The notes under the pieces: model-generated
What the model was told of the DNA's origin: nothing
Database searches by the model: none
The model's input: only the letters and a program-made list of their open reading frames with translations
Shown here: positions 1-64,000 of the stretch, one piece after another
Position numbering within the stretch: the first letter of the stretch is position 1
Layout of the letters: each line of letters opens with the position of its first letter
Position numbers and translations under genes: made by a program
From: Pirellulaceae bacterium
GTDB taxonomy: Bacteria; Planctomycetota; Planctomycetia; Pirellulales; Pirellulaceae
NCBI GenBank assembly: GCA_029243025.1
Contig: JAQWSU010000032.1
Coordinates: 62,001-126,000, forward strand
DNA: 64,000 nt
Reading direction: 5' to 3'

Positions 1-2
1 CA

Positions 3-503
3 TCCCCATCCATCGAACAACAACGTGATCAGCTGGTCTTGCGCGTGGAACAAACGTCCTCAGCACAGGACTCAACGAAACGACGTGCGACTCTCCGAGC
101 AAATCACACCAAGGTGCCGCCGAGAAAAACCGAACGGTCACAACCTCGCGCCCGCTCCACGACCCAAGCTCGGATCGTTGGGTTGAGTCCGGCAACAACC
201 GAAACAGCCATGACGTTTGGCAACCCGTCGACGAACACGACTTCCTTCACCGCCTGGCCCGATACCAAGCCAACTCAAGTCGCGAGCCAATCTGTTTCAC
301 AAGTAACCCGCACAAGACGAGATGATTCGGCATTGAAATACCGGAATCATCGCATCACCGACGGAGATAACCTGCAACGACTTGCCAACCGTTATCTTGG
401 CGACGAATCGCGATACCCCGAAATCTACGCAATCAACGAAGATACCTTGTCTGACCCCGAACTATTGCCGATCGGCATGGAACTCAAGATCCCACCACGG
501 TGA
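3..503 (+). CDS. LysM-domain protein, C-terminal part (5' end outside window)
   Basis: The reading frame is open to the left edge, so the true start lies outside the window; a TTG at 39 is only an internal codon. The last 55 or so residues form a LysM module: an ITDGDNLQRLANRYLGD core, then an INEDTL segment and a terminal PIGMELKIP, the usual pattern of a carbohydrate (peptidoglycan) binding LysM. The visible part before it is low-complexity, rich in Thr, Ser, Arg and Gln, and looks like a linker. LysM domains bind N-acetylglucosamine-containing polymers, so the protein probably acts at the cell envelope, but the domain that defines its function is not visible. The gene ends 48 bases before the convergent hydrolase gene. 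Confidence 0.75.
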   Translation, partial: SPSIEQQRDQLVLRVEQTSSAQDSTKRRATLRANHTKVPPRKTERSQPRARSTTQARIVGLSPATTETAMTFGNPSTNTTSFTAWPDTKPTQVASQSVSQVTRTRRDDSALKYRNHRITDGDNLQRLANRYLGDESRYPEIYAINEDTLSDPELLPIGMELKIPPR

Positions 504-551
504 ACCAAACGGAGTTTAAAGATCCGCCCGATCGCCCCAATCGGAATGGGC

Positions 552-1520
552 TCAGGGTACACTTCGATCGCGCCATGGATATTGATCGGCACGATCCACC
601 AAGCGAACCTTAACAAACTCCGAAATCAAATCGGCCACCCGAAGAGATCGACTCGCCAACAGCTTGCTTCCCTGGAGACTCGTGTTGAGGTCAAATAGAT
701 ACAAATCCTTGACCCGCGCAGCCTCTTCTGGATCCGCAGGCAAGGAACGATGCGAACGTTTTAATGAATTGTAGATTCGCTTTCCTGCGGCGGCCGTTCG
801 GCCTGCCTGACGACCGTAGATGATCATCGCCGAAAGATTGCCTCGTACATCTTCATTCTCAAAAGCTCGGTTAATGGGCACCCCCCGATGGGCCTGAGGA
901 GGAGAAACTAACACAAAAGCTTTGACGTCCTGCCCCTGTTTCAAGGTAGGTAAGGGAGGCACACTCCAGTCGTAATTGACCCAATTGATACCTACAACGG
1001 CGCCCATGTCAAAACCGATCACGCAGAGAAGTTCGATGTTCAGCTCGCCTTCGTTATTTTTTTTGATGAGAAATTTTTTCACCGCCTCGACGTCTAGCTG
1101 CATCTCGCGGAAATCCTGCGGCCTCAGCTGATCACGTTCAATCACTTTGTCCTGCCCGTTCGGTAGGCGGCGAATCGTGCTGGAACCGTGGCCCCGCAAA
1201 TCAGGCACCATGACGGCATGTCCATCCTTTTGCAGACGAAGCGCCAGTTCTTGACAATCCCGGCTGCTCCCCTCGCCGCGCGGACCTTCCCAGCCATGCA
1301 CGAGAATGACGGGAACGGTCTTTTTTCCTTGATTTCCAGGGTAATAAACACAGTGCAACGACACGAAATCCTTAGTTGTCAACGTTACATTTTCGGGCGG
1401 CGCGATCTTCGGTTTCTTCGACTTTTGCTTTTGAGCCATCACCGGGAGCGTCACAAGAAAGACCAACAAGAGGCCGGCGATCCACAATCGCCTAAACTGT
1501 TTGAAGAGAGAGATAGGCAT
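552..1520 (-). CDS. Secreted or membrane-anchored alpha/beta-hydrolase family protein
   Basis: A 322-residue protein with an N-terminal hydrophobic segment (about residues 12-29, ending at VMAQ), so it is probably exported. The fold signature is clear: VILVHGWEG (oxyanion-loop HG at 75-76), then a VPDLRGHG strand-loop, then the nucleophile elbow. The elbow reads GFDMG (169-173), so the usual Ser of GxSxG is replaced by Asp. Asp nucleophiles occur in haloalkane dehalogenases and epoxide hydrolases, but nothing else points to those families, so the activity is open and it may be non-catalytic. The start at 1520 (ATG) is chosen because GGAGG lies 10 bases upstream; a TTG at 1529 would sit too close to it. 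Its neighbours do not suggest a substrate. Confidence 0.8.
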   Translation of the reverse strand: MPISLFKQFRRLWIAGLLLVFLVTLPVMAQKQKSKKPKIAPPENVTLTTKDFVSLHCVYYPGNQGKKTVPVILVHGWEGPRGEGSSRDCQELALRLQKDGHAVMVPDLRGHGSSTIRRLPNGQDKVIERDQLRPQDFREMQLDVEAVKKFLIKKNNEGELNIELLCVIGFDMGAVVGINWVNYDWSVPPLPTLKQGQDVKAFVLVSPPQAHRGVPINRAFENEDVRGNLSAMIIYGRQAGRTAAAGKRIYNSLKRSHRSLPADPEEAARVKDLYLFDLNTSLQGSKLLASRSLRVADLISEFVKVRLVDRADQYPWRDRSVP

Positions 1521-1930
1521 CTTTTCCAAGCCTCCGATTACAGGTCGAGAAGACTGTCCCGACTGGGTTTTCGCTCGACAATGCCGAATTTTCGCTGAGT
1601 GGTGGTCTGACCAGCCTTTATCGTATCATCCCTCTCCTTCCGAGGGCAAACGTCGAATCCCCCGCGAGAGTAGGAGTAAAAGGAATTAACATGTGAGTAC
1701 AAAGAGCCTTTTCCTGCGTTAGTGAGGATGAAAGAGAAAAGTTGTTTGATTGCGCCGAAACTTCGCGCTTGCCCGTTCCGACGGACTAACTCAAAATAGG
1801 CATTGGGCCGTAGCGGAAGATGGCTGACGTCCCAGAGTACCAAGCGAGCACGAATTCGCTGCACACTCTTCGCGAAGGATCGGCGATGAAGAGGACTAGT
1901 TTCGCTATCCAGTAGGGCTAGGATCGAGAA
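1521..1930. other. Divergent intergenic region without a convincing gene
   Basis: About 410 bases separate the divergent hydrolase and von Willebrand A genes. It must hold the promoters of both. On the minus strand a weak candidate for the hydrolase is TTGCCC, 18 bases, TACGAT (about 1621-1650). A 143-codon open frame on the minus strand crosses the region and runs into the vWA gene; its composition and lack of any domain make it look accidental. No RNA gene or strong hairpin was seen. Confidence 0.4.
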
Positions 1931-3943
1931 TTGGGAATTTTTAATCGTAATCGAGCCGATGAAGAGCAACCTCGTTTGGATGGACGAGGCAGGCAGGTGG
2001 ATTCCTCAGCCTGGGTCGTCAGTTTCCTGGTGCACCTGTCCTTCCTGATCTTGATCAGCCTGATCTCGACTCAAGCAGTCAAGCACTTACCGGATCTGGT
2101 TCTAACCGCTCCACCCGCGAGTGATCCTCAAATTGACGAGCTCACTCAAACGGAGTTCCATTTCGATCCCGAACCGCTCGATGTGATTGGCAGCAGTGCG
2201 ATGGGGGGGCCCGTTGACGACGTGTCCGGCGAGCTAAAGACTCCTGACGTCCCGTTACTTGCCGGCCTTGAGATGGATCAACAAGAAATCGGCACTGTCG
2301 AATTGCGGCAAGTAATTCACGCGGCGACGGGCCCTGAATTCAATCTCAACCACTCGATCAAAGGCGCAGCCGGCGTTGGCATGACAGGGGCTGATGGTGC
2401 GATCGACCGAATCACCCATGAAATTCTGATGTCACTGGAAGAGCGCAAGACGTTAGTTGTTTGGTTTTTTGACCAATCGGGTAGTCTGTCGAGCCAGCGA
2501 GAAGAAGTCCATCGACGTTTCAACCGTGTGTATGAAGAACTGGGAACCATTGAAGCCAGCGGCAATGAAGCCTTCGCTCGTCATGATGCGAAGCCTCTTT
2601 TAACATCCGTGGTGGCCTTCGGCGAACAGATTGATTTTCCGTTCAAGAAGCCGACGGATGATCTTGATGAAATCCGAAACGCGGTCTCGGACATCAAACA
2701 AGACAACTCGGGCATGGAACGCGTTTTCACCGCCATCCAAACGGCCGTTGGCCGCTTTAAAAAGTACCGAGAGCGAGACCCCGAGACACGAGATCCGCGT
2801 CGCAACGTAATGTTCGTTGTCTTTTCGGACGAAGCCGGAGACGATCAAACCGAGTTGGATAAGACCGTGAATCAGTGTCGTCGCTTGGCGATCCCGGTCT
2901 ACGTCGTTGGCGTACCAGCACCATTTGGGAGGAGGGAAACCCTGATGAAGTGGGTTGATCCGGACCCGAAATTTGATCAATCGCCACAATGGGGCCGAGT
3001 TGATCAGGGGCCTGAGTCATTGCTACCCGAGCGAGTCAAAATTCACTTTGCCAGTCAGCGCGAAGATCAAGTGCCAATCGATTCCGGCTTTGGACCGTTT
3101 GCTCTCACTCGCTTGTGCTACGAAACGGGTGGCATCTACTTTACCGTCCACCCAAATCGAAACGCGACCAAAAACGTAAGCCGCGGCCAGACATCGGCCT
3201 ACTCCGCCCACATCAAACGATTTTTTGACGATCAGACGATGCGTCGTTATCGCCCCGAATACGTCTCTGCCAAGGAATACAGACGTCGTGTACGACAAAA
3301 TGGCGCCCGAGCGGCGTTGCTCGAGGCCGCTGAACGTTCCTGGCTGACACCGATGGAAGAACCTCGTGTCAGATTTCTGGTCCGTAGCGAAGCGGCTTTT
3401 GCTGGCGAACTTACCGAAGCACAAAAAGGCGCGGCGAAATTAGAGCCAACGGTCCAGGCAATCTACGAAACGCTGAAGCGAGGCGAATCGGCGCGTGAAG
3501 ACGAAACCGTGCCACGTTGGCAAGCGGGCTACGATCTGGCGATGGGACGAGTGCTGGCCACCAAGGTGCGCACCGAAACTTACAACGCAATGTTGGCCAA
3601 GGCGAAGCGCGGACTCAAGTTTACTGATGCAAAAAACAACACCTGGCGATTGGTTCCCGCTGAAGAGATCACCGTTGGTAGCCAACTCAAAAAGCAAGCC
3701 GATAAGGCACACGAATACTTAACACGAGTCACCCAAGAACACGCGGGGACTCCCTGGTCAGCACTCGCTCAACGCGAACTGGACTTGCCGATGAGCTGGT
3801 CTTGGCAGGATAGCCACACACCTGTCAATCCACCTAGAAATGCGGTCGCCGGAAACAACAACAATCAACCTCGACCGGCAACCGATGAAAAACGTCGGAT
3901 GCTCAAACGGCCTGCACCCCGCCGACCGCTTCCCAAACTCTAA
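1931..3943 (+). CDS. Membrane-anchored von Willebrand factor A domain protein with TonB-like N-terminal helix
   Basis: A 670-residue protein. Residues 1-24 are charged and cytoplasmic, 28-46 form one transmembrane helix, and the rest should be periplasmic. The vWA domain begins near residue 173; its metal-ion-dependent adhesion site reads D181-Q-S-G-S185 (DxSxS), and an FSDEAGDD strand follows later in the domain. The C-terminal third is helical and charged, ending in a Pro/Asn-rich tail. Within the helix S31-x3-H35 matches the Ser-x3-His spacing of the TonB transmembrane segment, so it may be driven by an ExbB/ExbD pair. TTG at 1931 is taken as the start because an in-frame TAG lies at 1919-1921 and there is no ATG before the helix. 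vWA domains usually bind protein partners through a metal ion; the partner here is unknown. Confidence 0.8.
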   Translation: MGIFNRNRADEEQPRLDGRGRQVDSSAWVVSFLVHLSFLILISLISTQAVKHLPDLVLTAPPASDPQIDELTQTEFHFDPEPLDVIGSSAMGGPVDDVSGELKTPDVPLLAGLEMDQQEIGTVELRQVIHAATGPEFNLNHSIKGAAGVGMTGADGAIDRITHEILMSLEERKTLVVWFFDQSGSLSSQREEVHRRFNRVYEELGTIEASGNEAFARHDAKPLLTSVVAFGEQIDFPFKKPTDDLDEIRNAVSDIKQDNSGMERVFTAIQTAVGRFKKYRERDPETRDPRRNVMFVVFSDEAGDDQTELDKTVNQCRRLAIPVYVVGVPAPFGRRETLMKWVDPDPKFDQSPQWGRVDQGPESLLPERVKIHFASQREDQVPIDSGFGPFALTRLCYETGGIYFTVHPNRNATKNVSRGQTSAYSAHIKRFFDDQTMRRYRPEYVSAKEYRRRVRQNGARAALLEAAERSWLTPMEEPRVRFLVRSEAAFAGELTEAQKGAAKLEPTVQAIYETLKRGESAREDETVPRWQAGYDLAMGRVLATKVRTETYNAMLAKAKRGLKFTDAKNNTWRLVPAEEITVGSQLKKQADKAHEYLTRVTQEHAGTPWSALAQRELDLPMSWSWQDSHTPVNPPRNAVAGNNNNQPRPATDEKRRMLKRPAPRRPLPKL

Positions 3944-3961
3944 GAGACGCTTCGGGCCATG

Positions 3962-3987
3962 ATTCGCTTGGGTCTCGTCAAGCGAAT
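3962..3987. terminator. Bidirectional terminator hairpin between convergent genes
   Basis: ATTCGCTTG (3962-3970) pairs perfectly with CAAGCGAAT (3979-3987) around an 8-base loop. It sits 18 bases after the vWA gene and 26 bases before the end of the convergent lipoprotein gene. A T-rich stretch follows at 4001-4006 on the plus strand. The position and perfect 9-bp stem support transcription termination from both sides, though the T tract is not directly attached. Confidence 0.6.
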
Positions 3988-4013
3988 TGTTCAATAGCCT
4001 GTTTTTCAGCGAA

Positions 4014-4682
4014 TTACGATCGAATCAGTGATACATCTGCCGCATAATCCTCGGCGACGTCAAATGGATAGAAGTTTCGTGCCACTCGTTTAGCAACCAG
4101 AGTCACGAACTGTTTACTGAACTCGGCTTCAGATATGTCGGTGGTGTGATAGCCGGAATTACTTGGGAATTGAATCTGCGGCGGTGTTGCGGTGAAGACC
4201 TTCTTACCACCTTGATTCATGTCGTAGACCACCACCTTTAAATTCGCTCGACCCTTGTAGAGCGTCTTGCCATCGTGAAGACTAAAACTGTCCAAATCAA
4301 CGGCGACCACCATATCCGCGGTCACACCGCGCCCAACTTCGGTGTAATCGAGATGATCCCAATCATTGCGGTCAATCCAATTGGCGATCTCTTGGGGTGA
4401 CACCAACTTAATCTCTTCCACATTCTTTCGAATCAGAACTCCCACTCGTTTGGCCAGGTTCATCGAGGCCTCGGTGGGTCCAAACATTTCCGAATTCGAG
4501 ACACAGACCACAGCCACCCGCTTGCCTTCGAGACCCGTGTAGGCAGCTGGAGCAAGGTTGCCGTTGGCAGCATTCATCAAGTTTGCCAACAGACCAACGC
4601 ATCCCGCAGAAGATACCAGCAGTACGGCCGATACCAAGGAAACTGCAATTGTGTAAAAACGGTTTTGCCAAATATTTGACAT
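4014..4682 (-). CDS. Putative lipoprotein, function unknown
   Basis: A 222-residue protein with a lipoprotein signal: hydrophobic residues 12-25 and a lipobox S-A-G-C with the lipidated Cys at 28. The start at 4682 (ATG) has GGAGG five bases upstream; longer readings from 4739 would bury the signal peptide. After the signal comes a strand-helix segment (KRVAVVCVSNSEMFGP, then a long helix, then VSPQEIANWID). This resembles the fold seen in TolB N-terminal, CsgG and LpoB-like lipoproteins, but that is a structural impression only. A second half contains VVAVDLDSFSLHDG and VVVYDMN strands. It is divergent from the malate dehydrogenase gene and convergent with the vWA gene, so it is probably monocistronic. 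Confidence 0.75.
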   Translation of the reverse strand: MSNIWQNRFYTIAVSLVSAVLLVSSAGCVGLLANLMNAANGNLAPAAYTGLEGKRVAVVCVSNSEMFGPTEASMNLAKRVGVLIRKNVEEIKLVSPQEIANWIDRNDWDHLDYTEVGRGVTADMVVAVDLDSFSLHDGKTLYKGRANLKVVVYDMNQGGKKVFTATPPQIQFPSNSGYHTTDISEAEFSKQFVTLVAKRVARNFYPFDVAEDYAADVSLIRS

Positions 4683-5226
4683 GGAATCCTCCGATTGAAC
4701 CGCCTGCAAAATCAAGGTGAGACCGTTTGACCCCATCAAACCTGCTTCAGCGGCTTACTAGTTACGGCGAAAAATAGCGGCGAGCCTCCGAAGAGGCAAG
4801 AGATCTTTTCGCTGGATGGCTTAAACGAGCCCGCAACATGTCCTGAAAGCCAGCTAGCACAAGCATCACGCAAAGCGATCGTAAGATCCACGAGGACGGA
4901 TCGCCTCGAACTTGTTTGCAGCCGAGAGGTGCCCCAACCGTCGTGCAAGCTTGCCTTTCCCCTCGGCCCTCGCCTACTGAGGATGACGCTTAAATCGACG
5001 ATCGCCCCATTTCTGATCAACCATTTAGCCGCATCGCCCGCCTAAGCGAACACAAGTCGAATGAAGGTGCCCCCGCTTCCGAGCCTCCATGGATGGCGGT
5101 ATGATTTTGGGAGTTCGCTTCCTTCTTTCTGTCGCCCCAGTCCTGCCGGCGGGAATTGGAGTGAGCCCACACACCGACCAAATCACACCTTTACAGGCCA
5201 ATGCTATTTCGGAGACACATCGTACT
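4683..5226. other. 544-base divergent intergenic region
   Basis: The region lies between the divergent lipoprotein and malate dehydrogenase genes. Open frames of 93-94 codons cross it on both strands, but they lack ribosome sites, signal peptides or recognisable motifs and overlap one another, so they are not called. An in-frame extension of malate dehydrogenase back to 5089 reads through it, but this would add 46 residues before the Rossmann strand. No promoter close to consensus and no strong hairpin was found by eye. Confidence 0.4.
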
Positions 5227-6225
5227 ATGGGTTACCTATCGCAAGACAAACTGGTGATTCTCGGCGCCGCCGGGGCAATCGGCTCCAACATGATGCAGTC
5301 GGCACTCACGATGGGTTTGACACCAAACGTATGTGGATTTGATCCGTTTGCGGCGGGCATGGAAGGTGCAGCCGAAGAGATGTACCACTGTGCATTTCCG
5401 GGTGCGAATGTGACCTGGACAAGTGACATCAAGGAAGCCCTGACGGGAGCCGATTACATCGTCTCATCGGGCGGTGCTCCCCGAAAAGACGGGATGACTC
5501 GGGAAGACTTGCTCAAAGGTAACGCCGAAATCGCAGCTCAATTGGGCAAAGACATCAAACAGTACTGCCCCAACGTAAAGCTCGTCGTCGTGATCTTCAA
5601 CCCTGCAGACATCACCGGTTTGACCACTCTGGTCCATTCTGGCCTGAGCCCCTCTCGTGTCGCCACCTTAGCCGCTCTCGACAGCACGCGACTGCAAACC
5701 GCGTTGAGCCAACATTTCAAAATTCCGCAAAATAACGTAACAGGTTGTCGAACCTACGGGGGCCATGGCGAGCAGATGGCAGTCTTTGCCAGCACAGCGA
5801 AAATCGATGGCAAACCACTTGTCGATTTAATTGGCACGGATGCTTTAACCCATGATGCTTGGTCTGAAATCAAACAGCGAGTCTGCCAAGGTGGAAAACG
5901 GATCATCCAATTACGAGGTCGCAGTTCGTTCCAAAGTCCTTCGCACCAATCGCTTTTGATGATTCGTTGTGCGATGTCGGACGAGACCTATCCCTGGCCT
6001 GTCGGTGTTTACGTCAATCTTGATAATTTGTCACAAATCATGATGGCCATGGAAACCAATGTCGACTCGCAAGGCGTCACCTTCCAAATGCCAGTTGGCA
6101 CGGACGACGAAATCGCGGAACTCAAGGCATCCTATGGTCACCTGGCTAAGTTGCGAGACGAAGTCATTGAGATGGGAATCTTACCGCCACTCAGCGATTG
6201 GAATCAAGCAAACCCCAACCTCTGA
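5227..6225 (+). CDS. mdh: Malate dehydrogenase (LDH/MDH superfamily)
   Basis: A 332-residue NAD(P)-dependent dehydrogenase that would interconvert malate and oxaloacetate in the citric acid cycle, in the cytoplasm. The Rossmann dinucleotide site is near the N terminus (VILGAAGAIGSN). Next comes the family loop SSGGAPRKDGMTREDLL with substrate-binding Arg residues, the VVIFNPADI strand, and the catalytic His in TYGGHGEQM. The length matches the family (about 310-340). The ATG at 5227 is preferred over 5089 because the nucleotide-binding strand should start within about ten residues; GGAG lies 12 bases upstream, a somewhat long spacing. The gene stands alone and ends only 9 bases from the convergent gene at 6235. 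MDH rather than LDH is inferred from the overall motif pattern and not from a tested specificity residue. Confidence 0.88.
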   Translation: MGYLSQDKLVILGAAGAIGSNMMQSALTMGLTPNVCGFDPFAAGMEGAAEEMYHCAFPGANVTWTSDIKEALTGADYIVSSGGAPRKDGMTREDLLKGNAEIAAQLGKDIKQYCPNVKLVVVIFNPADITGLTTLVHSGLSPSRVATLAALDSTRLQTALSQHFKIPQNNVTGCRTYGGHGEQMAVFASTAKIDGKPLVDLIGTDALTHDAWSEIKQRVCQGGKRIIQLRGRSSFQSPSHQSLLMIRCAMSDETYPWPVGVYVNLDNLSQIMMAMETNVDSQGVTFQMPVGTDDEIAELKASYGHLAKLRDEVIEMGILPPLSDWNQANPNL

Positions 6226-6234
6226 TCGCGTCGT

Positions 6235-7656
6235 CTAAACCGCGTCGTCATCAAATCCGTCGTCAAATCGGTCGGGCAACCGATCGGGCCGACGGTGGCG
6301 CCAATTGACAAATGCCCGATCGGAGCGGGCATAGTACCAACCGCTGGCACCGATCACGACCATGGAAAAGAGAAAGCCGATTACGAGGGCAACTTCAGGC
6401 CAGGCGGTGCGTTGGTAAGTCGGACGAACCGGTTGGACCGTACGAGCGATAAACAGTGGACTGACTTGTCGTCGTTTCTGACCGGCCTTTGTCGCCGCTC
6501 GGCCGGCGGCAAAACGACTCTTGTACGACCACAACTTCAGATAGCTAGCGCAAACGGTAATCTCCTGTCGGATCTCACTTCCTTCGGGCATTCCTTCCGG
6601 AAGCTGCCGAACGCAGCAGGTCACGGGATAAGTCTGGTAGTAACGTGCCTCACCGTCGCTCGGATCGACGAGCTTCAGGGTGCGTGGCAGGGTTAGAAAT
6701 AAATCGACCTCATAATAGTGATCGAGACCAAATCTCTCGCGGATATCAGGATCATCGACTTGCACTCGAAAAGCTCGGCGAGCGACTCCTTGTAGCAGGT
6801 AAAATTCTCCGGCCTCCTGCCGCGGATGCTGCAGGAGTTGGCCAATATCAAAACCAACCTGTGCAACTTGCCGCATCGCACTGGGATCGAGTCGCCCAAC
6901 GGCCCACAGCATCTCGTAAAAACAATCCCGATCGGTATGGCCAATCGGCTTGGCCTGCGACAAATCAGCAAACAGGCTGACATCCATCCCGGCTTGTCCC
7001 AACAAAGCCTGTCCAGCAGAAACTCCAAGTTGAGCATCGGGCTCAAATGGATGCCAAGCGACATGATCGGTAACGAACACAAGTTGTTCAGAGCCCGTTT
7101 CGCCGAGGCCATTTTTCACGAACATCGCCTCACAGCTCATCGGTATTTCGACACTCCTCGCTGCGGGAAGTCGCCAGGCAGCGGGCACATTGCGGCAACA
7201 GACGAGCACGCTACGCTCCTCAGAAGATAAGCGGACCTCCAGTTGATAAAAACGGTCAAAGTCGAATCGGCGCGACGACTCACTCGGTAATTCAATCTCC
7301 TCTATCCCACAGACCCAGCCGCGTAGTCGAAAGAATTCACCTCGAGCAACAGCCGGATCATTCGCAATCGTTGCCCCTGTTTCAACCGGACGGCTCCAGC
7401 GAGAAAGATCAAGTCGGTCAAAGCGAGGCAGCAAAGATAGTAAACGAATCAACGGTTCATGTTCGTCCGAACTCAATTCGGTTCCGTCAACAAACTGTCG
7501 CAGCGTGCTCTTGTCCATCCCGAATAGCTGCAAGATCTCCGCGGGCCCTTGGGCAGATGACTGCGAAAAAAGCTCTGACGTCGTGAAGAAGACGGAAGAG
7601 GCGAGGAGCGACAACCAAACGATAACTAAGAAACGGCGACACAAAAACGAATTCAT
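6235..7656 (-). CDS. Membrane protein with two copies of an unnamed beta domain
   Basis: A 473-residue protein not assigned to a named family. It has a signal or anchor helix at about residues 9-30 and a transmembrane helix at about 427-447, followed by a short Arg/Asp-rich tail. Between them are two related domains: one from about 105 (GEFFRLRGWVCGIEEIEL to DHVAWHPF), and one from about 280 (GEFYLLQGVARRAFRVQV to FIARTVQPV). The second closely resembles the single domain of the upstream gene (LQGIVRRAFRV, later LPEGMPEGSEI against MPPGFPEGIEL). The start ATG overlaps the stop of the upstream gene by four bases, so the two are translationally coupled and probably form a complex. The short alternating strands suggest an OB-like fold, which is inference. 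Confidence 0.72.
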   Translation of the reverse strand: MNSFLCRRFLVIVWLSLLASSVFFTTSELFSQSSAQGPAEILQLFGMDKSTLRQFVDGTELSSDEHEPLIRLLSLLPRFDRLDLSRWSRPVETGATIANDPAVARGEFFRLRGWVCGIEEIELPSESSRRFDFDRFYQLEVRLSSEERSVLVCCRNVPAAWRLPAARSVEIPMSCEAMFVKNGLGETGSEQLVFVTDHVAWHPFEPDAQLGVSAGQALLGQAGMDVSLFADLSQAKPIGHTDRDCFYEMLWAVGRLDPSAMRQVAQVGFDIGQLLQHPRQEAGEFYLLQGVARRAFRVQVDDPDIRERFGLDHYYEVDLFLTLPRTLKLVDPSDGEARYYQTYPVTCCVRQLPEGMPEGSEIRQEITVCASYLKLWSYKSRFAAGRAATKAGQKRRQVSPLFIARTVQPVRPTYQRTAWPEVALVIGFLFSMVVIGASGWYYARSDRAFVNWRHRRPDRLPDRFDDGFDDDAV

Positions 7657-8648
7657 CGTTTGTCCTCGGCCTCATTTTCACTCAAAAAATCAAAGCTGAC
7701 AGGAGCTTGGTCGACCGTTACCTTCTGGCGGTGTCGCTTTACCGTGAGAGGAGACAAACGCATCAGGATACGGGCGATCAGAATGGCGGCAAGCACCACC
7801 ATGGCGACGGTCCAACCAAGGTCAGACCATTCCACATTTTCCGAAGAAATGTTGCTTGAAGCGGCAGGCAACCAATGAGCCCTTTTGGCCAATACGACCG
7901 GTGCCACCATCAACCCACCTTTCGCCGGATAGGACCAACGTTTGTAGACATATCCCGTCAGCCATACATCTTCTTCAAGTTCGATTCCTTCCGGAAACCC
8001 TGGGGGCATCTCTAAGGCGTAAACAACAATCGGGTCATTCGCCTCTCGATTTTCAAACATCCAGAGCTGCCAATGAGATTCAATCCCCAAATCATTTTCA
8101 ACAGCCGGCACTCGGAATGCTCGTCGGACGATACCCTGCAGCCGAACCAGCTGCCCACGATACGAGTCGGTTTGCCGATAGATTTGCAGCCGACTGAGCT
8201 GCCGATCTCGTCCGATCGCATCCACCACTTCCAATGGAGTCTCTTGCAGTCGCTGGTAGAGATAGAACCAAGCTGGCGCCTCCTTTTGCCGGAAATAGGT
8301 GTCATCCTGAATGGTCGCGAGCCGCTGGGGGTCAACCGAAAGATCGGCCCGGTCCGCTTCAAATTGAGACTCATCTGGAACAGGGCTCTCCAATGGCGAC
8401 AGAAAACGATCAGGGATCGGGTCAGAAGCGAGCGGGCGACCGGTTCCTGACAGCTCGGAGGACTCTCCAGCCCCAGAACTTCCCATTCCCCACAGCCAGC
8501 CCCAAGTGCGGGGTTGAGCCGCCTGTTGCATCATGACCAAGACCATCGCCAACATGAAAAACAAGGTCACAAGTCGATTTTGAGCCGACTTGGCGGCCGA
8601 ATCAGCAGCCAATTTCACCTGGCGCCGTTGACCTCGATCTTGAAACAT
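7653..8648 (-). CDS. Membrane protein with one copy of the same unnamed domain
   Basis: A 331-residue protein of unknown function and first gene of a two-gene operon. It has a hydrophobic helix at about 26-42 and a second at about 276-297. The region between carries one domain (about 165-262; RLQGIVRRAFRVP, then MPPGFPEGIELEEDVWLTGYVYKRWSY, then APVVLAKRAHW) that is paralogous to the second domain of the downstream protein. With both termini cytoplasmic and the middle outside, the domain would be periplasmic; the very charged N terminus agrees with an inside location. The gene is divergent from the TPR operon starting at 8993. Confidence 0.7.
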   Translation of the reverse strand: MFQDRGQRRQVKLAADSAAKSAQNRLVTLFFMLAMVLVMMQQAAQPRTWGWLWGMGSSGAGESSELSGTGRPLASDPIPDRFLSPLESPVPDESQFEADRADLSVDPQRLATIQDDTYFRQKEAPAWFYLYQRLQETPLEVVDAIGRDRQLSRLQIYRQTDSYRGQLVRLQGIVRRAFRVPAVENDLGIESHWQLWMFENREANDPIVVYALEMPPGFPEGIELEEDVWLTGYVYKRWSYPAKGGLMVAPVVLAKRAHWLPAASSNISSENVEWSDLGWTVAMVVLAAILIARILMRLSPLTVKRHRQKVTVDQAPVSFDFLSENEAEDKR

Positions 8649-8789
8649 GAGGAATCCTCGTCACGACCTCGTGCCAAGGGCGTGTCAATGCGTTCTACTG
8701 GAGAGTGGAAGGTTGTGAAAACTTAACCTTTGACGTCGTGAGAGCCCATCGTGCTGATCAAATGACTTGTAGGAATTTAGAACTGCTAG

Positions 8790-8815
8790 ATCCCAAATTC
8801 AATGTTGCTTGGGAT
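8790..8815. repeat. 7-bp inverted repeat in divergent intergenic region
   Basis: ATCCCAA (8790-8796) and TTGGGAT (8809-8815) are perfectly inverted around 12 bases. It lies between the divergent promoters of the 8648 and 8993 genes and could be an operator for one or both, or a weak hairpin. There is no further evidence for either. Confidence 0.3.
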
Positions 8816-8851
8816 TTGCTTAAATTGTCAAAACCAAATAAGTTGGAGTTA

Positions 8852-8903
8852 GGCAGCAGGGCTTCCTGCCAGCCAGCGCCGGAACCCGGCTGGCACCCCT
8901 GCC
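8852..8903. repeat. Compact REP-like palindromic element
   Basis: Three nested or adjacent pairings lie within 52 bases. GCAGG (8856-8860) pairs with CCTGC (8865-8869) over GCTT. GCCAG (8872-8876) pairs with CTGGC (8890-8894), with an inner CCGG/CCGG stem over three bases. GCAGGG (8856-8861) can alternatively pair with CCCTGC (8897-8902), closing the whole element. It is GC-rich in an otherwise AT-richer stretch. It lies in a divergent intergenic region, upstream of both genes, so it is not a terminator. It looks like a repetitive extragenic palindrome, but no second copy was recognised in this window. Confidence 0.45.
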
Positions 8904-8992
8904 ACGCTAAATTTCGTCGTGCTGAGTTCCTAAAGACTGAATTCTGCATCGGTTAATAAGGTGAAACATCAAGTAACTTCACCCATCGTAAC

Positions 8993-11900
8993 ATGTCTAG
9001 GCTCTGTTTAGGGAACCGGATGGCATCGATAAAATTTTGGCGAGCTACCATTGTTCGATACAGTGCAATGCTTCTGCTCATTGCAACACTTTTCTCATTG
9101 GGGACTCGCAACGCGGTTGGCGAGGAACCCGTGTCACAATTCCTCGCAGCCCTGCGAGAGCGCGGTTACTTTGATCTTGCTATCGCCTATTTGAATCGTG
9201 TCTCATCCTCGGATTCACTTCCCGCAGAAACGGTGGTCACCCTTCGCTACGAAAAGGGGATCACACTTATTTCAGCCGCACTGGCTCAACGGCAATTGGC
9301 GGGCAAGGAACGTTACCTTGACCAAGCACAAGCGGAGTTTGAAGCTTTTACCAAAGAGGCACCGCAACACGCTCTATCACTGGCTGCCAGCGGCAAATTG
9401 GGCGACATCTTAGTGGAACGTGCCCGGATCCGGTTGACGCAGGCGGATCGACCATCGGCCGGACCAGAACAACAGGCGGAGCTTCGCAAAGGAGCCCGCA
9501 ATCTGTTTACTCGAGCTAACACGCTTTTTGTCAGCAACAAGAAAAAGATTCGTAAACGGCTGGAAGGATTTCCTAAGGCCTTAGATCCTGAAAAAGACGA
9601 AGCCGAAGTCAAACTACGCGATCAACTTCGCAGCGATTATGTCCAGGCTCAATTTATTTCAGCCATGGTGCTGTTTGAAAAAGCCCAAACTTATCCCAAG
9701 GATAGCAAACAGCGCAAAAACGGATTGAAAGCGGCCGAAGATGCCTTTGGAGTCGTCGCCACCAAATATCGGCGACGTTTGGCCGGCCTGTCCGCGGTGC
9801 TTTTTCAGGCTCGCTGTCGCGATCAAGCCTCAGCTCCTAAGGAGGCCCTGACCTATTACAAAGACTTGCTAGACCTGCCGGCTGATGAAACCGCATTGCG
9901 AGCGTTGAAGACAAAAGCTCTGGCAGGGGCCATGGCATGTTGGCTCCATGCCGACATCAACCAGCCCCAAGAGGCCATTAAGCGGAGCCAACCTTGGCTG
10001 GCGAAAGAGCGACCAAATGAACGTCAGGCCTCGGATTGGTTACGTGTCAAGCTACTCTTGGCCGAAGCCTACATCGCCGAAGCGCAGGATAAGAAGGGGC
10101 GTTCGAAGGCCGATCTGCTCTCAGACGCACGTCGACTTGCTATCGAAGTGGCAAAGCAAAAAGGGGTGACGCAATCGCAAGCCCATGAACTGCTGGCTCA
10201 ACTGGGAGCTCCGACCAAAAACAAAACCGTTGTCGAATCAGAGTTCACCAACTTCGATGCGGCCTTTGAAGCCGCTAAAAAAGCACTCAACGAGCGACAA
10301 CTGGCTGTGGGCACCATCACCCTACTGCAGCGTCGCTTGCCACAGATTAAAGAGCCGGAGAACCGCCAGGAAGTTGAAGAGCGGTTAGCAGAAGCCAAGC
10401 AGCAACTGACCGAAGGTGAGGGTCGCTCCCTCACCCTATTCAAACAGGCTTATCAATTGGCAGATGCGGAAGTTCCGGTGGAAGACCTGAACACCGTGCG
10501 TTACTACCTCTGCACTCTCCACTACTACCAAGGAAACTATTATTCCGCGGCCGTGCTGGGGGACTTCCTTGCTCGCCGCTTTCCAGCTTCCGCCGAAGGG
10601 CGTCGAGCGGCATCCGTCGCTTTGGCCTCGTTGGTGAAACTTTACGGAGACGGCAGCGATCCGGTTGCCCGCCAACTGTCCGATCGAATCGTTGATTGTG
10701 CCAATTTCATCGCAACACGCTGGAGCGGTCAGCCGGAGGCATTCGATGCACTCAGTACGCTAGTCACTCTGGCCGTTCAATCAGGTGATCTGGAACAAGC
10801 TGAAAAATATCTGCAAAAAATATCATCAGACTCGCCGAAGCGAGGCGCTGCCGAAATGGCAATCGGTCAGGCGTTGTGGAATCAATCACTCCAAGACACC
10901 AGTTTTGATGGCGGACTTCGAGACAAAGCGATCGAATTATTAACCCAAGGACTGAAGCATACGGCCAATGACTCGACATCCGTATCGCGGGTCGCAGCCG
11001 CACTGTCGCTTGCCCAGTATCACTTAGACCAAGGAAACACAACTGCCTCACTCGAGTTACTCGAGAATCGCTCCTTCGGCCCAAAAACGTTAGCCGATCA
11101 AAAAAATCCAGCCATCACGTCGTCGCCTGCGTTAGTCGAGCGGGCTTACGTGTTGGATATTCTGGCTCACATTGCCTCCCTAGCGAATGCAGAGCAAGCC
11201 GACGATGGCGTGAAGAAGGCGTTGGCGGCCCTGGACTCTCTCAAAGAAACGCTTGGCGACGATCCGGCTGGACAACAAAGGCTGTCGAGAATCTATGTGA
11301 CGTTGGCGAAAAATCTTCAAAATCAAATCAGCAAGGCAGATGCCACATCACGTCGCAGTTTGTCCGTAGCATTTCAACAATTTCTCGATCAAGCAGCCGC
11401 CACAACAAGAGAAGTCCCGATCCTCAACTGGATCGCAGACTCCTACTTGACCTTAGGGCGGGAAATGATCGGTGCCGGCGGTCAGGTCTCCGACGAGTCG
11501 AAAAGTTTTTTCAGCAAGGCCGCTGACATCTACACATCGATCTTAAGCCAAGCGGACGCGGGAAAGATTCAACTGTCGGCCCAACGTCGCTTACAAACGC
11601 AAAATCGATTAGCAGTCGCTTATCGTGAAATGGGAGACTTCCGAAATGCGATGGAGATCCTAACCAAGATTCTTGAAAAACAAGAAACGCAAGTCTATGT
11701 GCAGTTTGAGGCGGCCCGCACACTGCAAGAATGGGGCGATAAGGGAAATCCTGAAGCCTATCTGAAAGCCATTCGTGGCGACCAACCCAAAGCAGATAAA
11801 AATCAAAACCTGATCTGGGGCTATGGTCGGATTGCGAAACTCGTGGCCTCAAGCCAAAAACTCAACAAGTTATTTCATGACTGCCGATACCACCTAGCCG

Positions 11901-12100
11901 AATCCCGCTATCAGTATGCTCTGCAACAAAAAAAGGCAAAACGTGACACCACCTTGGCGCAAGCCAAGAACGACATCAATGCAACCGCGAGATTCTATCA
12001 AGAACTCGGCGGAGCGGCTCAAAAAGCAAAATATGACCAATTGCTGAAACGTATCCAGAAGGCTCTTGGCGATCCGCCAACCGGCTTAAAAACTTCGTAG
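8993..12100 (+). CDS. Large secreted tetratricopeptide-repeat protein, first gene of ExbB/ExbD operon 1
   Basis: A 1035-residue protein with an N-terminal signal segment (hydrophobic residues about 21-38, processing likely near GEEP). The remainder is almost wholly helical, made of TPR-like pairs. Examples are RERGYFDLAIAYLNRV near the N terminus, APKEALTYYKDLLDLP, LEQAEKYLQKI and FRNAMEILTKIL. TPR arrays are protein-binding scaffolds; this one should sit in the periplasm or on the inner membrane. The start at 8993 (ATG) is the first in frame after a stop; a second ATG at 9020 would also keep the signal. It is followed 42 bases later by another TPR protein and then by ExbB-ExbD-ExbD. The same order (long TPR protein, ExbB, ExbD) recurs at 54.4 kb, so a functional link to the proton channel is likely. 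Confidence 0.8.
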   Translation: MSRLCLGNRMASIKFWRATIVRYSAMLLLIATLFSLGTRNAVGEEPVSQFLAALRERGYFDLAIAYLNRVSSSDSLPAETVVTLRYEKGITLISAALAQRQLAGKERYLDQAQAEFEAFTKEAPQHALSLAASGKLGDILVERARIRLTQADRPSAGPEQQAELRKGARNLFTRANTLFVSNKKKIRKRLEGFPKALDPEKDEAEVKLRDQLRSDYVQAQFISAMVLFEKAQTYPKDSKQRKNGLKAAEDAFGVVATKYRRRLAGLSAVLFQARCRDQASAPKEALTYYKDLLDLPADETALRALKTKALAGAMACWLHADINQPQEAIKRSQPWLAKERPNERQASDWLRVKLLLAEAYIAEAQDKKGRSKADLLSDARRLAIEVAKQKGVTQSQAHELLAQLGAPTKNKTVVESEFTNFDAAFEAAKKALNERQLAVGTITLLQRRLPQIKEPENRQEVEERLAEAKQQLTEGEGRSLTLFKQAYQLADAEVPVEDLNTVRYYLCTLHYYQGNYYSAAVLGDFLARRFPASAEGRRAASVALASLVKLYGDGSDPVARQLSDRIVDCANFIATRWSGQPEAFDALSTLVTLAVQSGDLEQAEKYLQKISSDSPKRGAAEMAIGQALWNQSLQDTSFDGGLRDKAIELLTQGLKHTANDSTSVSRVAAALSLAQYHLDQGNTTASLELLENRSFGPKTLADQKNPAITSSPALVERAYVLDILAHIASLANAEQADDGVKKALAALDSLKETLGDDPAGQQRLSRIYVTLAKNLQNQISKADATSRRSLSVAFQQFLDQAAATTREVPILNWIADSYLTLGREMIGAGGQVSDESKSFFSKAADIYTSILSQADAGKIQLSAQRRLQTQNRLAVAYREMGDFRNAMEILTKILEKQETQVYVQFEAARTLQEWGDKGNPEAYLKAIRGDQPKADKNQNLIWGYGRIAKLVASSQKLNKLFHDCRYHLAESRYQYALQQKKAKRDTTLAQAKNDINATARFYQELGGAAQKAKYDQLLKRIQKALGDPPTGLKTS

Positions 12101-12142
12101 CTACGATCAACCACCTTACTTTTCTCGGCGCCCCCCTTCATT

Positions 12143-13201
12143 ATGTCGTATCGAACTCAATTACGCATTGTCAGTGGAATACTGCTTGGCCTGATGCTCG
12201 TATCCACACTCTCAGCACAAGATACGGTGACGCTAAATCGTCGAACTCGGCGCGGCTCCAAGGTGCTAGGCAACATTAAAACAGCCAACCGAAATGAGGT
12301 AATTGTTGAAACATCGGGCAGTGAACGTACTATTCCGGTCAACGAAATTGACCGCATTGGATTGGCCGGCGAGCCGGCGCCTTTGCGACAAGGCCGCGCG
12401 TCAATTCACTCCGGGCAATATGAACAGGCATTAAAAAGCCTAGATGACGTGCGGATACCGAGCGGGGCAAGTGACATTCTCAAACAGGAAGCAGCTTTTT
12501 ATCGAGCCAGCGCCATGGCAAATCTTGCACTCCGCGGCACGGGGAGTCCCAATAATGCCATCTCCCTGTTATTGGCGTTCGTAAAAAACAAAACCACGCG
12601 GAACAGTTACCACTTTTACGAAACAGTCGAATTGTTAGGTGATCTGGCGCTGATGATAGGCAGCTATGACAAAGCCAACCTGTACTACAAACAACTCGCC
12701 AAAGCACCGTGGCCAGAATACAAGCTCAAAAGCGCCGTTCTCGAAGGAGCTGCATTGCGCGCTGAAGGTAAATTCAACGATGCCGTCACCAAGTTCGACC
12801 AAGCCTTGTCGGCGCAAATCGATGATCCCGAGTCGATGCGTCAACAGACCTTTGCACAGATAGGAAAAGCAGCTTCCATCGCGGAACTGGGAAAAACAGA
12901 CGAAGCGATTCAGACGCTGGAAGATGTGGTTGCCAAAAACGACGCAGCGGATGCACAGCTCTTCGCCCAAGCCTACCTGGCTCAGGGTGCAGCCTATCGC
13001 AAGGCAAATCGTCCCTTGGATGCGGTGCTCGCCTACCTCCATGTCGACTTGATGTTCTTCAATCAACGGGATGCTCATGCCGAAGCGTTGTTTTACCTCA
13101 GTGAACTTTGGCCAAAGGTCAACAGCCCCGATCGGGGAGTTCAGGCTCGAAGTTTGCTAAAGTCTCGCTATGGCTCCACCGGATGGGCAAAACGCAGCTA
13201 A
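12143..13201 (+). CDS. Secreted TPR protein
   Basis: A 352-residue protein with a signal peptide (about residues 8-25, ending SAQD). Residues 30-75 form a small beta-rich segment (a TVTLNRRTRRGSKVLGNI strand pair, then IPVNEIDRIGL). From about residue 82 onwards there are TPR-like helices (ASIHSGQYEQALKSLDDV, LRAEGKFNDAVTKFDQAL, ELGKTDEAIQTLEDV, KANRPLDAVLAYLHV). It lies 42 bases after the 1035-residue TPR gene on the same strand, so the two are probably co-transcribed. Its role is unknown; assembly or partner recognition around the ExbB/ExbD channel downstream is inference from gene order. Confidence 0.78.
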   Translation: MSYRTQLRIVSGILLGLMLVSTLSAQDTVTLNRRTRRGSKVLGNIKTANRNEVIVETSGSERTIPVNEIDRIGLAGEPAPLRQGRASIHSGQYEQALKSLDDVRIPSGASDILKQEAAFYRASAMANLALRGTGSPNNAISLLLAFVKNKTTRNSYHFYETVELLGDLALMIGSYDKANLYYKQLAKAPWPEYKLKSAVLEGAALRAEGKFNDAVTKFDQALSAQIDDPESMRQQTFAQIGKAASIAELGKTDEAIQTLEDVVAKNDAADAQLFAQAYLAQGAAYRKANRPLDAVLAYLHVDLMFFNQRDAHAEALFYLSELWPKVNSPDRGVQARSLLKSRYGSTGWAKRS

Positions 13202-13576
13202 CCGAATTCGATCAGAATCCAGACACATCGGCGACTTGGGCGAGCCATGAAACCTGGGAAACGCGCAGAGCCCCGTTAATGCAGAAGCGTAAGTTGCCCT
13301 GAGGTCGGCTTACTCACGCCTTTCCAGACGATTACAATGGAAAGATTACAGACAACTAGACCTGTCATATGAGAAACACCCAACGGAACCGAAAGACTCA
13401 AAGCTCAAGAGATCGTCCCTCGGAGTATTTGAGGTCTCCGGCTTTCCATTGCGTCGCGTGTATTGGAGCGAACCAAACGAACCGCTTGATGGACAGACTA
13501 AACCGTCTTCGGTCAAAGATTCTTCACTTCAATCCACTGCCTCGTTCGCTAATTACCACAATTTCCGGAGGTCAAG
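13202..13576 (+). other. 375-base gap before the first exbB gene
   Basis: No gene was recognised in this stretch. It is long enough for a separate promoter for exbB-exbD-exbD. A -10-like TACAAT is present near 13332 but the matching -35 is poor (TTACTC), so no promoter is claimed. The last bases contain the strong ribosome site GGAGG, seven bases before the exbB start. A 73-codon open frame at 13369-13590 overlaps the exbB start and has no support. Confidence 0.4.
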
Positions 13577-14395
13577 ATGAGACTTCGTAAGATGTTAAAT
13601 CATCGCCCTACACGTCATGGACTCATGCTATTTCTGTTCGCGGCTTGCTTTCTCTGGACAATTCAGGCGGGCGTAACAACCAACTCCCTTCATTCTTCCG
13701 CTTGGGGACAAGAAGAGGCCGCTGCCGTTGAGGACGCAGGTTCGGAAACAACAGGACCTCCTCCGAGCTATCTTGGCTGGGCTTTGTCCGCACTGGGCTG
13801 GGGTTACTCTCTGATCTTCCTACTCCTGTCCACGACACTCGTAGCTCTGATCGTCATGAATTTACTGACCGCACGACGGGACAGTGTGTGTCCGCTGGAC
13901 CTTGTTGAATCGTTTGAAGCGAATCTAAACGAACAAAAATATCAGGAAGCCTATGAACTAGCGAAGAACGATGAATCGTTTCTCGGCCAGGTACTCTCGG
14001 CCGGGCTCGCTAAATTGTCCTCGGGATACAATCAAGCGATCGAGGCAATGCAGGAAGTTGGCGAAGAAGAAAACATGAAGCTAGAACATCGTCTGAGCTA
14101 CATGTCGCTCATCGGGACGATTAGCCCGATGATTGGTTTGTTTGGAACAGTGCACGGTATGATCAGCTCATTCCAGGTGATCGCCAATACTTCAACAACA
14201 CCGAAACCAGCCGAACTGGCACAGGGTATTTCAACCGCTCTGTTCACTACCCTGATCGGACTCCTGATCGCCATCCCTGCCATTGCGGCTTACAACTTGT
14301 TACGAAATCGTGTTTCTCGCCTCGTCCTCGAGGTCGGCATTCTCAGCGACAATTTAATGAGTCGGTTTGCTTCGGCTGATGAAAACAAGAAGTAA
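13577..14395 (+). CDS. MotA/TolQ/ExbB proton-channel family protein (operon 1)
   Basis: A 272-residue inner-membrane protein of the TolQ/ExbB family, which forms the pentameric proton channel around an ExbD dimer and converts proton-motive force into mechanical work. There is a cleavable-looking signal at about residues 16-33 and a periplasmic linker rich in Glu. The first core helix is at about 76-96 (GYSLIFLLLSTTLVALIVMNLL). A cytoplasmic helical loop follows, then the hallmark LSYMSLIGTISPMIGLFGTVHGMISSF and a final helix (GISTALFTTLIGLLIAIPAIAAYN). The start has GGAGG at ideal distance. The N-terminal signal plus extra domain is longer than in enterobacterial ExbB (about 244) but common in this branch. 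Two ExbD genes follow directly. Confidence 0.9.
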   Translation: MRLRKMLNHRPTRHGLMLFLFAACFLWTIQAGVTTNSLHSSAWGQEEAAAVEDAGSETTGPPPSYLGWALSALGWGYSLIFLLLSTTLVALIVMNLLTARRDSVCPLDLVESFEANLNEQKYQEAYELAKNDESFLGQVLSAGLAKLSSGYNQAIEAMQEVGEEENMKLEHRLSYMSLIGTISPMIGLFGTVHGMISSFQVIANTSTTPKPAELAQGISTALFTTLIGLLIAIPAIAAYNLLRNRVSRLVLEVGILSDNLMSRFASADENKK

Positions 14396-14419
14396 CAGGC
14401 TGTTCGTCGGAGAATCAAA

Positions 14420-14857
14420 ATGCGAGTAAAAAGTCACGGAGAAAATCGATCGGATGGTGATCTGACACCCATGATCGACATGACCTTCCAATTAATCGCC
14501 TTTTTCATGGTGTTGATCAATTTCACAGAGGCCGACCAAAACGAATTGATCCAACTTCCCACCAGTGAATTAGCCAAACCACCGGACACACCATTCGAGC
14601 ATCCCATCTTTATTCAACTCACTGAAACTGGGGACGTAATCCTTGGTGGCGAAGAAGTCCCCCTTACGGGTCTCAAACCTTATATGATCCGAGAGGGTGA
14701 GTTTCTCAAACTCCAAAAACAGAACCCAAAAGATGCAACGGTAATCATCCGAGCCGACGCAAATGCACCGATGGGCAAGGTTCAGGAAGTCATCAAAACG
14801 TGCCAAGAATCCAAGTTTGAAATCTTTGCGCTAAGGGCCGAAGAAGAGATTCAGTGA
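14420..14857 (+). CDS. ExbD/TolR biopolymer transport protein (operon 1, first copy)
   Basis: A 145-residue protein with the ExbD topology: a short cytoplasmic N terminus, one transmembrane helix and a periplasmic domain. The helix carries the essential protonatable Asp in LTPMIDMTFQLIAFFMVL. The periplasmic part shows the strand-helix pattern of the family (TETGDVILGGEEVPL, then ATVIIRADANAPMGKVQEVIKTC). GGAG stands seven bases before the ATG, and the gene begins 24 bases after exbB. It differs clearly from the second ExbD (14895), so the operon may make a heteromeric ExbD pair. Confidence 0.9.
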   Translation: MRVKSHGENRSDGDLTPMIDMTFQLIAFFMVLINFTEADQNELIQLPTSELAKPPDTPFEHPIFIQLTETGDVILGGEEVPLTGLKPYMIREGEFLKLQKQNPKDATVIIRADANAPMGKVQEVIKTCQESKFEIFALRAEEEIQ

Positions 14858-14894
14858 CAGTAAGATCGTTAGCGCACCGGCGGAGCTAAACCAG

Positions 14895-15392
14895 ATGAAG
14901 TTTCGACATCCCATTGCTCGTGAACGCATTGAGTTGCAGATGACACCGATGATTGACATCGTGTTTCTCCTGCTAATTTTCTTCATCATGACCTTTAAGA
15001 TTGTCGCGCAAGAAGGTGATTTCAACATCAAAATGCCCCTCGCGGCTCCGAACACCGGGGCAGTCGACGATTCTCTGCTGCCGCCCCTGAAACTGCGTTT
15101 GCTTGCCAACCCCGAGGGCCTACTGGTCGCGGACGGAATCCAACTAAATGACCGCGTTTTTGCCGACTTCGATGGATTACATGCCCATATCCGCAGCCTG
15201 ATCGGAGATGACGCAGGCGCCGGCAGTGTGGGCGACGCGGAAATCGAAATCGATGCTGATTACCAGCTTCGCTACAATTACGTGATCGATGCAGTCACGG
15301 CCGTTTCAGGTTACATCGACCAAGATGATAACGTTGTGAAACTGATTGAAAAAATCAAATTCACACCTCCCAAGGAGCCGCCCGCCTCCTAA
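14895..15392 (+). CDS. ExbD/TolR biopolymer transport protein (operon 1, second copy)
   Basis: A 165-residue ExbD-family protein. The transmembrane segment reads MTPMIDIVFLLLIFFIMTF with the conserved Asp, followed by a longer periplasmic domain with an inserted acidic segment (GDDAGAGSVGDAEIEIDADYQ) before the terminal strand. GGAG lies nine bases before the ATG. It is the last gene of the TPR-TPR-ExbB-ExbD-ExbD cluster. The following 263 bases before the export adaptor gene hold no recognisable gene. Confidence 0.9.
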   Translation: MKFRHPIARERIELQMTPMIDIVFLLLIFFIMTFKIVAQEGDFNIKMPLAAPNTGAVDDSLLPPLKLRLLANPEGLLVADGIQLNDRVFADFDGLHAHIRSLIGDDAGAGSVGDAEIEIDADYQLRYNYVIDAVTAVSGYIDQDDNVVKLIEKIKFTPPKEPPAS

Positions 15393-15655
15393 CTCGATAT
15401 TTTTTTGAAACTCCGCAAGAAATTTCTGAGTATCTTCAAGACCGGCCTCGTTGTTAAGAAGTTCCATCCTCGATAGTGTTGCGCGCACCCTCTGCTTGCT
15501 GGTTCAGCCAGTTTATCCGAGTAGCGTCAACGGGCCTGAGGGAATAAACTAAGAAGCATCGAATTCCTTCCCGGGCCTTCGAACAGAATATCCCCTGGCC
15601 CATTGTCGACATCGCCCCTGATTTGAACCGAGCACGGTCTGCTCGCCCAAAGCTG

Positions 15656-16957
15656 ATGCGTATACTCATTCGATTACTTTTGACCGTTGCCGTGCTTGGA
15701 GGTATCGCTGCCGCCGCCTACAAGCCGGTCACCGACTATTTGAAGAAGCGCAGTCAGCCTGATTTCAAGTTGGTGGAAATCGGTAACGGTACGATTCGAT
15801 TATCTATTAATGCCACGGGCGAGATCAAACCGAAACTCGCGGTCCAGATTGGATCAGTCGTCTCAGGACCGATCATCGAAATCAACGCCGACTTCAATCA
15901 GGCCATTAAAAAAGATTTTGTGATGGCCCGAATTGATCCAGAGCCATTCGAGGCTCAGGTCGCTAGAGATCAGGCTGGTCTAAATTCACAGATCGCAATC
16001 AAAGAATCAAGACAAGCTGATGTACGACGAGTCAAAGCCTTGTTGGGCCAAGCAATCGCTGACGAAAAACGAGCGATGCTGCTGTTCGAAGAGGATGAGG
16101 ACTTTATTTCCGATACGGAACTGGATGGGCTCCGTTTCAGTCGAGAATCACTGGAAGCCCAATTGGACTTAGCCAAAGCAGTCTTGAAGCAGGCAGATGC
16201 TGGAATCGAACAGGGCCGATCACTCTTGCAACTTTCGCAAGCAAACCTGGAATATACATTCATCAAGGCGCCCTACGACGGTATTGTGATCGATCGAAAA
16301 ATCGATCCTGGCCAGACTCTTGCAGCCTCCTTCCAGACCCCGGAGATGTTCGTATTGGGGATCGAGATGAAAGAGGAGATGCATATCTACGCGGCGGTCG
16401 ATGAAGCCGATATTGGCTTGATCAAGCAAGCCAAGATATCCGCAGAACCGGTCCGCTTTCGGGTGGATGCTTACCGTGACGAATTGTTCGACGGAAAGAT
16501 CGCCGAAATTCGAATGAGTTCCACCGAAACCCAAGGGGTGATCACCTATCCCGTGATCGTCACAGCACCGAATCGCGAATTGAAATTATTGCCCGGAATG
16601 ACTGCGAATCTCACCTTTCAGGTCGAAGAGAGAAAAGCGGTCGTACGTATTCCTTGGTCAGCATTACGGTTCTTCCCCAAACCAGACTTAGTACGGGAGG
16701 AAGATCAAAATCTGCTAACAGGTTCGGAAGAGGAAGACCAAGAGAGTGTCGTCGACGACTTAAGTGCCACGGATGTTATCGAAGCCGCTAAGAAACGCAA
16801 ACGGCGACATGTTTGGATCGTGGACGGTGAAAAGCTGAAAGCCGTTGCGGTCACGTTGGGCATTAGCGATTACAAATATGCCGAACTTCTGGAGGGCGAC
16901 CTTCCGATTGGAACGGAACTCGTAACAGGCATCCACACCAAGAAGCGAAGCCGTTAG
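15656..16957 (+). CDS. HlyD/MacA-family periplasmic adaptor of an ABC exporter
   Basis: A 433-residue membrane-fusion protein. An N-terminal anchor helix (about residues 3-21) is followed by a beta-barrel/lipoyl strand (GEIKPKLAVQIGSVVSGPI) and a long alpha-helical hairpin (about 75-190, coiled-coil-like, rich in Gln, Glu and Lys). The second lipoyl half follows (LEYTFIKAPYDGIVIDRKIDPGQTLA), then barrel strands (RVDAYRDELFDGKIAEI). This is the layout of MacA. The start is ATG 15656; a TTG at 15623 would add 11 residues, and neither has a clear ribosome site. An acidic insertion near residue 350-375 (GSEEEDQESVVDD) is unusual. The permease gene follows 32 bases downstream. The substrate is unknown. 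Confidence 0.85.
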   Translation: MRILIRLLLTVAVLGGIAAAAYKPVTDYLKKRSQPDFKLVEIGNGTIRLSINATGEIKPKLAVQIGSVVSGPIIEINADFNQAIKKDFVMARIDPEPFEAQVARDQAGLNSQIAIKESRQADVRRVKALLGQAIADEKRAMLLFEEDEDFISDTELDGLRFSRESLEAQLDLAKAVLKQADAGIEQGRSLLQLSQANLEYTFIKAPYDGIVIDRKIDPGQTLAASFQTPEMFVLGIEMKEEMHIYAAVDEADIGLIKQAKISAEPVRFRVDAYRDELFDGKIAEIRMSSTETQGVITYPVIVTAPNRELKLLPGMTANLTFQVEERKAVVRIPWSALRFFPKPDLVREEDQNLLTGSEEEDQESVVDDLSATDVIEAAKKRKRRHVWIVDGEKLKAVAVTLGISDYKYAELLEGDLPIGTELVTGIHTKKRSR

Positions 16958-16989
16958 GCTCGTATCTTCTCAGACAGTATTGCAACATT

Positions 16990-18231
16990 ATGGGTATGTT
17001 TTCCACAACGCGAATCGCCCTGAGAGCGTTGGGCAAAAACAAAATGCGCGCTGGCCTCACCATTTTGGGCGTCGTGATTGGCATCGCAGCAGTCACCACC
17101 ATGGTTTCAATCGGTCAAAGCGCCAGTTCGCTCGTTCAGGGACAGTTCGAGACTCTTGGCACGAACGTCATCGTCGTTTTTCCGGAATTTGAGCGACGAT
17201 CCGGTGTGCGACAAGGCCGCTCCATTTCACTGACAGCTGACGACGCGAAGGCAATTTCGGAAGAATGCAGCAACATCGCTGCCGCTTCCCCCGTCGTCGG
17301 CACAGCTGGGCAAGTCATCTACGGCAACACGAATTGGCAGCCACGAGAAATGGTGGGGGTCGGACCGCAATACTTGACCGTCCGAAATTGGCAACTGCAG
17401 TACGGTGGATTCTTTACGCAACGAGACATCTCTGCCGCCGCCAAAACTTGCGTCATTGGCCAAACCCTGGTTGCTCGTTTGTTTCAAACCGTCAATCCGA
17501 TTGGGGAGACAATTCGGATTCGCAACATCCCCTTTCGGATTATCGGCGTGCTGGAAGCAAAAGGCGCTAACATCGTTGGGGAGGATCAAGATAATGTGAT
17601 CTTGATGCCGTACACCACGGTAAGAAAACGAATCCAGGGTTCCAGTTTCCAGGATGTAAACTGGATCATCACCTCGGCAAAATCAGCACAAGTGATGCTG
17701 GAAGCAACCTCTGAGATCGAGCAACTTCTGATGGATCGTCATCGAATTGCTCCTGAAGAAAAACCGGATTTCGGCGTGCAAAACACCACCGAAATCGCCA
17801 ACATTCTCGGGACAGTCACGAGCACTCTGACCCTTTTACTCTCATCAATCGCGGGAATCTCGCTGTTGGTTGGAGGCGTCGGCATCATGAATATCATGTT
17901 GGTATCGGTCACGGAACGCACGCGAGAAATCGGTATTCGCATGGCAGTGGGCGCACGTTCTCGTGATATTTTGCGACAGTTCTTGGTCGAGTCGGTGATC
18001 CTGTCGTCTATCGGCGGAGTGATCGGTCTGCTCTTGGGCGTTTCAGCTTCCGCCGGCGTGACCATTTTGATCAATAAATGGTCGGAGGGCAGCGACTGGC
18101 CAATCGTGATTTCAATTCCCGCAGCCCTCACCGCCATTGTCTTTGCCGCATTTGTTGGGATCTTCTTCGGATACTATCCTGCCCGTCGCGCGAGTCGCCT
18201 AGATCCAATAGACGCATTGCGATACGAATAG
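16990..18231 (+). CDS. MacB-type ABC transporter permease (FtsX-like)
   Basis: A 413-residue permease without a fused ATPase. The first transmembrane helix is at about 17-38 (KMRAGLTILGVVIGIAAVTT), then a periplasmic MacB_PCD domain of about 220 residues. Three further helices form the FtsX domain, with the signature LLVGGVGIMNIMLVSVTERTREIGIRMAVGA and the terminal YYPARRASRLDPIDALRYE. MacB-type permeases do not pump across the membrane themselves but drive export from the periplasm through TolC. In E. coli the ATPase is fused to the N terminus; here it is a separate gene on the opposite strand (20244-20996). The gene ends 8 bases from the convergent TolC gene. Confidence 0.88.
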   Translation: MGMFSTTRIALRALGKNKMRAGLTILGVVIGIAAVTTMVSIGQSASSLVQGQFETLGTNVIVVFPEFERRSGVRQGRSISLTADDAKAISEECSNIAAASPVVGTAGQVIYGNTNWQPREMVGVGPQYLTVRNWQLQYGGFFTQRDISAAAKTCVIGQTLVARLFQTVNPIGETIRIRNIPFRIIGVLEAKGANIVGEDQDNVILMPYTTVRKRIQGSSFQDVNWIITSAKSAQVMLEATSEIEQLLMDRHRIAPEEKPDFGVQNTTEIANILGTVTSTLTLLLSSIAGISLLVGGVGIMNIMLVSVTERTREIGIRMAVGARSRDILRQFLVESVILSSIGGVIGLLLGVSASAGVTILINKWSEGSDWPIVISIPAALTAIVFAAFVGIFFGYYPARRASRLDPIDALRYE

Positions 18232-18239
18232 GGTCCTGC

Positions 18240-20198
18240 TTAGTCGTCGCTATTCGTATCAGGAAAATCCAACGTTGGCGGTAAGCGTTCGATCTCGGGC
18301 GCAGGTGGCTGCGGAGGCGGCGATTTGAGACGCTCTGCCTCGCGCTCTTTTAAACGCTGACGAAAACGTTGACGCATATCTCGTACACGTGCCGGAGTTT
18401 GCAGGTCAAACGACTCCTCCGACGGCCTATCCCCAGCCAAATAACGATCTCTATTCGGCCCTGGTTTCATATCTTGGGGATAATAACGGTCTGGGCCAAG
18501 GATGCCTAAAGGGCCGAGCGAACGGTAGCGCTCTTCATAAAAATAGATGCCGTGCGCTTCCAAAATGGTACCGGAAAGCCTCTCCAAAGTCGCCAAGTCG
18601 GTATTGTACTGAGTTGCTGCTTGGGCTTCGTTGCTGACCGCGTTCCCCCAATCCGAAATCGCCAATAACAAATTCACGAAGAGTTCGCCCCGTAAAGCGT
18701 AAGCTGCCTCTTGCTGTCGAAGATTCTCAGTCGCCGCTTGCCGAGTTCGAACGAAAGCTTCGTACTGCTGGTATTGAGATTCGAGATCTCGAAGATTCGC
18801 CGCAAGTTCCTGCAACACTTCCAACAAGGCTTGATCGAGATTGGCTCGATCCCGAGCAATCAGTAATTGCCGTTCACGCAGGTTGGCTCTGCCCTGTCGC
18901 AGACCGAGCGGAACGGAAAAATCCACCCCCAGACGCCAGTCCGTCGCTTGATTGAAATCGGATCCGACAAATTCGCCAGTGGTCACGAGTTCGCCCTCAA
19001 GACCGTTCCACCGGTAGATCGCAGACGCATCAAGTCGCGGCATCGCCAAATTACGAGCTTGGAGTAGTTGCTGATAGTCCGCCTCCAAGACTAACTTCAA
19101 TTGAATAATATCGGGGCGACTTTCCTCTGCCAGATCGACAAGCGCCGGCCAATCAAAGTCAAACCTGCTTGTCGACGGCGGAGTAGTCGGTATGAATTCG
19201 TTAGGACTATTGGGAGGAAGTCCCAAAATCGAACGGAGGGCGGCTTCTCGATCAAGCACGGCTGCACGAGTTAAGATCAGTTGAGCCCTAAAGTTCTCAT
19301 AGGCGAGCTTTGATTGCGACGCCTGTGCTTGATCCCCTCGGCCCACTCGCAGATTGGCATCCGCTTGCCGCAGAGCAAATTCAGACCGTGTCAGCTGTTG
19401 TTGGGAAGCCCACAAATTGGTCCGAGCGGCCACCAGTTGCCAGTAGGCACTAATCACGCCCCGCACGAGTTCCTGCAGCGCGTCTTTGAGACTAAAAAAC
19501 GATCGATCGGTTTCAATGCGAGCTAACACTACCGGCACAAGATTGACATCGACTCCGGCACCCTGCAACAACGGTTGGAGAGCCCCCATCGACAACGTGG
19601 GACGCGACTGCGGGTTGAGAACTCCCGGTACAGGAGAGATGCGAGAACGATCCGTATCGATCCGTACGCTGGTCTCAGCCCCCGTTGACGATCGCTTGGT
19701 AATGCCTGCTGTCATGTCGTACAAATCATTCCGCGTCGCATCAAACAAAGCGCGTCCCGGATCGAGCGGGGCGAGCTCCGCAAATGGCCTCTCGTTGCGG
19801 AGAAAATCTTGTCGCGTATCAAAAGTTGGGTCGAATCGGCTTTGCGCCCGATCGACTGCCGTGTTGGCAATCGCCGGATCGAACACAGTCCGCCCACTGT
19901 TGGTCGCCACAACGCCAGCGAGCACGCGAATGACATCCGCGTTTTTCAATGCGATTCGTATCGCTTCATCGAGCGAAATCTGCTCGGGAGTCCGCTCAGG
20001 AGAATTTTCTCCGACAGTGGCTGGCTCCTCGCCAGGTGGCAGATAGGCCCTCGGCAATTTGACAGGGTCTCGGATCTCGAGATGCTGGGACTCCGGTAGG
20101 ACCCCAATGATCGCCTTTTGCGCAACCCCCACGCGGCCAACCGAGTTGGCAAGCAAAAGGAGAAGGATCAGCAGCGAAAGACGGGGGCATCTGGACAT
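18240..20198 (-). CDS. TolC-family outer-membrane efflux protein
   Basis: A 652-residue protein with a signal peptide (LSLLILLLLLANSVGRVGVAQ). Two repeated halves of long helices and short barrel strands follow the pattern of the TolC/outer-membrane efflux family. Helical segments rich in Ala, Gln and Arg occur at about 225-320 (ALQELVRGVISAYWQLVAARTNLW) and about 440-540 (LREQQAAYALRG-type segments), with a beta segment SAIYRWNGLEGEL between. The length exceeds typical TolC (about 450-500) because of an N-terminal extension of about 90 residues and a Pro/Glu/Arg-rich tail. It is preceded 45 bases upstream by the ABC ATPase gene and convergent with the permease, so it should provide the outer-membrane exit for that exporter. 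Confidence 0.83.
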   Translation of the reverse strand: MSRCPRLSLLILLLLLANSVGRVGVAQKAIIGVLPESQHLEIRDPVKLPRAYLPPGEEPATVGENSPERTPEQISLDEAIRIALKNADVIRVLAGVVATNSGRTVFDPAIANTAVDRAQSRFDPTFDTRQDFLRNERPFAELAPLDPGRALFDATRNDLYDMTAGITKRSSTGAETSVRIDTDRSRISPVPGVLNPQSRPTLSMGALQPLLQGAGVDVNLVPVVLARIETDRSFFSLKDALQELVRGVISAYWQLVAARTNLWASQQQLTRSEFALRQADANLRVGRGDQAQASQSKLAYENFRAQLILTRAAVLDREAALRSILGLPPNSPNEFIPTTPPSTSRFDFDWPALVDLAEESRPDIIQLKLVLEADYQQLLQARNLAMPRLDASAIYRWNGLEGELVTTGEFVGSDFNQATDWRLGVDFSVPLGLRQGRANLRERQLLIARDRANLDQALLEVLQELAANLRDLESQYQQYEAFVRTRQAATENLRQQEAAYALRGELFVNLLLAISDWGNAVSNEAQAATQYNTDLATLERLSGTILEAHGIYFYEERYRSLGPLGILGPDRYYPQDMKPGPNRDRYLAGDRPSEESFDLQTPARVRDMRQRFRQRLKEREAERLKSPPPQPPAPEIERLPPTLDFPDTNSDD

Positions 20199-20243
20199 CA
20201 GAGTTAGCTTCGACCAACCTGCAGATGGCGCACAATCTTTCGA

Positions 20244-20996
20244 TCATTCACCTTGAGATTGCTCGGACCCTTCATCCGATCTAACTGATTGCGTAAAGCT
20301 TGCGGAATGGGATGAGTTACGGGAATCACTGACCACCAGACCATCGCGCAACATGATCGTCCGGTCCGCATTCCTGGCAACATCTTGGTCGTGCGTCACG
20401 AGAATGATAGTGATTTCATCGGCATTCAGCTTCCGAAACAGGTTAATAATGTCTCGACTTGTCCGTGTGTCCAGATTTCCAGTGGGCTCATCGGCCATGA
20501 TGATGGAAGGCCGATTAACCAGAGCTCGAGCAATCGCCACGCGCTGCTGCTGCCCACCGGAAAGCTGACTCGGGTGGTGCCCCATGCGATCTGCCAATCC
20601 AACCAATTCCAGCAAATCTTTCGCGCGTTCACGCCTTTGACGCGGGCTGATTTGCTGGGAATACATCAGGGGCAATTCCACATTTTCAACTGCCGAGGTC
20701 CGATTCAAAAGGTTGAAATTCTGGAACACAAATCCAATGCGGTCATTGCGCAGTCGAGCTCGAGCATCCGCAGACATCGTCACGACTTCCTCACCGGCCA
20801 ACTTATAGCTTCCATCCGTGGGACGATCGAGGCAGCCCAGCGTATTCATCAAGGTGGATTTCCCCGAACCGGATGGACCAATTAACGAGAGGTACTCCCC
20901 CGATTCAATATCCAGCGTCACGCCAGCCAGCGCGGACACCTGGACCTCACCAAGTTGATAAATCTTGCGAACGTCTGCTAGTTCAATCAAAGCCAT
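20244..20996 (-). CDS. ABC transporter ATP-binding protein (MacB/LolD type)
   Basis: A 250-residue ATPase. Walker A GPSGSGKST is at 40-48, the Q-loop FQNFNLLNRTSAVENVELPL follows, then the signature LSGGQQQR, Walker B IIMADEPTGNLD and the switch His in VTHDQDVA. The short EYLSLIGPSGSGKSTLMNTLGCLDRPTDG stretch is typical for the MacB, LolD and FtsE group. The last 30 residues are an unusual Ser/Glu/Gln-rich tail without a counterpart in the core family. No clear ribosome site precedes the ATG. It lies 69 bases after the acyltransferase gene and 45 bases before tolC, all on the minus strand. It most likely energises the permease encoded at 16990-18231. Confidence 0.9.
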   Translation of the reverse strand: MALIELADVRKIYQLGEVQVSALAGVTLDIESGEYLSLIGPSGSGKSTLMNTLGCLDRPTDGSYKLAGEEVVTMSADARARLRNDRIGFVFQNFNLLNRTSAVENVELPLMYSQQISPRQRRERAKDLLELVGLADRMGHHPSQLSGGQQQRVAIARALVNRPSIIMADEPTGNLDTRTSRDIINLFRKLNADEITIILVTHDQDVARNADRTIMLRDGLVVSDSRNSSHSASFTQSVRSDEGSEQSQGE

Positions 20997-21065
20997 TTCA
21001 TTGCATTCAAATCAATTCCAGGAATCTGCACCCTGATTCTACCAACTCATCTTCCAACGGGTGAC

Positions 21066-22283
21066 TTATTGCTCATAGGGCCTTGATTCGGTAGCAAGTC
21101 GATCAAGCATTTCCTGCAGCGATTCTTCAATATTGACCATGATCGGATCGACTTCCGCTTTACGGTCTCGTTGAGTGTCCACTTCGATCGCCTCGCCAAC
21201 CTCGAGCACCGCATGTAAATCACTGTGAACGCGAACGGCATCCGTCAAATCCTCTTCATATCTTTCGACCGTTTCCAACAGCCGATCGACGGACGGCTGA
21301 GCCGTCAAGTAATCCGGTGGATAACTAGATATCTGCTGCGACAAGTAAATGTCAGACAATTGATTCCAGCGTCGAATGCGTTCATCTTCCGAAAGATCAC
21401 CCTGCTTCAAATCCGGCAAGATCTTCATTCTCAACGCCTTGATTCGTGGAATCACCGGCCCCTCCTGCTCTGCATTGAACCACTCCATTTCCAGTGGGTG
21501 CAAAAGCCGATTAATCAATCCGTTCAATCGTTCGGTGAGCGTCCCGACTTGCGGAGAACCAAAATATTCCAGCTCCTTGAGCGTCAACAGCGCGAATCCA
21601 ACGGATTGGATACGGTGAAATAAAGGGGCAGCAATTCGCGTGCGCCAAGAGAGTCGGTTTTCGATCTCGGCCAAAACAGGACCAAGTACCTGTTCCAGAT
21701 CGCCTTTGAACAGGTATTTGATCGCAACAGGATGGATCACGACTTTACCATCAGGATCGATTTTTTTGCGTTTTTTAGCGCCGGATCGGGCAATGAATGC
21801 CACCCCATCGAGCAATGCGCTGAGCTTATCGTTAGTTCGTGTGACGGCACCTTCCGGAAAGATAATCAGTGGACGTTCTGCCTTCGCAAGTATTTCTACC
21901 GACGTGTTGATCGCCTGACGGTCCATCCCCTCACGATAAACACTAAATCCCCCCATCTTTTGGATCGCCCAGCCCGTAAACCGATCCTGATGAAACAAGT
22001 GGGCGCTGGCCATTCCATAAACAAGCGTATTGACGTCTCGAGCCAACCAGCCCATCGCAATCGGATCGGCGGGGCGGCAATGATTGGGGGTCAGCAAGAT
22101 ACCGTGCCCAGCGTTCAACGAAGCTCGCAGACGCTCCCCCTGTCGAATTTCGTACGACAAGATCCCCTGACTGCGACGAAGATAAATGTCAATAAGTCGA
22201 AAACGCTGAATGAAATTCGGCCATCCCGAGCCGCGGTGCGGCGGTATAAACTCGTAAGGTTTTTCGATGATAATATTTTGCAT
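21066..22283 (-). CDS. PlsC-domain acyltransferase (1-acylglycerol-3-phosphate acyltransferase-like)
   Basis: A 405-residue protein with the glycerolipid acyltransferase signature. NHCRPAD (67-73) is the NHx4D catalytic motif (His 68, Asp 73), and IFPEGAVTR (141-149) is the FPEG substrate-binding block. The second half, after about residue 190, is an additional helical domain with no recognised family. The enzyme probably transfers an acyl chain to a lysophospholipid or related acceptor at the cytoplasmic membrane face, but the actual acceptor cannot be read from the sequence. It lies between galE (71 bases upstream) and the ABC ATPase (69 bases downstream), possibly in one transcript. Confidence 0.82.
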   Translation of the reverse strand: MQNIIIEKPYEFIPPHRGSGWPNFIQRFRLIDIYLRRSQGILSYEIRQGERLRASLNAGHGILLTPNHCRPADPIAMGWLARDVNTLVYGMASAHLFHQDRFTGWAIQKMGGFSVYREGMDRQAINTSVEILAKAERPLIIFPEGAVTRTNDKLSALLDGVAFIARSGAKKRKKIDPDGKVVIHPVAIKYLFKGDLEQVLGPVLAEIENRLSWRTRIAAPLFHRIQSVGFALLTLKELEYFGSPQVGTLTERLNGLINRLLHPLEMEWFNAEQEGPVIPRIKALRMKILPDLKQGDLSEDERIRRWNQLSDIYLSQQISSYPPDYLTAQPSVDRLLETVERYEEDLTDAVRVHSDLHAVLEVGEAIEVDTQRDRKAEVDPIMVNIEESLQEMLDRLATESRPYEQ

Positions 22284-22354
22284 CGCAATTTTTCTTCGAA
22301 CAAAACCGATTTCAAAATGAAGGGCTCGCGACTTGCGTACCCGAATACTCGCAA

Positions 22355-23338
22355 CTAACCATCAAAGCCATGAGGGTGAGTCCGATGCCAGTTCCAAGCC
22401 GTTTCAACAATTGGCTCAATCACTGTGTATTCCGGTTGCCAACCGAGTAATTTCATGGCTCGTGTGGAATTAGCGACCAGTTCGGGTGGATCCCCTGGAC
22501 GCCGCTCGGCGCGGACTTCTGGAATCGGATGGCCCGTCACGCGCCGACAGGCATCAATAATTTCTCGAACACTGTTGCCGCGTCCTGTACCAAGATTCAA
22601 TTGAATTCCTGTTGACGGTTCGAGGCGTTCAAGGGCCTTCAAATGGGCTTGTGCGAGATCATCCACGTGAATGTAGTCGCGAATGCAGGTTCCGTCCGGG
22701 GTTGGATAATCCGCACCAAAAATCGAAATGTGCTCGCGTTGGCCCAGTGCAACCTGCAGCACGATCGGGATCAAATGCGATTCAGGGTCATGATCTTCAC
22801 CAATCTTACCGCACGGGGAAGCGCCAGCAGCATTGAAATATCTTAGCGCCGCATAGCCAAATCCATAGGCATGGGCATAGTCGGCCAAAGCGTGCTCAAT
22901 CACCAACTTGGTAAATCCATAGGGATTGATCGGTTGCTGTGTCTCGTCTTCGGTTATCGGAATCGCATCCGGCACCCCATAAGTCGCTGTGGTGCTGGAA
23001 AACACAATTTGAGTGACACCCACCGCGCGCATCGCTTCTAAAAGATTCAGGGTACAAACAACATTGTTTCGGTAGTAACGATCGGGATGTGCGACCGATT
23101 CGCCAACGAGTGCGAATGCGGCAAAATGAAAGACGGCTTCAATCTGGTGCTCTTTTAACGCTGACTCGATTTCGACCTGCTGATTCAAGTCGCCTTCAAT
23201 CAGGCGACCGAGAGTAACGGCCTGGCGATGGCCCGCGAAGAGATTGTCAAAGACCCAGACTTGATGTCCCGACTGCTCCAACAGACGAGCGGTGTGCGAG
23301 CCAACATAACCGGCCCCACCCGTTACAAGTATTCTCAT
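22355..23338 (-). CDS. galE: UDP-glucose 4-epimerase
   Basis: A 327-residue extended short-chain dehydrogenase. The NAD site GGAGYVGSH is at 7-15; the catalytic elements are Ser in VFSSTTATYG (113-121) and Y140-x3-K144. The motif RYFNAAGA and the later GTGRGNSVREI are typical of GalE. It would interconvert UDP-glucose and UDP-galactose for cell-envelope sugars. A ribosome site GAGG stands seven bases before the ATG. It is divergent from the Xer gene and heads a run of minus-strand genes (acyltransferase, ABC ATPase, TolC). Confidence 0.93.
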   Translation of the reverse strand: MRILVTGGAGYVGSHTARLLEQSGHQVWVFDNLFAGHRQAVTLGRLIEGDLNQQVEIESALKEHQIEAVFHFAAFALVGESVAHPDRYYRNNVVCTLNLLEAMRAVGVTQIVFSSTTATYGVPDAIPITEDETQQPINPYGFTKLVIEHALADYAHAYGFGYAALRYFNAAGASPCGKIGEDHDPESHLIPIVLQVALGQREHISIFGADYPTPDGTCIRDYIHVDDLAQAHLKALERLEPSTGIQLNLGTGRGNSVREIIDACRRVTGHPIPEVRAERRPGDPPELVANSTRAMKLLGWQPEYTVIEPIVETAWNWHRTHPHGFDG

Positions 23339-23559
23339 CGTTTTTCCTCAGATCCAGACAAATCGATACCTCCAATTCTCCAACACCCGTCACTAAACAC
23401 TATGTGGGCCTCGGAATCAATACGAACCGCTGCGTCCGCAATTTGGAGCGTGCCTTGGGGTTTCAATCAGAAAAACAGATCAAGAACTGTCGCTAGGCAG
23501 CCGAAATTGTCAGATAAAGGTCGCTTCCGATTCCACCGATTCTAACCGAGCGATGCTGC

Positions 23560-24495
23560 ATGCCTCCCCGAAAGCTAATCAAGCCATTGAAGCGTCGCGA
23601 AACGGCTGCTAGAGGGACACAATGGATCGATTCTTTCATTCATTATTTGCGGAACGAGTGCCATTTATCCGACAATACAGTCATGGCTTACGGCCGTGAT
23701 CTGAAAGCGTTTGAAAGCTGGCGAAACGGCAAATCAGTCCGTCAATTAACGATCGATGATCTGTCCGATTACGCGGAATGGCTCCACCGGCGCGACCTGG
23801 CTCCCGCGAGCATTTCTCGTAATTTGGTCGCAATCAAGGTCTTCTTTCGCTACTTGCAATTGGAAGGAGTCCTGCAGGACAATGTGGCCGAATTGCTCGG
23901 GGCCCAAAAATTATGGCAGCGAGTACCTGAAGTCTTATCGCCGACTCAAGTCGATCGATTCTTAAGAGCCCCCCGCAAACTGGACAAATACTGGAGACGT
24001 GACCGAGCCATTCTGGAACTCCTGTACGCGACCGGCTGTCGGGCGTCTGAACTCTCTCATCTTACATTGGAAGATCTGCATCTTGATGAACGTTTTTGTC
24101 TCTGCCGAGGCAAGGGTGATAAACAGAGGCTGGTCCCGTTGGGCGAACGAGCCGTCGATGTGGTACGAGACTACTTAAACTCCGAACGACCTCAATTAAC
24201 CGAAATGGCACCGCCTGCGAATTGGGTCATTGTGTCAAGACGAGGCCGACGATTGCGCCGTGAAGCCATTTGGGAAATCGTCAAAAAGTATGCCATGCGA
24301 GTGGGAGCGTCACCTAGCGTGAGCCCCCACACAATGAGGCACAGCTTTGCGACACATCTGCTGGCAGGCGGCGCCGACTTGCGTCAAGTTCAAGAGTTAT
24401 TGGGCCACGCGAACATTACGACGACACAAATCTATACGCATGTTGATGCCTCGAGATTGAAACGAGTGCATCGTCAGTTCCACCCTCGTGCCTAA
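23560..24495 (+). CDS. xerD: Tyrosine recombinase XerC/XerD family
   Basis: A 311-residue site-specific recombinase, presumably the dif-acting Xer protein that resolves chromosome dimers. There is an N-terminal SAM-like domain (about 20-110) and a C-terminal catalytic domain. All catalytic residues are visible: Arg in TGCRASEL (about 165), Lys in GKGDKQR, H-x2-R in HTMRHS (257-260), His in LLGHANI (283) and the nucleophile Tyr in QIYTHV (292). The length is typical. XerD is slightly favoured over XerC by the EVLSPTQVDRFL and RAILELLYATGCRASEL pattern, but the split cannot be settled by eye. No mobile element surrounds it. The 221 bases upstream, shared with galE, hold no recognisable gene. 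Confidence 0.9.
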   Translation: MPPRKLIKPLKRRETAARGTQWIDSFIHYLRNECHLSDNTVMAYGRDLKAFESWRNGKSVRQLTIDDLSDYAEWLHRRDLAPASISRNLVAIKVFFRYLQLEGVLQDNVAELLGAQKLWQRVPEVLSPTQVDRFLRAPRKLDKYWRRDRAILELLYATGCRASELSHLTLEDLHLDERFCLCRGKGDKQRLVPLGERAVDVVRDYLNSERPQLTEMAPPANWVIVSRRGRRLRREAIWEIVKKYAMRVGASPSVSPHTMRHSFATHLLAGGADLRQVQELLGHANITTTQIYTHVDASRLKRVHRQFHPRA

Positions 24496-24600
24496 GCCAC
24501 GAGATTTTTTAAGGGTTCTGCAATATCGATCCCTGATCGACGAACAACAATCGATAGAATGGGGTAAACCACGGTCGAGTGAGTGCAACAGGATAAGACA

Positions 24601-25149
24601 ATGGGAGCAATTTGGGTCTATTACCTGTCAGTGGTTCTTTTGATCCTTGCCAATCTTTCAAGTTGGTGCCTGACCCTGCTCACGCTGCCTGGAAATTGGC
24701 TAATCGTTGGATTCACGGCTATTTTCGCTTGGCTATTCCCGGCAGACACAGGAAACGGCGTGAGCTGGACGACGGTTGGCATCCTGATTGCGCTCGCTGT
24801 CGTCGGCGAGATTATCGAAGCTGTGACTGGAGCGGCTGGAGCGGCCAAACAAGGAGGCAGTCGCCGCAGCGTGATCCTGTCGGTTGCTGGTGCGATCGTC
24901 GGCAGTCTTGGCGGCGCTATCATCGGTCTCCCCGTCCCGATCATCGGGTCAGCGATTGCCGCTGTTTTCGGTGGCTCAATTGGCGCTTTTGCTGGAGCAC
25001 TCGCAGGTGAGTCCTGGAAGGGACGTTCCCTTGAACACGGTATCGCAATCGGACAAGCCGCTTTCATGGGAAGGATTTTGGGTACTGCCGGAAAATTAGC
25101 GGTCGGCGCCATGATGGTCGTCATCGCTTCCGTTGATGCTTTTGTCTAG
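24601..25149 (+). CDS. DUF456-family membrane protein
   Basis: A 182-residue, very hydrophobic protein with about four transmembrane segments and glycine-zipper-like stretches (GAIVGSLGGAIIGLPVPIIGSAIAAVFGGSIGAFAGALAGE), as in DUF456 proteins. The function of that family is not established; related small membrane proteins are often linked to stress or lipid homeostasis. The ATG at 24601 is favoured because AGGA stands seven bases upstream; a GTG at 24583 would add six residues. The 3' end overlaps the end of the convergent gene at 25096 by 54 bases. Confidence 0.75.
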   Translation: MGAIWVYYLSVVLLILANLSSWCLTLLTLPGNWLIVGFTAIFAWLFPADTGNGVSWTTVGILIALAVVGEIIEAVTGAAGAAKQGGSRRSVILSVAGAIVGSLGGAIIGLPVPIIGSAIAAVFGGSIGAFAGALAGESWKGRSLEHGIAIGQAAFMGRILGTAGKLAVGAMMVVIASVDAFV

Positions 25150-26133
25150 AGCTTGCGGATCATTGCGATTCTTTCCGTCTGACCAACGCCACGGCGGCAC
25201 AGGAACTGATCTCGACCAAAGTCCTTTGCCCTGATGCCGGGCATCATCTTCCGCCGTCGCAAAAATCCACTCGTCGTCGCTCCGCTTATCGTGCCACGCC
25301 AATCCCGCGTCGAGCAATTCCATATTCAAATAGCGAAGATGTGCTACCCAAACTTGGGCAATCTGCCGCCCATTTTCGTCGACACCAAAGACTTTTACGT
25401 AGATCTCGGCGCCAGCTGTTTTTTCGTTGCCAAATTCGACGGCTTCTGAACCAAATGGCTGACCGACTCGTGGACAGGCAACACCGAACAAACGCAACAG
25501 CTTGATCTCGCCTTCTTCATCGCGCACTCGAACGGTATCCCCCCGTTCAAATTCCACCACGCGGGCCGTGTAGACCTGCTCCGGTAAGATCTCTCGCAAT
25601 GGCAATGACTCGGAATACAAATAGTCGACCCCACCAAGCTCAATTCGATCGGTGCCGATCGTGGCGATCGGCAATTCAGTCAATTCGCGGGGTGTTCCCA
25701 GATCTGTCGATAGGTCGGACAACAGCAGACGATCTCGCGTCGCATTCAATTTCCAATCACCGGCAATGCGATAATCGTCGGAAGGTTCGTCCAGCAATTG
25801 CACGCTCAGTTTTTCCGGCAAAGGCTTTCCTAAACTCTCCAGAACGAAAGTGCCTTCACTGAAACGCCAACGGTGCCCATGGTCTTCGGTCAGTAGAAAC
25901 GATTCGACCAAAAGTTGCGGATTCAAATACAACTTCTCGCTGAAACGATTGTTGTCAGATGTTTTTGGCGCCTCCGGCGGTTGGCGGGCAATCTCTTCAC
26001 AGCCCAAATAGAATACAAAACTCAACAATCCGATCGGAATGAGCGTCAGCGGCCAACCGTTTGAAAACAGCTGAGAAACTCGTCCAAACCATTGAGTTCG
26101 ATTGAGGGGCTTAGGCGGGTCGAATTGGGCCAT
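25096..26133 (-). CDS. Membrane-anchored protein with degenerate staphylococcal-nuclease-like domain
   Basis: A 345-residue protein with one N-terminal membrane helix (about 25-42, ending in a Cys-containing FYLGCEE). A middle domain of about 140 residues contains strand repeats of unknown family. The C-terminal domain (about 200-325) aligns by eye with the thermonuclease fold: GDTVRVRDEEGEIKLLRLFGVACP, then FGSEAVEFGN, then DENGRQIAQVWV and MELLDAGLAW. The catalytic D-x-P-E of active nucleases is replaced by A-C-P-R, although the Arg before it and the Arg in NGRQ are kept. Nuclease activity is therefore unlikely; a binding role is more plausible. The start at 26133 overlaps the end of the ccsBA gene by 23 bases, so the two are probably translated together. 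Confidence 0.72.
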   Translation of the reverse strand: MAQFDPPKPLNRTQWFGRVSQLFSNGWPLTLIPIGLLSFVFYLGCEEIARQPPEAPKTSDNNRFSEKLYLNPQLLVESFLLTEDHGHRWRFSEGTFVLESLGKPLPEKLSVQLLDEPSDDYRIAGDWKLNATRDRLLLSDLSTDLGTPRELTELPIATIGTDRIELGGVDYLYSESLPLREILPEQVYTARVVEFERGDTVRVRDEEGEIKLLRLFGVACPRVGQPFGSEAVEFGNEKTAGAEIYVKVFGVDENGRQIAQVWVAHLRYLNMELLDAGLAWHDKRSDDEWIFATAEDDARHQGKGLWSRSVPVPPWRWSDGKNRNDPQALDKSINGSDDDHHGADR

Positions 26134-29100
26134 TACGTCGAAAACTCCACCAAGCGGTAAGGGGTAACCAACCCACGGCAACAATCAGCAGGTGAACCAG
26201 GACCACGATCGCGAGCGCGACGAGTCGACCCTCAGTAAAGCCATAAGAGTGCAAACCAACTCCCAGCTCATTTACTCCAAACCAAGACCAGGCGGTAACG
26301 ATATTGCCCACAACGGAGAGAACGGCAAGTCCGCGTTCCTTGATCATCCCATCCCAACGGGCATGCAGGATCAACGCATTCCAGATCACGATGATCAGGG
26401 CTCCGTTTTCTTTTGGATCCCAGCCCCAAAAACGGCCCCACGAATCGTCGGCCCACAGCCCACCTAAAACGGTACCGACGAAGCTGAAGAAAATTGCAAA
26501 ACACAAGATTCCGTAGATCATTCGCGCGATCTCGGCACTCCGAGCTTTCGTCAGTGACGGCGTCATGACCCCACCAAGAATGTAAAGAATCCCTAACAAC
26601 CCTGCCAGGAAGGTCGCCGCGTAACCAAAGGTAATTGTCACAACATGCGTCGCCAACCAAAACTGGGTGTCCAACACAGCTTGTAAGACCTCAAATGTAT
26701 CCCCATCACCGGCCAACTTATGTGCGATGAGGAGCGTCGCAAAACCGGAAACAGCCGCAATCACACTCGCGATGCCACTCCGGAACAGGGCTTCCATCAG
26801 AAGAGCCAGTAAAACGGCGCCCCAGCCGATGAAGACAGCCGAGGAGTACAAATTTGTAACAGGCGGACGACCGGAAATGTAGATTCGTGCTCCCAACGCC
26901 AGCGTGTGAATAATGAACGTGAAAATCAGCAACCAAAACGCCGCGCGATTCATTGTCGTCCGACAGCCGAGCCAGCCAAAAGCTAACAGCACGAAAGCGA
27001 TCACATAAAAAATTGCGCAGATCAGAAACGGAGCTGCTTGGTTGAAGGCTGTTTCGAACGCGTAAAAGGAACCGAAACGCTTTGCAATAAAGTCCGACAG
27101 AAGGGACGATTTCACTTGCAAGTCCTGCGGCGGATCCTCCTTCAATTGTCGACGATATTCTTTTACAGCCGAGTTAAATCCGGCAGCGTCTGCGGTCGCA
27201 TAGGAAACGAGTAATTCATTCATTGCCTTGAACGGCACACTCGGCTCCCTACCAAGGACCTGCGTTTGCAAGAATTGCATTGGCCACGCTCCCGAGTAGG
27301 ACTGCCAAAGATCGTTCGAATCGACAGGCGCGACGGACAGAGGTGGTTGAAGGCTCTTGAGCCGGTTGTTATGGGCAGCAACTGCTTGCTTAAAAGCAAG
27401 CAGTTTATTTTGTGCCAAGCTTCGATCTTGCTGAAATTCGGCTTCCGTCGGCAACGGCGGTAAGACTGGCGGCGTAAATGCGGTTCGAAGCAACATAAAT
27501 TGCTTCAGCTTCCGGTCTAACTCGATCAACTTCCGCTGAAACACACTCAGCGAACCAGCATCTTTGGACGCCACTTCGCCAGCCTGTTGCACTTGCCGTT
27601 CAAACTCGCCGATTTTTGGAGTTAGCTCCGCAATCGCATACCGATAACCCTTACGACGTTGCAAACCAAACAAATCCAACACCTCGGGATGGTAAATACG
27701 TACCACCTTATGCTGGATTGCACTCTCGGAACCGGTAATCACATCGAGCAACCAACGCGTGGCTGGTTGCCGCTCGGTCGTTTGCTTATCGACAAACTCC
27801 ATCACCGAATATTGATCAGCGTCTGTTTTTTCAGTAATCAGTTCGACAAGACCGAGCGTGTCACCTGTCCTATAATCAGACAGACCCACCCCCTTGAGCT
27901 CAGGCCATTTTTCCACCAGAGCGGTCTCAATTGAATCCCATTTTTCTTCGAGTTCCTTGGCAGGCAGCACCCCTTTGAAACTCTCGGTATCGGCAATCAC
28001 TCGCAGGCTGTTACGCGCCAGAGTATCGTACGGCTTAACCCGCCCCTGGTAGACAATGGGGAGATTCCCAAAAGCATAAACATTGGGCTCTCCTGCTTCT
28101 GGCTCCGGGGAGCGCAATGTCATCATCAGAATGGCCGCCGCGGTTGCAACCACGAGCGTTGGAACAATCCACTGGACAGGATTCGAAGTCTGCCTGGATC
28201 CGGGCTGCTTTTTGTGTTCATCGCTTGGATCTCGCTCACCCGACCGGCCGGCTTGAGCGGTTGTCGTCACGACACGGGTATGCCGATCGAGAAATCTGAC
28301 CAGCACTCCTGAGAAGTGAGTGAGCAGGCCGACAAGACAGATCATGCAAGAGACATAGGGAATCATCCAGCCTTGATTTCGCACCACCTGCAACGTCGTG
28401 TATTCCTTGCCCGACGAATCCATTTGCCAGCCGCTTTGATAGAAAGTTTCACCCGCATACCGCCAAGGATTGTTCATCCAGATCGTCAATTCGCGTTCAA
28501 CACCCCGCGAATCATCAGTCAGCCGGATGTCCGAAGAATAATTACGAGGAACCGTCGTTCCAATGTAATCGTCCTTACTCACATCAAGCAGTTCGACCTT
28601 GTAGTCCTTGTAATTTCGGACAAATCTCAGCTGAGCATCATAGGCTTTGCCACCAACTTCAATCTCTTCCGTACTGAAATCAATCGTCTGGCCATCTCGC
28701 ATCATGAGTTGGTCTTGCGAAAGCAGTACGGTTCCTAACTCCTCACCATCTTTACCGACAAAGCGGAAATAGCCTGACGCAATATTTACGTCACCGCCCG
28801 CCGCGCCAGAAGCTGATTGAGCATCTGCAGCAACGAACATGTCACCGCGGCCTCGATCGGAGGGTGACTTGTCCTCGGCATTCTTCATTTTCACACGAGA
28901 ACTCTTTTTGTAGCCGACTACCTCAATGTCAAATGGCAGTTGCTGATCCTTAATTTTGCCGCTCTGCAAAAAGGCAGTTGATTCCCCATTCTCAGTGATC
29001 GGAATGGTGATCACGTCGTCTTGGCCTGTAAATTTGTCACTGTTGCGTTCGATGATCGCCAGTTCGACGCTGCGAATATCTTGACCGTAATTGAGTGCCT

Positions 29101-30136
29101 GGCCCTCGGCCATACTCATTTGCTCTTCCACATCATATTGCGTGACGAACCACTGCCCAAACATCATCAGCAGAATCCCACCGTGCAGAAGCACGACCCC
29201 CGCGCGACGTCCAAAGAGTGGCAAGCAGCCGAAGTACAATACGGCTCCCGCAAACAATCCAAGGATGAGTTGCCAGAGAATACGCATCCCGGAATCGCCC
29301 ATGTAGCTGCCGTCCCCGGAGACCCACAACCAGAGTGATGTCACGGCAAGTCCAAGCCCCAGCCCGCCGCAGATTCGACGCCGAATTCTTTGAACTGCCG
29401 ATTCGTTGCCGGGCAGAAGGGCATACACAATGAGTCCAGCAGCCGAGAGGGCCAACGCTATCTTGATGCACAACCAGAGGCTTGCCCAAGAGATCGGTGG
29501 CTCACCTTGAAACCCGTCAGAATTGTGGCCTCCGCGGATCACCACCCAGGTCAGCCCCACACCTAGCAGCATGACGGCCAAACCAATCCAAAACTGCTTA
29601 CCCTTTGCTCGTATTTTGAAGCGAAACGTGTGGGCAGCCAGTAAGTTGACACACATCACGGCTCCGATGGTGGCGCCGCCCGGAAAAAGAAAACCTCCGG
29701 TCTTCAGCGTGGCAACGCTAATCGCAACACCCACCGCCATGATGATTGCGGCAATCAGTCCAGCACGTTTGATTTGCTGCGCGTTCGCGAGCGTCATTAA
29801 CGCCGCCACAATGCTTCCACCGAGCGTCACGCAGGCAAAACTGCGAACGGCCGTTGCGGGTTCTAGCCCGGGGAACCAAGTCCGCGGGTAGAAAACGGCT
29901 GCGTCAATCCGGATGACCCAAGGCTTGAAGTAAAGCTCCATTACCTCCCAAATATCACGGTCGACTTGCGCTAGGGTTCCAATCAAAATAATGATGATTG
30001 CCAAAGCAAAAGAAACAACTGCGAGCTTCAGAGACGCTAACGGGGCGACGACAAAACGGAACAACAGCGCTTCAGCCTGACTTACCGTTCTAACAGCGTG
30101 CCGAACCTTCGGCTGTGACGCAGGAATCGTTGACAT
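26111..30136 (-). CDS. ccsBA: Fused ResB-CcsA system II cytochrome c biogenesis protein
   Basis: A 1341-residue polytopic membrane protein. The N-terminal half is ResB/Ccs1-like (several helices from about residue 33, a large periplasmic segment around 340-590, then a helix ending in a conserved His/Arg pair). The C-terminal third is CcsA/ResC-like. It has His residues in TFIIHTLALGAR, LATHVVTITFG and GVGLHSYGF, and the heme-handling WWD signature WGRFWGWDPKENGALI. System II proteins carry heme to the periplasm and ligate it to CxxCH apocytochromes, and this genome has many such proteins (one at 49878). Fusion of the two subunits is known from epsilonproteobacteria and others. A middle domain (about 690-1010), predicted periplasmic and helical, is longer than in classic CcsBA. 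The lipoprotein at 30155 precedes it by 18 bases. Confidence 0.88.
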   Translation of the reverse strand: MSTIPASQPKVRHAVRTVSQAEALLFRFVVAPLASLKLAVVSFALAIIIILIGTLAQVDRDIWEVMELYFKPWVIRIDAAVFYPRTWFPGLEPATAVRSFACVTLGGSIVAALMTLANAQQIKRAGLIAAIIMAVGVAISVATLKTGGFLFPGGATIGAVMCVNLLAAHTFRFKIRAKGKQFWIGLAVMLLGVGLTWVVIRGGHNSDGFQGEPPISWASLWLCIKIALALSAAGLIVYALLPGNESAVQRIRRRICGGLGLGLAVTSLWLWVSGDGSYMGDSGMRILWQLILGLFAGAVLYFGCLPLFGRRAGVVLLHGGILLMMFGQWFVTQYDVEEQMSMAEGQALNYGQDIRSVELAIIERNSDKFTGQDDVITIPITENGESTAFLQSGKIKDQQLPFDIEVVGYKKSSRVKMKNAEDKSPSDRGRGDMFVAADAQSASGAAGGDVNIASGYFRFVGKDGEELGTVLLSQDQLMMRDGQTIDFSTEEIEVGGKAYDAQLRFVRNYKDYKVELLDVSKDDYIGTTVPRNYSSDIRLTDDSRGVERELTIWMNNPWRYAGETFYQSGWQMDSSGKEYTTLQVVRNQGWMIPYVSCMICLVGLLTHFSGVLVRFLDRHTRVVTTTAQAGRSGERDPSDEHKKQPGSRQTSNPVQWIVPTLVVATAAAILMMTLRSPEPEAGEPNVYAFGNLPIVYQGRVKPYDTLARNSLRVIADTESFKGVLPAKELEEKWDSIETALVEKWPELKGVGLSDYRTGDTLGLVELITEKTDADQYSVMEFVDKQTTERQPATRWLLDVITGSESAIQHKVVRIYHPEVLDLFGLQRRKGYRYAIAELTPKIGEFERQVQQAGEVASKDAGSLSVFQRKLIELDRKLKQFMLLRTAFTPPVLPPLPTEAEFQQDRSLAQNKLLAFKQAVAAHNNRLKSLQPPLSVAPVDSNDLWQSYSGAWPMQFLQTQVLGREPSVPFKAMNELLVSYATADAAGFNSAVKEYRRQLKEDPPQDLQVKSSLLSDFIAKRFGSFYAFETAFNQAAPFLICAIFYVIAFVLLAFGWLGCRTTMNRAAFWLLIFTFIIHTLALGARIYISGRPPVTNLYSSAVFIGWGAVLLALLMEALFRSGIASVIAAVSGFATLLIAHKLAGDGDTFEVLQAVLDTQFWLATHVVTITFGYAATFLAGLLGILYILGGVMTPSLTKARSAEIARMIYGILCFAIFFSFVGTVLGGLWADDSWGRFWGWDPKENGALIIVIWNALILHARWDGMIKERGLAVLSVVGNIVTAWSWFGVNELGVGLHSYGFTEGRLVALAIVVLVHLLIVAVGWLPLTAWWSFRRNGPIRPA

Positions 30137-30154
30137 TGTCTTTTCTCAAAAATG

Positions 30155-31228
30155 CTACTTCGGAGTGAATCGAAACGATTCGGCAAACTGCTTAAACTTT
30201 GTTCGTTCCTTCGATGCCAAGTCACGGTCGCCCATCATCTTGATAAAGAGTGTCGAGTCCGGACGTTTGACAACAACAACGTCGACCGCCTGGCCCGAGT
30301 CACTGTTCAGTTCGAAATACGAGCACGACGCCCCGTCAACTTGCAGGGTTTGCGTTTCTTGATCTAACTTGGCTTGATCGATCTCGTTGAGGCCCACTTG
30401 AGCCCTCCAACGATTGACGTTGGCCAACATCGAACCCGGATTGACACCGAGGCGACTCAACGTAATCTCGACTTTTCCTCCACCGTTGTTGACAAGAAAA
30501 GTCGCCAGTCGCATCGGCCGCTGCGGGCCCGATTTCCAACCCACTGGCACGTCGTAATTCATTCCGTTCGCTGAGATCGCACGTGGCCCCTGCGGGTTAC
30601 TCTCCGAACCATCGTCCACAGAAATCTTTTCGCCCGTCGACGGCGCCCCCATGTTCGAGTCGAAGAGCGTCGCGACCCCCTTCGCCAAGGCAATCTCACG
30701 CGTCACTTTCGACAACCCAGCCGCAGTCACATCCGGCAACGAAACTTGCCCTCGCCAGCGATTCACATTCGCGAGCAGATACTGCTGGAAGTCCCCCTCA
30801 GGCGGCATCGGCAATGAGCTTACCGCAACCTCGATGGAACCAGCTTTCAGCGTGGCAAAACGAAATTGATTGCCCGCCGACTGGGTCCAACCGGCAGGGA
30901 GTTGCCACTGCGGCTTGCCGTCGACAAAAGTTACTGACTTGAGCACGCTTTCAAAATCGTTCGCAATCTTGGCGATCTGCCCCGGCGGCCCCAGGGATTT
31001 GAAAAACCAAGCCTTCCCATCGTATGGCACGATCGCTGCGAGTGTCCGTTGCGGCGCAGTCGCTCGTGCTGTGGCTGTTTGCTGGGGTAGATCAGCCGCC
31101 GGTTTGCGTGGCTCGTGAGGCACCTGATAGCGGCTGATGGTTGCATCTTGTCCGCAACCGATCAGCGCCAACAAAGCGAACCATTCGAAACACAACCGAC
31201 ACATCGTCCAACCGATCGGTAAACGCAT
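30155..31228 (-). CDS. Lipoprotein with an internally duplicated domain
   Basis: A 357-residue protein not assigned to a known family. A hydrophobic N terminus ends in a lipobox L-I-G-C. Two copies of a domain of about 110 residues follow: PAGWTQSAGNQFRFATL with later LLANVNRWRGQVSL, and PVGWKSGPQRPMRLATFL with later MLANVNRWRAQVGL. The NVNRWR(G/A)QV block is nearly identical in both. The second copy ends in a strand-rich tail (CSYFELNSDSGQAVDVVVVKR). The start is uncertain (31264, 31228 or 31204); 31228 is preferred because AGGG lies five bases upstream and the signal length fits. It directly precedes ccsBA (18 bases), so a role near cytochrome c maturation or respiration at the membrane surface is suggested by context only. 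Confidence 0.72.
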   Translation of the reverse strand: MRLPIGWTMCRLCFEWFALLALIGCGQDATISRYQVPHEPRKPAADLPQQTATARATAPQRTLAAIVPYDGKAWFFKSLGPPGQIAKIANDFESVLKSVTFVDGKPQWQLPAGWTQSAGNQFRFATLKAGSIEVAVSSLPMPPEGDFQQYLLANVNRWRGQVSLPDVTAAGLSKVTREIALAKGVATLFDSNMGAPSTGEKISVDDGSESNPQGPRAISANGMNYDVPVGWKSGPQRPMRLATFLVNNGGGKVEITLSRLGVNPGSMLANVNRWRAQVGLNEIDQAKLDQETQTLQVDGASCSYFELNSDSGQAVDVVVVKRPDSTLFIKMMGDRDLASKERTKFKQFAESFRFTPK

Positions 31229-31327
31229 CGAAGCCCTGTTCTTCCGCGAGAATCTTGAAGACATAAAGAGCGAGGAGCAGGCAAATGGGGGGGGTATGGC
31301 CTCTGATTGCCTGAAGAGCCCCTCAAC

Positions 31328-31377
31328 TCAGCTACCTGATTATAGCGCCCGATGTGCTGAAAAGTACAGGTAGCTGA
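31328..31377. repeat. 11-bp inverted repeat upstream of the lipoprotein gene
   Basis: TCAGCTACCTG (31328-31338) and CAGGTAGCTGA (31367-31377) are perfect inverted copies 28 bases apart. They lie about 100 bases upstream of the lipoprotein-ccsBA operon on the minus strand. They could form a long stem-loop in RNA, or two half-sites for a DNA-binding protein about three to four helical turns apart. Confidence 0.5.
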
Positions 31378-31394
31378 TAATCCGATCGCAGTTT

Positions 31395-31410
31395 CGGCCC
31401 GCTGGGGCCG
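31395..31410. terminator. Possible terminator after the acidic HTH protein
   Basis: CGGCCC (31395-31400) and GGGCCG (31405-31410) form a 6-bp GC stem over four bases, 42 bases downstream of the stop of the minus-strand gene ending at 31453. There is no clear T tract, so the call is tentative. Confidence 0.3.
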
Positions 31411-31452
31411 TTTGGGAGGTGGCCAACAGCTGCAAATCCCCCCCGTTCACCT

Positions 31453-32742
31453 TTACTTACTGCCCGGCAACATCGCTAGAATGCCATCCATAATCGTGCT
31501 GTTGAATTCGTAATTCCCTTGCCAGCTCCAAATGTTGTTCATCAAATCCATCATCAGAATGCCGGTAAAACTAAGAATGGCAACGATGAAAAATAGGCTG
31601 AGCACGTTCCAGATGGAATAAGGAGCCTCCTCCGACTCACTCGTTGCTGCAGCCACCGGCGCGGGGGCGACAAAACCGGCTGAATCACCCGAATCGGCGT
31701 CAGTGAACTCAACCGTTTCTTCCTCGAACCCGGGCCCCTCGTCTTCCAACATTTGGGCGGCCGAGTCGTCGAACTCCTCCGAATCCAGTGCAATTACCTG
31801 CGATCCACTGTCCGACTCTTCATCCATACTGTCGTCGGTTGGCGTCAGCAAAAAATCGTCGTCGGATTGCAAATCGTCTTCGATCTCATCAATGCCATCG
31901 ACTTCGAGCATATCGCCTTCACCAAGCTCCAGCATTTCGCCGCCGGAGCCACCTGCGAGCTCGGCAGGCTCTTCCAGCGATAGTCCACTGTCGGAAGGGT
32001 TCGAAAGATTAATTCCGCTGTCAGCCGACGCAGAAGTCACATCGCTTCCGGAACCGCTACCGAGTACCAGATCATCATCATCTAATTCCAAGTCGATCGC
32101 GGAGCCAAATCCACTATTGCCAGCGGATTTAGCATCAGAAAGCTTTAGTTCGCTTCCGCTATCGGACAATTCGTCCATCGAGAGCTCCAAAGAGCCGCTG
32201 TCGGAGTTCATCGAAAGCTCATCCCCAATCGAGGAGGAGGCTACATCGATATTTGCGGTGTCGGACGGCCCAGCTTCTTTATCTCCCGAATCCAAGACAT
32301 CCGAACTTTGAATCGACAACTCGACGTCACTCAATTTCGAATTGGAATCACCCGCAAGTCGCAGAGCCGAACTTCCCTGCCCCGGTTCATCCAGTTGGAG
32401 ATCACTTTCAGCGGGAAGTAAATCATCCGCTTCACCAATGATCGTACTTGCCGTCGATTCGTCAGACTGACCAAGTTCTTCGTCACTGACAAGAATAGAA
32501 TCGGAATCAGCACCGTCACCCAAATCAAAGTCAATTGATTCATCCGCAGGCTCGTCGGACGACGCAGCGCCAAGTGTTATTCCTTTTTCTTCTGCGATTC
32601 GCTCAATCTCGGTCTCTTTGAATTTCCAGGTGGCGCCGTCGCGATACCCAAAAATCTCGTTGCGGCTCCGCATCTCCGTCAGATCGTCGGCACTCATACC
32701 GAGCATCTTAGCGGCGTCTTCTAGTTGAATCAGTTTGGCCAT
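31453..32742 (-). CDS. Membrane-tethered HTH protein with a long acidic Ser/Asp-rich linker
   Basis: A 429-residue protein with three parts. Residues 1-57 look like an excisionase/MerR-type helix-turn-helix (IQLEDAAKMLGMSADDLTEMRSRNEI, then YRDGATWKFKETEIERIAEE). Residues about 58-360 are highly acidic low-complexity sequence with recurring DSGS, LSD and ELSMDELSD units. Residues about 378-400 form one transmembrane helix (WNVLSLFFIVAILSFTGILMM) with a short outer tail. The ribosome site GGAG is seven bases before the ATG. The topology places the HTH in the cytoplasm on a flexible stalk, as expected for a membrane-bound DNA-binding or docking protein. The function is not known. The complementary strand shows long open frames produced only by the biased codons. 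Confidence 0.75.
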   Translation of the reverse strand: MAKLIQLEDAAKMLGMSADDLTEMRSRNEIFGYRDGATWKFKETEIERIAEEKGITLGAASSDEPADESIDFDLGDGADSDSILVSDEELGQSDESTASTIIGEADDLLPAESDLQLDEPGQGSSALRLAGDSNSKLSDVELSIQSSDVLDSGDKEAGPSDTANIDVASSSIGDELSMNSDSGSLELSMDELSDSGSELKLSDAKSAGNSGFGSAIDLELDDDDLVLGSGSGSDVTSASADSGINLSNPSDSGLSLEEPAELAGGSGGEMLELGEGDMLEVDGIDEIEDDLQSDDDFLLTPTDDSMDEESDSGSQVIALDSEEFDDSAAQMLEDEGPGFEEETVEFTDADSGDSAGFVAPAPVAAATSESEEAPYSIWNVLSLFFIVAILSFTGILMMDLMNNIWSWQGNYEFNSTIMDGILAMLPGSK

Positions 32743-32825
32743 TCAAGGACTCCAGGATATACGTCTTTCACCGACGTCGTCCCGAAGCTTCCACGAGGAA
32801 AGTTCTGGCCACCCGTCAGTCAAAG

Positions 32826-33176
32826 TTATCTCGATCTAAGTAGAGCTTGGATTTGCTCAGGTGACGGCTCAGCTCCGTTGAACTCGCTCATCTGTAAATC
32901 CCAGCCAAAATTCCGGATACAACGCAACGATATCTGCCCCGACTTTTCATCCACAAAGTAGGAGCCCATCGTTTGTTGCTGATCGTCGATCAAAACGATC
33001 AGCTGTTGACCGTTAACGGTGGTGCCGTGGATCGCGGTTACACCATCACCGGACTGCACGCGCGAGTCCGAACCACGCGCACGTTGCGCGTGGACGTCGC
33101 GATGATCGGCCATTGTCCCAAGGACGATTCCCGTTATCAACACACCGCCGAGGAGTCCCAACATTTTCCCACGCAT
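32826..33176 (-). CDS. Small secreted protein, function unknown
   Basis: A 116-residue protein with a clear signal peptide (GLLGGVLITGIVLGT, processing near VHAQ). The mature part has about 85 residues and contains two strand pairs (GQQLIVLIDDQQQTMGSYFVDEKSGQISLRCI) and a terminal helix SPEQIQALLRS. The Shine-Dalgarno AGGTGA stands directly before the ATG at optimal distance. It lies 83 bases upstream of the acidic HTH gene on the same strand and may share its transcript. No family was recognised. Confidence 0.65.
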   Translation of the reverse strand: MRGKMLGLLGGVLITGIVLGTMADHRDVHAQRARGSDSRVQSGDGVTAIHGTTVNGQQLIVLIDDQQQTMGSYFVDEKSGQISLRCIRNFGWDLQMSEFNGAEPSPEQIQALLRSR

Positions 33177-33555
33177 AAGTCACCTATTCTCAGGGGCCTT
33201 GATGTCGTGAATCGAGCTAGGAACTCTTCTGTTCCATTCTAAAAGCACAGGATCTCGATTCAAGTACTTAATTACCGAAACGCCAGTCCCCGCGGGACTT
33301 GCGCCGAATGCTCCACCTCTGCTGAGGATAAGGAGCCGATCGGCGAAAACGCCAAAGAAGGCCGGCAGTGTAGTGATCTGGCCCCGATGCCTCAAGATCG
33401 CCCCTGCTGGCTCCGTTCCAACGTCTCCAGACTTGCTCCAATCCGCACAAATCGCTAGCGTGTTTCAGATCTTGAGTCGCCTTCCTGACGCACAGCTACC
33501 ACTGCATGCTGCCACGGAGGTTTCAAATTCGAAACAATGGAAACAAGGAGAGACA
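33177..33555. other. 379-base divergent intergenic region
   Basis: It separates the small secreted protein gene and the 6-pyruvoyl-tetrahydropterin synthase gene, which diverge. No gene, convincing promoter or riboswitch fold was recognised; in particular no preQ1 motif could be made out before the queD-like gene. A small inverted pair GTTTC/GAAAC lies just before the ribosome site. Confidence 0.35.
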
Positions 33556-33966
33556 ATGTTTCGCGTCACGCGGCAAATCGATTTCTGCTACGGACACCGC
33601 TTGCTTCAGTACGATGGCAAATGCAAGCACCTCCACGGCCATAATGGCCGGGCGGTGATTTCAATCGAAAACGACAAGCTTGACTCGCTGGGCATGGTGT
33701 TGGATTTTTCTGAAATCAAGCAGGTTGTCAGCCGCTGGATCGACGAAAGCCTCGATCACCGCATGATTCTCCACCGAGATGACCCAGCGATACCATTTCT
33801 GACAGAATTGGGCGAACCGATGTATCTGGTCGATGAAAATCCGACCGCTGAAAACATCGCGAAACTGATCTTTGATTTCGCCCGAGAACACGGTTTCCCT
33901 GTGGTTCAAGTCGATTTGTGGGAGACCCGCAGCTGCTATGCCAGCTATGTGGGCGCAAAAAAGTAG
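33556..33966 (+). CDS. queD: 6-pyruvoyl-tetrahydropterin synthase / QueD family protein
   Basis: A 136-residue enzyme of the PTPS family. The three zinc-binding His residues are visible: one in CYGHRL and two in HLHGHN. The catalytic Cys lies in the GKCKHLHGHN block, and the substrate-binding Glu near the C terminus in WETRSCYASY. The TAENIAKLIFDF helix is also typical. Bacterial members make 6-carboxy-tetrahydropterin for queuosine (QueD) or pterins. The GKC-x-HLHGH spacing favours QueD or a close relative, but no other queuosine gene is nearby. The ATG at 33556 has AAGGAG five bases upstream; extending to 33373 would add 61 unrelated residues. Confidence 0.88.
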   Translation: MFRVTRQIDFCYGHRLLQYDGKCKHLHGHNGRAVISIENDKLDSLGMVLDFSEIKQVVSRWIDESLDHRMILHRDDPAIPFLTELGEPMYLVDENPTAENIAKLIFDFAREHGFPVVQVDLWETRSCYASYVGAKK

Positions 33967-33998
33967 TCCGGGCGGTCCTCTTGGGACCAGCTCCGGAC
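33966..33998 (+). terminator. Strong hairpin after queD-like gene
   Basis: GTCCGG (33966-33971) pairs with CCGGAC (33993-33998), and inside it GGTCC (33974-33978) pairs with GGACC (33984-33988). The first base is the last base of the stop codon. No poly-T follows, so termination may be factor-assisted, or the hairpin may protect the mRNA 3' end. A second hairpin, GAGCCG/CGGCTC (34112-34126), lies before the convergent gene. Confidence 0.5.
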
Positions 33999-34147
33999 AC
34001 TTGTTCCCCCCCTGGGAAATAATTCATCTGGCTCAATTGGGAGATAGCCGGGGATCTGCTGCTCTTATCGGCTACCGGCTGTGCAGACTTTGATCGTAAT
34101 TAGATTATGACGAGCCGAGACGGCTCATCGGAAAGAATGGACCGCGA

Positions 34148-34492
34148 CTACCACTTAAGGGCAACCACGCTGCCAGGCTTAAACCCCAAAAATGCACTGG
34201 CACTATCACCAACCAGCAATAGCTCTAAAAAGCCGGATTCCCCTTGAACGACAAGAAAGGTCATCTCGGCCTGCTGGTGATCCGCTGGAAAAATGCGACT
34301 CGTCACGTGGCCATCACACATGATCGAAACTCGATCGTCTGTGGGAACAGCCGCCAACTGATCGATCGAAATATCCGTCACGGCATCACCTGCATCCGTG
34401 ATGCTTACGACAATACCCTTCAGTGATCCGCCCAAAATACCTGTCTCCGACGTCACATGTGCATGGTTGCCGCTTGTGAACTCTCGGCTCAT
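34148..34492 (-). CDS. Stand-alone C-terminal-domain homologue of SAM-hydroxide adenosyltransferase
   Basis: A 114-residue protein that aligns by eye, over almost its whole length, with the C-terminal domain of the neighbouring gene (34602-35375). GIVVSITDAGDAVTDIS matches TIVEIDSFGNLITNVG, PTDDRVSI matches PTDGRSIS, GFLELLLVGDSASAFL matches GDLEIAIVNGNAARLL, and GSVVALKW matches GDSVLISW at the end. The catalytic N-terminal domain is absent. In the full enzyme this beta-barrel domain closes over the SAM pocket of the neighbouring subunit, so the short protein might modulate that enzyme or bind an adenosyl ligand. It follows the full-length gene by 109 bases on the same strand. Confidence 0.75.
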   Translation of the reverse strand: MSREFTSGNHAHVTSETGILGGSLKGIVVSITDAGDAVTDISIDQLAAVPTDDRVSIMCDGHVTSRIFPADHQQAEMTFLVVQGESGFLELLLVGDSASAFLGFKPGSVVALKW

Positions 34493-34601
34493 TGTAAAGA
34501 GTTGCTACCAGACAGCCAAGCTTAGGTCAGCGATCCTGTTTTCTGGGCAAACAGTTGGAAAGGAGTCAAAAAACAAGACACTGAAGTCATTGAGACGGAA
34601 C

Positions 34602-35375
34602 TCACCAGGAAATCAGGACGGAATCGCCTAGCTTTGCCTGCAGCAGTCGGGCCGCGTTCCCATTCACGATCGCGATCTCGAGATCGCCCCCCGAACCGAT
34701 CAACGCCACCCGACAGCCAACCCCGCGATCACCGTAGGTCGAGACGCGTTCGATTTTGCTCCCATCCAGCAAGCTGATAGAAATCGACCGACCATCGGTG
34801 GGCAAGCAATCTTGGCCAACATTTGTGATCAGATTGCCGAAACTATCAATTTCGACAATCGTCGCTTCAATTCGATTCGTGGACACTCGGGGCTGACAGT
34901 TGGGGTCGCTAACCCAATCATCGACCTCAGAAGCCAGTTCTGCTGCGGGAACGCCCTCCCCAAGATAGGCTGCGACGGGTGCCATGATATCTCGACCATG
35001 AAACGTCGATGAAACGGGCTTTCTCCAAAATCTCGGCTGATCAATAACGCGAACCCAATCAGGTCGCCAGCGTTCCATCACAGCGGTAAGCACACCATTG
35101 TCGGGCGCGATAAAGAACTGGTCGTGCAGATGTGCCAGCAACACATGCCGTTTTGTTCCGACTCCCGGATCCACTACGACTAGATGGCAACTGTTGGCAG
35201 GAAAAGCATCGACGATTGCGTCGAGTCGCCGGCCTGCTTGCCGGATTGCTTGCGGCGGCACGGAATGACTGACATCCACAATCCGCGCCTCTGAATGAAG
35301 ACCAAGAATCACGCCCTTCATTTGGGCGACGTATTGGCTGCCCTCACCGAAATCAGTCAGCAATGTGATCAACAT
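34602..35375 (-). CDS. SAM hydroxide adenosyltransferase (DUF62 family)
   Basis: A 257-residue protein of the duf-62 / fluorinase-related family, whose bacterial members hydrolyse S-adenosylmethionine to adenosine and methionine. Visible features are the N-terminal LITLLTDFGEGSQYVAQMKGVI, DVSHSVPPQAI, VVDPGVGTKRHVLLAHLHDQFFIAPDNG (with the conserved Asp and Arg/His positions), and GRDIMAPVAAYLGEG. The C-terminal barrel then begins with IDSFGNLITNV. The chlorinase/fluorinase insertion is not evident, so hydrolase is the better call. The ATG at 35375 has GGAG nine bases upstream. It lies 22 bases after gatB and may be read from the gatCAB transcript. Confidence 0.87.
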   Translation of the reverse strand: MLITLLTDFGEGSQYVAQMKGVILGLHSEARIVDVSHSVPPQAIRQAGRRLDAIVDAFPANSCHLVVVDPGVGTKRHVLLAHLHDQFFIAPDNGVLTAVMERWRPDWVRVIDQPRFWRKPVSSTFHGRDIMAPVAAYLGEGVPAAELASEVDDWVSDPNCQPRVSTNRIEATIVEIDSFGNLITNVGQDCLPTDGRSISISLLDGSKIERVSTYGDRGVGCRVALIGSGGDLEIAIVNGNAARLLQAKLGDSVLISW

Positions 35376-35397
35376 CAAATGAGACTCCAACGAGGAA

Positions 35398-36876
35398 TCA
35401 GGATGTCATTTCTTGGATCAACTGCAGACAGATTTCACGCACCTGGCCAGGATTCACGTTCGGATTTTTCTTTTTTGCCTGACCGATCAGTGCGCCGACG
35501 GCCTGCATTTTTCCATCTTGAACGTCCGAAACAACCTTCGGATTTGCTTCCAGCAGAGAGCGGCACAAATCGACCAGTACCGAATCGTCGACTTTTTCGA
35601 TTCCGAGCGATTTCATCGCAGTGACTCGATCCTGACCCGCCGATAACATCTGCTGAAAGACATCCCTCGATCGGCTACCATCCAACTCGCCATTATTCAC
35701 GGAGAGCAACAATTCGGCGAGCGAATCCGCGGAGACTGGAAAATCTGCGATCGAGATTCCTTGTTCATTCAAGGTTCGCATGACGTCCTGGTGCATCCAA
35801 TTCGCCGCTCGCTTGGGATCGTTCGAACGGTCGGCCACACAGACGAAGTAGTCAACTAAGTCGCGTCCGTGGTTAACCATCACGTCGGCGTCGTAGTGCG
35901 AGAGAGCATACTCATCCTGCATTCGCTTTCGGAGTGCGGCCGGCAGCTCGGATTGTTTTGCCCGAACGGCAGCTATCTGCTCCTCAGTGACGACAATAGG
36001 AACGAGATCCGGATCGGGAAAGTAGCGATAATCGCTCGATTCCTCTTTACTTCGTTGGCCTCTCGTGACTTGTGCCTGATCGTCCCACCCGCGAGTCTGT
36101 TTGGGGACATCACCGATCTTGTGGCCCGAATCCTGCCATTCCGAAAACTGTCGCTCGGCTTCATAAGCGAGCGCCCGCTCGACGGCGCGAAAACTGTTTA
36201 CGTTTTTCACTTCGACGATGGGTGTACGAATCTCACCCTCGGATGTTTCAACCCCCAAATTGATATTGGCATCCACCCGCAGACTGCCTTCTTGCATGTT
36301 GCAATCAGACACGCCGAGGTAGGTGAGCAACAATCGCAACTCGGTCAAATACGCCTTTGCCTCCATGGGCGAACGCATGTCGGGCTCACTGACAATTTCG
36401 AGCAGCGGAGTACCCGTACGATTTAGATCGATGCGTGTATCCGCTTTACCAGCCGCCTCATCATGCATGCTCTTGCCAGCATCTTCTTCCAGATGAGCGC
36501 GAGTGATTCGGACTATTTTCGGCGCAAAAGCATCCTTGGGATCACTAATTTCGAGCCAGCCCTTTTCAGACATCGGCAGATCAAACTGACTGATCTGATA
36601 TCCCTTAGGTAAATCGGGATAGTAATACTGCTTGCGATCCCATTTTGTGAATCGAGGGATGTCGCAGTTGAGCGCTAATGCAGTTTCCAAAGACAATTCA
36701 AAGGCGTGTCGATTCATAACCGGCAGTGCCCCGGGCGTCCCTGTGCAAACCGGGCAAGTTTGGGTGTTCGGATCAGCTCCGAACTGAGTGCTACAGCGAC
36801 AGAATAATTTTGTTTTCGTCGCAAGTTGGACGTGAACTTCAAGCCCGACAATGATTTCGTAGGGAAGGTCGCTCAT
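35398..36876 (-). CDS. gatB: Aspartyl/glutamyl-tRNA amidotransferase subunit B
   Basis: A 492-residue subunit of GatCAB, which converts Glu-tRNA(Gln) and/or Asp-tRNA(Asn) to the amides; GatB carries the kinase and tRNA-binding functions. Visible are YEIIVGLEVHVQL, the zinc-type Cys pairs (FCRCSTQFG and TCPVCTGTPGALPVMN), PDLPKGYQISQFD, and GTPLLEIVSEPDMRSP. The C-terminal YqeY-like helical domain ends in NVNPGQVREICLQLI. The ATG at 36876 overlaps the gatA stop as ATGA, so translation is coupled. The length is close to the family norm of about 480. Confidence 0.96.
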   Translation of the reverse strand: MSDLPYEIIVGLEVHVQLATKTKLFCRCSTQFGADPNTQTCPVCTGTPGALPVMNRHAFELSLETALALNCDIPRFTKWDRKQYYYPDLPKGYQISQFDLPMSEKGWLEISDPKDAFAPKIVRITRAHLEEDAGKSMHDEAAGKADTRIDLNRTGTPLLEIVSEPDMRSPMEAKAYLTELRLLLTYLGVSDCNMQEGSLRVDANINLGVETSEGEIRTPIVEVKNVNSFRAVERALAYEAERQFSEWQDSGHKIGDVPKQTRGWDDQAQVTRGQRSKEESSDYRYFPDPDLVPIVVTEEQIAAVRAKQSELPAALRKRMQDEYALSHYDADVMVNHGRDLVDYFVCVADRSNDPKRAANWMHQDVMRTLNEQGISIADFPVSADSLAELLLSVNNGELDGSRSRDVFQQMLSAGQDRVTAMKSLGIEKVDDSVLVDLCRSLLEANPKVVSDVQDGKMQAVGALIGQAKKKNPNVNPGQVREICLQLIQEMTS

Positions 36877-38414
36877 GACAACGAGGGCCTCCGCGAATGC
36901 CAATCCGTCTCGCGTTGATACATATTCGCTGCTTGCAATAACCGTTCTTCCTCAAACGGAGGAGCCTGCAATTGCAGCCCGACAGGCAAGTTTTCGTTCG
37001 TAAACCCACACGGCACTGAGATACTGGTGATACCGGCCAGATTGGCACTGACGGTGTAAAGATCCTGCAAATAAAGCGACAGTGGATCGTTTGCCATGGC
37101 ACCCAATTTAAAAGCAGGTGTCGGCGTCACCGGACCAATAATGAAATCAACCTTCTCAAATACTTGATCGAAGTCCTGCCGGATGAGTCGTCGCACTTTC
37201 AAGGCTTTGAGATAATAGGCATCGTAATAGCCGGAACTTAAGGCGTAGGTTCCCAACATGATCCTGCGTTTGACCTCAGCACCAAATCCCTCAGCCCGAG
37301 TCCGGCGATACATACGAACGAGTGGAGAATCAAGATCACCCGCCGCATCATGCTGGCCGGCTGCCTCGAGTTCACGACGTTGCTGCTTCAACTCTCGCAA
37401 CATCTTTTGCTCATCCGTTCGAAAGCCGTAATGCGCTCCATCATATCGGGCCAAGTTACTCGAGGCTTCACTCGGAGCGATGATATAGTACGCAGCAATG
37501 GCATATCGACTGTGTGGCAGAGAAATCTCGCAGATCTCGGCGCCCAAACTTCGATAAACATCCATCGCGGCGTTAACTTGAGCAGCAACTTGATCATCTA
37601 GCCCGGCTTCGAAATGTTCTTTCGGAAAACCTAATCGTAGCCCCTTCAGCGGCTGACTGACGGTTTGCGTGTAGGCCGGTACGGTGCGCTGCGCCGATGT
37701 CGAATCGCGTTTGTCGTGGCCGGCAATCGCTTCCAACAAGAGAGCAACATCCTCTACCGACCAAGCCAGCGGGCCAATCTGATCAAGACTACTCGCAAAC
37801 GCGACCAGTCCATAGCGACTGACACGGCCATAGGTCGGCTTCAGCCCGACAACACCACAATAAGCAGACGGCTGCCGAATTGATCCGCCCGTATCCGTAC
37901 CAACAGAAAGTGGCGCCATGCTCCCAGCAACAGTTGCTGCCGCGCCACCGCTGGAACCACCAGGCACGCGTGACGTGTCCCATGGATTACACGTTTGATG
38001 GAAAGCCGAGCTCTCCGTTGATCCGCCCATCGCGAACTCGTCCAAGTTCGTCTTACCGATTAAAACACCACCGGAGTCGGCCAATTTCTGCACGACCGTC
38101 GCGTTGTAGGGCGGTCGAAACTCACTCAACATTTTCGACGCACAACTTGTCACACTTCCTTGCGTACAAAGGAGATCCTTGACCGCAACAGGGACCCCTC
38201 CCAGGCAACCCACCGTCTCGCCATTCGCAAGCCGCCGATCGACCTGACGCGCTTGGTCGAGTGCCCGCTCGGCGTCAACCTGCAGAAAGGCTTTCACCTG
38301 GTCATCCACTTGAGCAATGCGATCCAGAAATGCCTGCGTGACTTCGACGGAGGATAGCTTACGGTCGGCAATTTGCTGGCGAAGGTCGATGGCCGAAAGA
38401 TTCGTGATAGACAT
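36873..38414 (-). CDS. gatA: Aspartyl/glutamyl-tRNA amidotransferase subunit A
   Basis: A 513-residue amidase-signature enzyme that releases ammonia from glutamine for the GatCAB reaction. The catalytic triad is visible: Lys in VAVKDLLCT, the cis-Ser in GTDTGGSIRQPSAYCG and the nucleophile region PGGSSGGAAATVAG. The C-terminal part contains DFIIGPVTPTPAFKLG and SVPCGFTNENLPVGLQLQAPPFEEERLL. The ATG at 38414 is preferred (MSITNLSAIDL). A TTG at 38429 would overlap the gatC stop by four bases and cannot be ruled out. Confidence 0.95.
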   Translation of the reverse strand: MSITNLSAIDLRQQIADRKLSSVEVTQAFLDRIAQVDDQVKAFLQVDAERALDQARQVDRRLANGETVGCLGGVPVAVKDLLCTQGSVTSCASKMLSEFRPPYNATVVQKLADSGGVLIGKTNLDEFAMGGSTESSAFHQTCNPWDTSRVPGGSSGGAAATVAGSMAPLSVGTDTGGSIRQPSAYCGVVGLKPTYGRVSRYGLVAFASSLDQIGPLAWSVEDVALLLEAIAGHDKRDSTSAQRTVPAYTQTVSQPLKGLRLGFPKEHFEAGLDDQVAAQVNAAMDVYRSLGAEICEISLPHSRYAIAAYYIIAPSEASSNLARYDGAHYGFRTDEQKMLRELKQQRRELEAAGQHDAAGDLDSPLVRMYRRTRAEGFGAEVKRRIMLGTYALSSGYYDAYYLKALKVRRLIRQDFDQVFEKVDFIIGPVTPTPAFKLGAMANDPLSLYLQDLYTVSANLAGITSISVPCGFTNENLPVGLQLQAPPFEEERLLQAANMYQRETDWHSRRPSLS

Positions 38415-38425
38415 GGCCAAGAAAC

Positions 38426-38716
38426 TCAATCACCAAGGACCGCCGGAACGCGATAACACTCATCATCGCGTTTGGGTGCATTGGCTAAAACCTCGTCACG
38501 CGGCAAACTCGCGAGAACTTCGTCCTCCGCGAACACATTACTCATCTCGATTGCGTGGGCCATCGGCTCGACACCTTCCGTGTCAAGCTGCCCCAGTTGG
38601 TCGACGTATTCAAGAATCTGCCCCAGTTGACTGGTCATCGTCGTTAACTCGTCTTCCGTCAGTTGGAGACGAGCCAAGAGGGCCACTTTTTCGACTTCCT
38701 GGCGAGTGAGACTCAT
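38426..38716 (-). CDS. gatC: Aspartyl/glutamyl-tRNA amidotransferase subunit C
   Basis: A 96-residue subunit that wraps around and stabilises GatA-GatB. Typical features are the N-terminal EKVALLARLQLTEDEL helix and GQILEYVDQLGQLDTEGVEPMAHAIEMSNVFAEDE, with a PKRDDECYRVPAVLG tail. It heads the gatC-gatA-gatB operon and lies 52 bases after rpmB on the same strand. Confidence 0.94.
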   Translation of the reverse strand: MSLTRQEVEKVALLARLQLTEDELTTMTSQLGQILEYVDQLGQLDTEGVEPMAHAIEMSNVFAEDEVLASLPRDEVLANAPKRDDECYRVPAVLGD

Positions 38717-38768
38717 GCTTGCAACTCGAGATCGGGCAAATACCTGCGAGCCGTGCTCCCAAAGAAAA

Positions 38769-39056
38769 TTAAGAAGAGGCGGACAATTTCGTTTCGGCAG
38801 GATTTAGCTTAAACGGAGCCCGCTTGACAGCTTTTCGAACAGCACCGCTCCGCAAACATTGCGTACAGACTTGCATCGCCTTCGCTCCGCCGCCGTTCAA
38901 TGCCACCTTCACCTTTTGCAGATTAGGCTTGAATTTGCGACGCGTGATTCCCGTCACTTTCGTACCGACCCCCCCCAGATACTTGGCCTTACCGCGTGTT
39001 TCCACGCTATTCCCCATCTGGGCACGTTTTCCGCAGATCTGACACTCCCGAGCCAT
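38769..39056 (-). CDS. rpmB: Ribosomal protein bL28
   Basis: A 95-residue protein of the large ribosomal subunit. The sequence shows the L28 N terminus (ARECQICGKRAQMGNSV) and the central RRKFKPNLQKV motif. Both Cys pairs (C-x2-C near residues 5-8 and QVCTQCLRSG) identify a zinc-binding form. GAGG stands eight bases before the ATG. A good promoter lies about 45 bases upstream. gatC follows 52 bases downstream and could be co-transcribed. Confidence 0.95.
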   Translation of the reverse strand: MARECQICGKRAQMGNSVETRGKAKYLGGVGTKVTGITRRKFKPNLQKVKVALNGGGAKAMQVCTQCLRSGAVRKAVKRAPFKLNPAETKLSASS

Positions 39057-39380
39057 CGGTATTTCCTCTTAAACACTTACTTGTATCAGCCAAGCCGCCA
39101 GTATATCCGATAGGGCCGTCGTCGCAACCGCAGGTAGCAAAGCCTCTTGGCTCCCGCCCCTCGGCGGTTTCCCCGACCAACTGCCAGACACGAACTCACT
39201 ACAGACACTTTTCCGTGAAAAAATGGCGGCGAAATCCCCGGCCAACCACGATTCGGTCGATCCACCGTTCCCCCAGACAGAAATCGCACACAACCCAACG
39301 GGAACCTTCAGCGTCAAGAGTAGATCCATGCTGGCCTTGTGATCGACACCTTATTCCAGGTCACCGTATTCCAGGAGGCA
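39057..39380. other. 324-base gap upstream of rpmB
   Basis: It contains the 5' leader and promoter of rpmB and the 3' flank of the monophosphatase gene that ends at 39381. Short open frames of 70-134 codons cross it in several frames, extending into rpmB, and have no support. No hairpin followed by a T run was found for the end of the monophosphatase transcript. Confidence 0.35.
39100..39127 (-). promoter_or_regulatory. Sigma-70-type promoter of rpmB
   Basis: On the minus strand TTGCGA (39127-39122) and TATACT (39105-39100) are 16 bases apart. The -10 matches five of six consensus positions and the -35 four of six. The predicted transcript starts near 39093, giving a leader of about 37 bases before the rpmB ATG. 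Confidence 0.55.
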
Positions 39381-40190
39381 TCAACGGGCGTTGGCAATGA
39401 TCGTGAGCACCTCGTCAAAGACGGCACCATTGGTGGCCAAGAGCTCACCTGACGTATACGAATCATTGCCCTTCCAATCGGTCACGGTGGCGCCTGCTTC
39501 CTTGAGAATGGGATATAACGCGGCCGTATCCCACAGACTGACAACCGGATCGAGCATGACCACAGCTCGGCCCGTCACCAACAGATAGTAGCCATAACAG
39601 TCGCCCCAAGTGCGACTGTACCAGGAAGCGGCTTCCAACTGCTCATGCACCAACATTGCATCTCGCTCGGCAAAGGAGCGGACCTCGGAGGTTACATACA
39701 AACCGTCGGCGAGTCGATCAACTGCGGAAACATGAGTCTTCATTGCCCGCTGCTCGCCGATCTGCCACCAAGCGTGCTGTCCACGGGCCGCATAAATTCG
39801 CTGGTCTAATGCTGGAAACTCGACAACGCCAATGATGCACTGCCCTTCAAACTCGACACCGACCATCGTGCCGAACAACGGCACACCCGCGATGAAGGAT
39901 TTGGTGCCATCGATCGGATCCAGAATCCACCGAAAGCCACTGATGCCAGGCTGCTCGCCAAATTCCTCTCCCAGTACGCCGTCGTCTGGGAACTCCTCAG
40001 CAACCAGCCGACGAATCAACTGTTCAGCCTCGCGATCGGCAATCGTCACGGGACTGTTGTCGGACTTTCGTTCCACCGCGACATCTTGGTCATAGTGTCC
40101 CATGACCAAGCGACCAGCTTGTTTCGCCGCGAGACGGGCGAATTGCAAGCGAGCAGAGATTGCCGCTTCCGCACTCATGTTGGCATCCAT
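39381..40190 (-). CDS. Inositol-monophosphatase family phosphatase (HisN-like)
   Basis: A 269-residue Mg-dependent phosphatase. The metal site is visible: GVLGEEFGEQPG (Glu), then WILDPIDGTKSF (Asp-Pro-Ile-Asp-Gly-Thr) and WDTAALYPILKEAGATVTDW near the C terminus. The pattern, especially VPLFGTMVGVE and DNSPVTIADREAE, is close to HisN-type histidinol-phosphatases, but inositol or 3'-phosphoadenosine-5'-phosphate substrates cannot be excluded. The start could be 40190 or 40178 (both ATG). It follows the Rrf2 gene by 13 bases on the same strand, so the regulator and enzyme form an operon. Confidence 0.85.
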   Translation of the reverse strand: MDANMSAEAAISARLQFARLAAKQAGRLVMGHYDQDVAVERKSDNSPVTIADREAEQLIRRLVAEEFPDDGVLGEEFGEQPGISGFRWILDPIDGTKSFIAGVPLFGTMVGVEFEGQCIIGVVEFPALDQRIYAARGQHAWWQIGEQRAMKTHVSAVDRLADGLYVTSEVRSFAERDAMLVHEQLEAASWYSRTWGDCYGYYLLVTGRAVVMLDPVVSLWDTAALYPILKEAGATVTDWKGNDSYTSGELLATNGAVFDEVLTIIANAR

Positions 40191-40203
40191 TGCGCAAATG
40201 TTT

Positions 40204-40620
40204 TTAGGTGGCTATTTCGGACGGCTCCGACCGAACGATTTGCGATAACTTAATCGCCTCGAGTTGCTGCCGGGCAGTTCGGGTCACCTGCCGTAGCGCG
40301 AATTGAAGCCGCGCCTGGGACTCCGAATTGAGCCCGTCCGAAACCGGAACCTCCGAACCCAACGGCCCATCAATCGCCTCGATTACTTCAAGGACGGAAA
40401 TATCGTCCGGCCTTCGAAGCAGAGTATACCCTCCCTCGACGCCCCGCGTTGATTGCAGAATCCCATGAGTGACTAAATTTCTCAAAATCTGCAATAAGAA
40501 TCGCTCCGGCATCGCGCCCTCGGCAGCCAACCTGCTGCAGGGGACTGGATTCTTGCTATCTGACTCGGCTAGCTGGAGCGTCGCTTGAATTGCGTACGCT
40601 ACTGTACGTGACAGTTTCAT
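40204..40620 (-). CDS. Rrf2-family transcriptional regulator without cluster cysteines
   Basis: A 138-residue winged-helix regulator. The N terminus KLSRTVAYAIQATLQLAE and the recognition segment PERFLLQILRNLVTHGILQSTRGVEGGYTLLRRPDDISVLEVIEAIDG are diagnostic for Rrf2. Iron-sulfur members (IscR, NsrR) have three conserved Cys in the dimerisation region; here only one Cys (in PVPCSRL, within the DNA-binding part) is present, so it probably does not bind such a cluster. The ATG at 40620 starts directly with the family N terminus; 40662 would add 14 residues. A promoter with ideal spacing lies about 200 bases upstream. The monophosphatase gene follows. Confidence 0.88.
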   Translation of the reverse strand: MKLSRTVAYAIQATLQLAESDSKNPVPCSRLAAEGAMPERFLLQILRNLVTHGILQSTRGVEGGYTLLRRPDDISVLEVIEAIDGPLGSEVPVSDGLNSESQARLQFALRQVTRTARQQLEAIKLSQIVRSEPSEIAT

Positions 40621-40627
40621 CGTCACG
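40607..40627 (-). promoter_or_regulatory. Hairpin with the rrf2 start codon in its loop
   Basis: On the minus strand CGTGAC (40627-40622) and GTCACG (40612-40607) form a 6-bp stem whose nine-base loop contains the ATG at 40620-40618. Such a structure could tune initiation, or the palindrome could be a self-operator. Both readings are inference. Confidence 0.35.
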
Positions 40628-40821
40628 CCCCGCTTTCTGACAAAATGCTCAAATGCTGCCAATCAACAGATGACAGAAAACGACACCTCTTGGGGTTGCT
40701 GAGGCAATCAGTCGATTCCTAACATCACACCAACAGAACGTGGTCAAGCCTCCGAGCTGCCCCCAACACACGACGCGGGACCCATAGCCAACCGTCTAGA
40801 AGTGGCTACGCGACGGCAAAC

Positions 40822-40850
40822 AATATAGGCGGGCTACAATCCCCTGTCAA
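40822..40850 (-). promoter_or_regulatory. Near-perfect sigma-70 promoter of the rrf2-monophosphatase operon
   Basis: On the minus strand TTGACA (40850-40845, all six consensus bases) and TATATT (40827-40822, five of six) are separated by exactly 17 bases. The transcript would begin near 40815, leaving a leader of almost 200 bases before the ATG at 40620. The rest of the 375-base gap (40621-40995) holds no gene. Confidence 0.7.
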
Positions 40851-40995
40851 ACCTCCCAGTCACACAAAAACTCCAAGGCCACGCAAACTACCAGCCGACC
40901 TGCAGGCGAATCGTGATCGTGTTGAGCGATCTCGTTGGGACGGATCGATCTCCCGTAATTTCGATCTCAGATCTACACTTTGCAGCTGACGAGCG

Positions 40996-41646
40996 TCAGG
41001 CTTCAGAATTCGGCGAGTCGACCGAGACAGAGCCCAATTTTTGATTCTTGGAGGTCTGAAACGAATGCCAAATCAGGGCAACGGCTCCACACACCAATAA
41101 ACAATCGGCAACGTTGAAGTTTGGCCAAACAAAACGACCATAGCTCAAACGAATCCAATCGCGTACCGCGTTGCGAGCGTAGACAAACTCACCCCCTTCA
41201 GCCAATTCCTCGGCCATCTGCTGATTTGCCGGAACAGCAAAGGTTGGCTCCCACAATCCCAGTCGATCGTAAAGATTTCCGAGAATACCGCCCGTCACGC
41301 AGGCAAGGATCAGCGTCAAAAACAAGTCTCGTCCACCGCCTCCCCAGATGAACCAAATCAGCAGGCAGAACAGCGCCACAAACGAGAAAACAGCTAAGAA
41401 GATCACTTTGTCTTGCCCGAGTCCGAAAAGCGCCCCGGTGTTCAAAGAGGTCTCGATCCCCACCAGATCCGGATAGAGCCACCAGACGGGCAATTCGCCA
41501 GGCATTCCTCGCCACTGAAAAACCAAGTGTTTCGAGAACAGGTCAAGAGCACAGCCCAGGCCAGCAACGGCGGCAAAAAGCAAGAGACGTCTTACCGGTG
41601 CGACTTGAACGGCAAATCGATCGCTGGCATCCTTGGTATCGATCAT
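40996..41646 (-). CDS. lspA: Signal peptidase II (prolipoprotein signal peptidase)
   Basis: A 216-residue inner-membrane aspartyl protease that cleaves lipoprotein signal peptides before the lipidated Cys. Four membrane helices are visible. The catalytic aspartates are in GNLYDRLGLW and FNVADCLLVCG, and the other signatures are DLFSKHLVFQW and SLNTGALFGLG. It is longer than E. coli LspA (164) because of a hydrophilic insertion after the first Asp (ANQQMAEELAEGGEFVYARNAVRDWIR region), apparently a lineage feature. It lies 65 bases after the DksA-type gene on the same strand. Confidence 0.9.
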   Translation of the reverse strand: MIDTKDASDRFAVQVAPVRRLLLFAAVAGLGCALDLFSKHLVFQWRGMPGELPVWWLYPDLVGIETSLNTGALFGLGQDKVIFLAVFSFVALFCLLIWFIWGGGGRDLFLTLILACVTGGILGNLYDRLGLWEPTFAVPANQQMAEELAEGGEFVYARNAVRDWIRLSYGRFVWPNFNVADCLLVCGAVALIWHSFQTSKNQKLGSVSVDSPNSEA

Positions 41647-41711
41647 TGGTGGCCCGCCGACCGCGCCTTAACCAAGCAGCAGAAGCTGCTTTTCCAAGGT
41701 GGCCAACTCTT

Positions 41712-42122
41712 CTAGCGTTGAAGCTTTTCCGCACATTTCACGCAAAAAGGAGTGTATGGGATCGCGTTGAGACGCGTTTTCGGGATCACACTCCCGCACT
41801 CGTCACAGGAACCATAGACACCGTCTTCAATCCGTTCAAGAGCGGCTTCGATCCGCTGCAGGGTATCCCCTTCGTTCGCCATCAAACTGAGCGTGAATTC
41901 CTGCTCGAAGTTATCGCTGCCAACGTCCGCCATGTGAAGCGGCACACTCGACTCACCGCCACTGTCGCGCAGTGTCTTTTCGGCCATCGCAGAAACATCT
42001 CCCCGTAAACGAGCACGGAGTTCGAGGAGGCGCTCCTTGTAGACCTTCATATCCGCTTTTTTCATCAACCGTTTGACCATGCCGATCGACGCTGCTCCAA
42101 AAACAAAGCCCTGTGGTGCCAT
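41712..42122 (-). CDS. DksA/TraR-family C4 zinc-finger protein
   Basis: A 136-residue protein with a helical coiled-coil hairpin (KERLLELRARLRGDVSAM to LQRIEAALERIEDG) followed by a C-terminal zinc finger with CDECG and CVKCAE pairs (C-x2-C, 17 residues, C-x2-C). DksA-type proteins enter the RNA polymerase secondary channel and act with ppGpp; the acidic tip residues cannot be verified by eye. The ATG at 42122 has GAGG six bases upstream; shorter starts exist at 42080 and 42062. It is probably co-transcribed with lspA, an association common in this group. Confidence 0.85.
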   Translation of the reverse strand: MAPQGFVFGAASIGMVKRLMKKADMKVYKERLLELRARLRGDVSAMAEKTLRDSGGESSVPLHMADVGSDNFEQEFTLSLMANEGDTLQRIEAALERIEDGVYGSCDECGSVIPKTRLNAIPYTPFCVKCAEKLQR

Positions 42123-42523
42123 TTCCTGCCTCTATCCACTCCATTCTAAGAAGGAATATCTCAACTGTCAAATATCGCAGCAGCTTTGGCAGAGCCAAAG
42201 AAACAGATGTAATCGCTTATTATCAAATAACTTACCTCATCCGATCAAATCCCCAAGACAGCTCACCTTGGCGCGTTAGCACCGCTTGACGAGGAGACGA
42301 TTTGGTCCGGACCGCCCGACAGGCGGCACACCGCCATCCGAGCGAAAAAGAACGGTCTACCAACAGAAATGATTCATTTCACTGGAAAAAACGGCGGTTG
42401 CGTGGCCCCAAACGGTTGGCCGTCGCGACTGCTCGCCCTTGATGGGCTCAGATTCGTGTCCTAGACTACGCCGAGCGAACCGCACCAACCCACCCCTTCT
42501 TCCTTTACCGTTAGATATTCGTC
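42123..42523. other. 401-base divergent region with a 7-bp hairpin
   Basis: It lies between the DksA-type gene and thrC. CTTTGGC (42184-42190) and GCCAAAG (42194-42200) form a perfect 7-bp stem over three bases, about 60 bases upstream of the DksA-type start. A 31-codon open frame (42369-42464) precedes thrC on the plus strand, but it is not enriched in Thr or Ile, and no terminator follows, so it is not called as a leader peptide. Confidence 0.4.
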
Positions 42524-43924
42524 GTGCCATCGAACGATGTTGCCTTCCAACGTTGCATTTCACCCGCTTGTGGTGCGACCTACGGGGTCGAGCAGGTCCT
42601 CGTCGCCTGTGAGAGCTGTGGAAATCTGCTCGATGTGGTCTACGACTGGGATCGACTGCCCGTCCCGAAGAAGCTGTCGGATTTCGAATCGAAGTGGTCA
42701 AAACGGTCTAATCCGCTCAATTTCAGCGGTGTATGGCGTTTCCGTGATCTCTTGCCATTCGCCCCCGGCGACAAGATCGTCACGGTCGGAGAGGGGCAAA
42801 CGATTTTGCAGCAAGCAAACGGCGTGGCGGAATACGCCCAGATGAAGCCCGGTTCGCTGTTCCTGCAATACGAGGGAATGAACCCTTCCGGTAGTTTCAA
42901 AGACAACGGAATGTCGGCAGCGTTCACACACGCCCATATGATTGGCGCCGAAAAAGCAGCTTGTGCATCGACGGGGAACACGAGTGCGTCGCTTGCCATG
43001 TACTGCTCCGTGACCGGCCTGATGAAAGCAATCATCTTCGTGGGGTCTGGAAAAATCGCTTACGGAAAGCTGTCTCAAGCGTTGGAATATGGAGCGCTCA
43101 CCGTGCAGATCGCGGGCGATTTTGACGATGCGATGGCACGTGTTCGCGAAATCTCCAAGCGTCTGGGGATCTACTTGGTCAACAGCGTCAACCCGTTTCG
43201 TCTTGAGGGACAGAAGACGATCATGCTGCGGGTGCTGGAAGCGTTCGGTTGGCAAATCCCAGACTGGATTGTTGTTCCCGGCGGAAACCTGGGAAACTCG
43301 AGTTCGTTTGGCAAAGCGTTCATGGAACTGAAGGAGCTTGGCCTCATCGATCGCGTCCCGAGACTGGCAATCATCAATGCGGCGGGGGCCGACACGCTCT
43401 ACGAACTTTACGAGAATCGCGATTTGCGCTGGCGGGGTGGTAACAGCAATGCGGAAGTAGCGTGTCACTACTATGACGAGCTGGACCAGAAGCAGCGCAA
43501 AGCATCAACCATTGCGAGTGCGATTGAAATCAATCGTCCGGTAAATCTCAATAAATGCATTCGAGCGTTAGAGTTTTGTGATGGCGTGGTTCGACGCGTG
43601 ACCGATCAGCAAATTCTTGACGCAAAGGCAAAAGTAGGCGCAGGCGGTATCGGTTGTGAACCGGCGAGTGCGGCCAGTGTGGCGGGTACGCGACTTTTGC
43701 GTGAGGAGGGTGTGATTGCAGCCAACGATCGCGTGGTCTGCATCCTGACCGGGCACCAATTGAAAGATCCCACCGCGACCGTAGCTTATCACACGACGGA
43801 TCAGGCAAAGTTCAATGAGATCCTGGGCAGCCGTGGAGTCCAACGAGCTTCGTTTGCAAATCGGGCTATTGCCGTCCAAAACGATTTGGATGAAATCATT
43901 CGAGCGATTCAGCTCTACAGTTAG
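42524..43924 (+). CDS. thrC: Threonine synthase with N-terminal zinc-ribbon-like segment
   Basis: A 466-residue PLP enzyme converting O-phosphohomoserine to threonine. The PLP lysine is in [10 protein letters not shown], and the phosphate-binding region [17 protein letters not shown] is visible. The N terminus has two Cys pairs (CISPACG and CESCG), as in the longer archaeal/bacterial type of the enzyme. The GTG at 42524 is the first start after an in-frame TAG, and no ribosome site is visible. dapB follows 36 bases later, so the cluster joins threonine and lysine branches of aspartate-family synthesis. Confidence 0.92.
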
Positions 43925-43960
43925 TGGCAAAGTCGACATCGGCCGCACACAGGAGGATTC

Positions 43961-44770
43961 ATGGCCAGCCAAAACGAACCGACTCGAGTTGTCATTCATG
44001 GTGCCGCCGGACGCATGGGGCGGCGACTCATTGCCCTCGGTGCCAACGACGGTGCGATGCAAATTGTGGGAGCGCTCGAATCCTCGGAACACCCGGACCA
44101 AGGACGAGACGCAGGTGAACTGGCGGGGATCGGCAGGCTGGGCGTACCGATCAGTTCCAAGCTACCCGAGACCGCCGAGGCCGTCATCGATTTTTCGACC
44201 GCCGAGGCCGTTGCAGACATTGTTTCCGCATGCCAAGAACAGTCGGTGGCCTTAGTCCTTGCCACGACGGGCCTTTCACCCGAGGTCGATCAACAAGTCA
44301 ATGCAGCAGGGAAGGTCATTCCAATCGTGCGGGCTCCCAATATGAGCTTGGCAGTGAATCTAACCATGAAACTTGCCACAATTGCCGCCCAGAAACTTGC
44401 CTCCTATGGCCCGGGAGCGGACGTTGAAATCATTGAACGACACCATCGTTACAAGGAAGACTCGCCCAGCGGGACCGCGTTGCGATTTGGCGAATTGATC
44501 GCCGAAGAGATGGGACAGAATCAGCATGTGCATGGTCGCGAGGGGCGTCCGGGAGCCCGACCTCAACACGAAATCGGTTATCACGCACTGCGAACCGGAG
44601 ACAACCCGGGCGAGCACACGATTGTCTTCGGCTTGCTCGGCGAGACCGTTGAGTTGTCGGTGAAAGCGACCAATCGAGATTGCTACGCACTCGGAGCTCT
44701 TGAAGCGGCAAAATTCGTCGCCACTCAGCAGCCGGGCTTTTATTCCATGAATGACGTACTCCAGCTGTAA
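43961..44770 (+). CDS. dapB: 4-hydroxy-tetrahydrodipicolinate reductase
   Basis: A 269-residue NAD(P)H-dependent reductase of the lysine/diaminopimelate pathway, which also supplies peptidoglycan precursors. The nucleotide site is HGAAGRMGRRL. The substrate-site motif EIIERHHRYKEDSPSGTAL carries the catalytic His and Lys, and GREGRPGARPQHEIGYHALRTGDNPGEHTIVF completes the family pattern. AGGAGG lies four bases before the ATG, the strongest ribosome site in the window. The length matches the family (about 270). Confidence 0.96.
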   Translation: MASQNEPTRVVIHGAAGRMGRRLIALGANDGAMQIVGALESSEHPDQGRDAGELAGIGRLGVPISSKLPETAEAVIDFSTAEAVADIVSACQEQSVALVLATTGLSPEVDQQVNAAGKVIPIVRAPNMSLAVNLTMKLATIAAQKLASYGPGADVEIIERHHRYKEDSPSGTALRFGELIAEEMGQNQHVHGREGRPGARPQHEIGYHALRTGDNPGEHTIVFGLLGETVELSVKATNRDCYALGALEAAKFVATQQPGFYSMNDVLQL

Positions 44771-44866
44771 GTCCTGGCTAGGTGCATCGTGTGCTAAACC
44801 GTGCGAATGGCACGTTTCCCGTGTCGGGCGCGACACCAACAGGCATTAATTCACGAGTGGGACCCA

Positions 44867-45238
44867 ATGGCAAAGTGCGACGAAGGTTACCTCTGCGATG
44901 TCTGCGGTGATGATGTTAGTCAGGTGACCGACAGCCAACTTTACTTGCTGTTCGTCATCGGCGACATCGATCCAGAACTGCTGCATACGTCGCAAGAACG
45001 TCACTTGCGATGCAATCCGATCCTAGCCCAATTCATTGTCGACGCTGAATTCCCTTCGATTTTCGTAGAGGGCGATTTCGACAAACGCCAACTCGACCCA
45101 GCATTCGTTGAACAACGCGAGCAGCTGGTCAGCCGTGGCTGGCGGCGACTTCGAGAAATCTCGGGGCAAGAGCTTGCCATCATCGATTACCCGCTACCCG
45201 AGGTCATCGAAAAACTGAAGCGAGAGGCCCAGCAATAG
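44867..45238 (+). CDS. Small conserved-looking cytoplasmic protein, function unknown
   Basis: A 123-residue protein without signal or membrane segment. The N terminus has a Cys cluster (KCDEGYLCDVCGDDV), with a fourth Cys in HLRCNP, so it may bind a metal. The rest is helical and charged (FVEQREQLVSRGWRRLREIS). The ATG at 44867 has GGGA five bases upstream; the frame extends back to 44801 without a better site. It follows dapB by 96 bases on the same strand. Confidence 0.6.
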   Translation: MAKCDEGYLCDVCGDDVSQVTDSQLYLLFVIGDIDPELLHTSQERHLRCNPILAQFIVDAEFPSIFVEGDFDKRQLDPAFVEQREQLVSRGWRRLREISGQELAIIDYPLPEVIEKLKREAQQ

Positions 45239-45251
45239 CCACCTGAAAAGC

Positions 45252-46199
45252 CTATTGCCTACCCCGAACCAGCTGGATCGCACCATGCACGACAGTCTCT
45301 TCGCCAAGCGCGGCCGGTAGCAATGAAACGGAATCGGCCAACGGTGGAAAGACATACTGCTGCACATGTGATCGCAGACGTGCGAACAAAGGTTCGCCAA
45401 TCAAGGCCACCCCTCCGCCGATCACGACTCGTTCAGGCGCGACGAGCGTAATCATTTGCGCGATCGCCCAACCCAAATGGCGGGCAGCTTGGTTCAATAC
45501 TCCGGCAGCCAATTCGTTACCAGCCAAGGCAAGCGAAGCGATATTCTTCGCGGACAGCTGCGACTCAATTTGCAAACTTCGCAGCTCAGCAAGCTCCTGG
45601 TCCGAGCCTGCGAGCGAATCGGATAGAAGCTGTAGGGCTTGAGTTTCGATCCCTAAACCACTTGCGAATGATTCCACCGTGCACCCCAATTCGACTGCTT
45701 CGAGGCCCGGTCGCAGGTGGCCAATTTCGGCGACAGACGGTCGTCCTTGTCCATCAATCTGGCCGTCGATCACCAATCCTCCCCCGATCCCGGTACCGAT
45801 CGTCACATAGAACACGCGACGCGCACCGCGCCCTGCCCCCAACGTGGCCTCGGCCAAGGCGGCCACATCACAGTCGTTACCAATATCGGGTAGCATCCCC
45901 AACTGCTGGTTGCACCACTCACCAAGAGGAAATTGATCCCAGCCTTGGACTTGATGACTCGTGATCGTCGACCGTTGCTCCCAATTAACCGGCCCTCCAA
46001 ATCCAATCCCAAGAGCAGCGACTTGATATTTCTCGATCAGCTTGGGTGCCAAAATCTTGATTTGACGAAGTATTCCCTCGGCACCTTCATCACGGTCAAT
46101 CGAACAACGTTCCAACGCGACAAGCTGTGCATCAGCTGGCTGGAAATCGCCCACGCCGAACTGCAGCTTGGTCCCACCGATTTCAATCCCGAGAATCAT
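45252..46199 (-). CDS. ROK-family sugar kinase-like protein
   Basis: A 315-residue protein of the ROK (repressor, ORF, kinase) family, without an N-terminal DNA-binding domain, so it is a kinase type. The phosphate-binding ILGIEIGGTKLQFGVG begins at residue 2. The catalytic Asp is in IGNDCDVAALAEA, and VTIGTGIGGGLVIDG follows. The zinc site of most ROK kinases (C-x-C-G-x2-G-C) is reduced to LGCTVESFASG with one Cys, so zinc is probably not bound. The start overlaps the stop of the SIS gene by four bases, so the two are coupled and probably act on the same sugar phosphate pathway. Glucokinase activity is possible but unproven. Confidence 0.82.
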   Translation of the reverse strand: MILGIEIGGTKLQFGVGDFQPADAQLVALERCSIDRDEGAEGILRQIKILAPKLIEKYQVAALGIGFGGPVNWEQRSTITSHQVQGWDQFPLGEWCNQQLGMLPDIGNDCDVAALAEATLGAGRGARRVFYVTIGTGIGGGLVIDGQIDGQGRPSVAEIGHLRPGLEAVELGCTVESFASGLGIETQALQLLSDSLAGSDQELAELRSLQIESQLSAKNIASLALAGNELAAGVLNQAARHLGWAIAQMITLVAPERVVIGGGVALIGEPLFARLRSHVQQYVFPPLADSVSLLPAALGEETVVHGAIQLVRGRQ

Positions 46200-46804
46200 T
46201 GAGCATGTCTACCTTCGTGATTAATTCGAGCGAACACGTCGTTCAAGACCCAATGAAATAAACACAAATGAACACTCTCCACCATTCCCATATCATCCAA
46301 AGCAACGTGCAAACCATCCGTCTGCATTTGCTTCAACTTGCCGCCATTGAAACCTGAAAGTCCAAAGGTTGTCAGACCATGACGATTTGCCCAATCGACT
46401 GCTTTCACAATATTTGGGCTGTTTCCCGAACCGCTGATTGCCAATACGAGATCGCCAGCCTGCCCATAATTCATCAGCTGCTGCACAAAAATGTCTTCGT
46501 ATCCGACGTCATTGCCGACAGCCAACATCCAACCAACATTGTCCGTCAAACTCATAATCTTGAGCCGCTTTTTAGACTCGTCCTGCAGGTCGCTCTCCCG
46601 CAGGCTACTCTTACCAAGGTCTTCAGAAAAATGGGTCGCCGTGGTCGCCGAACCACCATTACCAAAAACGTAAACAAAACGTTCCTGCTCCCAGGCATCG
46701 TAGGTCAAATCTGACCAGCGTTGCATCGCGGCCTGATCGATGCGAGACAATTCTTCCTGTAAGCGATCAATATATTCCCGTTGGTCCAGCAAGGCTCCTA
46801 GCAT
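46196..46804 (-). CDS. SIS-domain sugar isomerase (GmhA/phosphoheptose isomerase-like)
   Basis: A 202-residue protein with one SIS domain. FVYVFGNGGSATTATHFSEDLGKSS contains the phosphate-binding Ser loop and the His of GmhA-like proteins. VLAISGSGNSPNIVKAVDWA and GLTTFGLSGFNGGKLKQM follow the family. GmhA makes the first step of heptose synthesis, but related SIS proteins act on other sugar phosphates. AAGAG lies upstream of the ATG. It is coupled to the downstream ROK gene. Confidence 0.83.
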   Translation of the reverse strand: MLGALLDQREYIDRLQEELSRIDQAAMQRWSDLTYDAWEQERFVYVFGNGGSATTATHFSEDLGKSSLRESDLQDESKKRLKIMSLTDNVGWMLAVGNDVGYEDIFVQQLMNYGQAGDLVLAISGSGNSPNIVKAVDWANRHGLTTFGLSGFNGGKLKQMQTDGLHVALDDMGMVESVHLCLFHWVLNDVFARINHEGRHAQ

Positions 46805-46924
46805 GTGCTTTCTCTCTTACGTCAAAAATGTGTGAAGATACCAAGTTCCGATGCTAGCCATTTCCGCCTGCCTCGTGGTCTTCGGCATCTGGATCCTTTA
46901 GAGCGTCATCGATTCCCCCGCAGT

Positions 46925-48367
46925 CTACGCATCCGAATCGCTCAAAGTCGGATGGTAAAACAACAACACCGGAAAAATCAAAATGGCCATCAGCGCGAAC
47001 AGGGGACTGCGAGGCCATTCCATCTCCACGATGAATCGACTGAAGAGCCCGTACAGAACTCCGGAAAGCAAGATTGCCAGAAAGTTGGCCTGATTCATCA
47101 CAGCAATCATTCTGCCTTTTTGTTCGTCTGGAGGCCGAGACTGGATGAAGACTTGCACCGGTATCGCAAAGAATCCAGCCGCCACGCCCAACAGGGCGAG
47201 CACAACCAGCGATCCTTGAAAGCCAAGTAGATGATGATACTCAGGTGCTGAGCCTGTCTTGCTGCCAGCAGCGGCCGTTTCAGCGGTCGATTGCATGCTG
47301 ACCGCGGAGCCTAACTGACGATCATGCGTTTTGACTCCCGTTGCTTGAGCCGGGCCTACCGGCCAGGAAATCGAAAGCAAAACCAGACAGCTCACCAGCC
47401 CCCAGAGTCCGACTCGAACGACTTTGGGATTAGCACGTCCCTGGCAAAGTTTCCCGGCAATGACGGCCCCCACGGAAATCCCCAGGCCCACCATCGCTGT
47501 CATGACACTGGTCAGCATGCTGTTCAAACGCAACTGCACGATTCCTAAAGAATTGACTGCTTGAATCGCAATCCCGGAGACAAGCCAAAACATGCTCGAC
47601 GCGAGCAGAGCAGCAACCAGCGGTCGATCTGCCCGCAAAATCTGCAACGTATCGCGCCGCACAAACAAGGAAGCCCAAACGAATTTCAAATCAGACTTTG
47701 CCGCTGGTACCTTTCGGACAATAAACACGATGACCGTACCGATCACCGCAATCACCACACAGGCAGCCGAACCAATCGCCAAATGGTGAGCCTGTTCAGC
47801 CAGGGGCTGATTTACGTCAACCAACAAGTACTTCAGATATCCAGCTGAAACAGTCCCGAAGATAATCGCCAAGAAGGTCAGCATCAGGATGATTCCATTC
47901 GCTCGTGGCAAATCTTCATACCGAAACAATTCAGGTAAGATGCCATATTTGCCTGGCCCGAAAAAAGCGCTCTGCGTCCCCATTAAGAAGAGCACAACCA
48001 GCAACCCGGGGTAACCGCTCGATCGATAGAGAATAAATGCAAGCAACCCAAGCAACATGGCGACGATTTCGGCCACTTTGCTGGCAACGATGATTCGTCT
48101 CTTACTGTACCGATCCGAAAGGTATCCGGCGTAGCCCGAAAACAGGACAAATGGCAACGAAAACACGATCGTCGCAATATCCTGCTGATCCTGTTGGAAC
48201 GATGAGACCACAACCGGAATCGAAAGTAGCAGCACAAGCTGCTTGTACAGATTATCGTTGAACGCACCGAGAAACTGCGTGATCGACATGCCCCAGAACG
48301 AAATATCTCGCATCAAGGGCAGATTTGGCTGGGAGGCACGATGCGTATGACTGTTCATGCGTCGCAT
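46925..48367 (-). CDS. MFS transporter, LplT (lysophospholipid transporter)-like
   Basis: A 480-residue protein with about 12 membrane helices. The first helix carries ITQFLGAFNDNLYKQL, a signature shared with LplT and with the transporter half of Aas-type fusions that flip lysophospholipids inward. GYLSDRYSKRRIIVASK is the MFS loop between helices 2 and 3. A hydrophilic insertion of about 50 residues (VKTHDRQLGSAVSMQSTAE region) lies before the last helices. The start is uncertain: 48367 or 48358, each ATG; the reading from 48433 (GTG) adds residues unlike the family. The gene lies 92 bases after DAHP synthase. Confidence 0.78.
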   Translation of the reverse strand: MRRMNSHTHRASQPNLPLMRDISFWGMSITQFLGAFNDNLYKQLVLLLSIPVVVSSFQQDQQDIATIVFSLPFVLFSGYAGYLSDRYSKRRIIVASKVAEIVAMLLGLLAFILYRSSGYPGLLVVLFLMGTQSAFFGPGKYGILPELFRYEDLPRANGIILMLTFLAIIFGTVSAGYLKYLLVDVNQPLAEQAHHLAIGSAACVVIAVIGTVIVFIVRKVPAAKSDLKFVWASLFVRRDTLQILRADRPLVAALLASSMFWLVSGIAIQAVNSLGIVQLRLNSMLTSVMTAMVGLGISVGAVIAGKLCQGRANPKVVRVGLWGLVSCLVLLSISWPVGPAQATGVKTHDRQLGSAVSMQSTAETAAAGSKTGSAPEYHHLLGFQGSLVVLALLGVAAGFFAIPVQVFIQSRPPDEQKGRMIAVMNQANFLAILLSGVLYGLFSRFIVEMEWPRSPLFALMAILIFPVLLFYHPTLSDSDA

Positions 48368-48459
48368 TATGCACTCGACGCGAAAATGAACAAGACGAAC
48401 CGTCCACCACAGCATTTTTTGCTGCAATCCCACTCATTTGGACTTGCAACTCAAACGCA

Positions 48460-49473
48460 TTAGAACGAGTTACCCATCGCTTCAGCAACTCGGCGACAAC
48501 GCTGCATTGTGTCCTCGAATTGCTCGAAAGTCAGGGATTGGTATCCATCACTCAGCGCCTTTTCCGGGTCGGGATGCACTTCAACAATTAACCCGTCAGC
48601 TCCCGCAGCAACGCTTGCAACCGACATTTCGGGCACCATACTCGCGTGGCCCGTACCGTGGGAAGGATCAACCACTATCGGCAAGTGTGTCTTCTGATGC
48701 AGATAGATAACGGAAGCTAATGGAAGTGTGAACCGGGTATGACTTTCGAAAGTTCGGATTCCCCGTTCGCAAAGCATGACGTTTGAGTTTCCCTCATTGA
48801 GCACGTATTCTGCGGCAAGCAGAAGTTCGTCAAGTGTGGCACTTGCACCTCGTTTTAGCAAAACGGCCCGATCACAATTTCCTACGGCCTCTAACAATCG
48901 ATAATTCTGCATGTTCCGAGCACCGATTTGCAGAACATCGGCGTATCGTGCGACCAAATCGACATCATCTGTCGAGACCACCTCCGTGACAACAGCCAGG
49001 CCCGTTTCTTCCCGCGCCGCAGCCAGTAACTTGAGCCCTTCTTCCTTCATGCCCTGAAAGCTGTAGGGGCTTGTTCGTGGTTTGAAAGCACCACCTCGCA
49101 GTGCCGTTGCCCCTGACGCACGAACAGCATGGGCCGTTTTAATAATTTGTTCTTCCGATTCAACACTACAGGGACCGGCAATCATCCCAATCTTGCCATT
49201 GCCAACGGTCAAGCTGCCAACCTTGATTGTCGTTGGCTCCGGTTTAACCTCGACGCTAGCAACCTTATAGGGAGCTAAAATGGGAACGACTTCCGACACG
49301 CCTGGTCCACTTTCCAGCGACTGACGCGTCTCCTCTCTTTTTTCGCCAATGGCCGCAATCACAGTTCGTTCCGTGCCAACAATCACATGGGCTTTCAAAC
49401 CCATTTGTTCGACACGTTCCACCATGTGTTCCACTTCGTTTTGCGACGCTCCGTGTTTCATTACAACAATCAT
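48460..49473 (-). CDS. aroF: 3-deoxy-7-phosphoheptulonate (DAHP) synthase, type I-beta with regulatory N-terminal domain
   Basis: A 337-residue enzyme that condenses phosphoenolpyruvate and erythrose-4-phosphate, the first step of aromatic amino acid synthesis. Residues 1-70 form a ferredoxin-like domain ([31 protein letters not shown]), as in Thermotoga-type enzymes, where it gives feedback inhibition by Tyr or Phe. The catalytic barrel contains [34 protein letters not shown] and [17 protein letters not shown] lies nine bases before the ATG. The 404-base upstream region holds a leader peptide and terminator, so the gene is probably controlled by attenuation as well. Confidence 0.94.
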
Positions 49474-49634
49474 CGAATCAACTCCGTATTTTTTTTGTGT
49501 CAGGGTAGTCGAAATAATTCATCGACGTCGGCTGAGATCGGGTCGCGTCTGTTTAACACGAAAACCTAAGAATCGGATGAACGGAATCATTGTCTTGGGT
49601 TGTTTTGGCTGATCACAGCATTCGCATCGGCAAC

Positions 49635-49676
49635 AAAAAAGGCCCTGAGATCCGTTTTGGGTCTCAGGGCCTTTTT
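49635..49676 (-). terminator. Intrinsic terminator / attenuator hairpin in the aroF leader
   Basis: On the minus strand GGCCCTGAGA (49671-49662) and TCTCAGGGCC (49650-49641) form a perfect 10-bp stem over an 11-base loop, preceded by five A and followed by six T. It is the best intrinsic terminator in the window. It lies about 160 bases before the aroF ATG and 23 bases after the leader peptide stop codon. It can also serve the upstream gene ending at 49878, but the intervening leader peptide favours attenuation. Confidence 0.85.
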
Positions 49677-49698
49677 CGCTTCGGATGCAATTGGATCT

Positions 49699-49773
49699 CT
49701 ACAAAGCGCCTCCGGGCCCACGACCACGGCTCGTAAAGTAGAAAAACCAAAAGTATCGGAAGCAGTTTCTCAT
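49699..49773 (-). CDS. Aromatic-rich leader peptide of aroF (24 codons)
   Basis: The minus-strand frame starts at ATG 49773 and stops at TAG 49701-49699. Codons 5-13 encode F-R-Y-F-W-F-F-Y-F: eight of nine are aromatic, with all three end products represented. The remaining codons (T-S-R-G-R-G-P-G-G) are GC-rich and overlap a potential antiterminator arm. No Shine-Dalgarno is seen; the predicted transcript begins only a few bases upstream, so translation may be leaderless. An ATG at 49806 in the same frame is an alternative start. Comparable leader peptides control pheA and trp operons in enterobacteria. Confidence 0.72.
   Translation of the reverse strand: MRNCFRYFWFFYFTSRGRGPGGAL
49714..49725 (-). 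promoter_or_regulatory. Potential antiterminator 5' arm in the aroF leader
   Basis: GGTC (49725-49722) and GGGCC (49719-49715) within the last leader codons are complementary to GACC (49663-49660) and GGCCC (49671-49667), that is, to the 5' arm of the terminator. The resulting stem of 9 bp with a small internal loop excludes the terminator. A ribosome paused on the aromatic codons would leave this arm free; one reaching the stop codon would cover it. Confidence 0.6.
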
Positions 49774-49782
49774 GATGCACGC

Positions 49783-49811
49783 ATTATGATTGCCTTCGCC
49801 AAGCATTTCAA
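49783..49811 (-). promoter_or_regulatory. Sigma-70-type promoter of the aroF leader
   Basis: TTGAAA (49811-49806, five of six) and CATAAT (49788-49783, five of six) are separated by exactly 17 bases on the minus strand. The expected start is near 49776, three bases before the leader ATG. It lies inside the short gap after the cytochrome-like gene (ends 49878). Confidence 0.6.
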
Positions 49812-49877
49812 GATGGACAAAAAAACTATTTTCCGAGTAGAAAATTGACGCCGATGAATTCGGATTGGCGTTCATGA

Positions 49878-51725
49878 TCAATTCGCCAGCGTCTTCCACC
49901 AATTTTCAGCGATGGCTTCCATCGGTTGCCCCAGACGCTGCAAGATCGCCTCGGAGAAAGGTTGACCACCTTCCACATCCTGCAACATTTGCCCGAATCG
50001 ACGACCGTTTTTAAGCATCGCTTGCAACAAGCCAGCAGCAGCAACTTCCTGAGATTCCGGAGATAATTTCGACTTCAACAACTCCTCCGGGGAATCCATT
50101 CTCGCGACAACTGACGGCAATTCCTGCGATAAACGTTTTGCCAACGACGATCGGGGAGCCACCTTGGCTGCCACCGCATTGGCTGCCCCCACGATAAACC
50201 AATCGGGCAAATCACCGGTCAATTGCAACATGGCTCCGACGATCCCTCGGCACAGTTCAGCATCGAATTGCCCGTCTCGCTGCTCCGATTTCGGTAGCAA
50301 CTGCACGACATAGGCATCGAGCCCGGCCGTCCTTGCGTGCCCCCTCCAGGAAACCGGCACCGCTCTTTTTTCTACCATTTGAGCGAATTCACTGTATTCG
50401 TAACTATCTCGCACGAGGAAGATCGTAATTCGCCCCTTCCTTGCCTGAGCCTGTGATGAAAGCTGTAAAATGCGGTCGATCCGCGTTCGGAGACTCTCCG
50501 CGAGCTCGGCAATTTTGGTCAACCTTTTTTCGGAGACATCCCCCACCAATAAGAAGTGCTCCGACTTGACCAGATCGGGGCGATGGGACGGAAACACCAA
50601 CTGCCAATTTTGGATTGCTAATCGCTCCCGTTCTGAGCTCAATTCGGCTGCAGTCGCATTCCGTAATTTCGACACAAGAGCCAAATCCTCGACGCTTTGT
50701 GCTGGGCTATCGCCATCAAACAGGGCTCCCTCGGATATCCAACGGAGTACCGTCGCAATTTGAGCTTCAGACCATGCGGGCCGATTCAGTGGCATCCGCT
50801 GCCCATCTGCAGTTCCCCGTAACTTTTTGACCAGCAAACTGTCGGCGGGCTTCTGCAAATCCCAAAGTGGTCCCCCATCCCCGCCGCGTTCCATGCGTCG
50901 AAAACTGCTCAAGCTCAAATTATTACGTGGATTGTTCGAACCGTGGCAGGCGACGCATTGTGCAGCAAGTAATGGGGCAATCTGATTCGAAAAACTCACA
51001 GAACCATCGATCTCCGGCGACAAGGGACGGTCAGTCTTGTCAGCAGGCTTAACCCTTGATTGCTCTACCTTTCCATTGAACCGCGCGCCCTGATTGATCC
51101 ACGATGAAAGCAGTTTCAGCTCGCTCTTCGTCACACTGGGATTATCCGGCGGCATCTCGCCTGCACGAATTCGGCGAACGATCAAACTTGCATTCGCACG
51201 GCGAGACCGAACGGCACGCCCTGCAGAACCTCCTCGCATCAAATCAGCGTGAGTCGCCATACTCAACTCACCCTTTGTATCGTTGATGTGACAGCTACCA
51301 CATCGCTTCTCCAGAAGAGGTGCGATCTGTTTCGTATAACTGATTCCAGATCGCGAGACGGTAGAAGGCTTTGCAACTTGAGGCAGCGAAATCCCTTCCA
51401 GTTCAAGCAAAGTCTGTGCTTTCTGAAGTGAACGATAGACCGCTTTTTGTTCAGCTTGCTCTGCGGCAGTTGTCGCCGACAGGGTCGTTAATCGCGACTG
51501 AACGGCCTTCACCAAATCAGCCGCATCTTGAAATTGACCACTCTGATACAGTTTGCCAGCTTGACGCAAGTCGGCGCGTATCTGTGCCCAACTCGGTTGA
51601 TCAGCCGCTTCAGCAGCGGAAAGAATGCCCTGTTGGACGCCAGGGCTGCTGCCCCAACAAAAAATCAACGCCGGCAACACAAATCGAAGGAAACATCTCG
51701 CAAGATGTCGAGATCGATCAACCAC
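49878..51725 (-). CDS. Planctomycete-type protein with two CxxCH motifs and a degenerate peptidase-like C-terminal domain
   Basis: A protein of about 615 residues with an N-terminal signal helix (RFVLPALIFCWGSSPG). Two heme-binding motifs, CGSCH and CVACH, are each in a PSCyt-type context (IAPLLEKRCGSCHIND and IAPLLAAQCVACHGSNNPRNNLSL), about 110 residues apart. The C-terminal 230 residues resemble DUF1570/peptidase-MA-like domains (RITIFLVRDSYEYSEFAQMVEKR, later TGDLPDWFIVGAANAVA), but where HExxH is expected the sequence reads ELCRGIVGA, so catalysis is unlikely. The start is uncertain: GTG 51725 follows the upstream stop by one base and begins just before the signal; 51827 (in frame) overlaps the upstream gene. 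Heme attachment would depend on the ccsBA system in this window. Confidence 0.7.
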   Translation of the reverse strand: MVDRSRHLARCFLRFVLPALIFCWGSSPGVQQGILSAAEAADQPSWAQIRADLRQAGKLYQSGQFQDAADLVKAVQSRLTTLSATTAAEQAEQKAVYRSLQKAQTLLELEGISLPQVAKPSTVSRSGISYTKQIAPLLEKRCGSCHINDTKGELSMATHADLMRGGSAGRAVRSRRANASLIVRRIRAGEMPPDNPSVTKSELKLLSSWINQGARFNGKVEQSRVKPADKTDRPLSPEIDGSVSFSNQIAPLLAAQCVACHGSNNPRNNLSLSSFRRMERGGDGGPLWDLQKPADSLLVKKLRGTADGQRMPLNRPAWSEAQIATVLRWISEGALFDGDSPAQSVEDLALVSKLRNATAAELSSERERLAIQNWQLVFPSHRPDLVKSEHFLLVGDVSEKRLTKIAELAESLRTRIDRILQLSSQAQARKGRITIFLVRDSYEYSEFAQMVEKRAVPVSWRGHARTAGLDAYVVQLLPKSEQRDGQFDAELCRGIVGAMLQLTGDLPDWFIVGAANAVAAKVAPRSSLAKRLSQELPSVVARMDSPEELLKSKLSPESQEVAAAGLLQAMLKNGRRFGQMLQDVEGGQPFSEAILQRLGQPMEAIAENWWKTLAN

Positions 51726-51726
51726 T

Positions 51727-52449
51727 TCATGACGTATGATGACGTCTGACAATTCGCTTCTGCTTGTTCTTAACGCGGCGGACATTTTTGGAACCATCAC
51801 TTTGTTTGTAACCGTGTTCGATCGCAAACCACTCGGCGTAACGTTCTCGATCGGTGTAGCTTCGATTTCGATTGTCGAGTAAATGGCCCAATTCGTGAAT
51901 CAAAATGTTATTAAGATAAAAATCTTTTACCGCAGCCTTGCTCCAAATCAATTGCCACTCGGATGGCCCCGATTGATACCAGCGTCCCCCAAACATGCGA
52001 GCCTCCGTCCGTTGAGCTGGCTTCGGAGGCCGGCAATAGTACTCAATCAAACTATTCTCGATCGGATAAAGATAGAGCGCATTTCCCCACTGCATGCCAT
52101 AACAAGGCAAACTTTGCTTTTTTCGGGTCATCCGGCTCAACTGAATGACAGCGAGCGGCTCTAGCATCTGATCGGGCAACTCCGACAAACGATCTCTGAT
52201 TTCCTCGGGGGTAACGACGTGCCGGTATCCGGGGCCGGGTGCCTGGATCACGAGTTCGTAAGAACGGCCTGGCACATCTCCCACTTCGTACCAGTCTTCA
52301 GGTGGTGCAAACGGAAACTGCTCGTTCTTCTCCATCCCACGAGTCCGCTGACTCAAAGCTGCCCCATGTCGATATCGTTTCGAACTCCCCAAGTGTTGTG
52401 TGGGACGTGCGATCCGCTTCGTCGGTTTCTTTGGGTTTCGATTCGTCAT
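51727..52449 (-). CDS. HExxH-containing putative zinc metalloprotease-like protein
   Basis: A 240-residue protein without signal peptide. The motif ILIHELGHLLDNRN is a zincin HExxH, followed 22 residues later by RYAEWFAIEHGY, which could supply the third metal ligand. The N-terminal 60 residues are basic and low-complexity, and the middle part has strands and short helices (YELVIQAPGPGYRHVV, then LPCYGMQWGNALYLYP). No named family was recognised. It lies directly upstream of the cytochrome-like protein, whose own peptidase-like domain lacks HExxH. The start could be 52449, 52479 or 52335. Confidence 0.65.
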   Translation of the reverse strand: MTNRNPKKPTKRIARPTQHLGSSKRYRHGAALSQRTRGMEKNEQFPFAPPEDWYEVGDVPGRSYELVIQAPGPGYRHVVTPEEIRDRLSELPDQMLEPLAVIQLSRMTRKKQSLPCYGMQWGNALYLYPIENSLIEYYCRPPKPAQRTEARMFGGRWYQSGPSEWQLIWSKAAVKDFYLNNILIHELGHLLDNRNRSYTDRERYAEWFAIEHGYKQSDGSKNVRRVKNKQKRIVRRHHTS

Positions 52450-52886
52450 GGCAGGGCTCGAGACAGGATCTTTGCTCAACTTTCGATGAAACAGAACGAT
52501 TTCGAAATACTGAGACCACTTACATGCTAGAGGGATCTCAGCTGAAAATTCAAGTGAACAACACTAAATACCTATTCCCAAACACCTTACGAACAACCGC
52601 CTTAACACTCGACAAGGAGGATTTTGCAACCGGAAGAATCAGAATCCCATCTACGTTAAGATTCGCAAACAGGATAATTGCGCTGATTAAGTCAAGAAAA
52701 TGGCCGGCTCACGGGTCAACTCGCAGCTTGCTCAGGCCAATGCGAACGCCGCATGCCAGCCCGCCGAGTCTAAGCCCGTTGGCACACTCTAGTAAGCTCG
52801 CAAAAAGCCCATTACCCTAACGGAGTGATCCGCTCGCATGCCATTCGTGTGACGGATAGGAACCACTTCTCGTCGAGACGAGCACG
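52450..52886. other. Divergent region of about 437 bases
   Basis: It separates the HExxH gene and the glutaredoxin-like gene. A long plus-strand frame (52239-52820) crosses the start of the HExxH gene and looks like a shadow. A small palindrome CTCGTC/GACGAG lies just before the glutaredoxin-like start. No RNA gene was recognised. Confidence 0.35.
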
Positions 52887-53192
52887 ATGAAACTACTAGG
52901 AATCTTTGAGTTGGCACGAAGGCTAAAAGAAAGTTTAAGACCGGCAAACGGCGTTAATTCACACGAAGTTGTCATCTACACGCGGCAAGGCTGTCATCTC
53001 TGTGAAGACGCAGCACGGCTGGTTCTCCAGCACGGTATCCGCCCCAAGATGGTCGATATTGATAACGACGCTGAATTGCGCCAACGCTTTGATTGTTGCG
53101 TCCCCGTGGTCGAAATTGACGGAAAAATCCGTTTTCGGGGACGCGTCAATGGCGTCCTGTTGCGACGACTTCTCTCTCATTCGACAGGGTAA
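52887..53192 (+). CDS. Glutaredoxin-like thiol-disulfide protein
   Basis: A 101-residue protein with a thioredoxin fold of the DUF836/glutaredoxin-like type. The redox motif is in YTRQGCHLCEDAA (C-x2-C), the cis-Pro is in FDCCVPVVEIDG, and GRVNGVLLRRLL forms the final helix. An additional N-terminal stretch of about 30 residues is basic. It would act as a small cytoplasmic disulfide reductase. The DUF2064 gene starts eight bases after its stop, so they are co-transcribed. Confidence 0.82.
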   Translation: MKLLGIFELARRLKESLRPANGVNSHEVVIYTRQGCHLCEDAARLVLQHGIRPKMVDIDNDAELRQRFDCCVPVVEIDGKIRFRGRVNGVLLRRLLSHSTG

Positions 53193-53199
53193 TCACGCC

Positions 53200-53883
53200 A
53201 TGGATGAACTTGTGGTTTTCGCAAAATATTGGCAACCAGGTCGAGTCAAAACACGCTTGGGTGTCGAGATTGGTATGGATGCGTCCAGCGAGATCTACCG
53301 TCAATTCCTTGTGACGCTCCTCAATCGGCTTCAAACCGAGGGGGATCAGCGAATCCTCGCCTTCGCACCGAGTGAACATCGGCGTGATTTTGAAAAGCTT
53401 CCCGGCGCCGCAGCTTGGAAGCTAACTCCACAATCTTCTGGTAATCTGGGGGACCGACTCAGCCGATTATTTCAGCAAAGGTTCCAGGCAGGCGCTTCCC
53501 GTGTGGTCTTAATTGGCTCGGACAGCCCCTCTCTGCCGCTTCAATACGTTCGAGATGCATTCCGGCATCTTCAAACCCATGACGCCGTTTTGGGCCCGTC
53601 TACCGACGGCGGCTACTATCTGGTTGGAATGCAAAAACCACTGGGATTTCTCTTTGAGAGAATTGACTGGAGCACCGAGAAAGTGTGGCGTCAAACTTTA
53701 CAGCGAATCGAGTCGAACCCAACAGAGATTTCTCTCGCAGTTTTACCCCAGTGGTATGATATCGATACGCTAGAAGGGCTCCAGCAACTGGTTGACGAAT
53801 TGGACCAGTCAAAACCAGATTCTGAAGCCACTCGCGTGCTATCGCAGCTTTGTCATCAATTGCTCATACGTGGAAAACGTTGA
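53200..53883 (+). CDS. DUF2064 / TIGR04282-type glycosyltransferase-like protein
   Basis: A 227-residue protein of the family named rSAM/selenodomain-associated transferase 1. It begins with DELVVFAKYWQPGRVKTRLG (nucleotide-sugar-binding-like loop with KTRLG). It continues with VVLIGSDSPSLPLQYV, where DSP is a DxD-like metal site, then DAVLGPSTDGGYYLVGM and WYDIDTLEGLQQLV. The fold is that of GT-A transferases, but the substrate is unknown. The ATG at 53200 begins right at the family N terminus; AGGG lies about ten bases upstream. It is paired with the glutaredoxin-like gene, an arrangement recurring in such clusters. Confidence 0.8.
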   Translation: MDELVVFAKYWQPGRVKTRLGVEIGMDASSEIYRQFLVTLLNRLQTEGDQRILAFAPSEHRRDFEKLPGAAAWKLTPQSSGNLGDRLSRLFQQRFQAGASRVVLIGSDSPSLPLQYVRDAFRHLQTHDAVLGPSTDGGYYLVGMQKPLGFLFERIDWSTEKVWRQTLQRIESNPTEISLAVLPQWYDIDTLEGLQQLVDELDQSKPDSEATRVLSQLCHQLLIRGKR

Positions 53884-53916
53884 TCCGATCACGTGTGGAA
53901 TCGTTCGATGTAAAAC

Positions 53917-53942
53917 AGCGCAAGGTGCGGCAAGCTTGCGCT
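53917..53942 (+). terminator. Terminator-like hairpin after the DUF2064 gene
   Basis: AGCGCAAG (53917-53924) and CTTGCGCT (53935-53942) form an 8-bp stem over ten bases, 34 bases after the stop codon. Only two T follow directly, so strength is uncertain. Confidence 0.5.
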
Positions 53943-54048
53943 TTCTACCGATCCTGACGGCGTTGTCGAGCATACTCGACAGGTAAGCCGTACTATCCCG
54001 ATAGAGCTAACAAGTTGGTGAACAAATCGCGTAGGAGTCAATCAGGCT

Positions 54049-54255
54049 ATGTTCATGCTGGCAGCCCCTTGGATCGAGTCGCTTGCAGGCAGTCTACTGT
54101 CAGCAACCACAAGCGTTGTGCCGAACATCGCTGCTCATCCGTTGGTGACTGCAGCCATGTTCTTGACAATATACTTGGGCCTGACAGCTCTTCGATATCG
54201 CCTGCAACCTAGTCAGTCTGGATCCCGTCTCATTCGGCGGGATCGATTTGACTGA
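54049..54255 (+). CDS. Possible small membrane protein
   Basis: A 68-codon frame with a hydrophobic segment (TAAMFLTIYLGLTALRYRL) and a basic end (RLIRRDRFD). AGGAG stands 11 bases before the ATG, a long spacing. It occupies the gap between the DUF2064 gene and the second TPR operon. No homologue is known to me; it is reported because the region is otherwise empty. Confidence 0.3.
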   Translation: MFMLAAPWIESLAGSLLSATTSVVPNIAAHPLVTAAMFLTIYLGLTALRYRLQPSQSGSRLIRRDRFD

Positions 54256-54296
54256 TTTGTTTCACGCAAGAAATGAAAACAAAGATCAGTGCACGC

Positions 54297-54328
54297 TTCA
54301 CTGAAAAGACGGTTTACTGAAAAGACGG
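54297..54328. repeat. Tandem 16-bp direct repeat upstream of operon 2
   Basis: TTCACTGAAAAGACGG (54297-54312) is followed directly by TTTACTGAAAAGACGG (54313-54328), with one mismatch. The repeat ends 95 bases before the TPR gene start. Two identical faces about one and a half helical turns apart could bind a regulator dimer; recent replication slippage is the other explanation. Confidence 0.6.
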
Positions 54329-54423
54329 GTCGCCAAAAAACCAGTGAGTGATTGAGCGATCCAAGCGGTTCCCATTTATCTCACCCTACGTGAAAGCCCG
54401 TAACTCTCGACGGGAAGAGCACA

Positions 54424-57330
54424 TTGAGCCGAATGGATTTGGTTCACCTCGAAATATCGTTTCGCAACGCAACTCTTGATCGGCAAAAGGCAAGGACGCT
54501 TGCTGTGAGAGCCAATCTATCTATCTGCCTGATGGTCTGCATCATTGCTGCGACTCCACAAAAGTTGTCGGCAGCAACTGGCGATACGCAGTTTTCGGTT
54601 GCGGCTCAACACTATGCGAAGCAAAACTGGCGGCTGGCGGTTGATGAATTCGACGTATTCGTAAAAGACCAGCCAGCGCACGTTCGTGTGGAGGACGCAG
54701 ATTTTTTCGCTGCTGAGTCTTTGTTGCAGCTGCATCAGTACGAGGCAGCAGCAAAACGTTTTACAGCATTCCTCCTAAAACACGAGACATCTGCACGCCG
54801 TCCGCGTGTGATGTTCCGTTTGGGCGAGTGTCTATTTTTGGCAGACCAGCCCCATCGAGCCGTGACCAATCTAAGAGAATTTTCAGCCGCGTACCCGGAG
54901 CACGAATTAATCCAGTATGCCCTGCCCTATTTGGCGAATTCACTGCGATCCCTGGGCGACACCGATGCAGCCGCCGAGACATTTCGGGAATCGATCGAGA
55001 AACATCCACGCGGCCCACTGGCCGACGAATGTCTTCTTAATTTGGCGCACCAAGCTTACCAACAGCGACAGTACGATAAGGCGATCCTACTGCTGATCCG
55101 ACTCCAAAATGAATTCCCCGACAGTAAGCTCGCAATCGACGCGATCTATTGGGTTGGCATGGCAGAATTTGACAAGGGTCGATATCAAGAAGCACATGAT
55201 GAGTTCGCTCGAGTAAGGCGACGCGCCCCCCAACACGTGCAAGCGTTGGCGAGCCGCTATTTCGCCGCCGAATCATTGAGACGATTAAACAAGTTTGAGG
55301 AGGCCGCTACCGAGTTCGAATCGCTGGCAAGCGAGTCACAAAACAAGTGGGCCGATGACGCAATGATTGGCCAGATGCGGCTTGCCATGCAGGAGCAACA
55401 GTTTGAACTTGTTGATGACTTAGCAAATCGCTTTGAAGCCCAGCATGGCCAAAGCAGTCGCCGTTCAGAGGTTCGACAACTGCATGTCCAATCTTTGATT
55501 AAGCGTCGGGATTTCAAGCAAGCCTTGCCCATCATTGATTCTTTGTCACAGGACTCGAAGGTCACCGAAAAAGCCAGGGCAACCAACCAGTATTTACTGG
55601 CCGTTGTGCTGTTGGGAATGGATCGCCCTCAAGCAGCCTTGCGATCGATCAGTCAGCTTGAACCGCAGAAGAATAACAAAGTGTTTACGGCACAGCTTCT
55701 GTTGGCACGCGGCACGGCTTTGAACTCGCTGGACCGATATGAAGATGCTGCGACCGAATTGGGCAAGGCAATTCGCGTCGCAACCACTCCAACACTGCAC
55801 GAGCGAATTTGCTCCCAGCTGATTCATGCACTCACGCAAACGAACCAACTCGAAGAAGCACAGGACGTTCTTCGTGACTGGCAAACCAATTCGGATCCCC
55901 CTACGGAATTGCTACAAATTGCTTTGCAGCACCTGGCCGATTCAGCCTTCCAGCAGGAAAGCTATCAAATCGCGTCCCATAACTACGCAACGATGCTCGC
56001 AAACGGGCAGCAGGACGAGACTCGGCTCCGTGGATTAACGGGCTTGGCTTGGTGTCATTTTCGCTTGAAAAATGACCAAGAGGCGGTCAACTTTTTCGAT
56101 CGCTTAATCCAACAAGCGCCTGATTCGATTTATGCCAAGGAAGCGAAGATTGCCCGCGCTCGCAGCCTGCAACGGCTGCGCCAGTTCGAGGAAGCGTTGA
56201 CGGCCTATGTCGAAATCGTCAAACAGCCAGAACGGGATCGCCGTTGGTCCATGGCAACATTAGCAGCAGCAAGTTTGTTGGACGAACGCAATGACTTGGA
56301 GGAAGCGAATCGACTCCTAGAACTTCTCATCCGCCACCAAGAGCTGAACGATCGGATGGATCAGGTCTGGTATCAACTTGGCTGGGTTATGCACAAACAG
56401 GGCCACGCGGACGAAGCCGTTTCGGCTTTTAGCAAAATCCATCACGAATACCCTGAAAGCGAATACTGGGCCGACGCAACTTTTCGTTTGGCCGAAGCGG
56501 CCTTTAATGCGGATCGATTCAATGAAGCATCCAAACTGTTAACAACAATCACTCAGCAAGCTCCTGGCCAGTCAGATCCGCGGATCACACCCTACGCTAT
56601 TTACTTGACGACAAAGATCGCGTTGAAACGAGAACGCTGGCCCGATGTGATTGCTTCGTCAGACCGATTGATCCGACAATTCCCATCCAGCTCGATTGTG
56701 TCCACCGCTGAGTTCTTGCAGGCCGAAGCGTATTACCAACAGCGTAGCTTTCGTCAGGCGATGAAACAATTCGAGCAGCTGGCAAATTCCAATGGCTCGG
56801 AATCGTCGTCCTGGCAGCCGCTTGTGCTGCTGAGAATGGCTCAAATCAAAGCATCCGAGCGAGACTGGCCGAAAGTCCGTGAGTTGATTAACAAACTGCG
56901 GACCGATTTCCCTGACTTCGACCGCACCTACGAAGTCGACTATCTCGACGGGCGACAATTTTCAGCTGCGGGTGACTTCGTGAAGGCTCGAACAGCCTTC
57001 CAACGCACCATCGACTCGAGTGACGGTCAGTTTACGGAAACCGCAGCGAAAGCTCAGTGGATGATTGGCGAATCGTACATGCATCAAAACAACTTCCCCA
57101 ACGCCTTGCGTGCCTATCTAAAAACCGAGATGGTCTACGACTATCCGCAATGGCGATCCGCTGCTCTCCTCCAGGCCGGAAAATGCTACGAGCACACGCG
57201 GCAAGTGGATGAAGCCCGGAAGGTCTATCAACGTATCGACAATGAACTGCCGAAGACATCATTCCACGCGGCTGCTCGCAAACGACTGAATCGGCTAAGC
57301 ATCCCCCCCCCAAAAAATGACATCCCATGA
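54424..57330 (+). CDS. Large TPR protein, first gene of ExbB/ExbD operon 2
   Basis: A 968-residue protein with a signal-like segment (about 28-50) and a chain of TPR-type helix pairs over the rest. Examples are QHYAKQNWRLAVDEFDVFVKD, LHQYEAAAKRFTAFLLKH, ARYFAAESLRRLNKFEEAATEF-type units and ADAAFRLAEAAFNADRFNEASKLL-type units. It is expected to be periplasmic. TTG 54424 has GGAAG upstream; ATG 54433 is an alternative. The gene ends in a C9A6 run. It corresponds in position and architecture to the 1035-residue protein of operon 1. exbB follows, with its possible ATG (57327) overlapping this stop. Confidence 0.8.
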   Translation: MSRMDLVHLEISFRNATLDRQKARTLAVRANLSICLMVCIIAATPQKLSAATGDTQFSVAAQHYAKQNWRLAVDEFDVFVKDQPAHVRVEDADFFAAESLLQLHQYEAAAKRFTAFLLKHETSARRPRVMFRLGECLFLADQPHRAVTNLREFSAAYPEHELIQYALPYLANSLRSLGDTDAAAETFRESIEKHPRGPLADECLLNLAHQAYQQRQYDKAILLLIRLQNEFPDSKLAIDAIYWVGMAEFDKGRYQEAHDEFARVRRRAPQHVQALASRYFAAESLRRLNKFEEAATEFESLASESQNKWADDAMIGQMRLAMQEQQFELVDDLANRFEAQHGQSSRRSEVRQLHVQSLIKRRDFKQALPIIDSLSQDSKVTEKARATNQYLLAVVLLGMDRPQAALRSISQLEPQKNNKVFTAQLLLARGTALNSLDRYEDAATELGKAIRVATTPTLHERICSQLIHALTQTNQLEEAQDVLRDWQTNSDPPTELLQIALQHLADSAFQQESYQIASHNYATMLANGQQDETRLRGLTGLAWCHFRLKNDQEAVNFFDRLIQQAPDSIYAKEAKIARARSLQRLRQFEEALTAYVEIVKQPERDRRWSMATLAAASLLDERNDLEEANRLLELLIRHQELNDRMDQVWYQLGWVMHKQGHADEAVSAFSKIHHEYPESEYWADATFRLAEAAFNADRFNEASKLLTTITQQAPGQSDPRITPYAIYLTTKIALKRERWPDVIASSDRLIRQFPSSSIVSTAEFLQAEAYYQQRSFRQAMKQFEQLANSNGSESSSWQPLVLLRMAQIKASERDWPKVRELINKLRTDFPDFDRTYEVDYLDGRQFSAAGDFVKARTAFQRTIDSSDGQFTETAAKAQWMIGESYMHQNNFPNALRAYLKTEMVYDYPQWRSAALLQAGKCYEHTRQVDEARKVYQRIDNELPKTSFHAAARKRLNRLSIPPPKNDIP

Positions 57331-57359
57331 ACCATCTTTCCAATCAACGGAGGCGTATC

Positions 57360-58187
57360 ATGTATCGCCAGCTTTCTCGAGTTGCTGTCCTCCTCGGACT
57401 GGTGGCACTGACGATGATGTCGCCCTTACTAGCAACAAGCGCGATCGCGCAAAACTCGGCTGATCCGGTTGCAGCAAACACCGGGAATGAAGAAAGTGTC
57501 ATTGCAACACGCGACTTATTCAGCGTGCTTCGAGACGGCGGTCCCATGTTGTTTTTGATCAGCATGTGTTCTTTCGTCCTGTGTATCTTTGTCTTTGAGC
57601 GATCGATTAGCTTGCGTCGCGGACGCGTCATTCCCAAGCCGTTTGTGAAGCGGTTCCTACTGCAATTGCAAGAGCAGCAGCTCAAGCCCGAGGAAGCCTT
57701 GGAACTCTGCGAGGAAAACCAAAGCCCCGTGGCGCAGGTCTTTGCTGCCGCCGTCAAGAAATGGGGCCGCCCCTCCGTCGAAGTCGAACAGGCCGTCTTG
57801 GATACGGGTGAACGAGTTGCAACTGGCTTGCGAAAATACCTGCGATTGTTCAACGGAATTTCCACGATCAGTCCGCTGCTAGGCCTGCTGGGCACCGTAC
57901 TCGGCATGATTACATCGTTCAATTCAATCGCGTCCGCAGATGCGATGGGTCGCCCGGAGATGTTGGCAGGCGGCATCGCCCAAGCACTGTTGACGACAGC
58001 TGCTGGTTTGACGGTTGCGATCCCCGCTATCGTGGCCCATCTCCATTTCATCAGCCGAGTCGATCGGTTGATCATCGAAATTGATGATCTCGGACAGCAA
58101 GTCGTCAATTCCATCGCATCCGATGGGTGGCGAAAACCAACCGTCAAAAAAACAGCTCGGAAAACAGAACGCAAACAGGCCGCGTGA
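57360..58187 (+). CDS. MotA/TolQ/ExbB proton-channel family protein (operon 2)
   Basis: A 275-residue inner-membrane protein. It has a signal-like helix (LLGLVALTMMSPLLATSAIAQ), a short periplasmic linker, a first core helix (PMLFLISMCSFVLCIFVFERSISL), a cytoplasmic loop rich in Glu and Gln, and the family signature LFNGISTISPLLGLLGTVLGMITSF. The final helix follows (GIAQALLTTAAGLTVAIPAIVAHLHF). GGAGG six bases before ATG 57360 decides the start against 57327. The C terminus is strongly basic. It should form the channel of operon 2 together with the ExbD encoded next. Confidence 0.9.
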   Translation: MYRQLSRVAVLLGLVALTMMSPLLATSAIAQNSADPVAANTGNEESVIATRDLFSVLRDGGPMLFLISMCSFVLCIFVFERSISLRRGRVIPKPFVKRFLLQLQEQQLKPEEALELCEENQSPVAQVFAAAVKKWGRPSVEVEQAVLDTGERVATGLRKYLRLFNGISTISPLLGLLGTVLGMITSFNSIASADAMGRPEMLAGGIAQALLTTAAGLTVAIPAIVAHLHFISRVDRLIIEIDDLGQQVVNSIASDGWRKPTVKKTARKTERKQAA

Positions 58188-58197
58188 GGGCTTCGTC

Positions 58198-58608
58198 ATG
58201 CCATTGAAGACATTTCAGGATGAACAACCGACTCTCAACCTGACACCGATGATTGACATCGTGTTCTTGTTGATCATTTTCTTCATGGTTGGAACAAAGT
58301 TCGCCGAATTGGAGCAGACCGTTCCGCTAGAAGTACCCAGCGTGGGAGAGGTGGGCGCACTAACTCCAGCACCTGAGAAGCGAATCATTAACGTCTACAA
58401 CGACGGCTCGATCGTGCTTGATCGCCAAACAATGTCCATCGACGAATTAAAAACAAAATTAACCACGGCCACCGAACAGTACCCCAATTTAGGAATCATT
58501 GTCCGCGGTGATGCTCAGGGAGCATTCCAGAACGTTGCCTCCGTCCTTAGCGCCTGCCGGCACTCCGGCATCGATGACATGGCGATATCCGTACGGCTTA
58601 CCCGCTAA
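58198..58608 (+). CDS. ExbD/TolR biopolymer transport protein (operon 2)
   Basis: A 136-residue ExbD protein with LTPMIDIVFLLIIFFMVGTKF as transmembrane helix, including the essential Asp, and a periplasmic domain ending in the GIIVRGDAQGAFQNVASVLSACRHSGI pattern. GAGG lies eight bases before the ATG. The gene starts 10 bases after exbB, and the TonB-like gene starts 20 bases after its stop, so all are likely in one transcript. Confidence 0.92.
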   Translation: MPLKTFQDEQPTLNLTPMIDIVFLLIIFFMVGTKFAELEQTVPLEVPSVGEVGALTPAPEKRIINVYNDGSIVLDRQTMSIDELKTKLTTATEQYPNLGIIVRGDAQGAFQNVASVLSACRHSGIDDMAISVRLTR

Positions 58609-58628
58609 AACGGCCGTTCCCATTCACG

Positions 58629-60572
58629 ATGGAGACTATCAACATCATTCACATCGACCTGCTCTTCGCTCACTGGTTCCGCATCGGTCAGATCCAGCTC
58701 CCCTGGCTGTTGCTAGGGATCGGCTTTGGCGGATTGAGCATCGCGTTGTTGGTATTGATGCTGTCGCGACTCGGACACGCTCGCCCGGTACAGAAGTGCG
58801 TGATCCTTTCAGTTTATGCCCACTTTCTGCTGCTCGGATTCGCCTACGTCTCAAACTTTCTCCAAGACCCACGGCCGACCGGAAGAGGTCCCGGAATGAA
58901 GGTCACCTATATCGATTCGGACGAAAGTCAAGATCTGCGTTCTGGCAGCGAACCGTGGGAGCAAGCGCAACCGATTACCAGCGTAGAGACGGCTGAGCTC
59001 CACCCCGAACAGCCACCTGTTACTGTCGAAGTGCCAGCCCCGAACATCACGCTGACTGAATTTGAGACCGACATTTCAGATTTATTGCCTGCAGACGTTC
59101 CGACGGAACCCAAGCCGACCCTGGAAGTAACTCAAGCCACCGAAGCGGCGGCCCTCGATAAACCCTATCTCGACCCAGCGCAAGCGGACTCAGTTACCCC
59201 GTTGGCCAACAATTCGGAATCGACGGCTGGGGTCGAAAACTTAGCAGAGCAAGCGGTCGAAGAATCCCAACAAGAAAACGCACAAGTCCAAGCTCTATCC
59301 GACGTTAAACCAGATGCGTCTCAAGGTGAAATCGGTGTCAGTCGGCAAGATCGCACTCAAGCATCCCTGGCATCTGTAGGAACCGCCGGACTTGCGAGTG
59401 CGAATACGAAAACGGCGAGCCAGATAGCAGGTAGGCCGCGCCAACCGGCCGTGCCAGACTTGTATCGAGCCCGCCAAGGCGAAGAGCGACTCGAATGCGT
59501 TCTTGCTCAAGGCGGATCGCGGGAGACCGAGCAAGCAGTCGAAGACGCCTTGGAGTGGTTCGCGTCAGCTCAGTACCCCGGTGACGGTCGCTGGAGCACA
59601 CGAGCCTGGGGAGGCGGCCAAGAAACGCGAGATTTTTCCAACATTCATTCCTCGCGGATGATTCATGCGGACACGGCACTCACCGGCCTTGCGTTACTCA
59701 GTTTTTTCGGCGCTGGCCACACACATCTCAATAGCCCCTATCGAGAGAACATCGAGCAGGGAATCCAGTTCCTCTTCAGCCAACAATCGGCCTCGACAGG
59801 CAGTTTGGCCGGTAACGCAGGGCCGTTCGTGGCAATGTATTGTCACGGCATTGCCACCTTAGCCATCAGTGAAGCTTACATCCTAACAGGCGACAAACGA
59901 ATTCGTCCCCATCTCGATGGAGCAATTCACTTCACGCTGAAGTCACAACATCCCAGGACGGGCGGTTGGAGGTACAAACCCGGCGATACGGGAGACACGA
60001 GCCAATTCGGTTGGCAGCTCATGTCTCTGATCAGCGCCCGTTCGGCCGGCATCCAAATCCCAGAACACGCCTGGCAAGGGGCAAACCGTTTTCTCCAACA
60101 GGTATCACTCGGTAAGCATGGTGGGCTCGCTTGCTACAACCCGATCCGTAAGGTTCCGTCTCACACGATGACCGCTGAAGCCTTGATGTGCCGCATTTTT
60201 TTGCAAGGATCTGCAAATCAAGCCGCCATCGAAGAGGCTGCTAACGACGTGTCACATCATGGACTAGGACAAGCGCCAACAAATCTCTACTACCTCTATT
60301 ACGCGACTTTGGCGCTGCACCAACTACAAGACCACCGCTGGACGGCTTGGAACCAAGCCGTCAGCAAAAAACTGGTCAGCAGCCAGTGCACAACACCAGG
60401 AAAGCTTAAGGGCAGCTGGAACGCTGATAGTCGTTGGGGGCGGACGGGAGGCCGCGTCTATTCAACCGCCCTGGCGACACTCTGTCTGGAAAGCTATTAC
60501 CGTTACTTGCCGTTTTACAAATCCCAAGTCAGAACTGCAAACCATAGCTTAGCGAATCCCCAACGGCGTTAA
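58629..60572 (+). CDS. TonB-like stalk protein with squalene-cyclase-like alpha-toroid domain
   Basis: A 647-residue protein. Two membrane helices (about 26-45 and 57-76) flank a short basic loop, which places the bulk outside. The second helix contains S61-x3-H65, the spacing of the TonB helix. Residues about 85-290 are rich in Pro, Glu and Thr, like a periplasmic stalk. Residues about 298-620 resemble prenyltransferase/squalene-cyclase repeats (ALEWFASAQYPGDGRWS, then HPRTGGWRYKPGDTGDTSQFGWQLMSL, GKHGGLACYNP and SRWGRTGGRVYSTALATLCLESYYRY). The acidic DxDD of true cyclases was not seen, so it is probably a binding toroid and not a terpene cyclase. It ends operon 2, directly behind ExbB and ExbD, and may be their energised partner. 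Confidence 0.8.
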   Translation: METINIIHIDLLFAHWFRIGQIQLPWLLLGIGFGGLSIALLVLMLSRLGHARPVQKCVILSVYAHFLLLGFAYVSNFLQDPRPTGRGPGMKVTYIDSDESQDLRSGSEPWEQAQPITSVETAELHPEQPPVTVEVPAPNITLTEFETDISDLLPADVPTEPKPTLEVTQATEAAALDKPYLDPAQADSVTPLANNSESTAGVENLAEQAVEESQQENAQVQALSDVKPDASQGEIGVSRQDRTQASLASVGTAGLASANTKTASQIAGRPRQPAVPDLYRARQGEERLECVLAQGGSRETEQAVEDALEWFASAQYPGDGRWSTRAWGGGQETRDFSNIHSSRMIHADTALTGLALLSFFGAGHTHLNSPYRENIEQGIQFLFSQQSASTGSLAGNAGPFVAMYCHGIATLAISEAYILTGDKRIRPHLDGAIHFTLKSQHPRTGGWRYKPGDTGDTSQFGWQLMSLISARSAGIQIPEHAWQGANRFLQQVSLGKHGGLACYNPIRKVPSHTMTAEALMCRIFLQGSANQAAIEEAANDVSHHGLGQAPTNLYYLYYATLALHQLQDHRWTAWNQAVSKKLVSSQCTTPGKLKGSWNADSRWGRTGGRVYSTALATLCLESYYRYLPFYKSQVRTANHSLANPQRR

Positions 60573-60600
60573 CGACCATGCTGGAGGGAACCCAAAGCTG

Positions 60601-60621
60601 AATCATGGTTAGACCATGATT
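60601..60621. terminator. Hairpin spanning the stop of the DUF1501 gene, between convergent genes
   Basis: AATCATGGT (60601-60609) and ACCATGATT (60613-60621) pair perfectly over three bases, and the minus-strand stop codon lies in the hairpin. It is placed 29 bases after the convergent toroid gene and could end both transcripts. There is no T run. Confidence 0.45.
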
Positions 60622-62003
60622 TCGTGGACCACCCGGCCGGCAACATCCGTAAGCCTAAATTCTCGTCCCGCATTTCGAAATGTTAATCGCTTGTGATCGA
60701 GTCCCATCAGATCCAACAGGGTCGCGTGCAAATCGTGCATATGCACTTTATTTTCAACCGCTTCATAGCCATATTCGTCAGTTTCCCCGAAGGCCATCCC
60801 ACCTCGAACACCCCCGCCCGCCAGCCATACAGTAAATCCACGCGGGTTGTGATCTCGTCCGTCTCGGCCTTGCGCAAACGGTGTTCGCCCAAATTCGCCA
60901 CCCCACCAAACGAGCGTATCTTCGAGCAAGCCACGTTGTTTCAGATCCTGAAGCAGCCCAGCAACAGGCTTGTCGATCGCCATCGCATGCTTTTCATGTT
61001 GCTTGATATTTGAATGCTGATCCCATCGTGGCGTGTTCTTGTTATCGGCATAGTTCACTTGAATGTACCGTACGCCAGCCTCAGCCAGCCGACGCGCCAT
61101 CAAACACTGCCTGCCGAATTCGTCGGTTTCAGCATTTCCGATCCCATATTGTTCAGTCGTTGCGCGCGACTCTCGATTGATGTCCAACACCCCAGGCGCC
61201 TCGCTTTGCATGCGATAAGCAAGCTCAAACGACGCGATAGTCGCCTCCAGTTCATCATCTTGCTGATTCAACAACTGCCCTTGATTGATCGCTTGCAGGT
61301 AGGCTAATTGCCGCCGTTGCTGTTCGTCTTGCCAACGGGGATTATTAAGATTGGCTATCCCTGTTGCGTTGATGGCCACCCCAGCACGCCCCATGGCCGT
61401 GCCCTGGTAAACCGTGGGTAAGAAGGCATTCGCGTAATTGCGGGGCCCGCCCTTTGTCGCGGGAGGACTGATGGTAATGAATCCAGGCAGGCTCTGGTTT
61501 TCAGTACCCAAACCATAGCTCACCCACGCTCCGACGGACGGGCGAATTAGATTGGTAGCGCCCGTATGCAGAAACAAGGTTGCCGGTCCATGAGCCACAC
61601 CTTCGGTATGCATACTGCGAATAACGCAATAATCATCGACATGTTGTGCCATGTGTGGGAAGAGTTCGGAAACAGCTTGACCGCATTCGCCATATTGCTG
61701 AAATCGCCAAGGTGATTTAAAGACGCGTTCGGCAGTGACTTTGCGCGTTCGCGCCACATAAAACTCAATCTCTTTCCCGTCATCCTGATTCAACCTTGGC
61801 TTCGGATCATAGGTATCGACCTGACTTGGACCTCCCTGCATGAACAAAAAAATCACTCGCTTTGCGCGCGGGGAAAAATGGGGTGTTTTGCCCGCCATCG
61901 AGGGAGCCGCCGCTGATTCATTGCACAAGCCCGCCAAGGCCAATGAGCCAAACCCGCAGCCTACCGACTGCAACAACTCTCGTCTGGAAGCCAATCGACT
62001 CAT
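60609..62003 (-). CDS. DUF1501 (sulfatase-like) protein with Tat signal
   Basis: A 464-residue protein of a family abundant in planctomycetes. The N terminus SRRELLQSVGCGFGSLALAGL has the twin-arginine motif, so it is exported folded. Family features are RVIFLFMQGGPSQVDTYDPKP, GRAGVAINATGIANLNNPRWQ, ADNKNTPRWDQHSNIKQHEKHAMAID and LVWWGGEFGRTPFAQGRDGRDHNPRGFTVWLAGGGV. The alkaline-phosphatase-like fold is known for the family, but substrates are not. The ATG at 62003 has GAGGTGG five bases upstream. It follows the DUF1553 gene by 17 bases, the usual pairing in this phylum. Confidence 0.9.
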   Translation of the reverse strand: MSRLASRRELLQSVGCGFGSLALAGLCNESAAAPSMAGKTPHFSPRAKRVIFLFMQGGPSQVDTYDPKPRLNQDDGKEIEFYVARTRKVTAERVFKSPWRFQQYGECGQAVSELFPHMAQHVDDYCVIRSMHTEGVAHGPATLFLHTGATNLIRPSVGAWVSYGLGTENQSLPGFITISPPATKGGPRNYANAFLPTVYQGTAMGRAGVAINATGIANLNNPRWQDEQQRRQLAYLQAINQGQLLNQQDDELEATIASFELAYRMQSEAPGVLDINRESRATTEQYGIGNAETDEFGRQCLMARRLAEAGVRYIQVNYADNKNTPRWDQHSNIKQHEKHAMAIDKPVAGLLQDLKQRGLLEDTLVWWGGEFGRTPFAQGRDGRDHNPRGFTVWLAGGGVRGGMAFGETDEYGYEAVENKVHMHDLHATLLDLMGLDHKRLTFRNAGREFRLTDVAGRVVHEIMV

Positions 62004-62020
62004 CAAAACCACCTCAACGG

Positions 62021-64000
62021 TTAACGGAGATACCGAAAATCCAAGCAAGCGAAAAGCGATTGCGCCACCATCGCCCAAGTATCACCGAGCATCACGCCCT
62101 CGGCTTGTACCTCTTCGACGAAATGTTTTGTCTGCGACAATTCATCCGTCGTCGCTGGCCGACCCAGAACTCGCCAATGCAGCCAATGTGTCCGCTGCTG
62201 GAGTGTTGCTTCCGAATCGACCAACATCCATTCTGCCAACCGAGAGGCTTGCTCGATCACGAACGGGCTATTCATCATGAACAACGCCTGAGTCGCTCGT
62301 GTACTCACATTGCGTCGGCCAACAACGATATTTGCATCCGCAACGTCGAATACATCGAATAGATCAAGAGACGAATTGCGAAATACGGGCACATATGCGC
62401 CGCGACGAACCCCCAAAAACTCATAACCAAATTCAGAAGTTGCCGCCGGGGAAACGGACGGGCCGCCCAAACTTCGGTCCAGCTGCCCGCTGCAGGCCAG
62501 AATCGCATCGTGCAGCTGTTCCGCCGTGAGTCGACGCCGGTGGCCACGCCAAAGTGAACGATTCTCGGGATCGGCCGCAGCCGACTCAACGTCGATCGTA
62601 GACGACAACTGGTAGGTACGAGAGTGCACCACCTGTCGAATCAAGTGCTTTAAAGACCAATCGTGCTGAATTAATTCAGCCGCCAAATAGTCCAACAACT
62701 CAGGATGTGTTGGCGGTTGTCCTGTGCTGCCAAAGTTGTCGGGCGTCGTGACCAGACCGTTCCCCAAAAGATGATGCCAGACCCGATTCGCAATGACCCG
62801 AGCTGTCAACGGATTCTTGTCATCACAAATCCAAGCTGCCAGTTCTCGCCGACCGCTCTCCTCTGGATTGAGTCGCCAATACTCGACCTTGTCAGCCACT
62901 CGCAGGAACCCGCGTGCCACGCGCGGACCTGGATTGTGAACGTTGCCACGAATGCAGATACAAGCGTCTTCTGGACTCTTCTCATCACGGACGGACATTA
63001 CCTTGTCGGGTTGCTCTGGAGCCTCCGCTTCAAGTTGCTTTAATTTTGCCTTGAGTTCGTCAAGCTCGGCTTTGATCGTCGCCGCTTGACCTGAGTTTGG
63101 CTCAGCTCCCTCAGCCACCTCGGTAAAGGGTTGTTTTAGGAACTGAACCGCATCGATAATCACATGCCCTTCTGTTTGCCCGTTCTCGATCACAACTTCA
63201 GCAATGGATTCAAAGTGAAATTGACCGAGTTTCTCGAAGAGTTGGTCCACAGCGGGCGTCTGCGTTTGATTGACGATGACACGCTCTTCCCCGTCGGCAT
63301 GCTTAATCCGAACGGGCACTTTCGAGCAACGGTTTTTCCCTGGGGAATAAGAAAGACGCACTTCGTAAACGCCAGATTCCAGATCGGAAAGGCGAACCTT
63401 CGCTTGTGACTCGCCCTTGTTTTGGTTGCCGTCGTGGCGGTAACCGACACCTACATACCTGGATGTGTGGGACGACTCGATCCAAGATCCCGTCATTTCC
63501 ATTTGACGATCGTCCACGATCACGCCAGGCAGCGACTTGACCGATACGGAAGCAATCGCAGTAGCAGAATCCTGCTCCAACTGTTTTTGGCTTGCGGCGA
63601 TTCGATCCTTGAGATCTTTTACTACAGTCCCATACATTTCAAGCTTGCGACGATGTGACTGCTTGACAGGCAGTTCCCGTTCAATGGGATTTGATACGTT
63701 GGCATGGACCAGCGTTTGGGTGCTGCGAAAAATACCCGCCAGTGCATAGTAATCTGACGATGCAATTGGATCGAATTTATGATCGTGGCAACGGGCGCAA
63801 CCGATGGTCATTCCCAACATCGAGCGTCCCAAGGTGTCGAGTTGTTCGTCGACCACCTCCATTCTCAACAATTCTTTGTCCTGCAGCTCGTAATTGGTGG
63901 GGCCTAACGCAAGAAATCCAGTCGCCGTCAACTGACGTTTGCGATCATGATCAGACGCAAAGGGCAACAGGTCGCCAGCAATCTGCTCGGTAACAAACGT
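62021..64000 (-). CDS. DUF1549/DUF1553 protein (PSD family), C-terminal part, start outside window
   Basis: The frame is open to the right edge: residues TFVTEQIAGDLLP precede the in-frame TTG at 63967, so this is the middle and C-terminal part of a longer gene (family members exceed 700 residues and usually carry an N-terminal cytochrome c domain). Visible are the DUF1549 end (GMTIGCARCHDHKFDPIASSDYYALAGIFRST with a CxxCH), a central beta-sandwich of carbohydrate-binding type (about 160-270), and DUF1553 (RRELAAWICDDKNPLTARVIANRVWHHLLGNGLVTTPDNFG, then RRLTAEQLHDAILACSGQLD). It forms the standard pair with the DUF1501 gene. Its role in planctomycetes is not established; secreted electron transfer linked to polysaccharide use has been suggested. 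Confidence 0.88.
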   Translation of the reverse strand, partial: TFVTEQIAGDLLPFASDHDRKRQLTATGFLALGPTNYELQDKELLRMEVVDEQLDTLGRSMLGMTIGCARCHDHKFDPIASSDYYALAGIFRSTQTLVHANVSNPIERELPVKQSHRRKLEMYGTVVKDLKDRIAASQKQLEQDSATAIASVSVKSLPGVIVDDRQMEMTGSWIESSHTSRYVGVGYRHDGNQNKGESQAKVRLSDLESGVYEVRLSYSPGKNRCSKVPVRIKHADGEERVIVNQTQTPAVDQLFEKLGQFHFESIAEVVIENGQTEGHVIIDAVQFLKQPFTEVAEGAEPNSGQAATIKAELDELKAKLKQLEAEAPEQPDKVMSVRDEKSPEDACICIRGNVHNPGPRVARGFLRVADKVEYWRLNPEESGRRELAAWICDDKNPLTARVIANRVWHHLLGNGLVTTPDNFGSTGQPPTHPELLDYLAAELIQHDWSLKHLIRQVVHSRTYQLSSTIDVESAAADPENRSLWRGHRRRLTAEQLHDAILACSGQLDRSLGGPSVSPAATSEFGYEFLGVRRGAYVPVFRNSSLDLFDVFDVADANIVVGRRNVSTRATQALFMMNSPFVIEQASRLAEWMLVDSEATLQQRTHWLHWRVLGRPATTDELSQTKHFVEEVQAEGVMLGDTWAMVAQSLFACLDFRYLR

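Follow-up and report, generated by a model that had tools for sequence, protein, structure and literature searches.

A conserved aromatic leader-peptide attenuator predicted ahead of the DAHP synthase gene aroF in Planctomycetota

How do planctomycetes decide when to make the first enzyme of aromatic amino acid synthesis? The question is raised by the minus strand of a 64,000-nucleotide stretch of a Pirellulaceae contig (the window), where a promoter, a short reading frame crowded with Phe, Tyr and Trp codons and a GC-rich hairpin followed by a T-run precede the gene for a DAHP synthase, aroF. On comparative grounds, the predicted attenuator is real, widely conserved and mechanistically clear.

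The aroF leader region

An earlier note, made from the letters of this DNA alone, had named a promoter, a 24-codon frame with aromatic residues at codons 5–13, GGTC and GGGCC segments, a stop codon and a hairpin with T6. All of these are present on the minus strand and correct to the base (Table 1). The promoter is sigma-70-like, and the terminator stem is a perfect helix of 10 bp (49671–49662 with 49650–49641) flanked by A5 and T6. The leader frame stays open further upstream, as a 67-aa ORF (49902–49699) that has an in-frame ATG within the promoter; the figure of 24 codons therefore depends on where the promoter is placed and on relatives. The aroF product scores 382.1 bits against TIGR01361 (cut-off 267.75). 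The 212-nt region folds better than 200 of 200 dinucleotide shuffles (z −4.65), a low energy that is mostly due to the terminator.

Table 1. Features of the aroF leader region, numbered from the first letter of the window
Feature	Position	Strand	Basis or detail
−35 element TTGAAA	49806..49811	(−)	sequence
−10 element CATAAT	49783..49788	(−)	17-nt spacer from −35; 9 nt before leader ATG
Leader peptide ORF, 24 codons, MRNCFRYFWFFYFTSRGRGPGGAL	49699..49773 (ATG at 49773, stop ends 49699)	(−)	sequence and relatives
Putative regulatory codons 5–13, F-R-Y-F-W-F-F-Y-F	49735..49761	(−)	sequence; aromatic run in family orthologs
Weak possible hairpin, ACGA 49734–49731 with TCGT 49723–49720	49720..49734	(−)	sequence; site of the 1:2 protector hairpin of relatives
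Predicted antiterminator 5′ arm (segment 2), GGTC-GT-GGGCC	49715..49725	(−)	78-nt fold pairs it with 49660–49671; register-specific pairing in 52 sequences
Segment 3, predicted antiterminator 3′ arm overlapping terminator 5′ arm, GGCCCTGAGACC	49660..49671	(−)	sequence, alignment, fold
Intrinsic terminator (segments 3:4), 10-bp GC-rich stem, T6	49635..49676	(−)	sequence; helix in 52-sequence alignment
aroF, type I beta DAHP synthase, 337 aa, predicted controlled gene	48460..49473 (ATG 49473)	(−)	TIGR01361

Conservation and the leaderless start

Of 199 genomes of the family, 192 have a match to the AroF protein of the window if paralogs and KDO8P-synthase-like matches are included. Our family set comprised the upstream regions of 114 orthologs (68–100% identity; 30 loci and 84 regions), with the upstream regions of 16 paralogs of about 50% identity, among the matches listed, as a control. 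A leader was called where at least 4 F/Y/W fell within the best 9 codons and a terminator lay in the right place. By this rule, a leader with an aromatic run and an intrinsic terminator precede aroF in 81 of the 114 family regions, which are related and not independent rows, and in 36 of 45 genera; neither the reverse complements of the ortholog regions (0/114) nor the regions ahead of the paralogs among the matches listed (0/16) gave such a combination. A stricter scan with at least 5 F/Y/W in 9 codons, and with no terminator required, returned an aromatic ORF in 74/114 regions versus 5/114 reverse complements and a mean of 2.8/114 shuffled regions. The best 9 codons hold between 4 and 9 aromatics, exactly 4 in eight of the 81 family leaders, and the leader stop lies 20–35 nt ahead of the terminator in 67/81.

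Leader and terminator were also found at 50 of 80 loci on other planctomycete contigs. Sixty-three of these 80 are not identical to any family row over 250 nt upstream, and 36 of the 63 were positive. The positives include loci of Gemmataceae (L087, L096), Isosphaeraceae (L103) and Phycisphaerales (L107, L108), and the element therefore extends past one order.

Promoter placement is similarly regular. A −10-like box ends 5–10 nt before the leader start in 60 of the 81 family leaders, all 60 with a TTG 16–18 nt further up, and is absent from this position in the other 21. Of 100 non-redundant leaders, 58 have the near box, whereas three control windows of the same width gave 2, 3 and 7. Tetramers resembling a Shine-Dalgarno sequence precede 5/81 leader starts versus 54/81 aroF starts. 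Transcription typically begins 6–8 nt past a −10 box, and a start at that distance would fall at the AUG or no more than about 3 nt from it. Leaderless translation had been suggested in the earlier note; the promoter spacing backs this suggestion, and the leader is probably translated without a 5′ leader. The leaderless form is common, not universal, because some genera (e.g. g3, g48 and g68) have a TATAAT-like box further upstream.

Alternative pairing and rival readings

Helix statistics were collected from alignment A1, and they describe the subset that it holds: 52 of the 100 non-redundant leaders, hand-picked for alignable tails. Automatic selection required a terminator but took no account of antiterminator pairing. 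The terminator helix, thus selected for, is 90.8% paired over the 52 sequences and exceeds its shuffles on every measure, or all but 1 of 500. Between the leader tail and the terminator 5′ arm, 71.4% of cells are paired with 71 double-change cells, versus shuffled means of 64.9% and 37.4; sliding this antiterminator by 1–3 columns leaves 20.9–58.3% paired and 7–47 double-change cells. For two of the five antiterminator covariation measures the shuffles do at least as well (7 pairs with double changes versus 7.1; 24 pair types versus 25.0), and these are the two least inflated by relatedness. In 96 of 116 distinct leaders, which come from related rows, the arm is bound more strongly by the species' own leader tail than, on average, by the tails of other species (−18.6 versus −14.9 kcal/mol). 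The comparison bears out the attenuator reading of the earlier note in that the aromatic run is conserved, the terminator covaries and the antiterminator pairs far better in one register. That note had also specified a test in advance, namely whether the run and the two alternative stems are unconserved in relatives; the test was run, and non-conservation was not seen.

A protector (1:2) hairpin, which the earlier note did not mention, is visible in many relatives, and its consensus form is missing in the window. Its helix is 58.0% paired, over its shuffles (50.7%) and matched by a slide of +1 (59.5%), and its register seems to vary between sequences. A shuffle test of leader-tail hairpins gave a mean z of only −0.39 over 97 sequences (59 below zero), and the 1:2 hairpin is not claimed from that test.

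Folding of the window RNA reproduced the mutually exclusive antiterminator and terminator structures that had been proposed from the sequence. In the prediction without a ribosome, the free leader forms other local structures and the terminator arm is left unpaired. The arm is paired to the leader tail at 51–61% with a stalled ribosome and at 8% when the ribosome is absent; with a ribosome at the stop codon, terminator formation reaches 87%. After removal of the aromatic codons and the ribosome footprint, the predicted antiterminator forms in the remaining 78-nt fold; 28 of 200 shuffles do as well as this fold, which is thus not unusually stable and cannot count as evidence by its stability alone. 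A stalled ribosome gives tail pairing over more than 30% of the arm in 89–95 of 100 leaders, depending on the stall codon, and placing the ribosome at the stop codon lets the terminator form in 97 of 99. If the ribosome is left out, the prediction still favours antiterminator pairing in 63 of the 100; default termination without translation is therefore predicted for the window, not for most species. The predicted antiterminator is formed from the end of the leader ORF and overlaps the terminator 5′ arm, which is the arrangement that marks the trp/phe type.

The element is very probably a ribosome-mediated transcription attenuator of this classical type, controlling aroF. Comparison and folding support that assignment with conserved anatomy, alternative pairing in a specific register, promoter spacing and mutually exclusive folds; we infer that translation begins on a leaderless end, that ribosomes stall for each of Phe, Tyr and Trp, and that read-through changes. 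RNA polymerase would start at the leader AUG or no more than about 3 nt from it, and a ribosome would load on the leaderless 5′ end. With charged Phe-, Tyr- and Trp-tRNA all plentiful, this ribosome would reach the stop codon and cover segment 2, upon which the terminator (3:4) would form and transcription would stop before aroF. Shortage of one charged tRNA would instead stall the ribosome in codons 5–13 and leave segment 2 free for segment 3; the 2:3 pairing would then replace the terminator, and aroF would be transcribed.

A hairpin that starts about 200 nt past the stop codon of the upstream gene and about 160 nt before the aroF ATG could also be the terminator of that upstream gene, with aroF transcribed from its own downstream promoter and the aromatic ORF a coincidence. 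We consider this highly improbable, given that leader and terminator are conserved jointly before aroF, that the antiterminator pairing is register-specific and that the promoter keeps its spacing to the leader ATG in most of the family leaders. Moreover, among the 109 other loci with flanks of 540–1500 nt, no more than 6 have a detected homolog of the upstream gene ahead of aroF, three of the six without a leader, so the terminator belongs with aroF. It is likewise most unlikely that the product of the conserved ORF is a functional small peptide that works in trans, instead of or besides the ORF serving as a sensor. Peptide-level constraint speaks for such a product (pN/pS 0.34 for the half of the leader that holds the aromatic run, from 13 pairs of relatives with 20 synonymous and 35 nonsynonymous differences), as does the role in trans that accessible portions of PMC7298713 describe for a Sinorhizobium leader peptide. 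However, the genera share aromatic content, length and a GC-rich tail without sharing a defined peptide sequence, and the antiterminator accounts for the tail; the same pN/pS value is consistent with translation of an attenuator leader. Terminator/antiterminator switches are in general also used by riboswitches and leader-binding proteins, but a different sensor of this kind is scarcely credible here: an Rfam scan of the window returned no family at its gathering score, RNAalifold found the terminator alone in the alignment, and the conserved feature upstream of it is the codon run.

Which amino acids the attenuator would sense is a closer matter. Phe, Tyr and Trp are all present in 58 of the 81 family leaders, even though proteins generally contain less Trp than any other amino acid, and both Phe codons and both Tyr codons are in use. 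From this codon content, one leader appears to sense all three. A real attenuator might nevertheless respond mainly to Phe, with Tyr and Trp codons as bystanders, a role reported for the Tyr codon in aroR of Corynebacterium. Such a reading fits the dominance of Phe codons (338 Phe, 138 Tyr and 81 Trp over the 81 family leaders) and the finding, in the part of PMC11802643 available, that Tyr availability was without effect on the Corynebacterium operon. Set against it are the co-occurrence of all three kinds despite the rarity of Trp and their presence in four further leaders, before type I alpha DAHP synthases. A mainly Phe-responsive leader is thus possible, if rather unlikely. For the attenuator with three inputs, the broader implication is that many planctomycetes probably switch on the first enzyme of aromatic synthesis through a leader and a hairpin when Phe, Tyr and Trp are short.

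Known systems and elements before other genes

The element resembles pheL-pheA of proteobacteria (Rfam RF01859, Phe_leader) in combining an aromatic leader with a terminator and an antiterminator. It differs in the gene controlled, which is pheA there, and in input, which is Phe only there. RF01859 itself gave a weak full-length match (26 bits, E 0.031) that does not reach the gathering score of 55. The ilvGMEDA leader responds to several end products, the branched-chain amino acids, and so shares one leader with several end-product inputs, these being branched-chain and not aromatic. Attenuation is named for this operon in an excerpt of PMC1183508. The aroR-aroF system of Corynebacterium glutamicum shares the target, and the excerpts available describe leader-peptide attenuation of aroF for it (Neshat et al. 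2014, as described in PMC11802643 and PMC4046766). There too a leader peptide with aromatic codons precedes a DAHP synthase gene, but its codons are Phe-Tyr-Phe only and it reportedly responds to Phe, not Tyr, whereas the planctomycete leaders belong to another phylum and carry 4–9 aromatics, of three kinds in 58/81. Attenuation has also been proposed for the Acholeplasma uORFC-13-1 motif upstream of aroF, likewise an upstream ORF with promoter elements and a terminator before a DAHP synthase gene; as far as the source was available, that motif differs in having a ribosome binding site and a U-run encoding one Phe or more, and in occurring only in Acholeplasma and environmental sequences (PMC8632094). 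The trpL attenuator RNA of Sinorhizobium meliloti begins at the ATG of its leader ORF and is leaderless, as we predict here, but it is a Trp leader of trpE(G) in an alphaproteobacterium (PMC7298713, in part). Predicted trp attenuators are discussed for Chlamydia in an excerpt of PMC3937554, and the main text of a 2010 survey of premature terminators mentions neither planctomycetes nor aroF (PMC2965389).

No planctomycete attenuator was found in the open-access literature searched, a scope that leaves most subscription papers outside and in which some results were listed in part. Within that scope the novelty that the earlier note saw in a planctomycete example stands, and it does not extend to leader-peptide attenuation of a DAHP synthase gene as such, already described in Corynebacterium and proposed in Acholeplasma. 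As far as searched, what is new is the phylum, the input of three amino acids and the conservation of a leaderless start; the mechanism is classical and attenuation of aroF is known. A conserved leader would offer a handle on transcription-translation coupling and leaderless mRNA initiation in Planctomycetota, and with a natural leader that has three inputs one could ask cleanly whether different stall codons combine as an OR gate.

The 33 of 114 family orthologs called leader-negative include every row of genera g36, g37, g38, g46 and g11. Some negatives are threshold effects (L006 and L140, with a leader seen by eye and uncounted); L016 has a leader by eye without a terminator, also uncounted, and the upstream regions of L120 and L166 are short. 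The losses that span whole genera look real, since the terminator scan came up empty there as well. At least 3 DAHP synthase-family matches occur in 27 of the 33 leader-negative genomes versus 29 of the 81 leader-positive ones (Fisher p 9e-6, ignoring phylogeny and counting KDO8P-synthase-like matches too), which gives a lead that leader absence is tied to more DAHP synthase-like genes. We also scanned the first 1500 bases of oriented loci, part of the gene included for short loci and PF00425, for an aromatic leader with a terminator before other genes. None was found before PF00425 (trpE-like, chorismate-binding) genes (0/30 loci, 30 of 53 matches), prephenate dehydratase (0/25, all 25 matches) or type II DAHP synthase (0/18, all 18 matches), and one of 25 prephenate dehydratase reverse complements was positive by chance. 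The type II loci (L266–L283), none with an aromatic leader, come from 18 of 30 chosen genomes; 29 of the 30 lack this aroF ortholog, and the other is that of the window, itself without a type II match.

A covariance model built from the element (R1) and searched against 246 genomes of the phylum with strict filters gave 23 places in 20 genomes, 10 of them preceding aroF. The model is partly driven by the terminator, as its second match in the window (23.1 bits) falls on the opposite strand of the terminator region. Because bare terminators score, weak matches (E about 1e-4) need a leader of their own to count and places not before aroF are leads; the Phe-run, Leu, Ile/Val and f57 leaders described below each carry cognate codons.

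Four loci of a distant family, f57 (L289, L290, L292 and L296), a set selected via the model, have a leader with Phe, Tyr and Trp and a terminator directly before type I alpha (AroG-like) DAHP synthases, and TIGR00034 matches adjoin these leaders. They provide a lead that the same control may act on a non-orthologous enzyme in this family. A leader scan before type I alpha DAHP synthases, which have a match in 49 of the 246 genomes, was positive at 1 of 30 loci (L330). At L293, a Phe-run leader (GRFFFFSNF) without Tyr or Trp and a terminator precede an apparent chorismate mutase/prephenate dehydratase-DAHP synthase fusion, a gene cut by the locus end; the leader thus holds Phe alone at an enzyme linked to Phe synthesis.

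We lean slightly towards a wider proposal, in which Planctomycetota would gate entry into the shikimate pathway by a conserved leaderless attenuator with three inputs, shortage of Phe, Tyr or Trp alone being sufficient. The device would track the role of the enzyme: it would have arisen again before the unrelated type I alpha DAHP synthases in one family, appear with a Phe run at the chorismate mutase/prephenate dehydratase fusion and tend to be absent where there are more DAHP synthase-like genes.

Leaders of another composition were also among the places found. Leu-rich leader-like ORFs with terminators stand before leuA at L295, L299 and L306, an Ile/Val-rich one with a terminator before citramalate synthase at L305, and a further Leu-rich one with a terminator at L304. 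At gathering scores, Rfam returned tRNAs only on these five loci. The Leu- and Ile/Val-rich leaders are putative further attenuators in Planctomycetota. Four of the 23 places have no assigned target gene (L288, L301, L302 and L304); at L288, a leader-like ORF, MKNYLLLNYLYLYLYILRKGRRGDGLS, and a terminator lie near seven tRNA genes.
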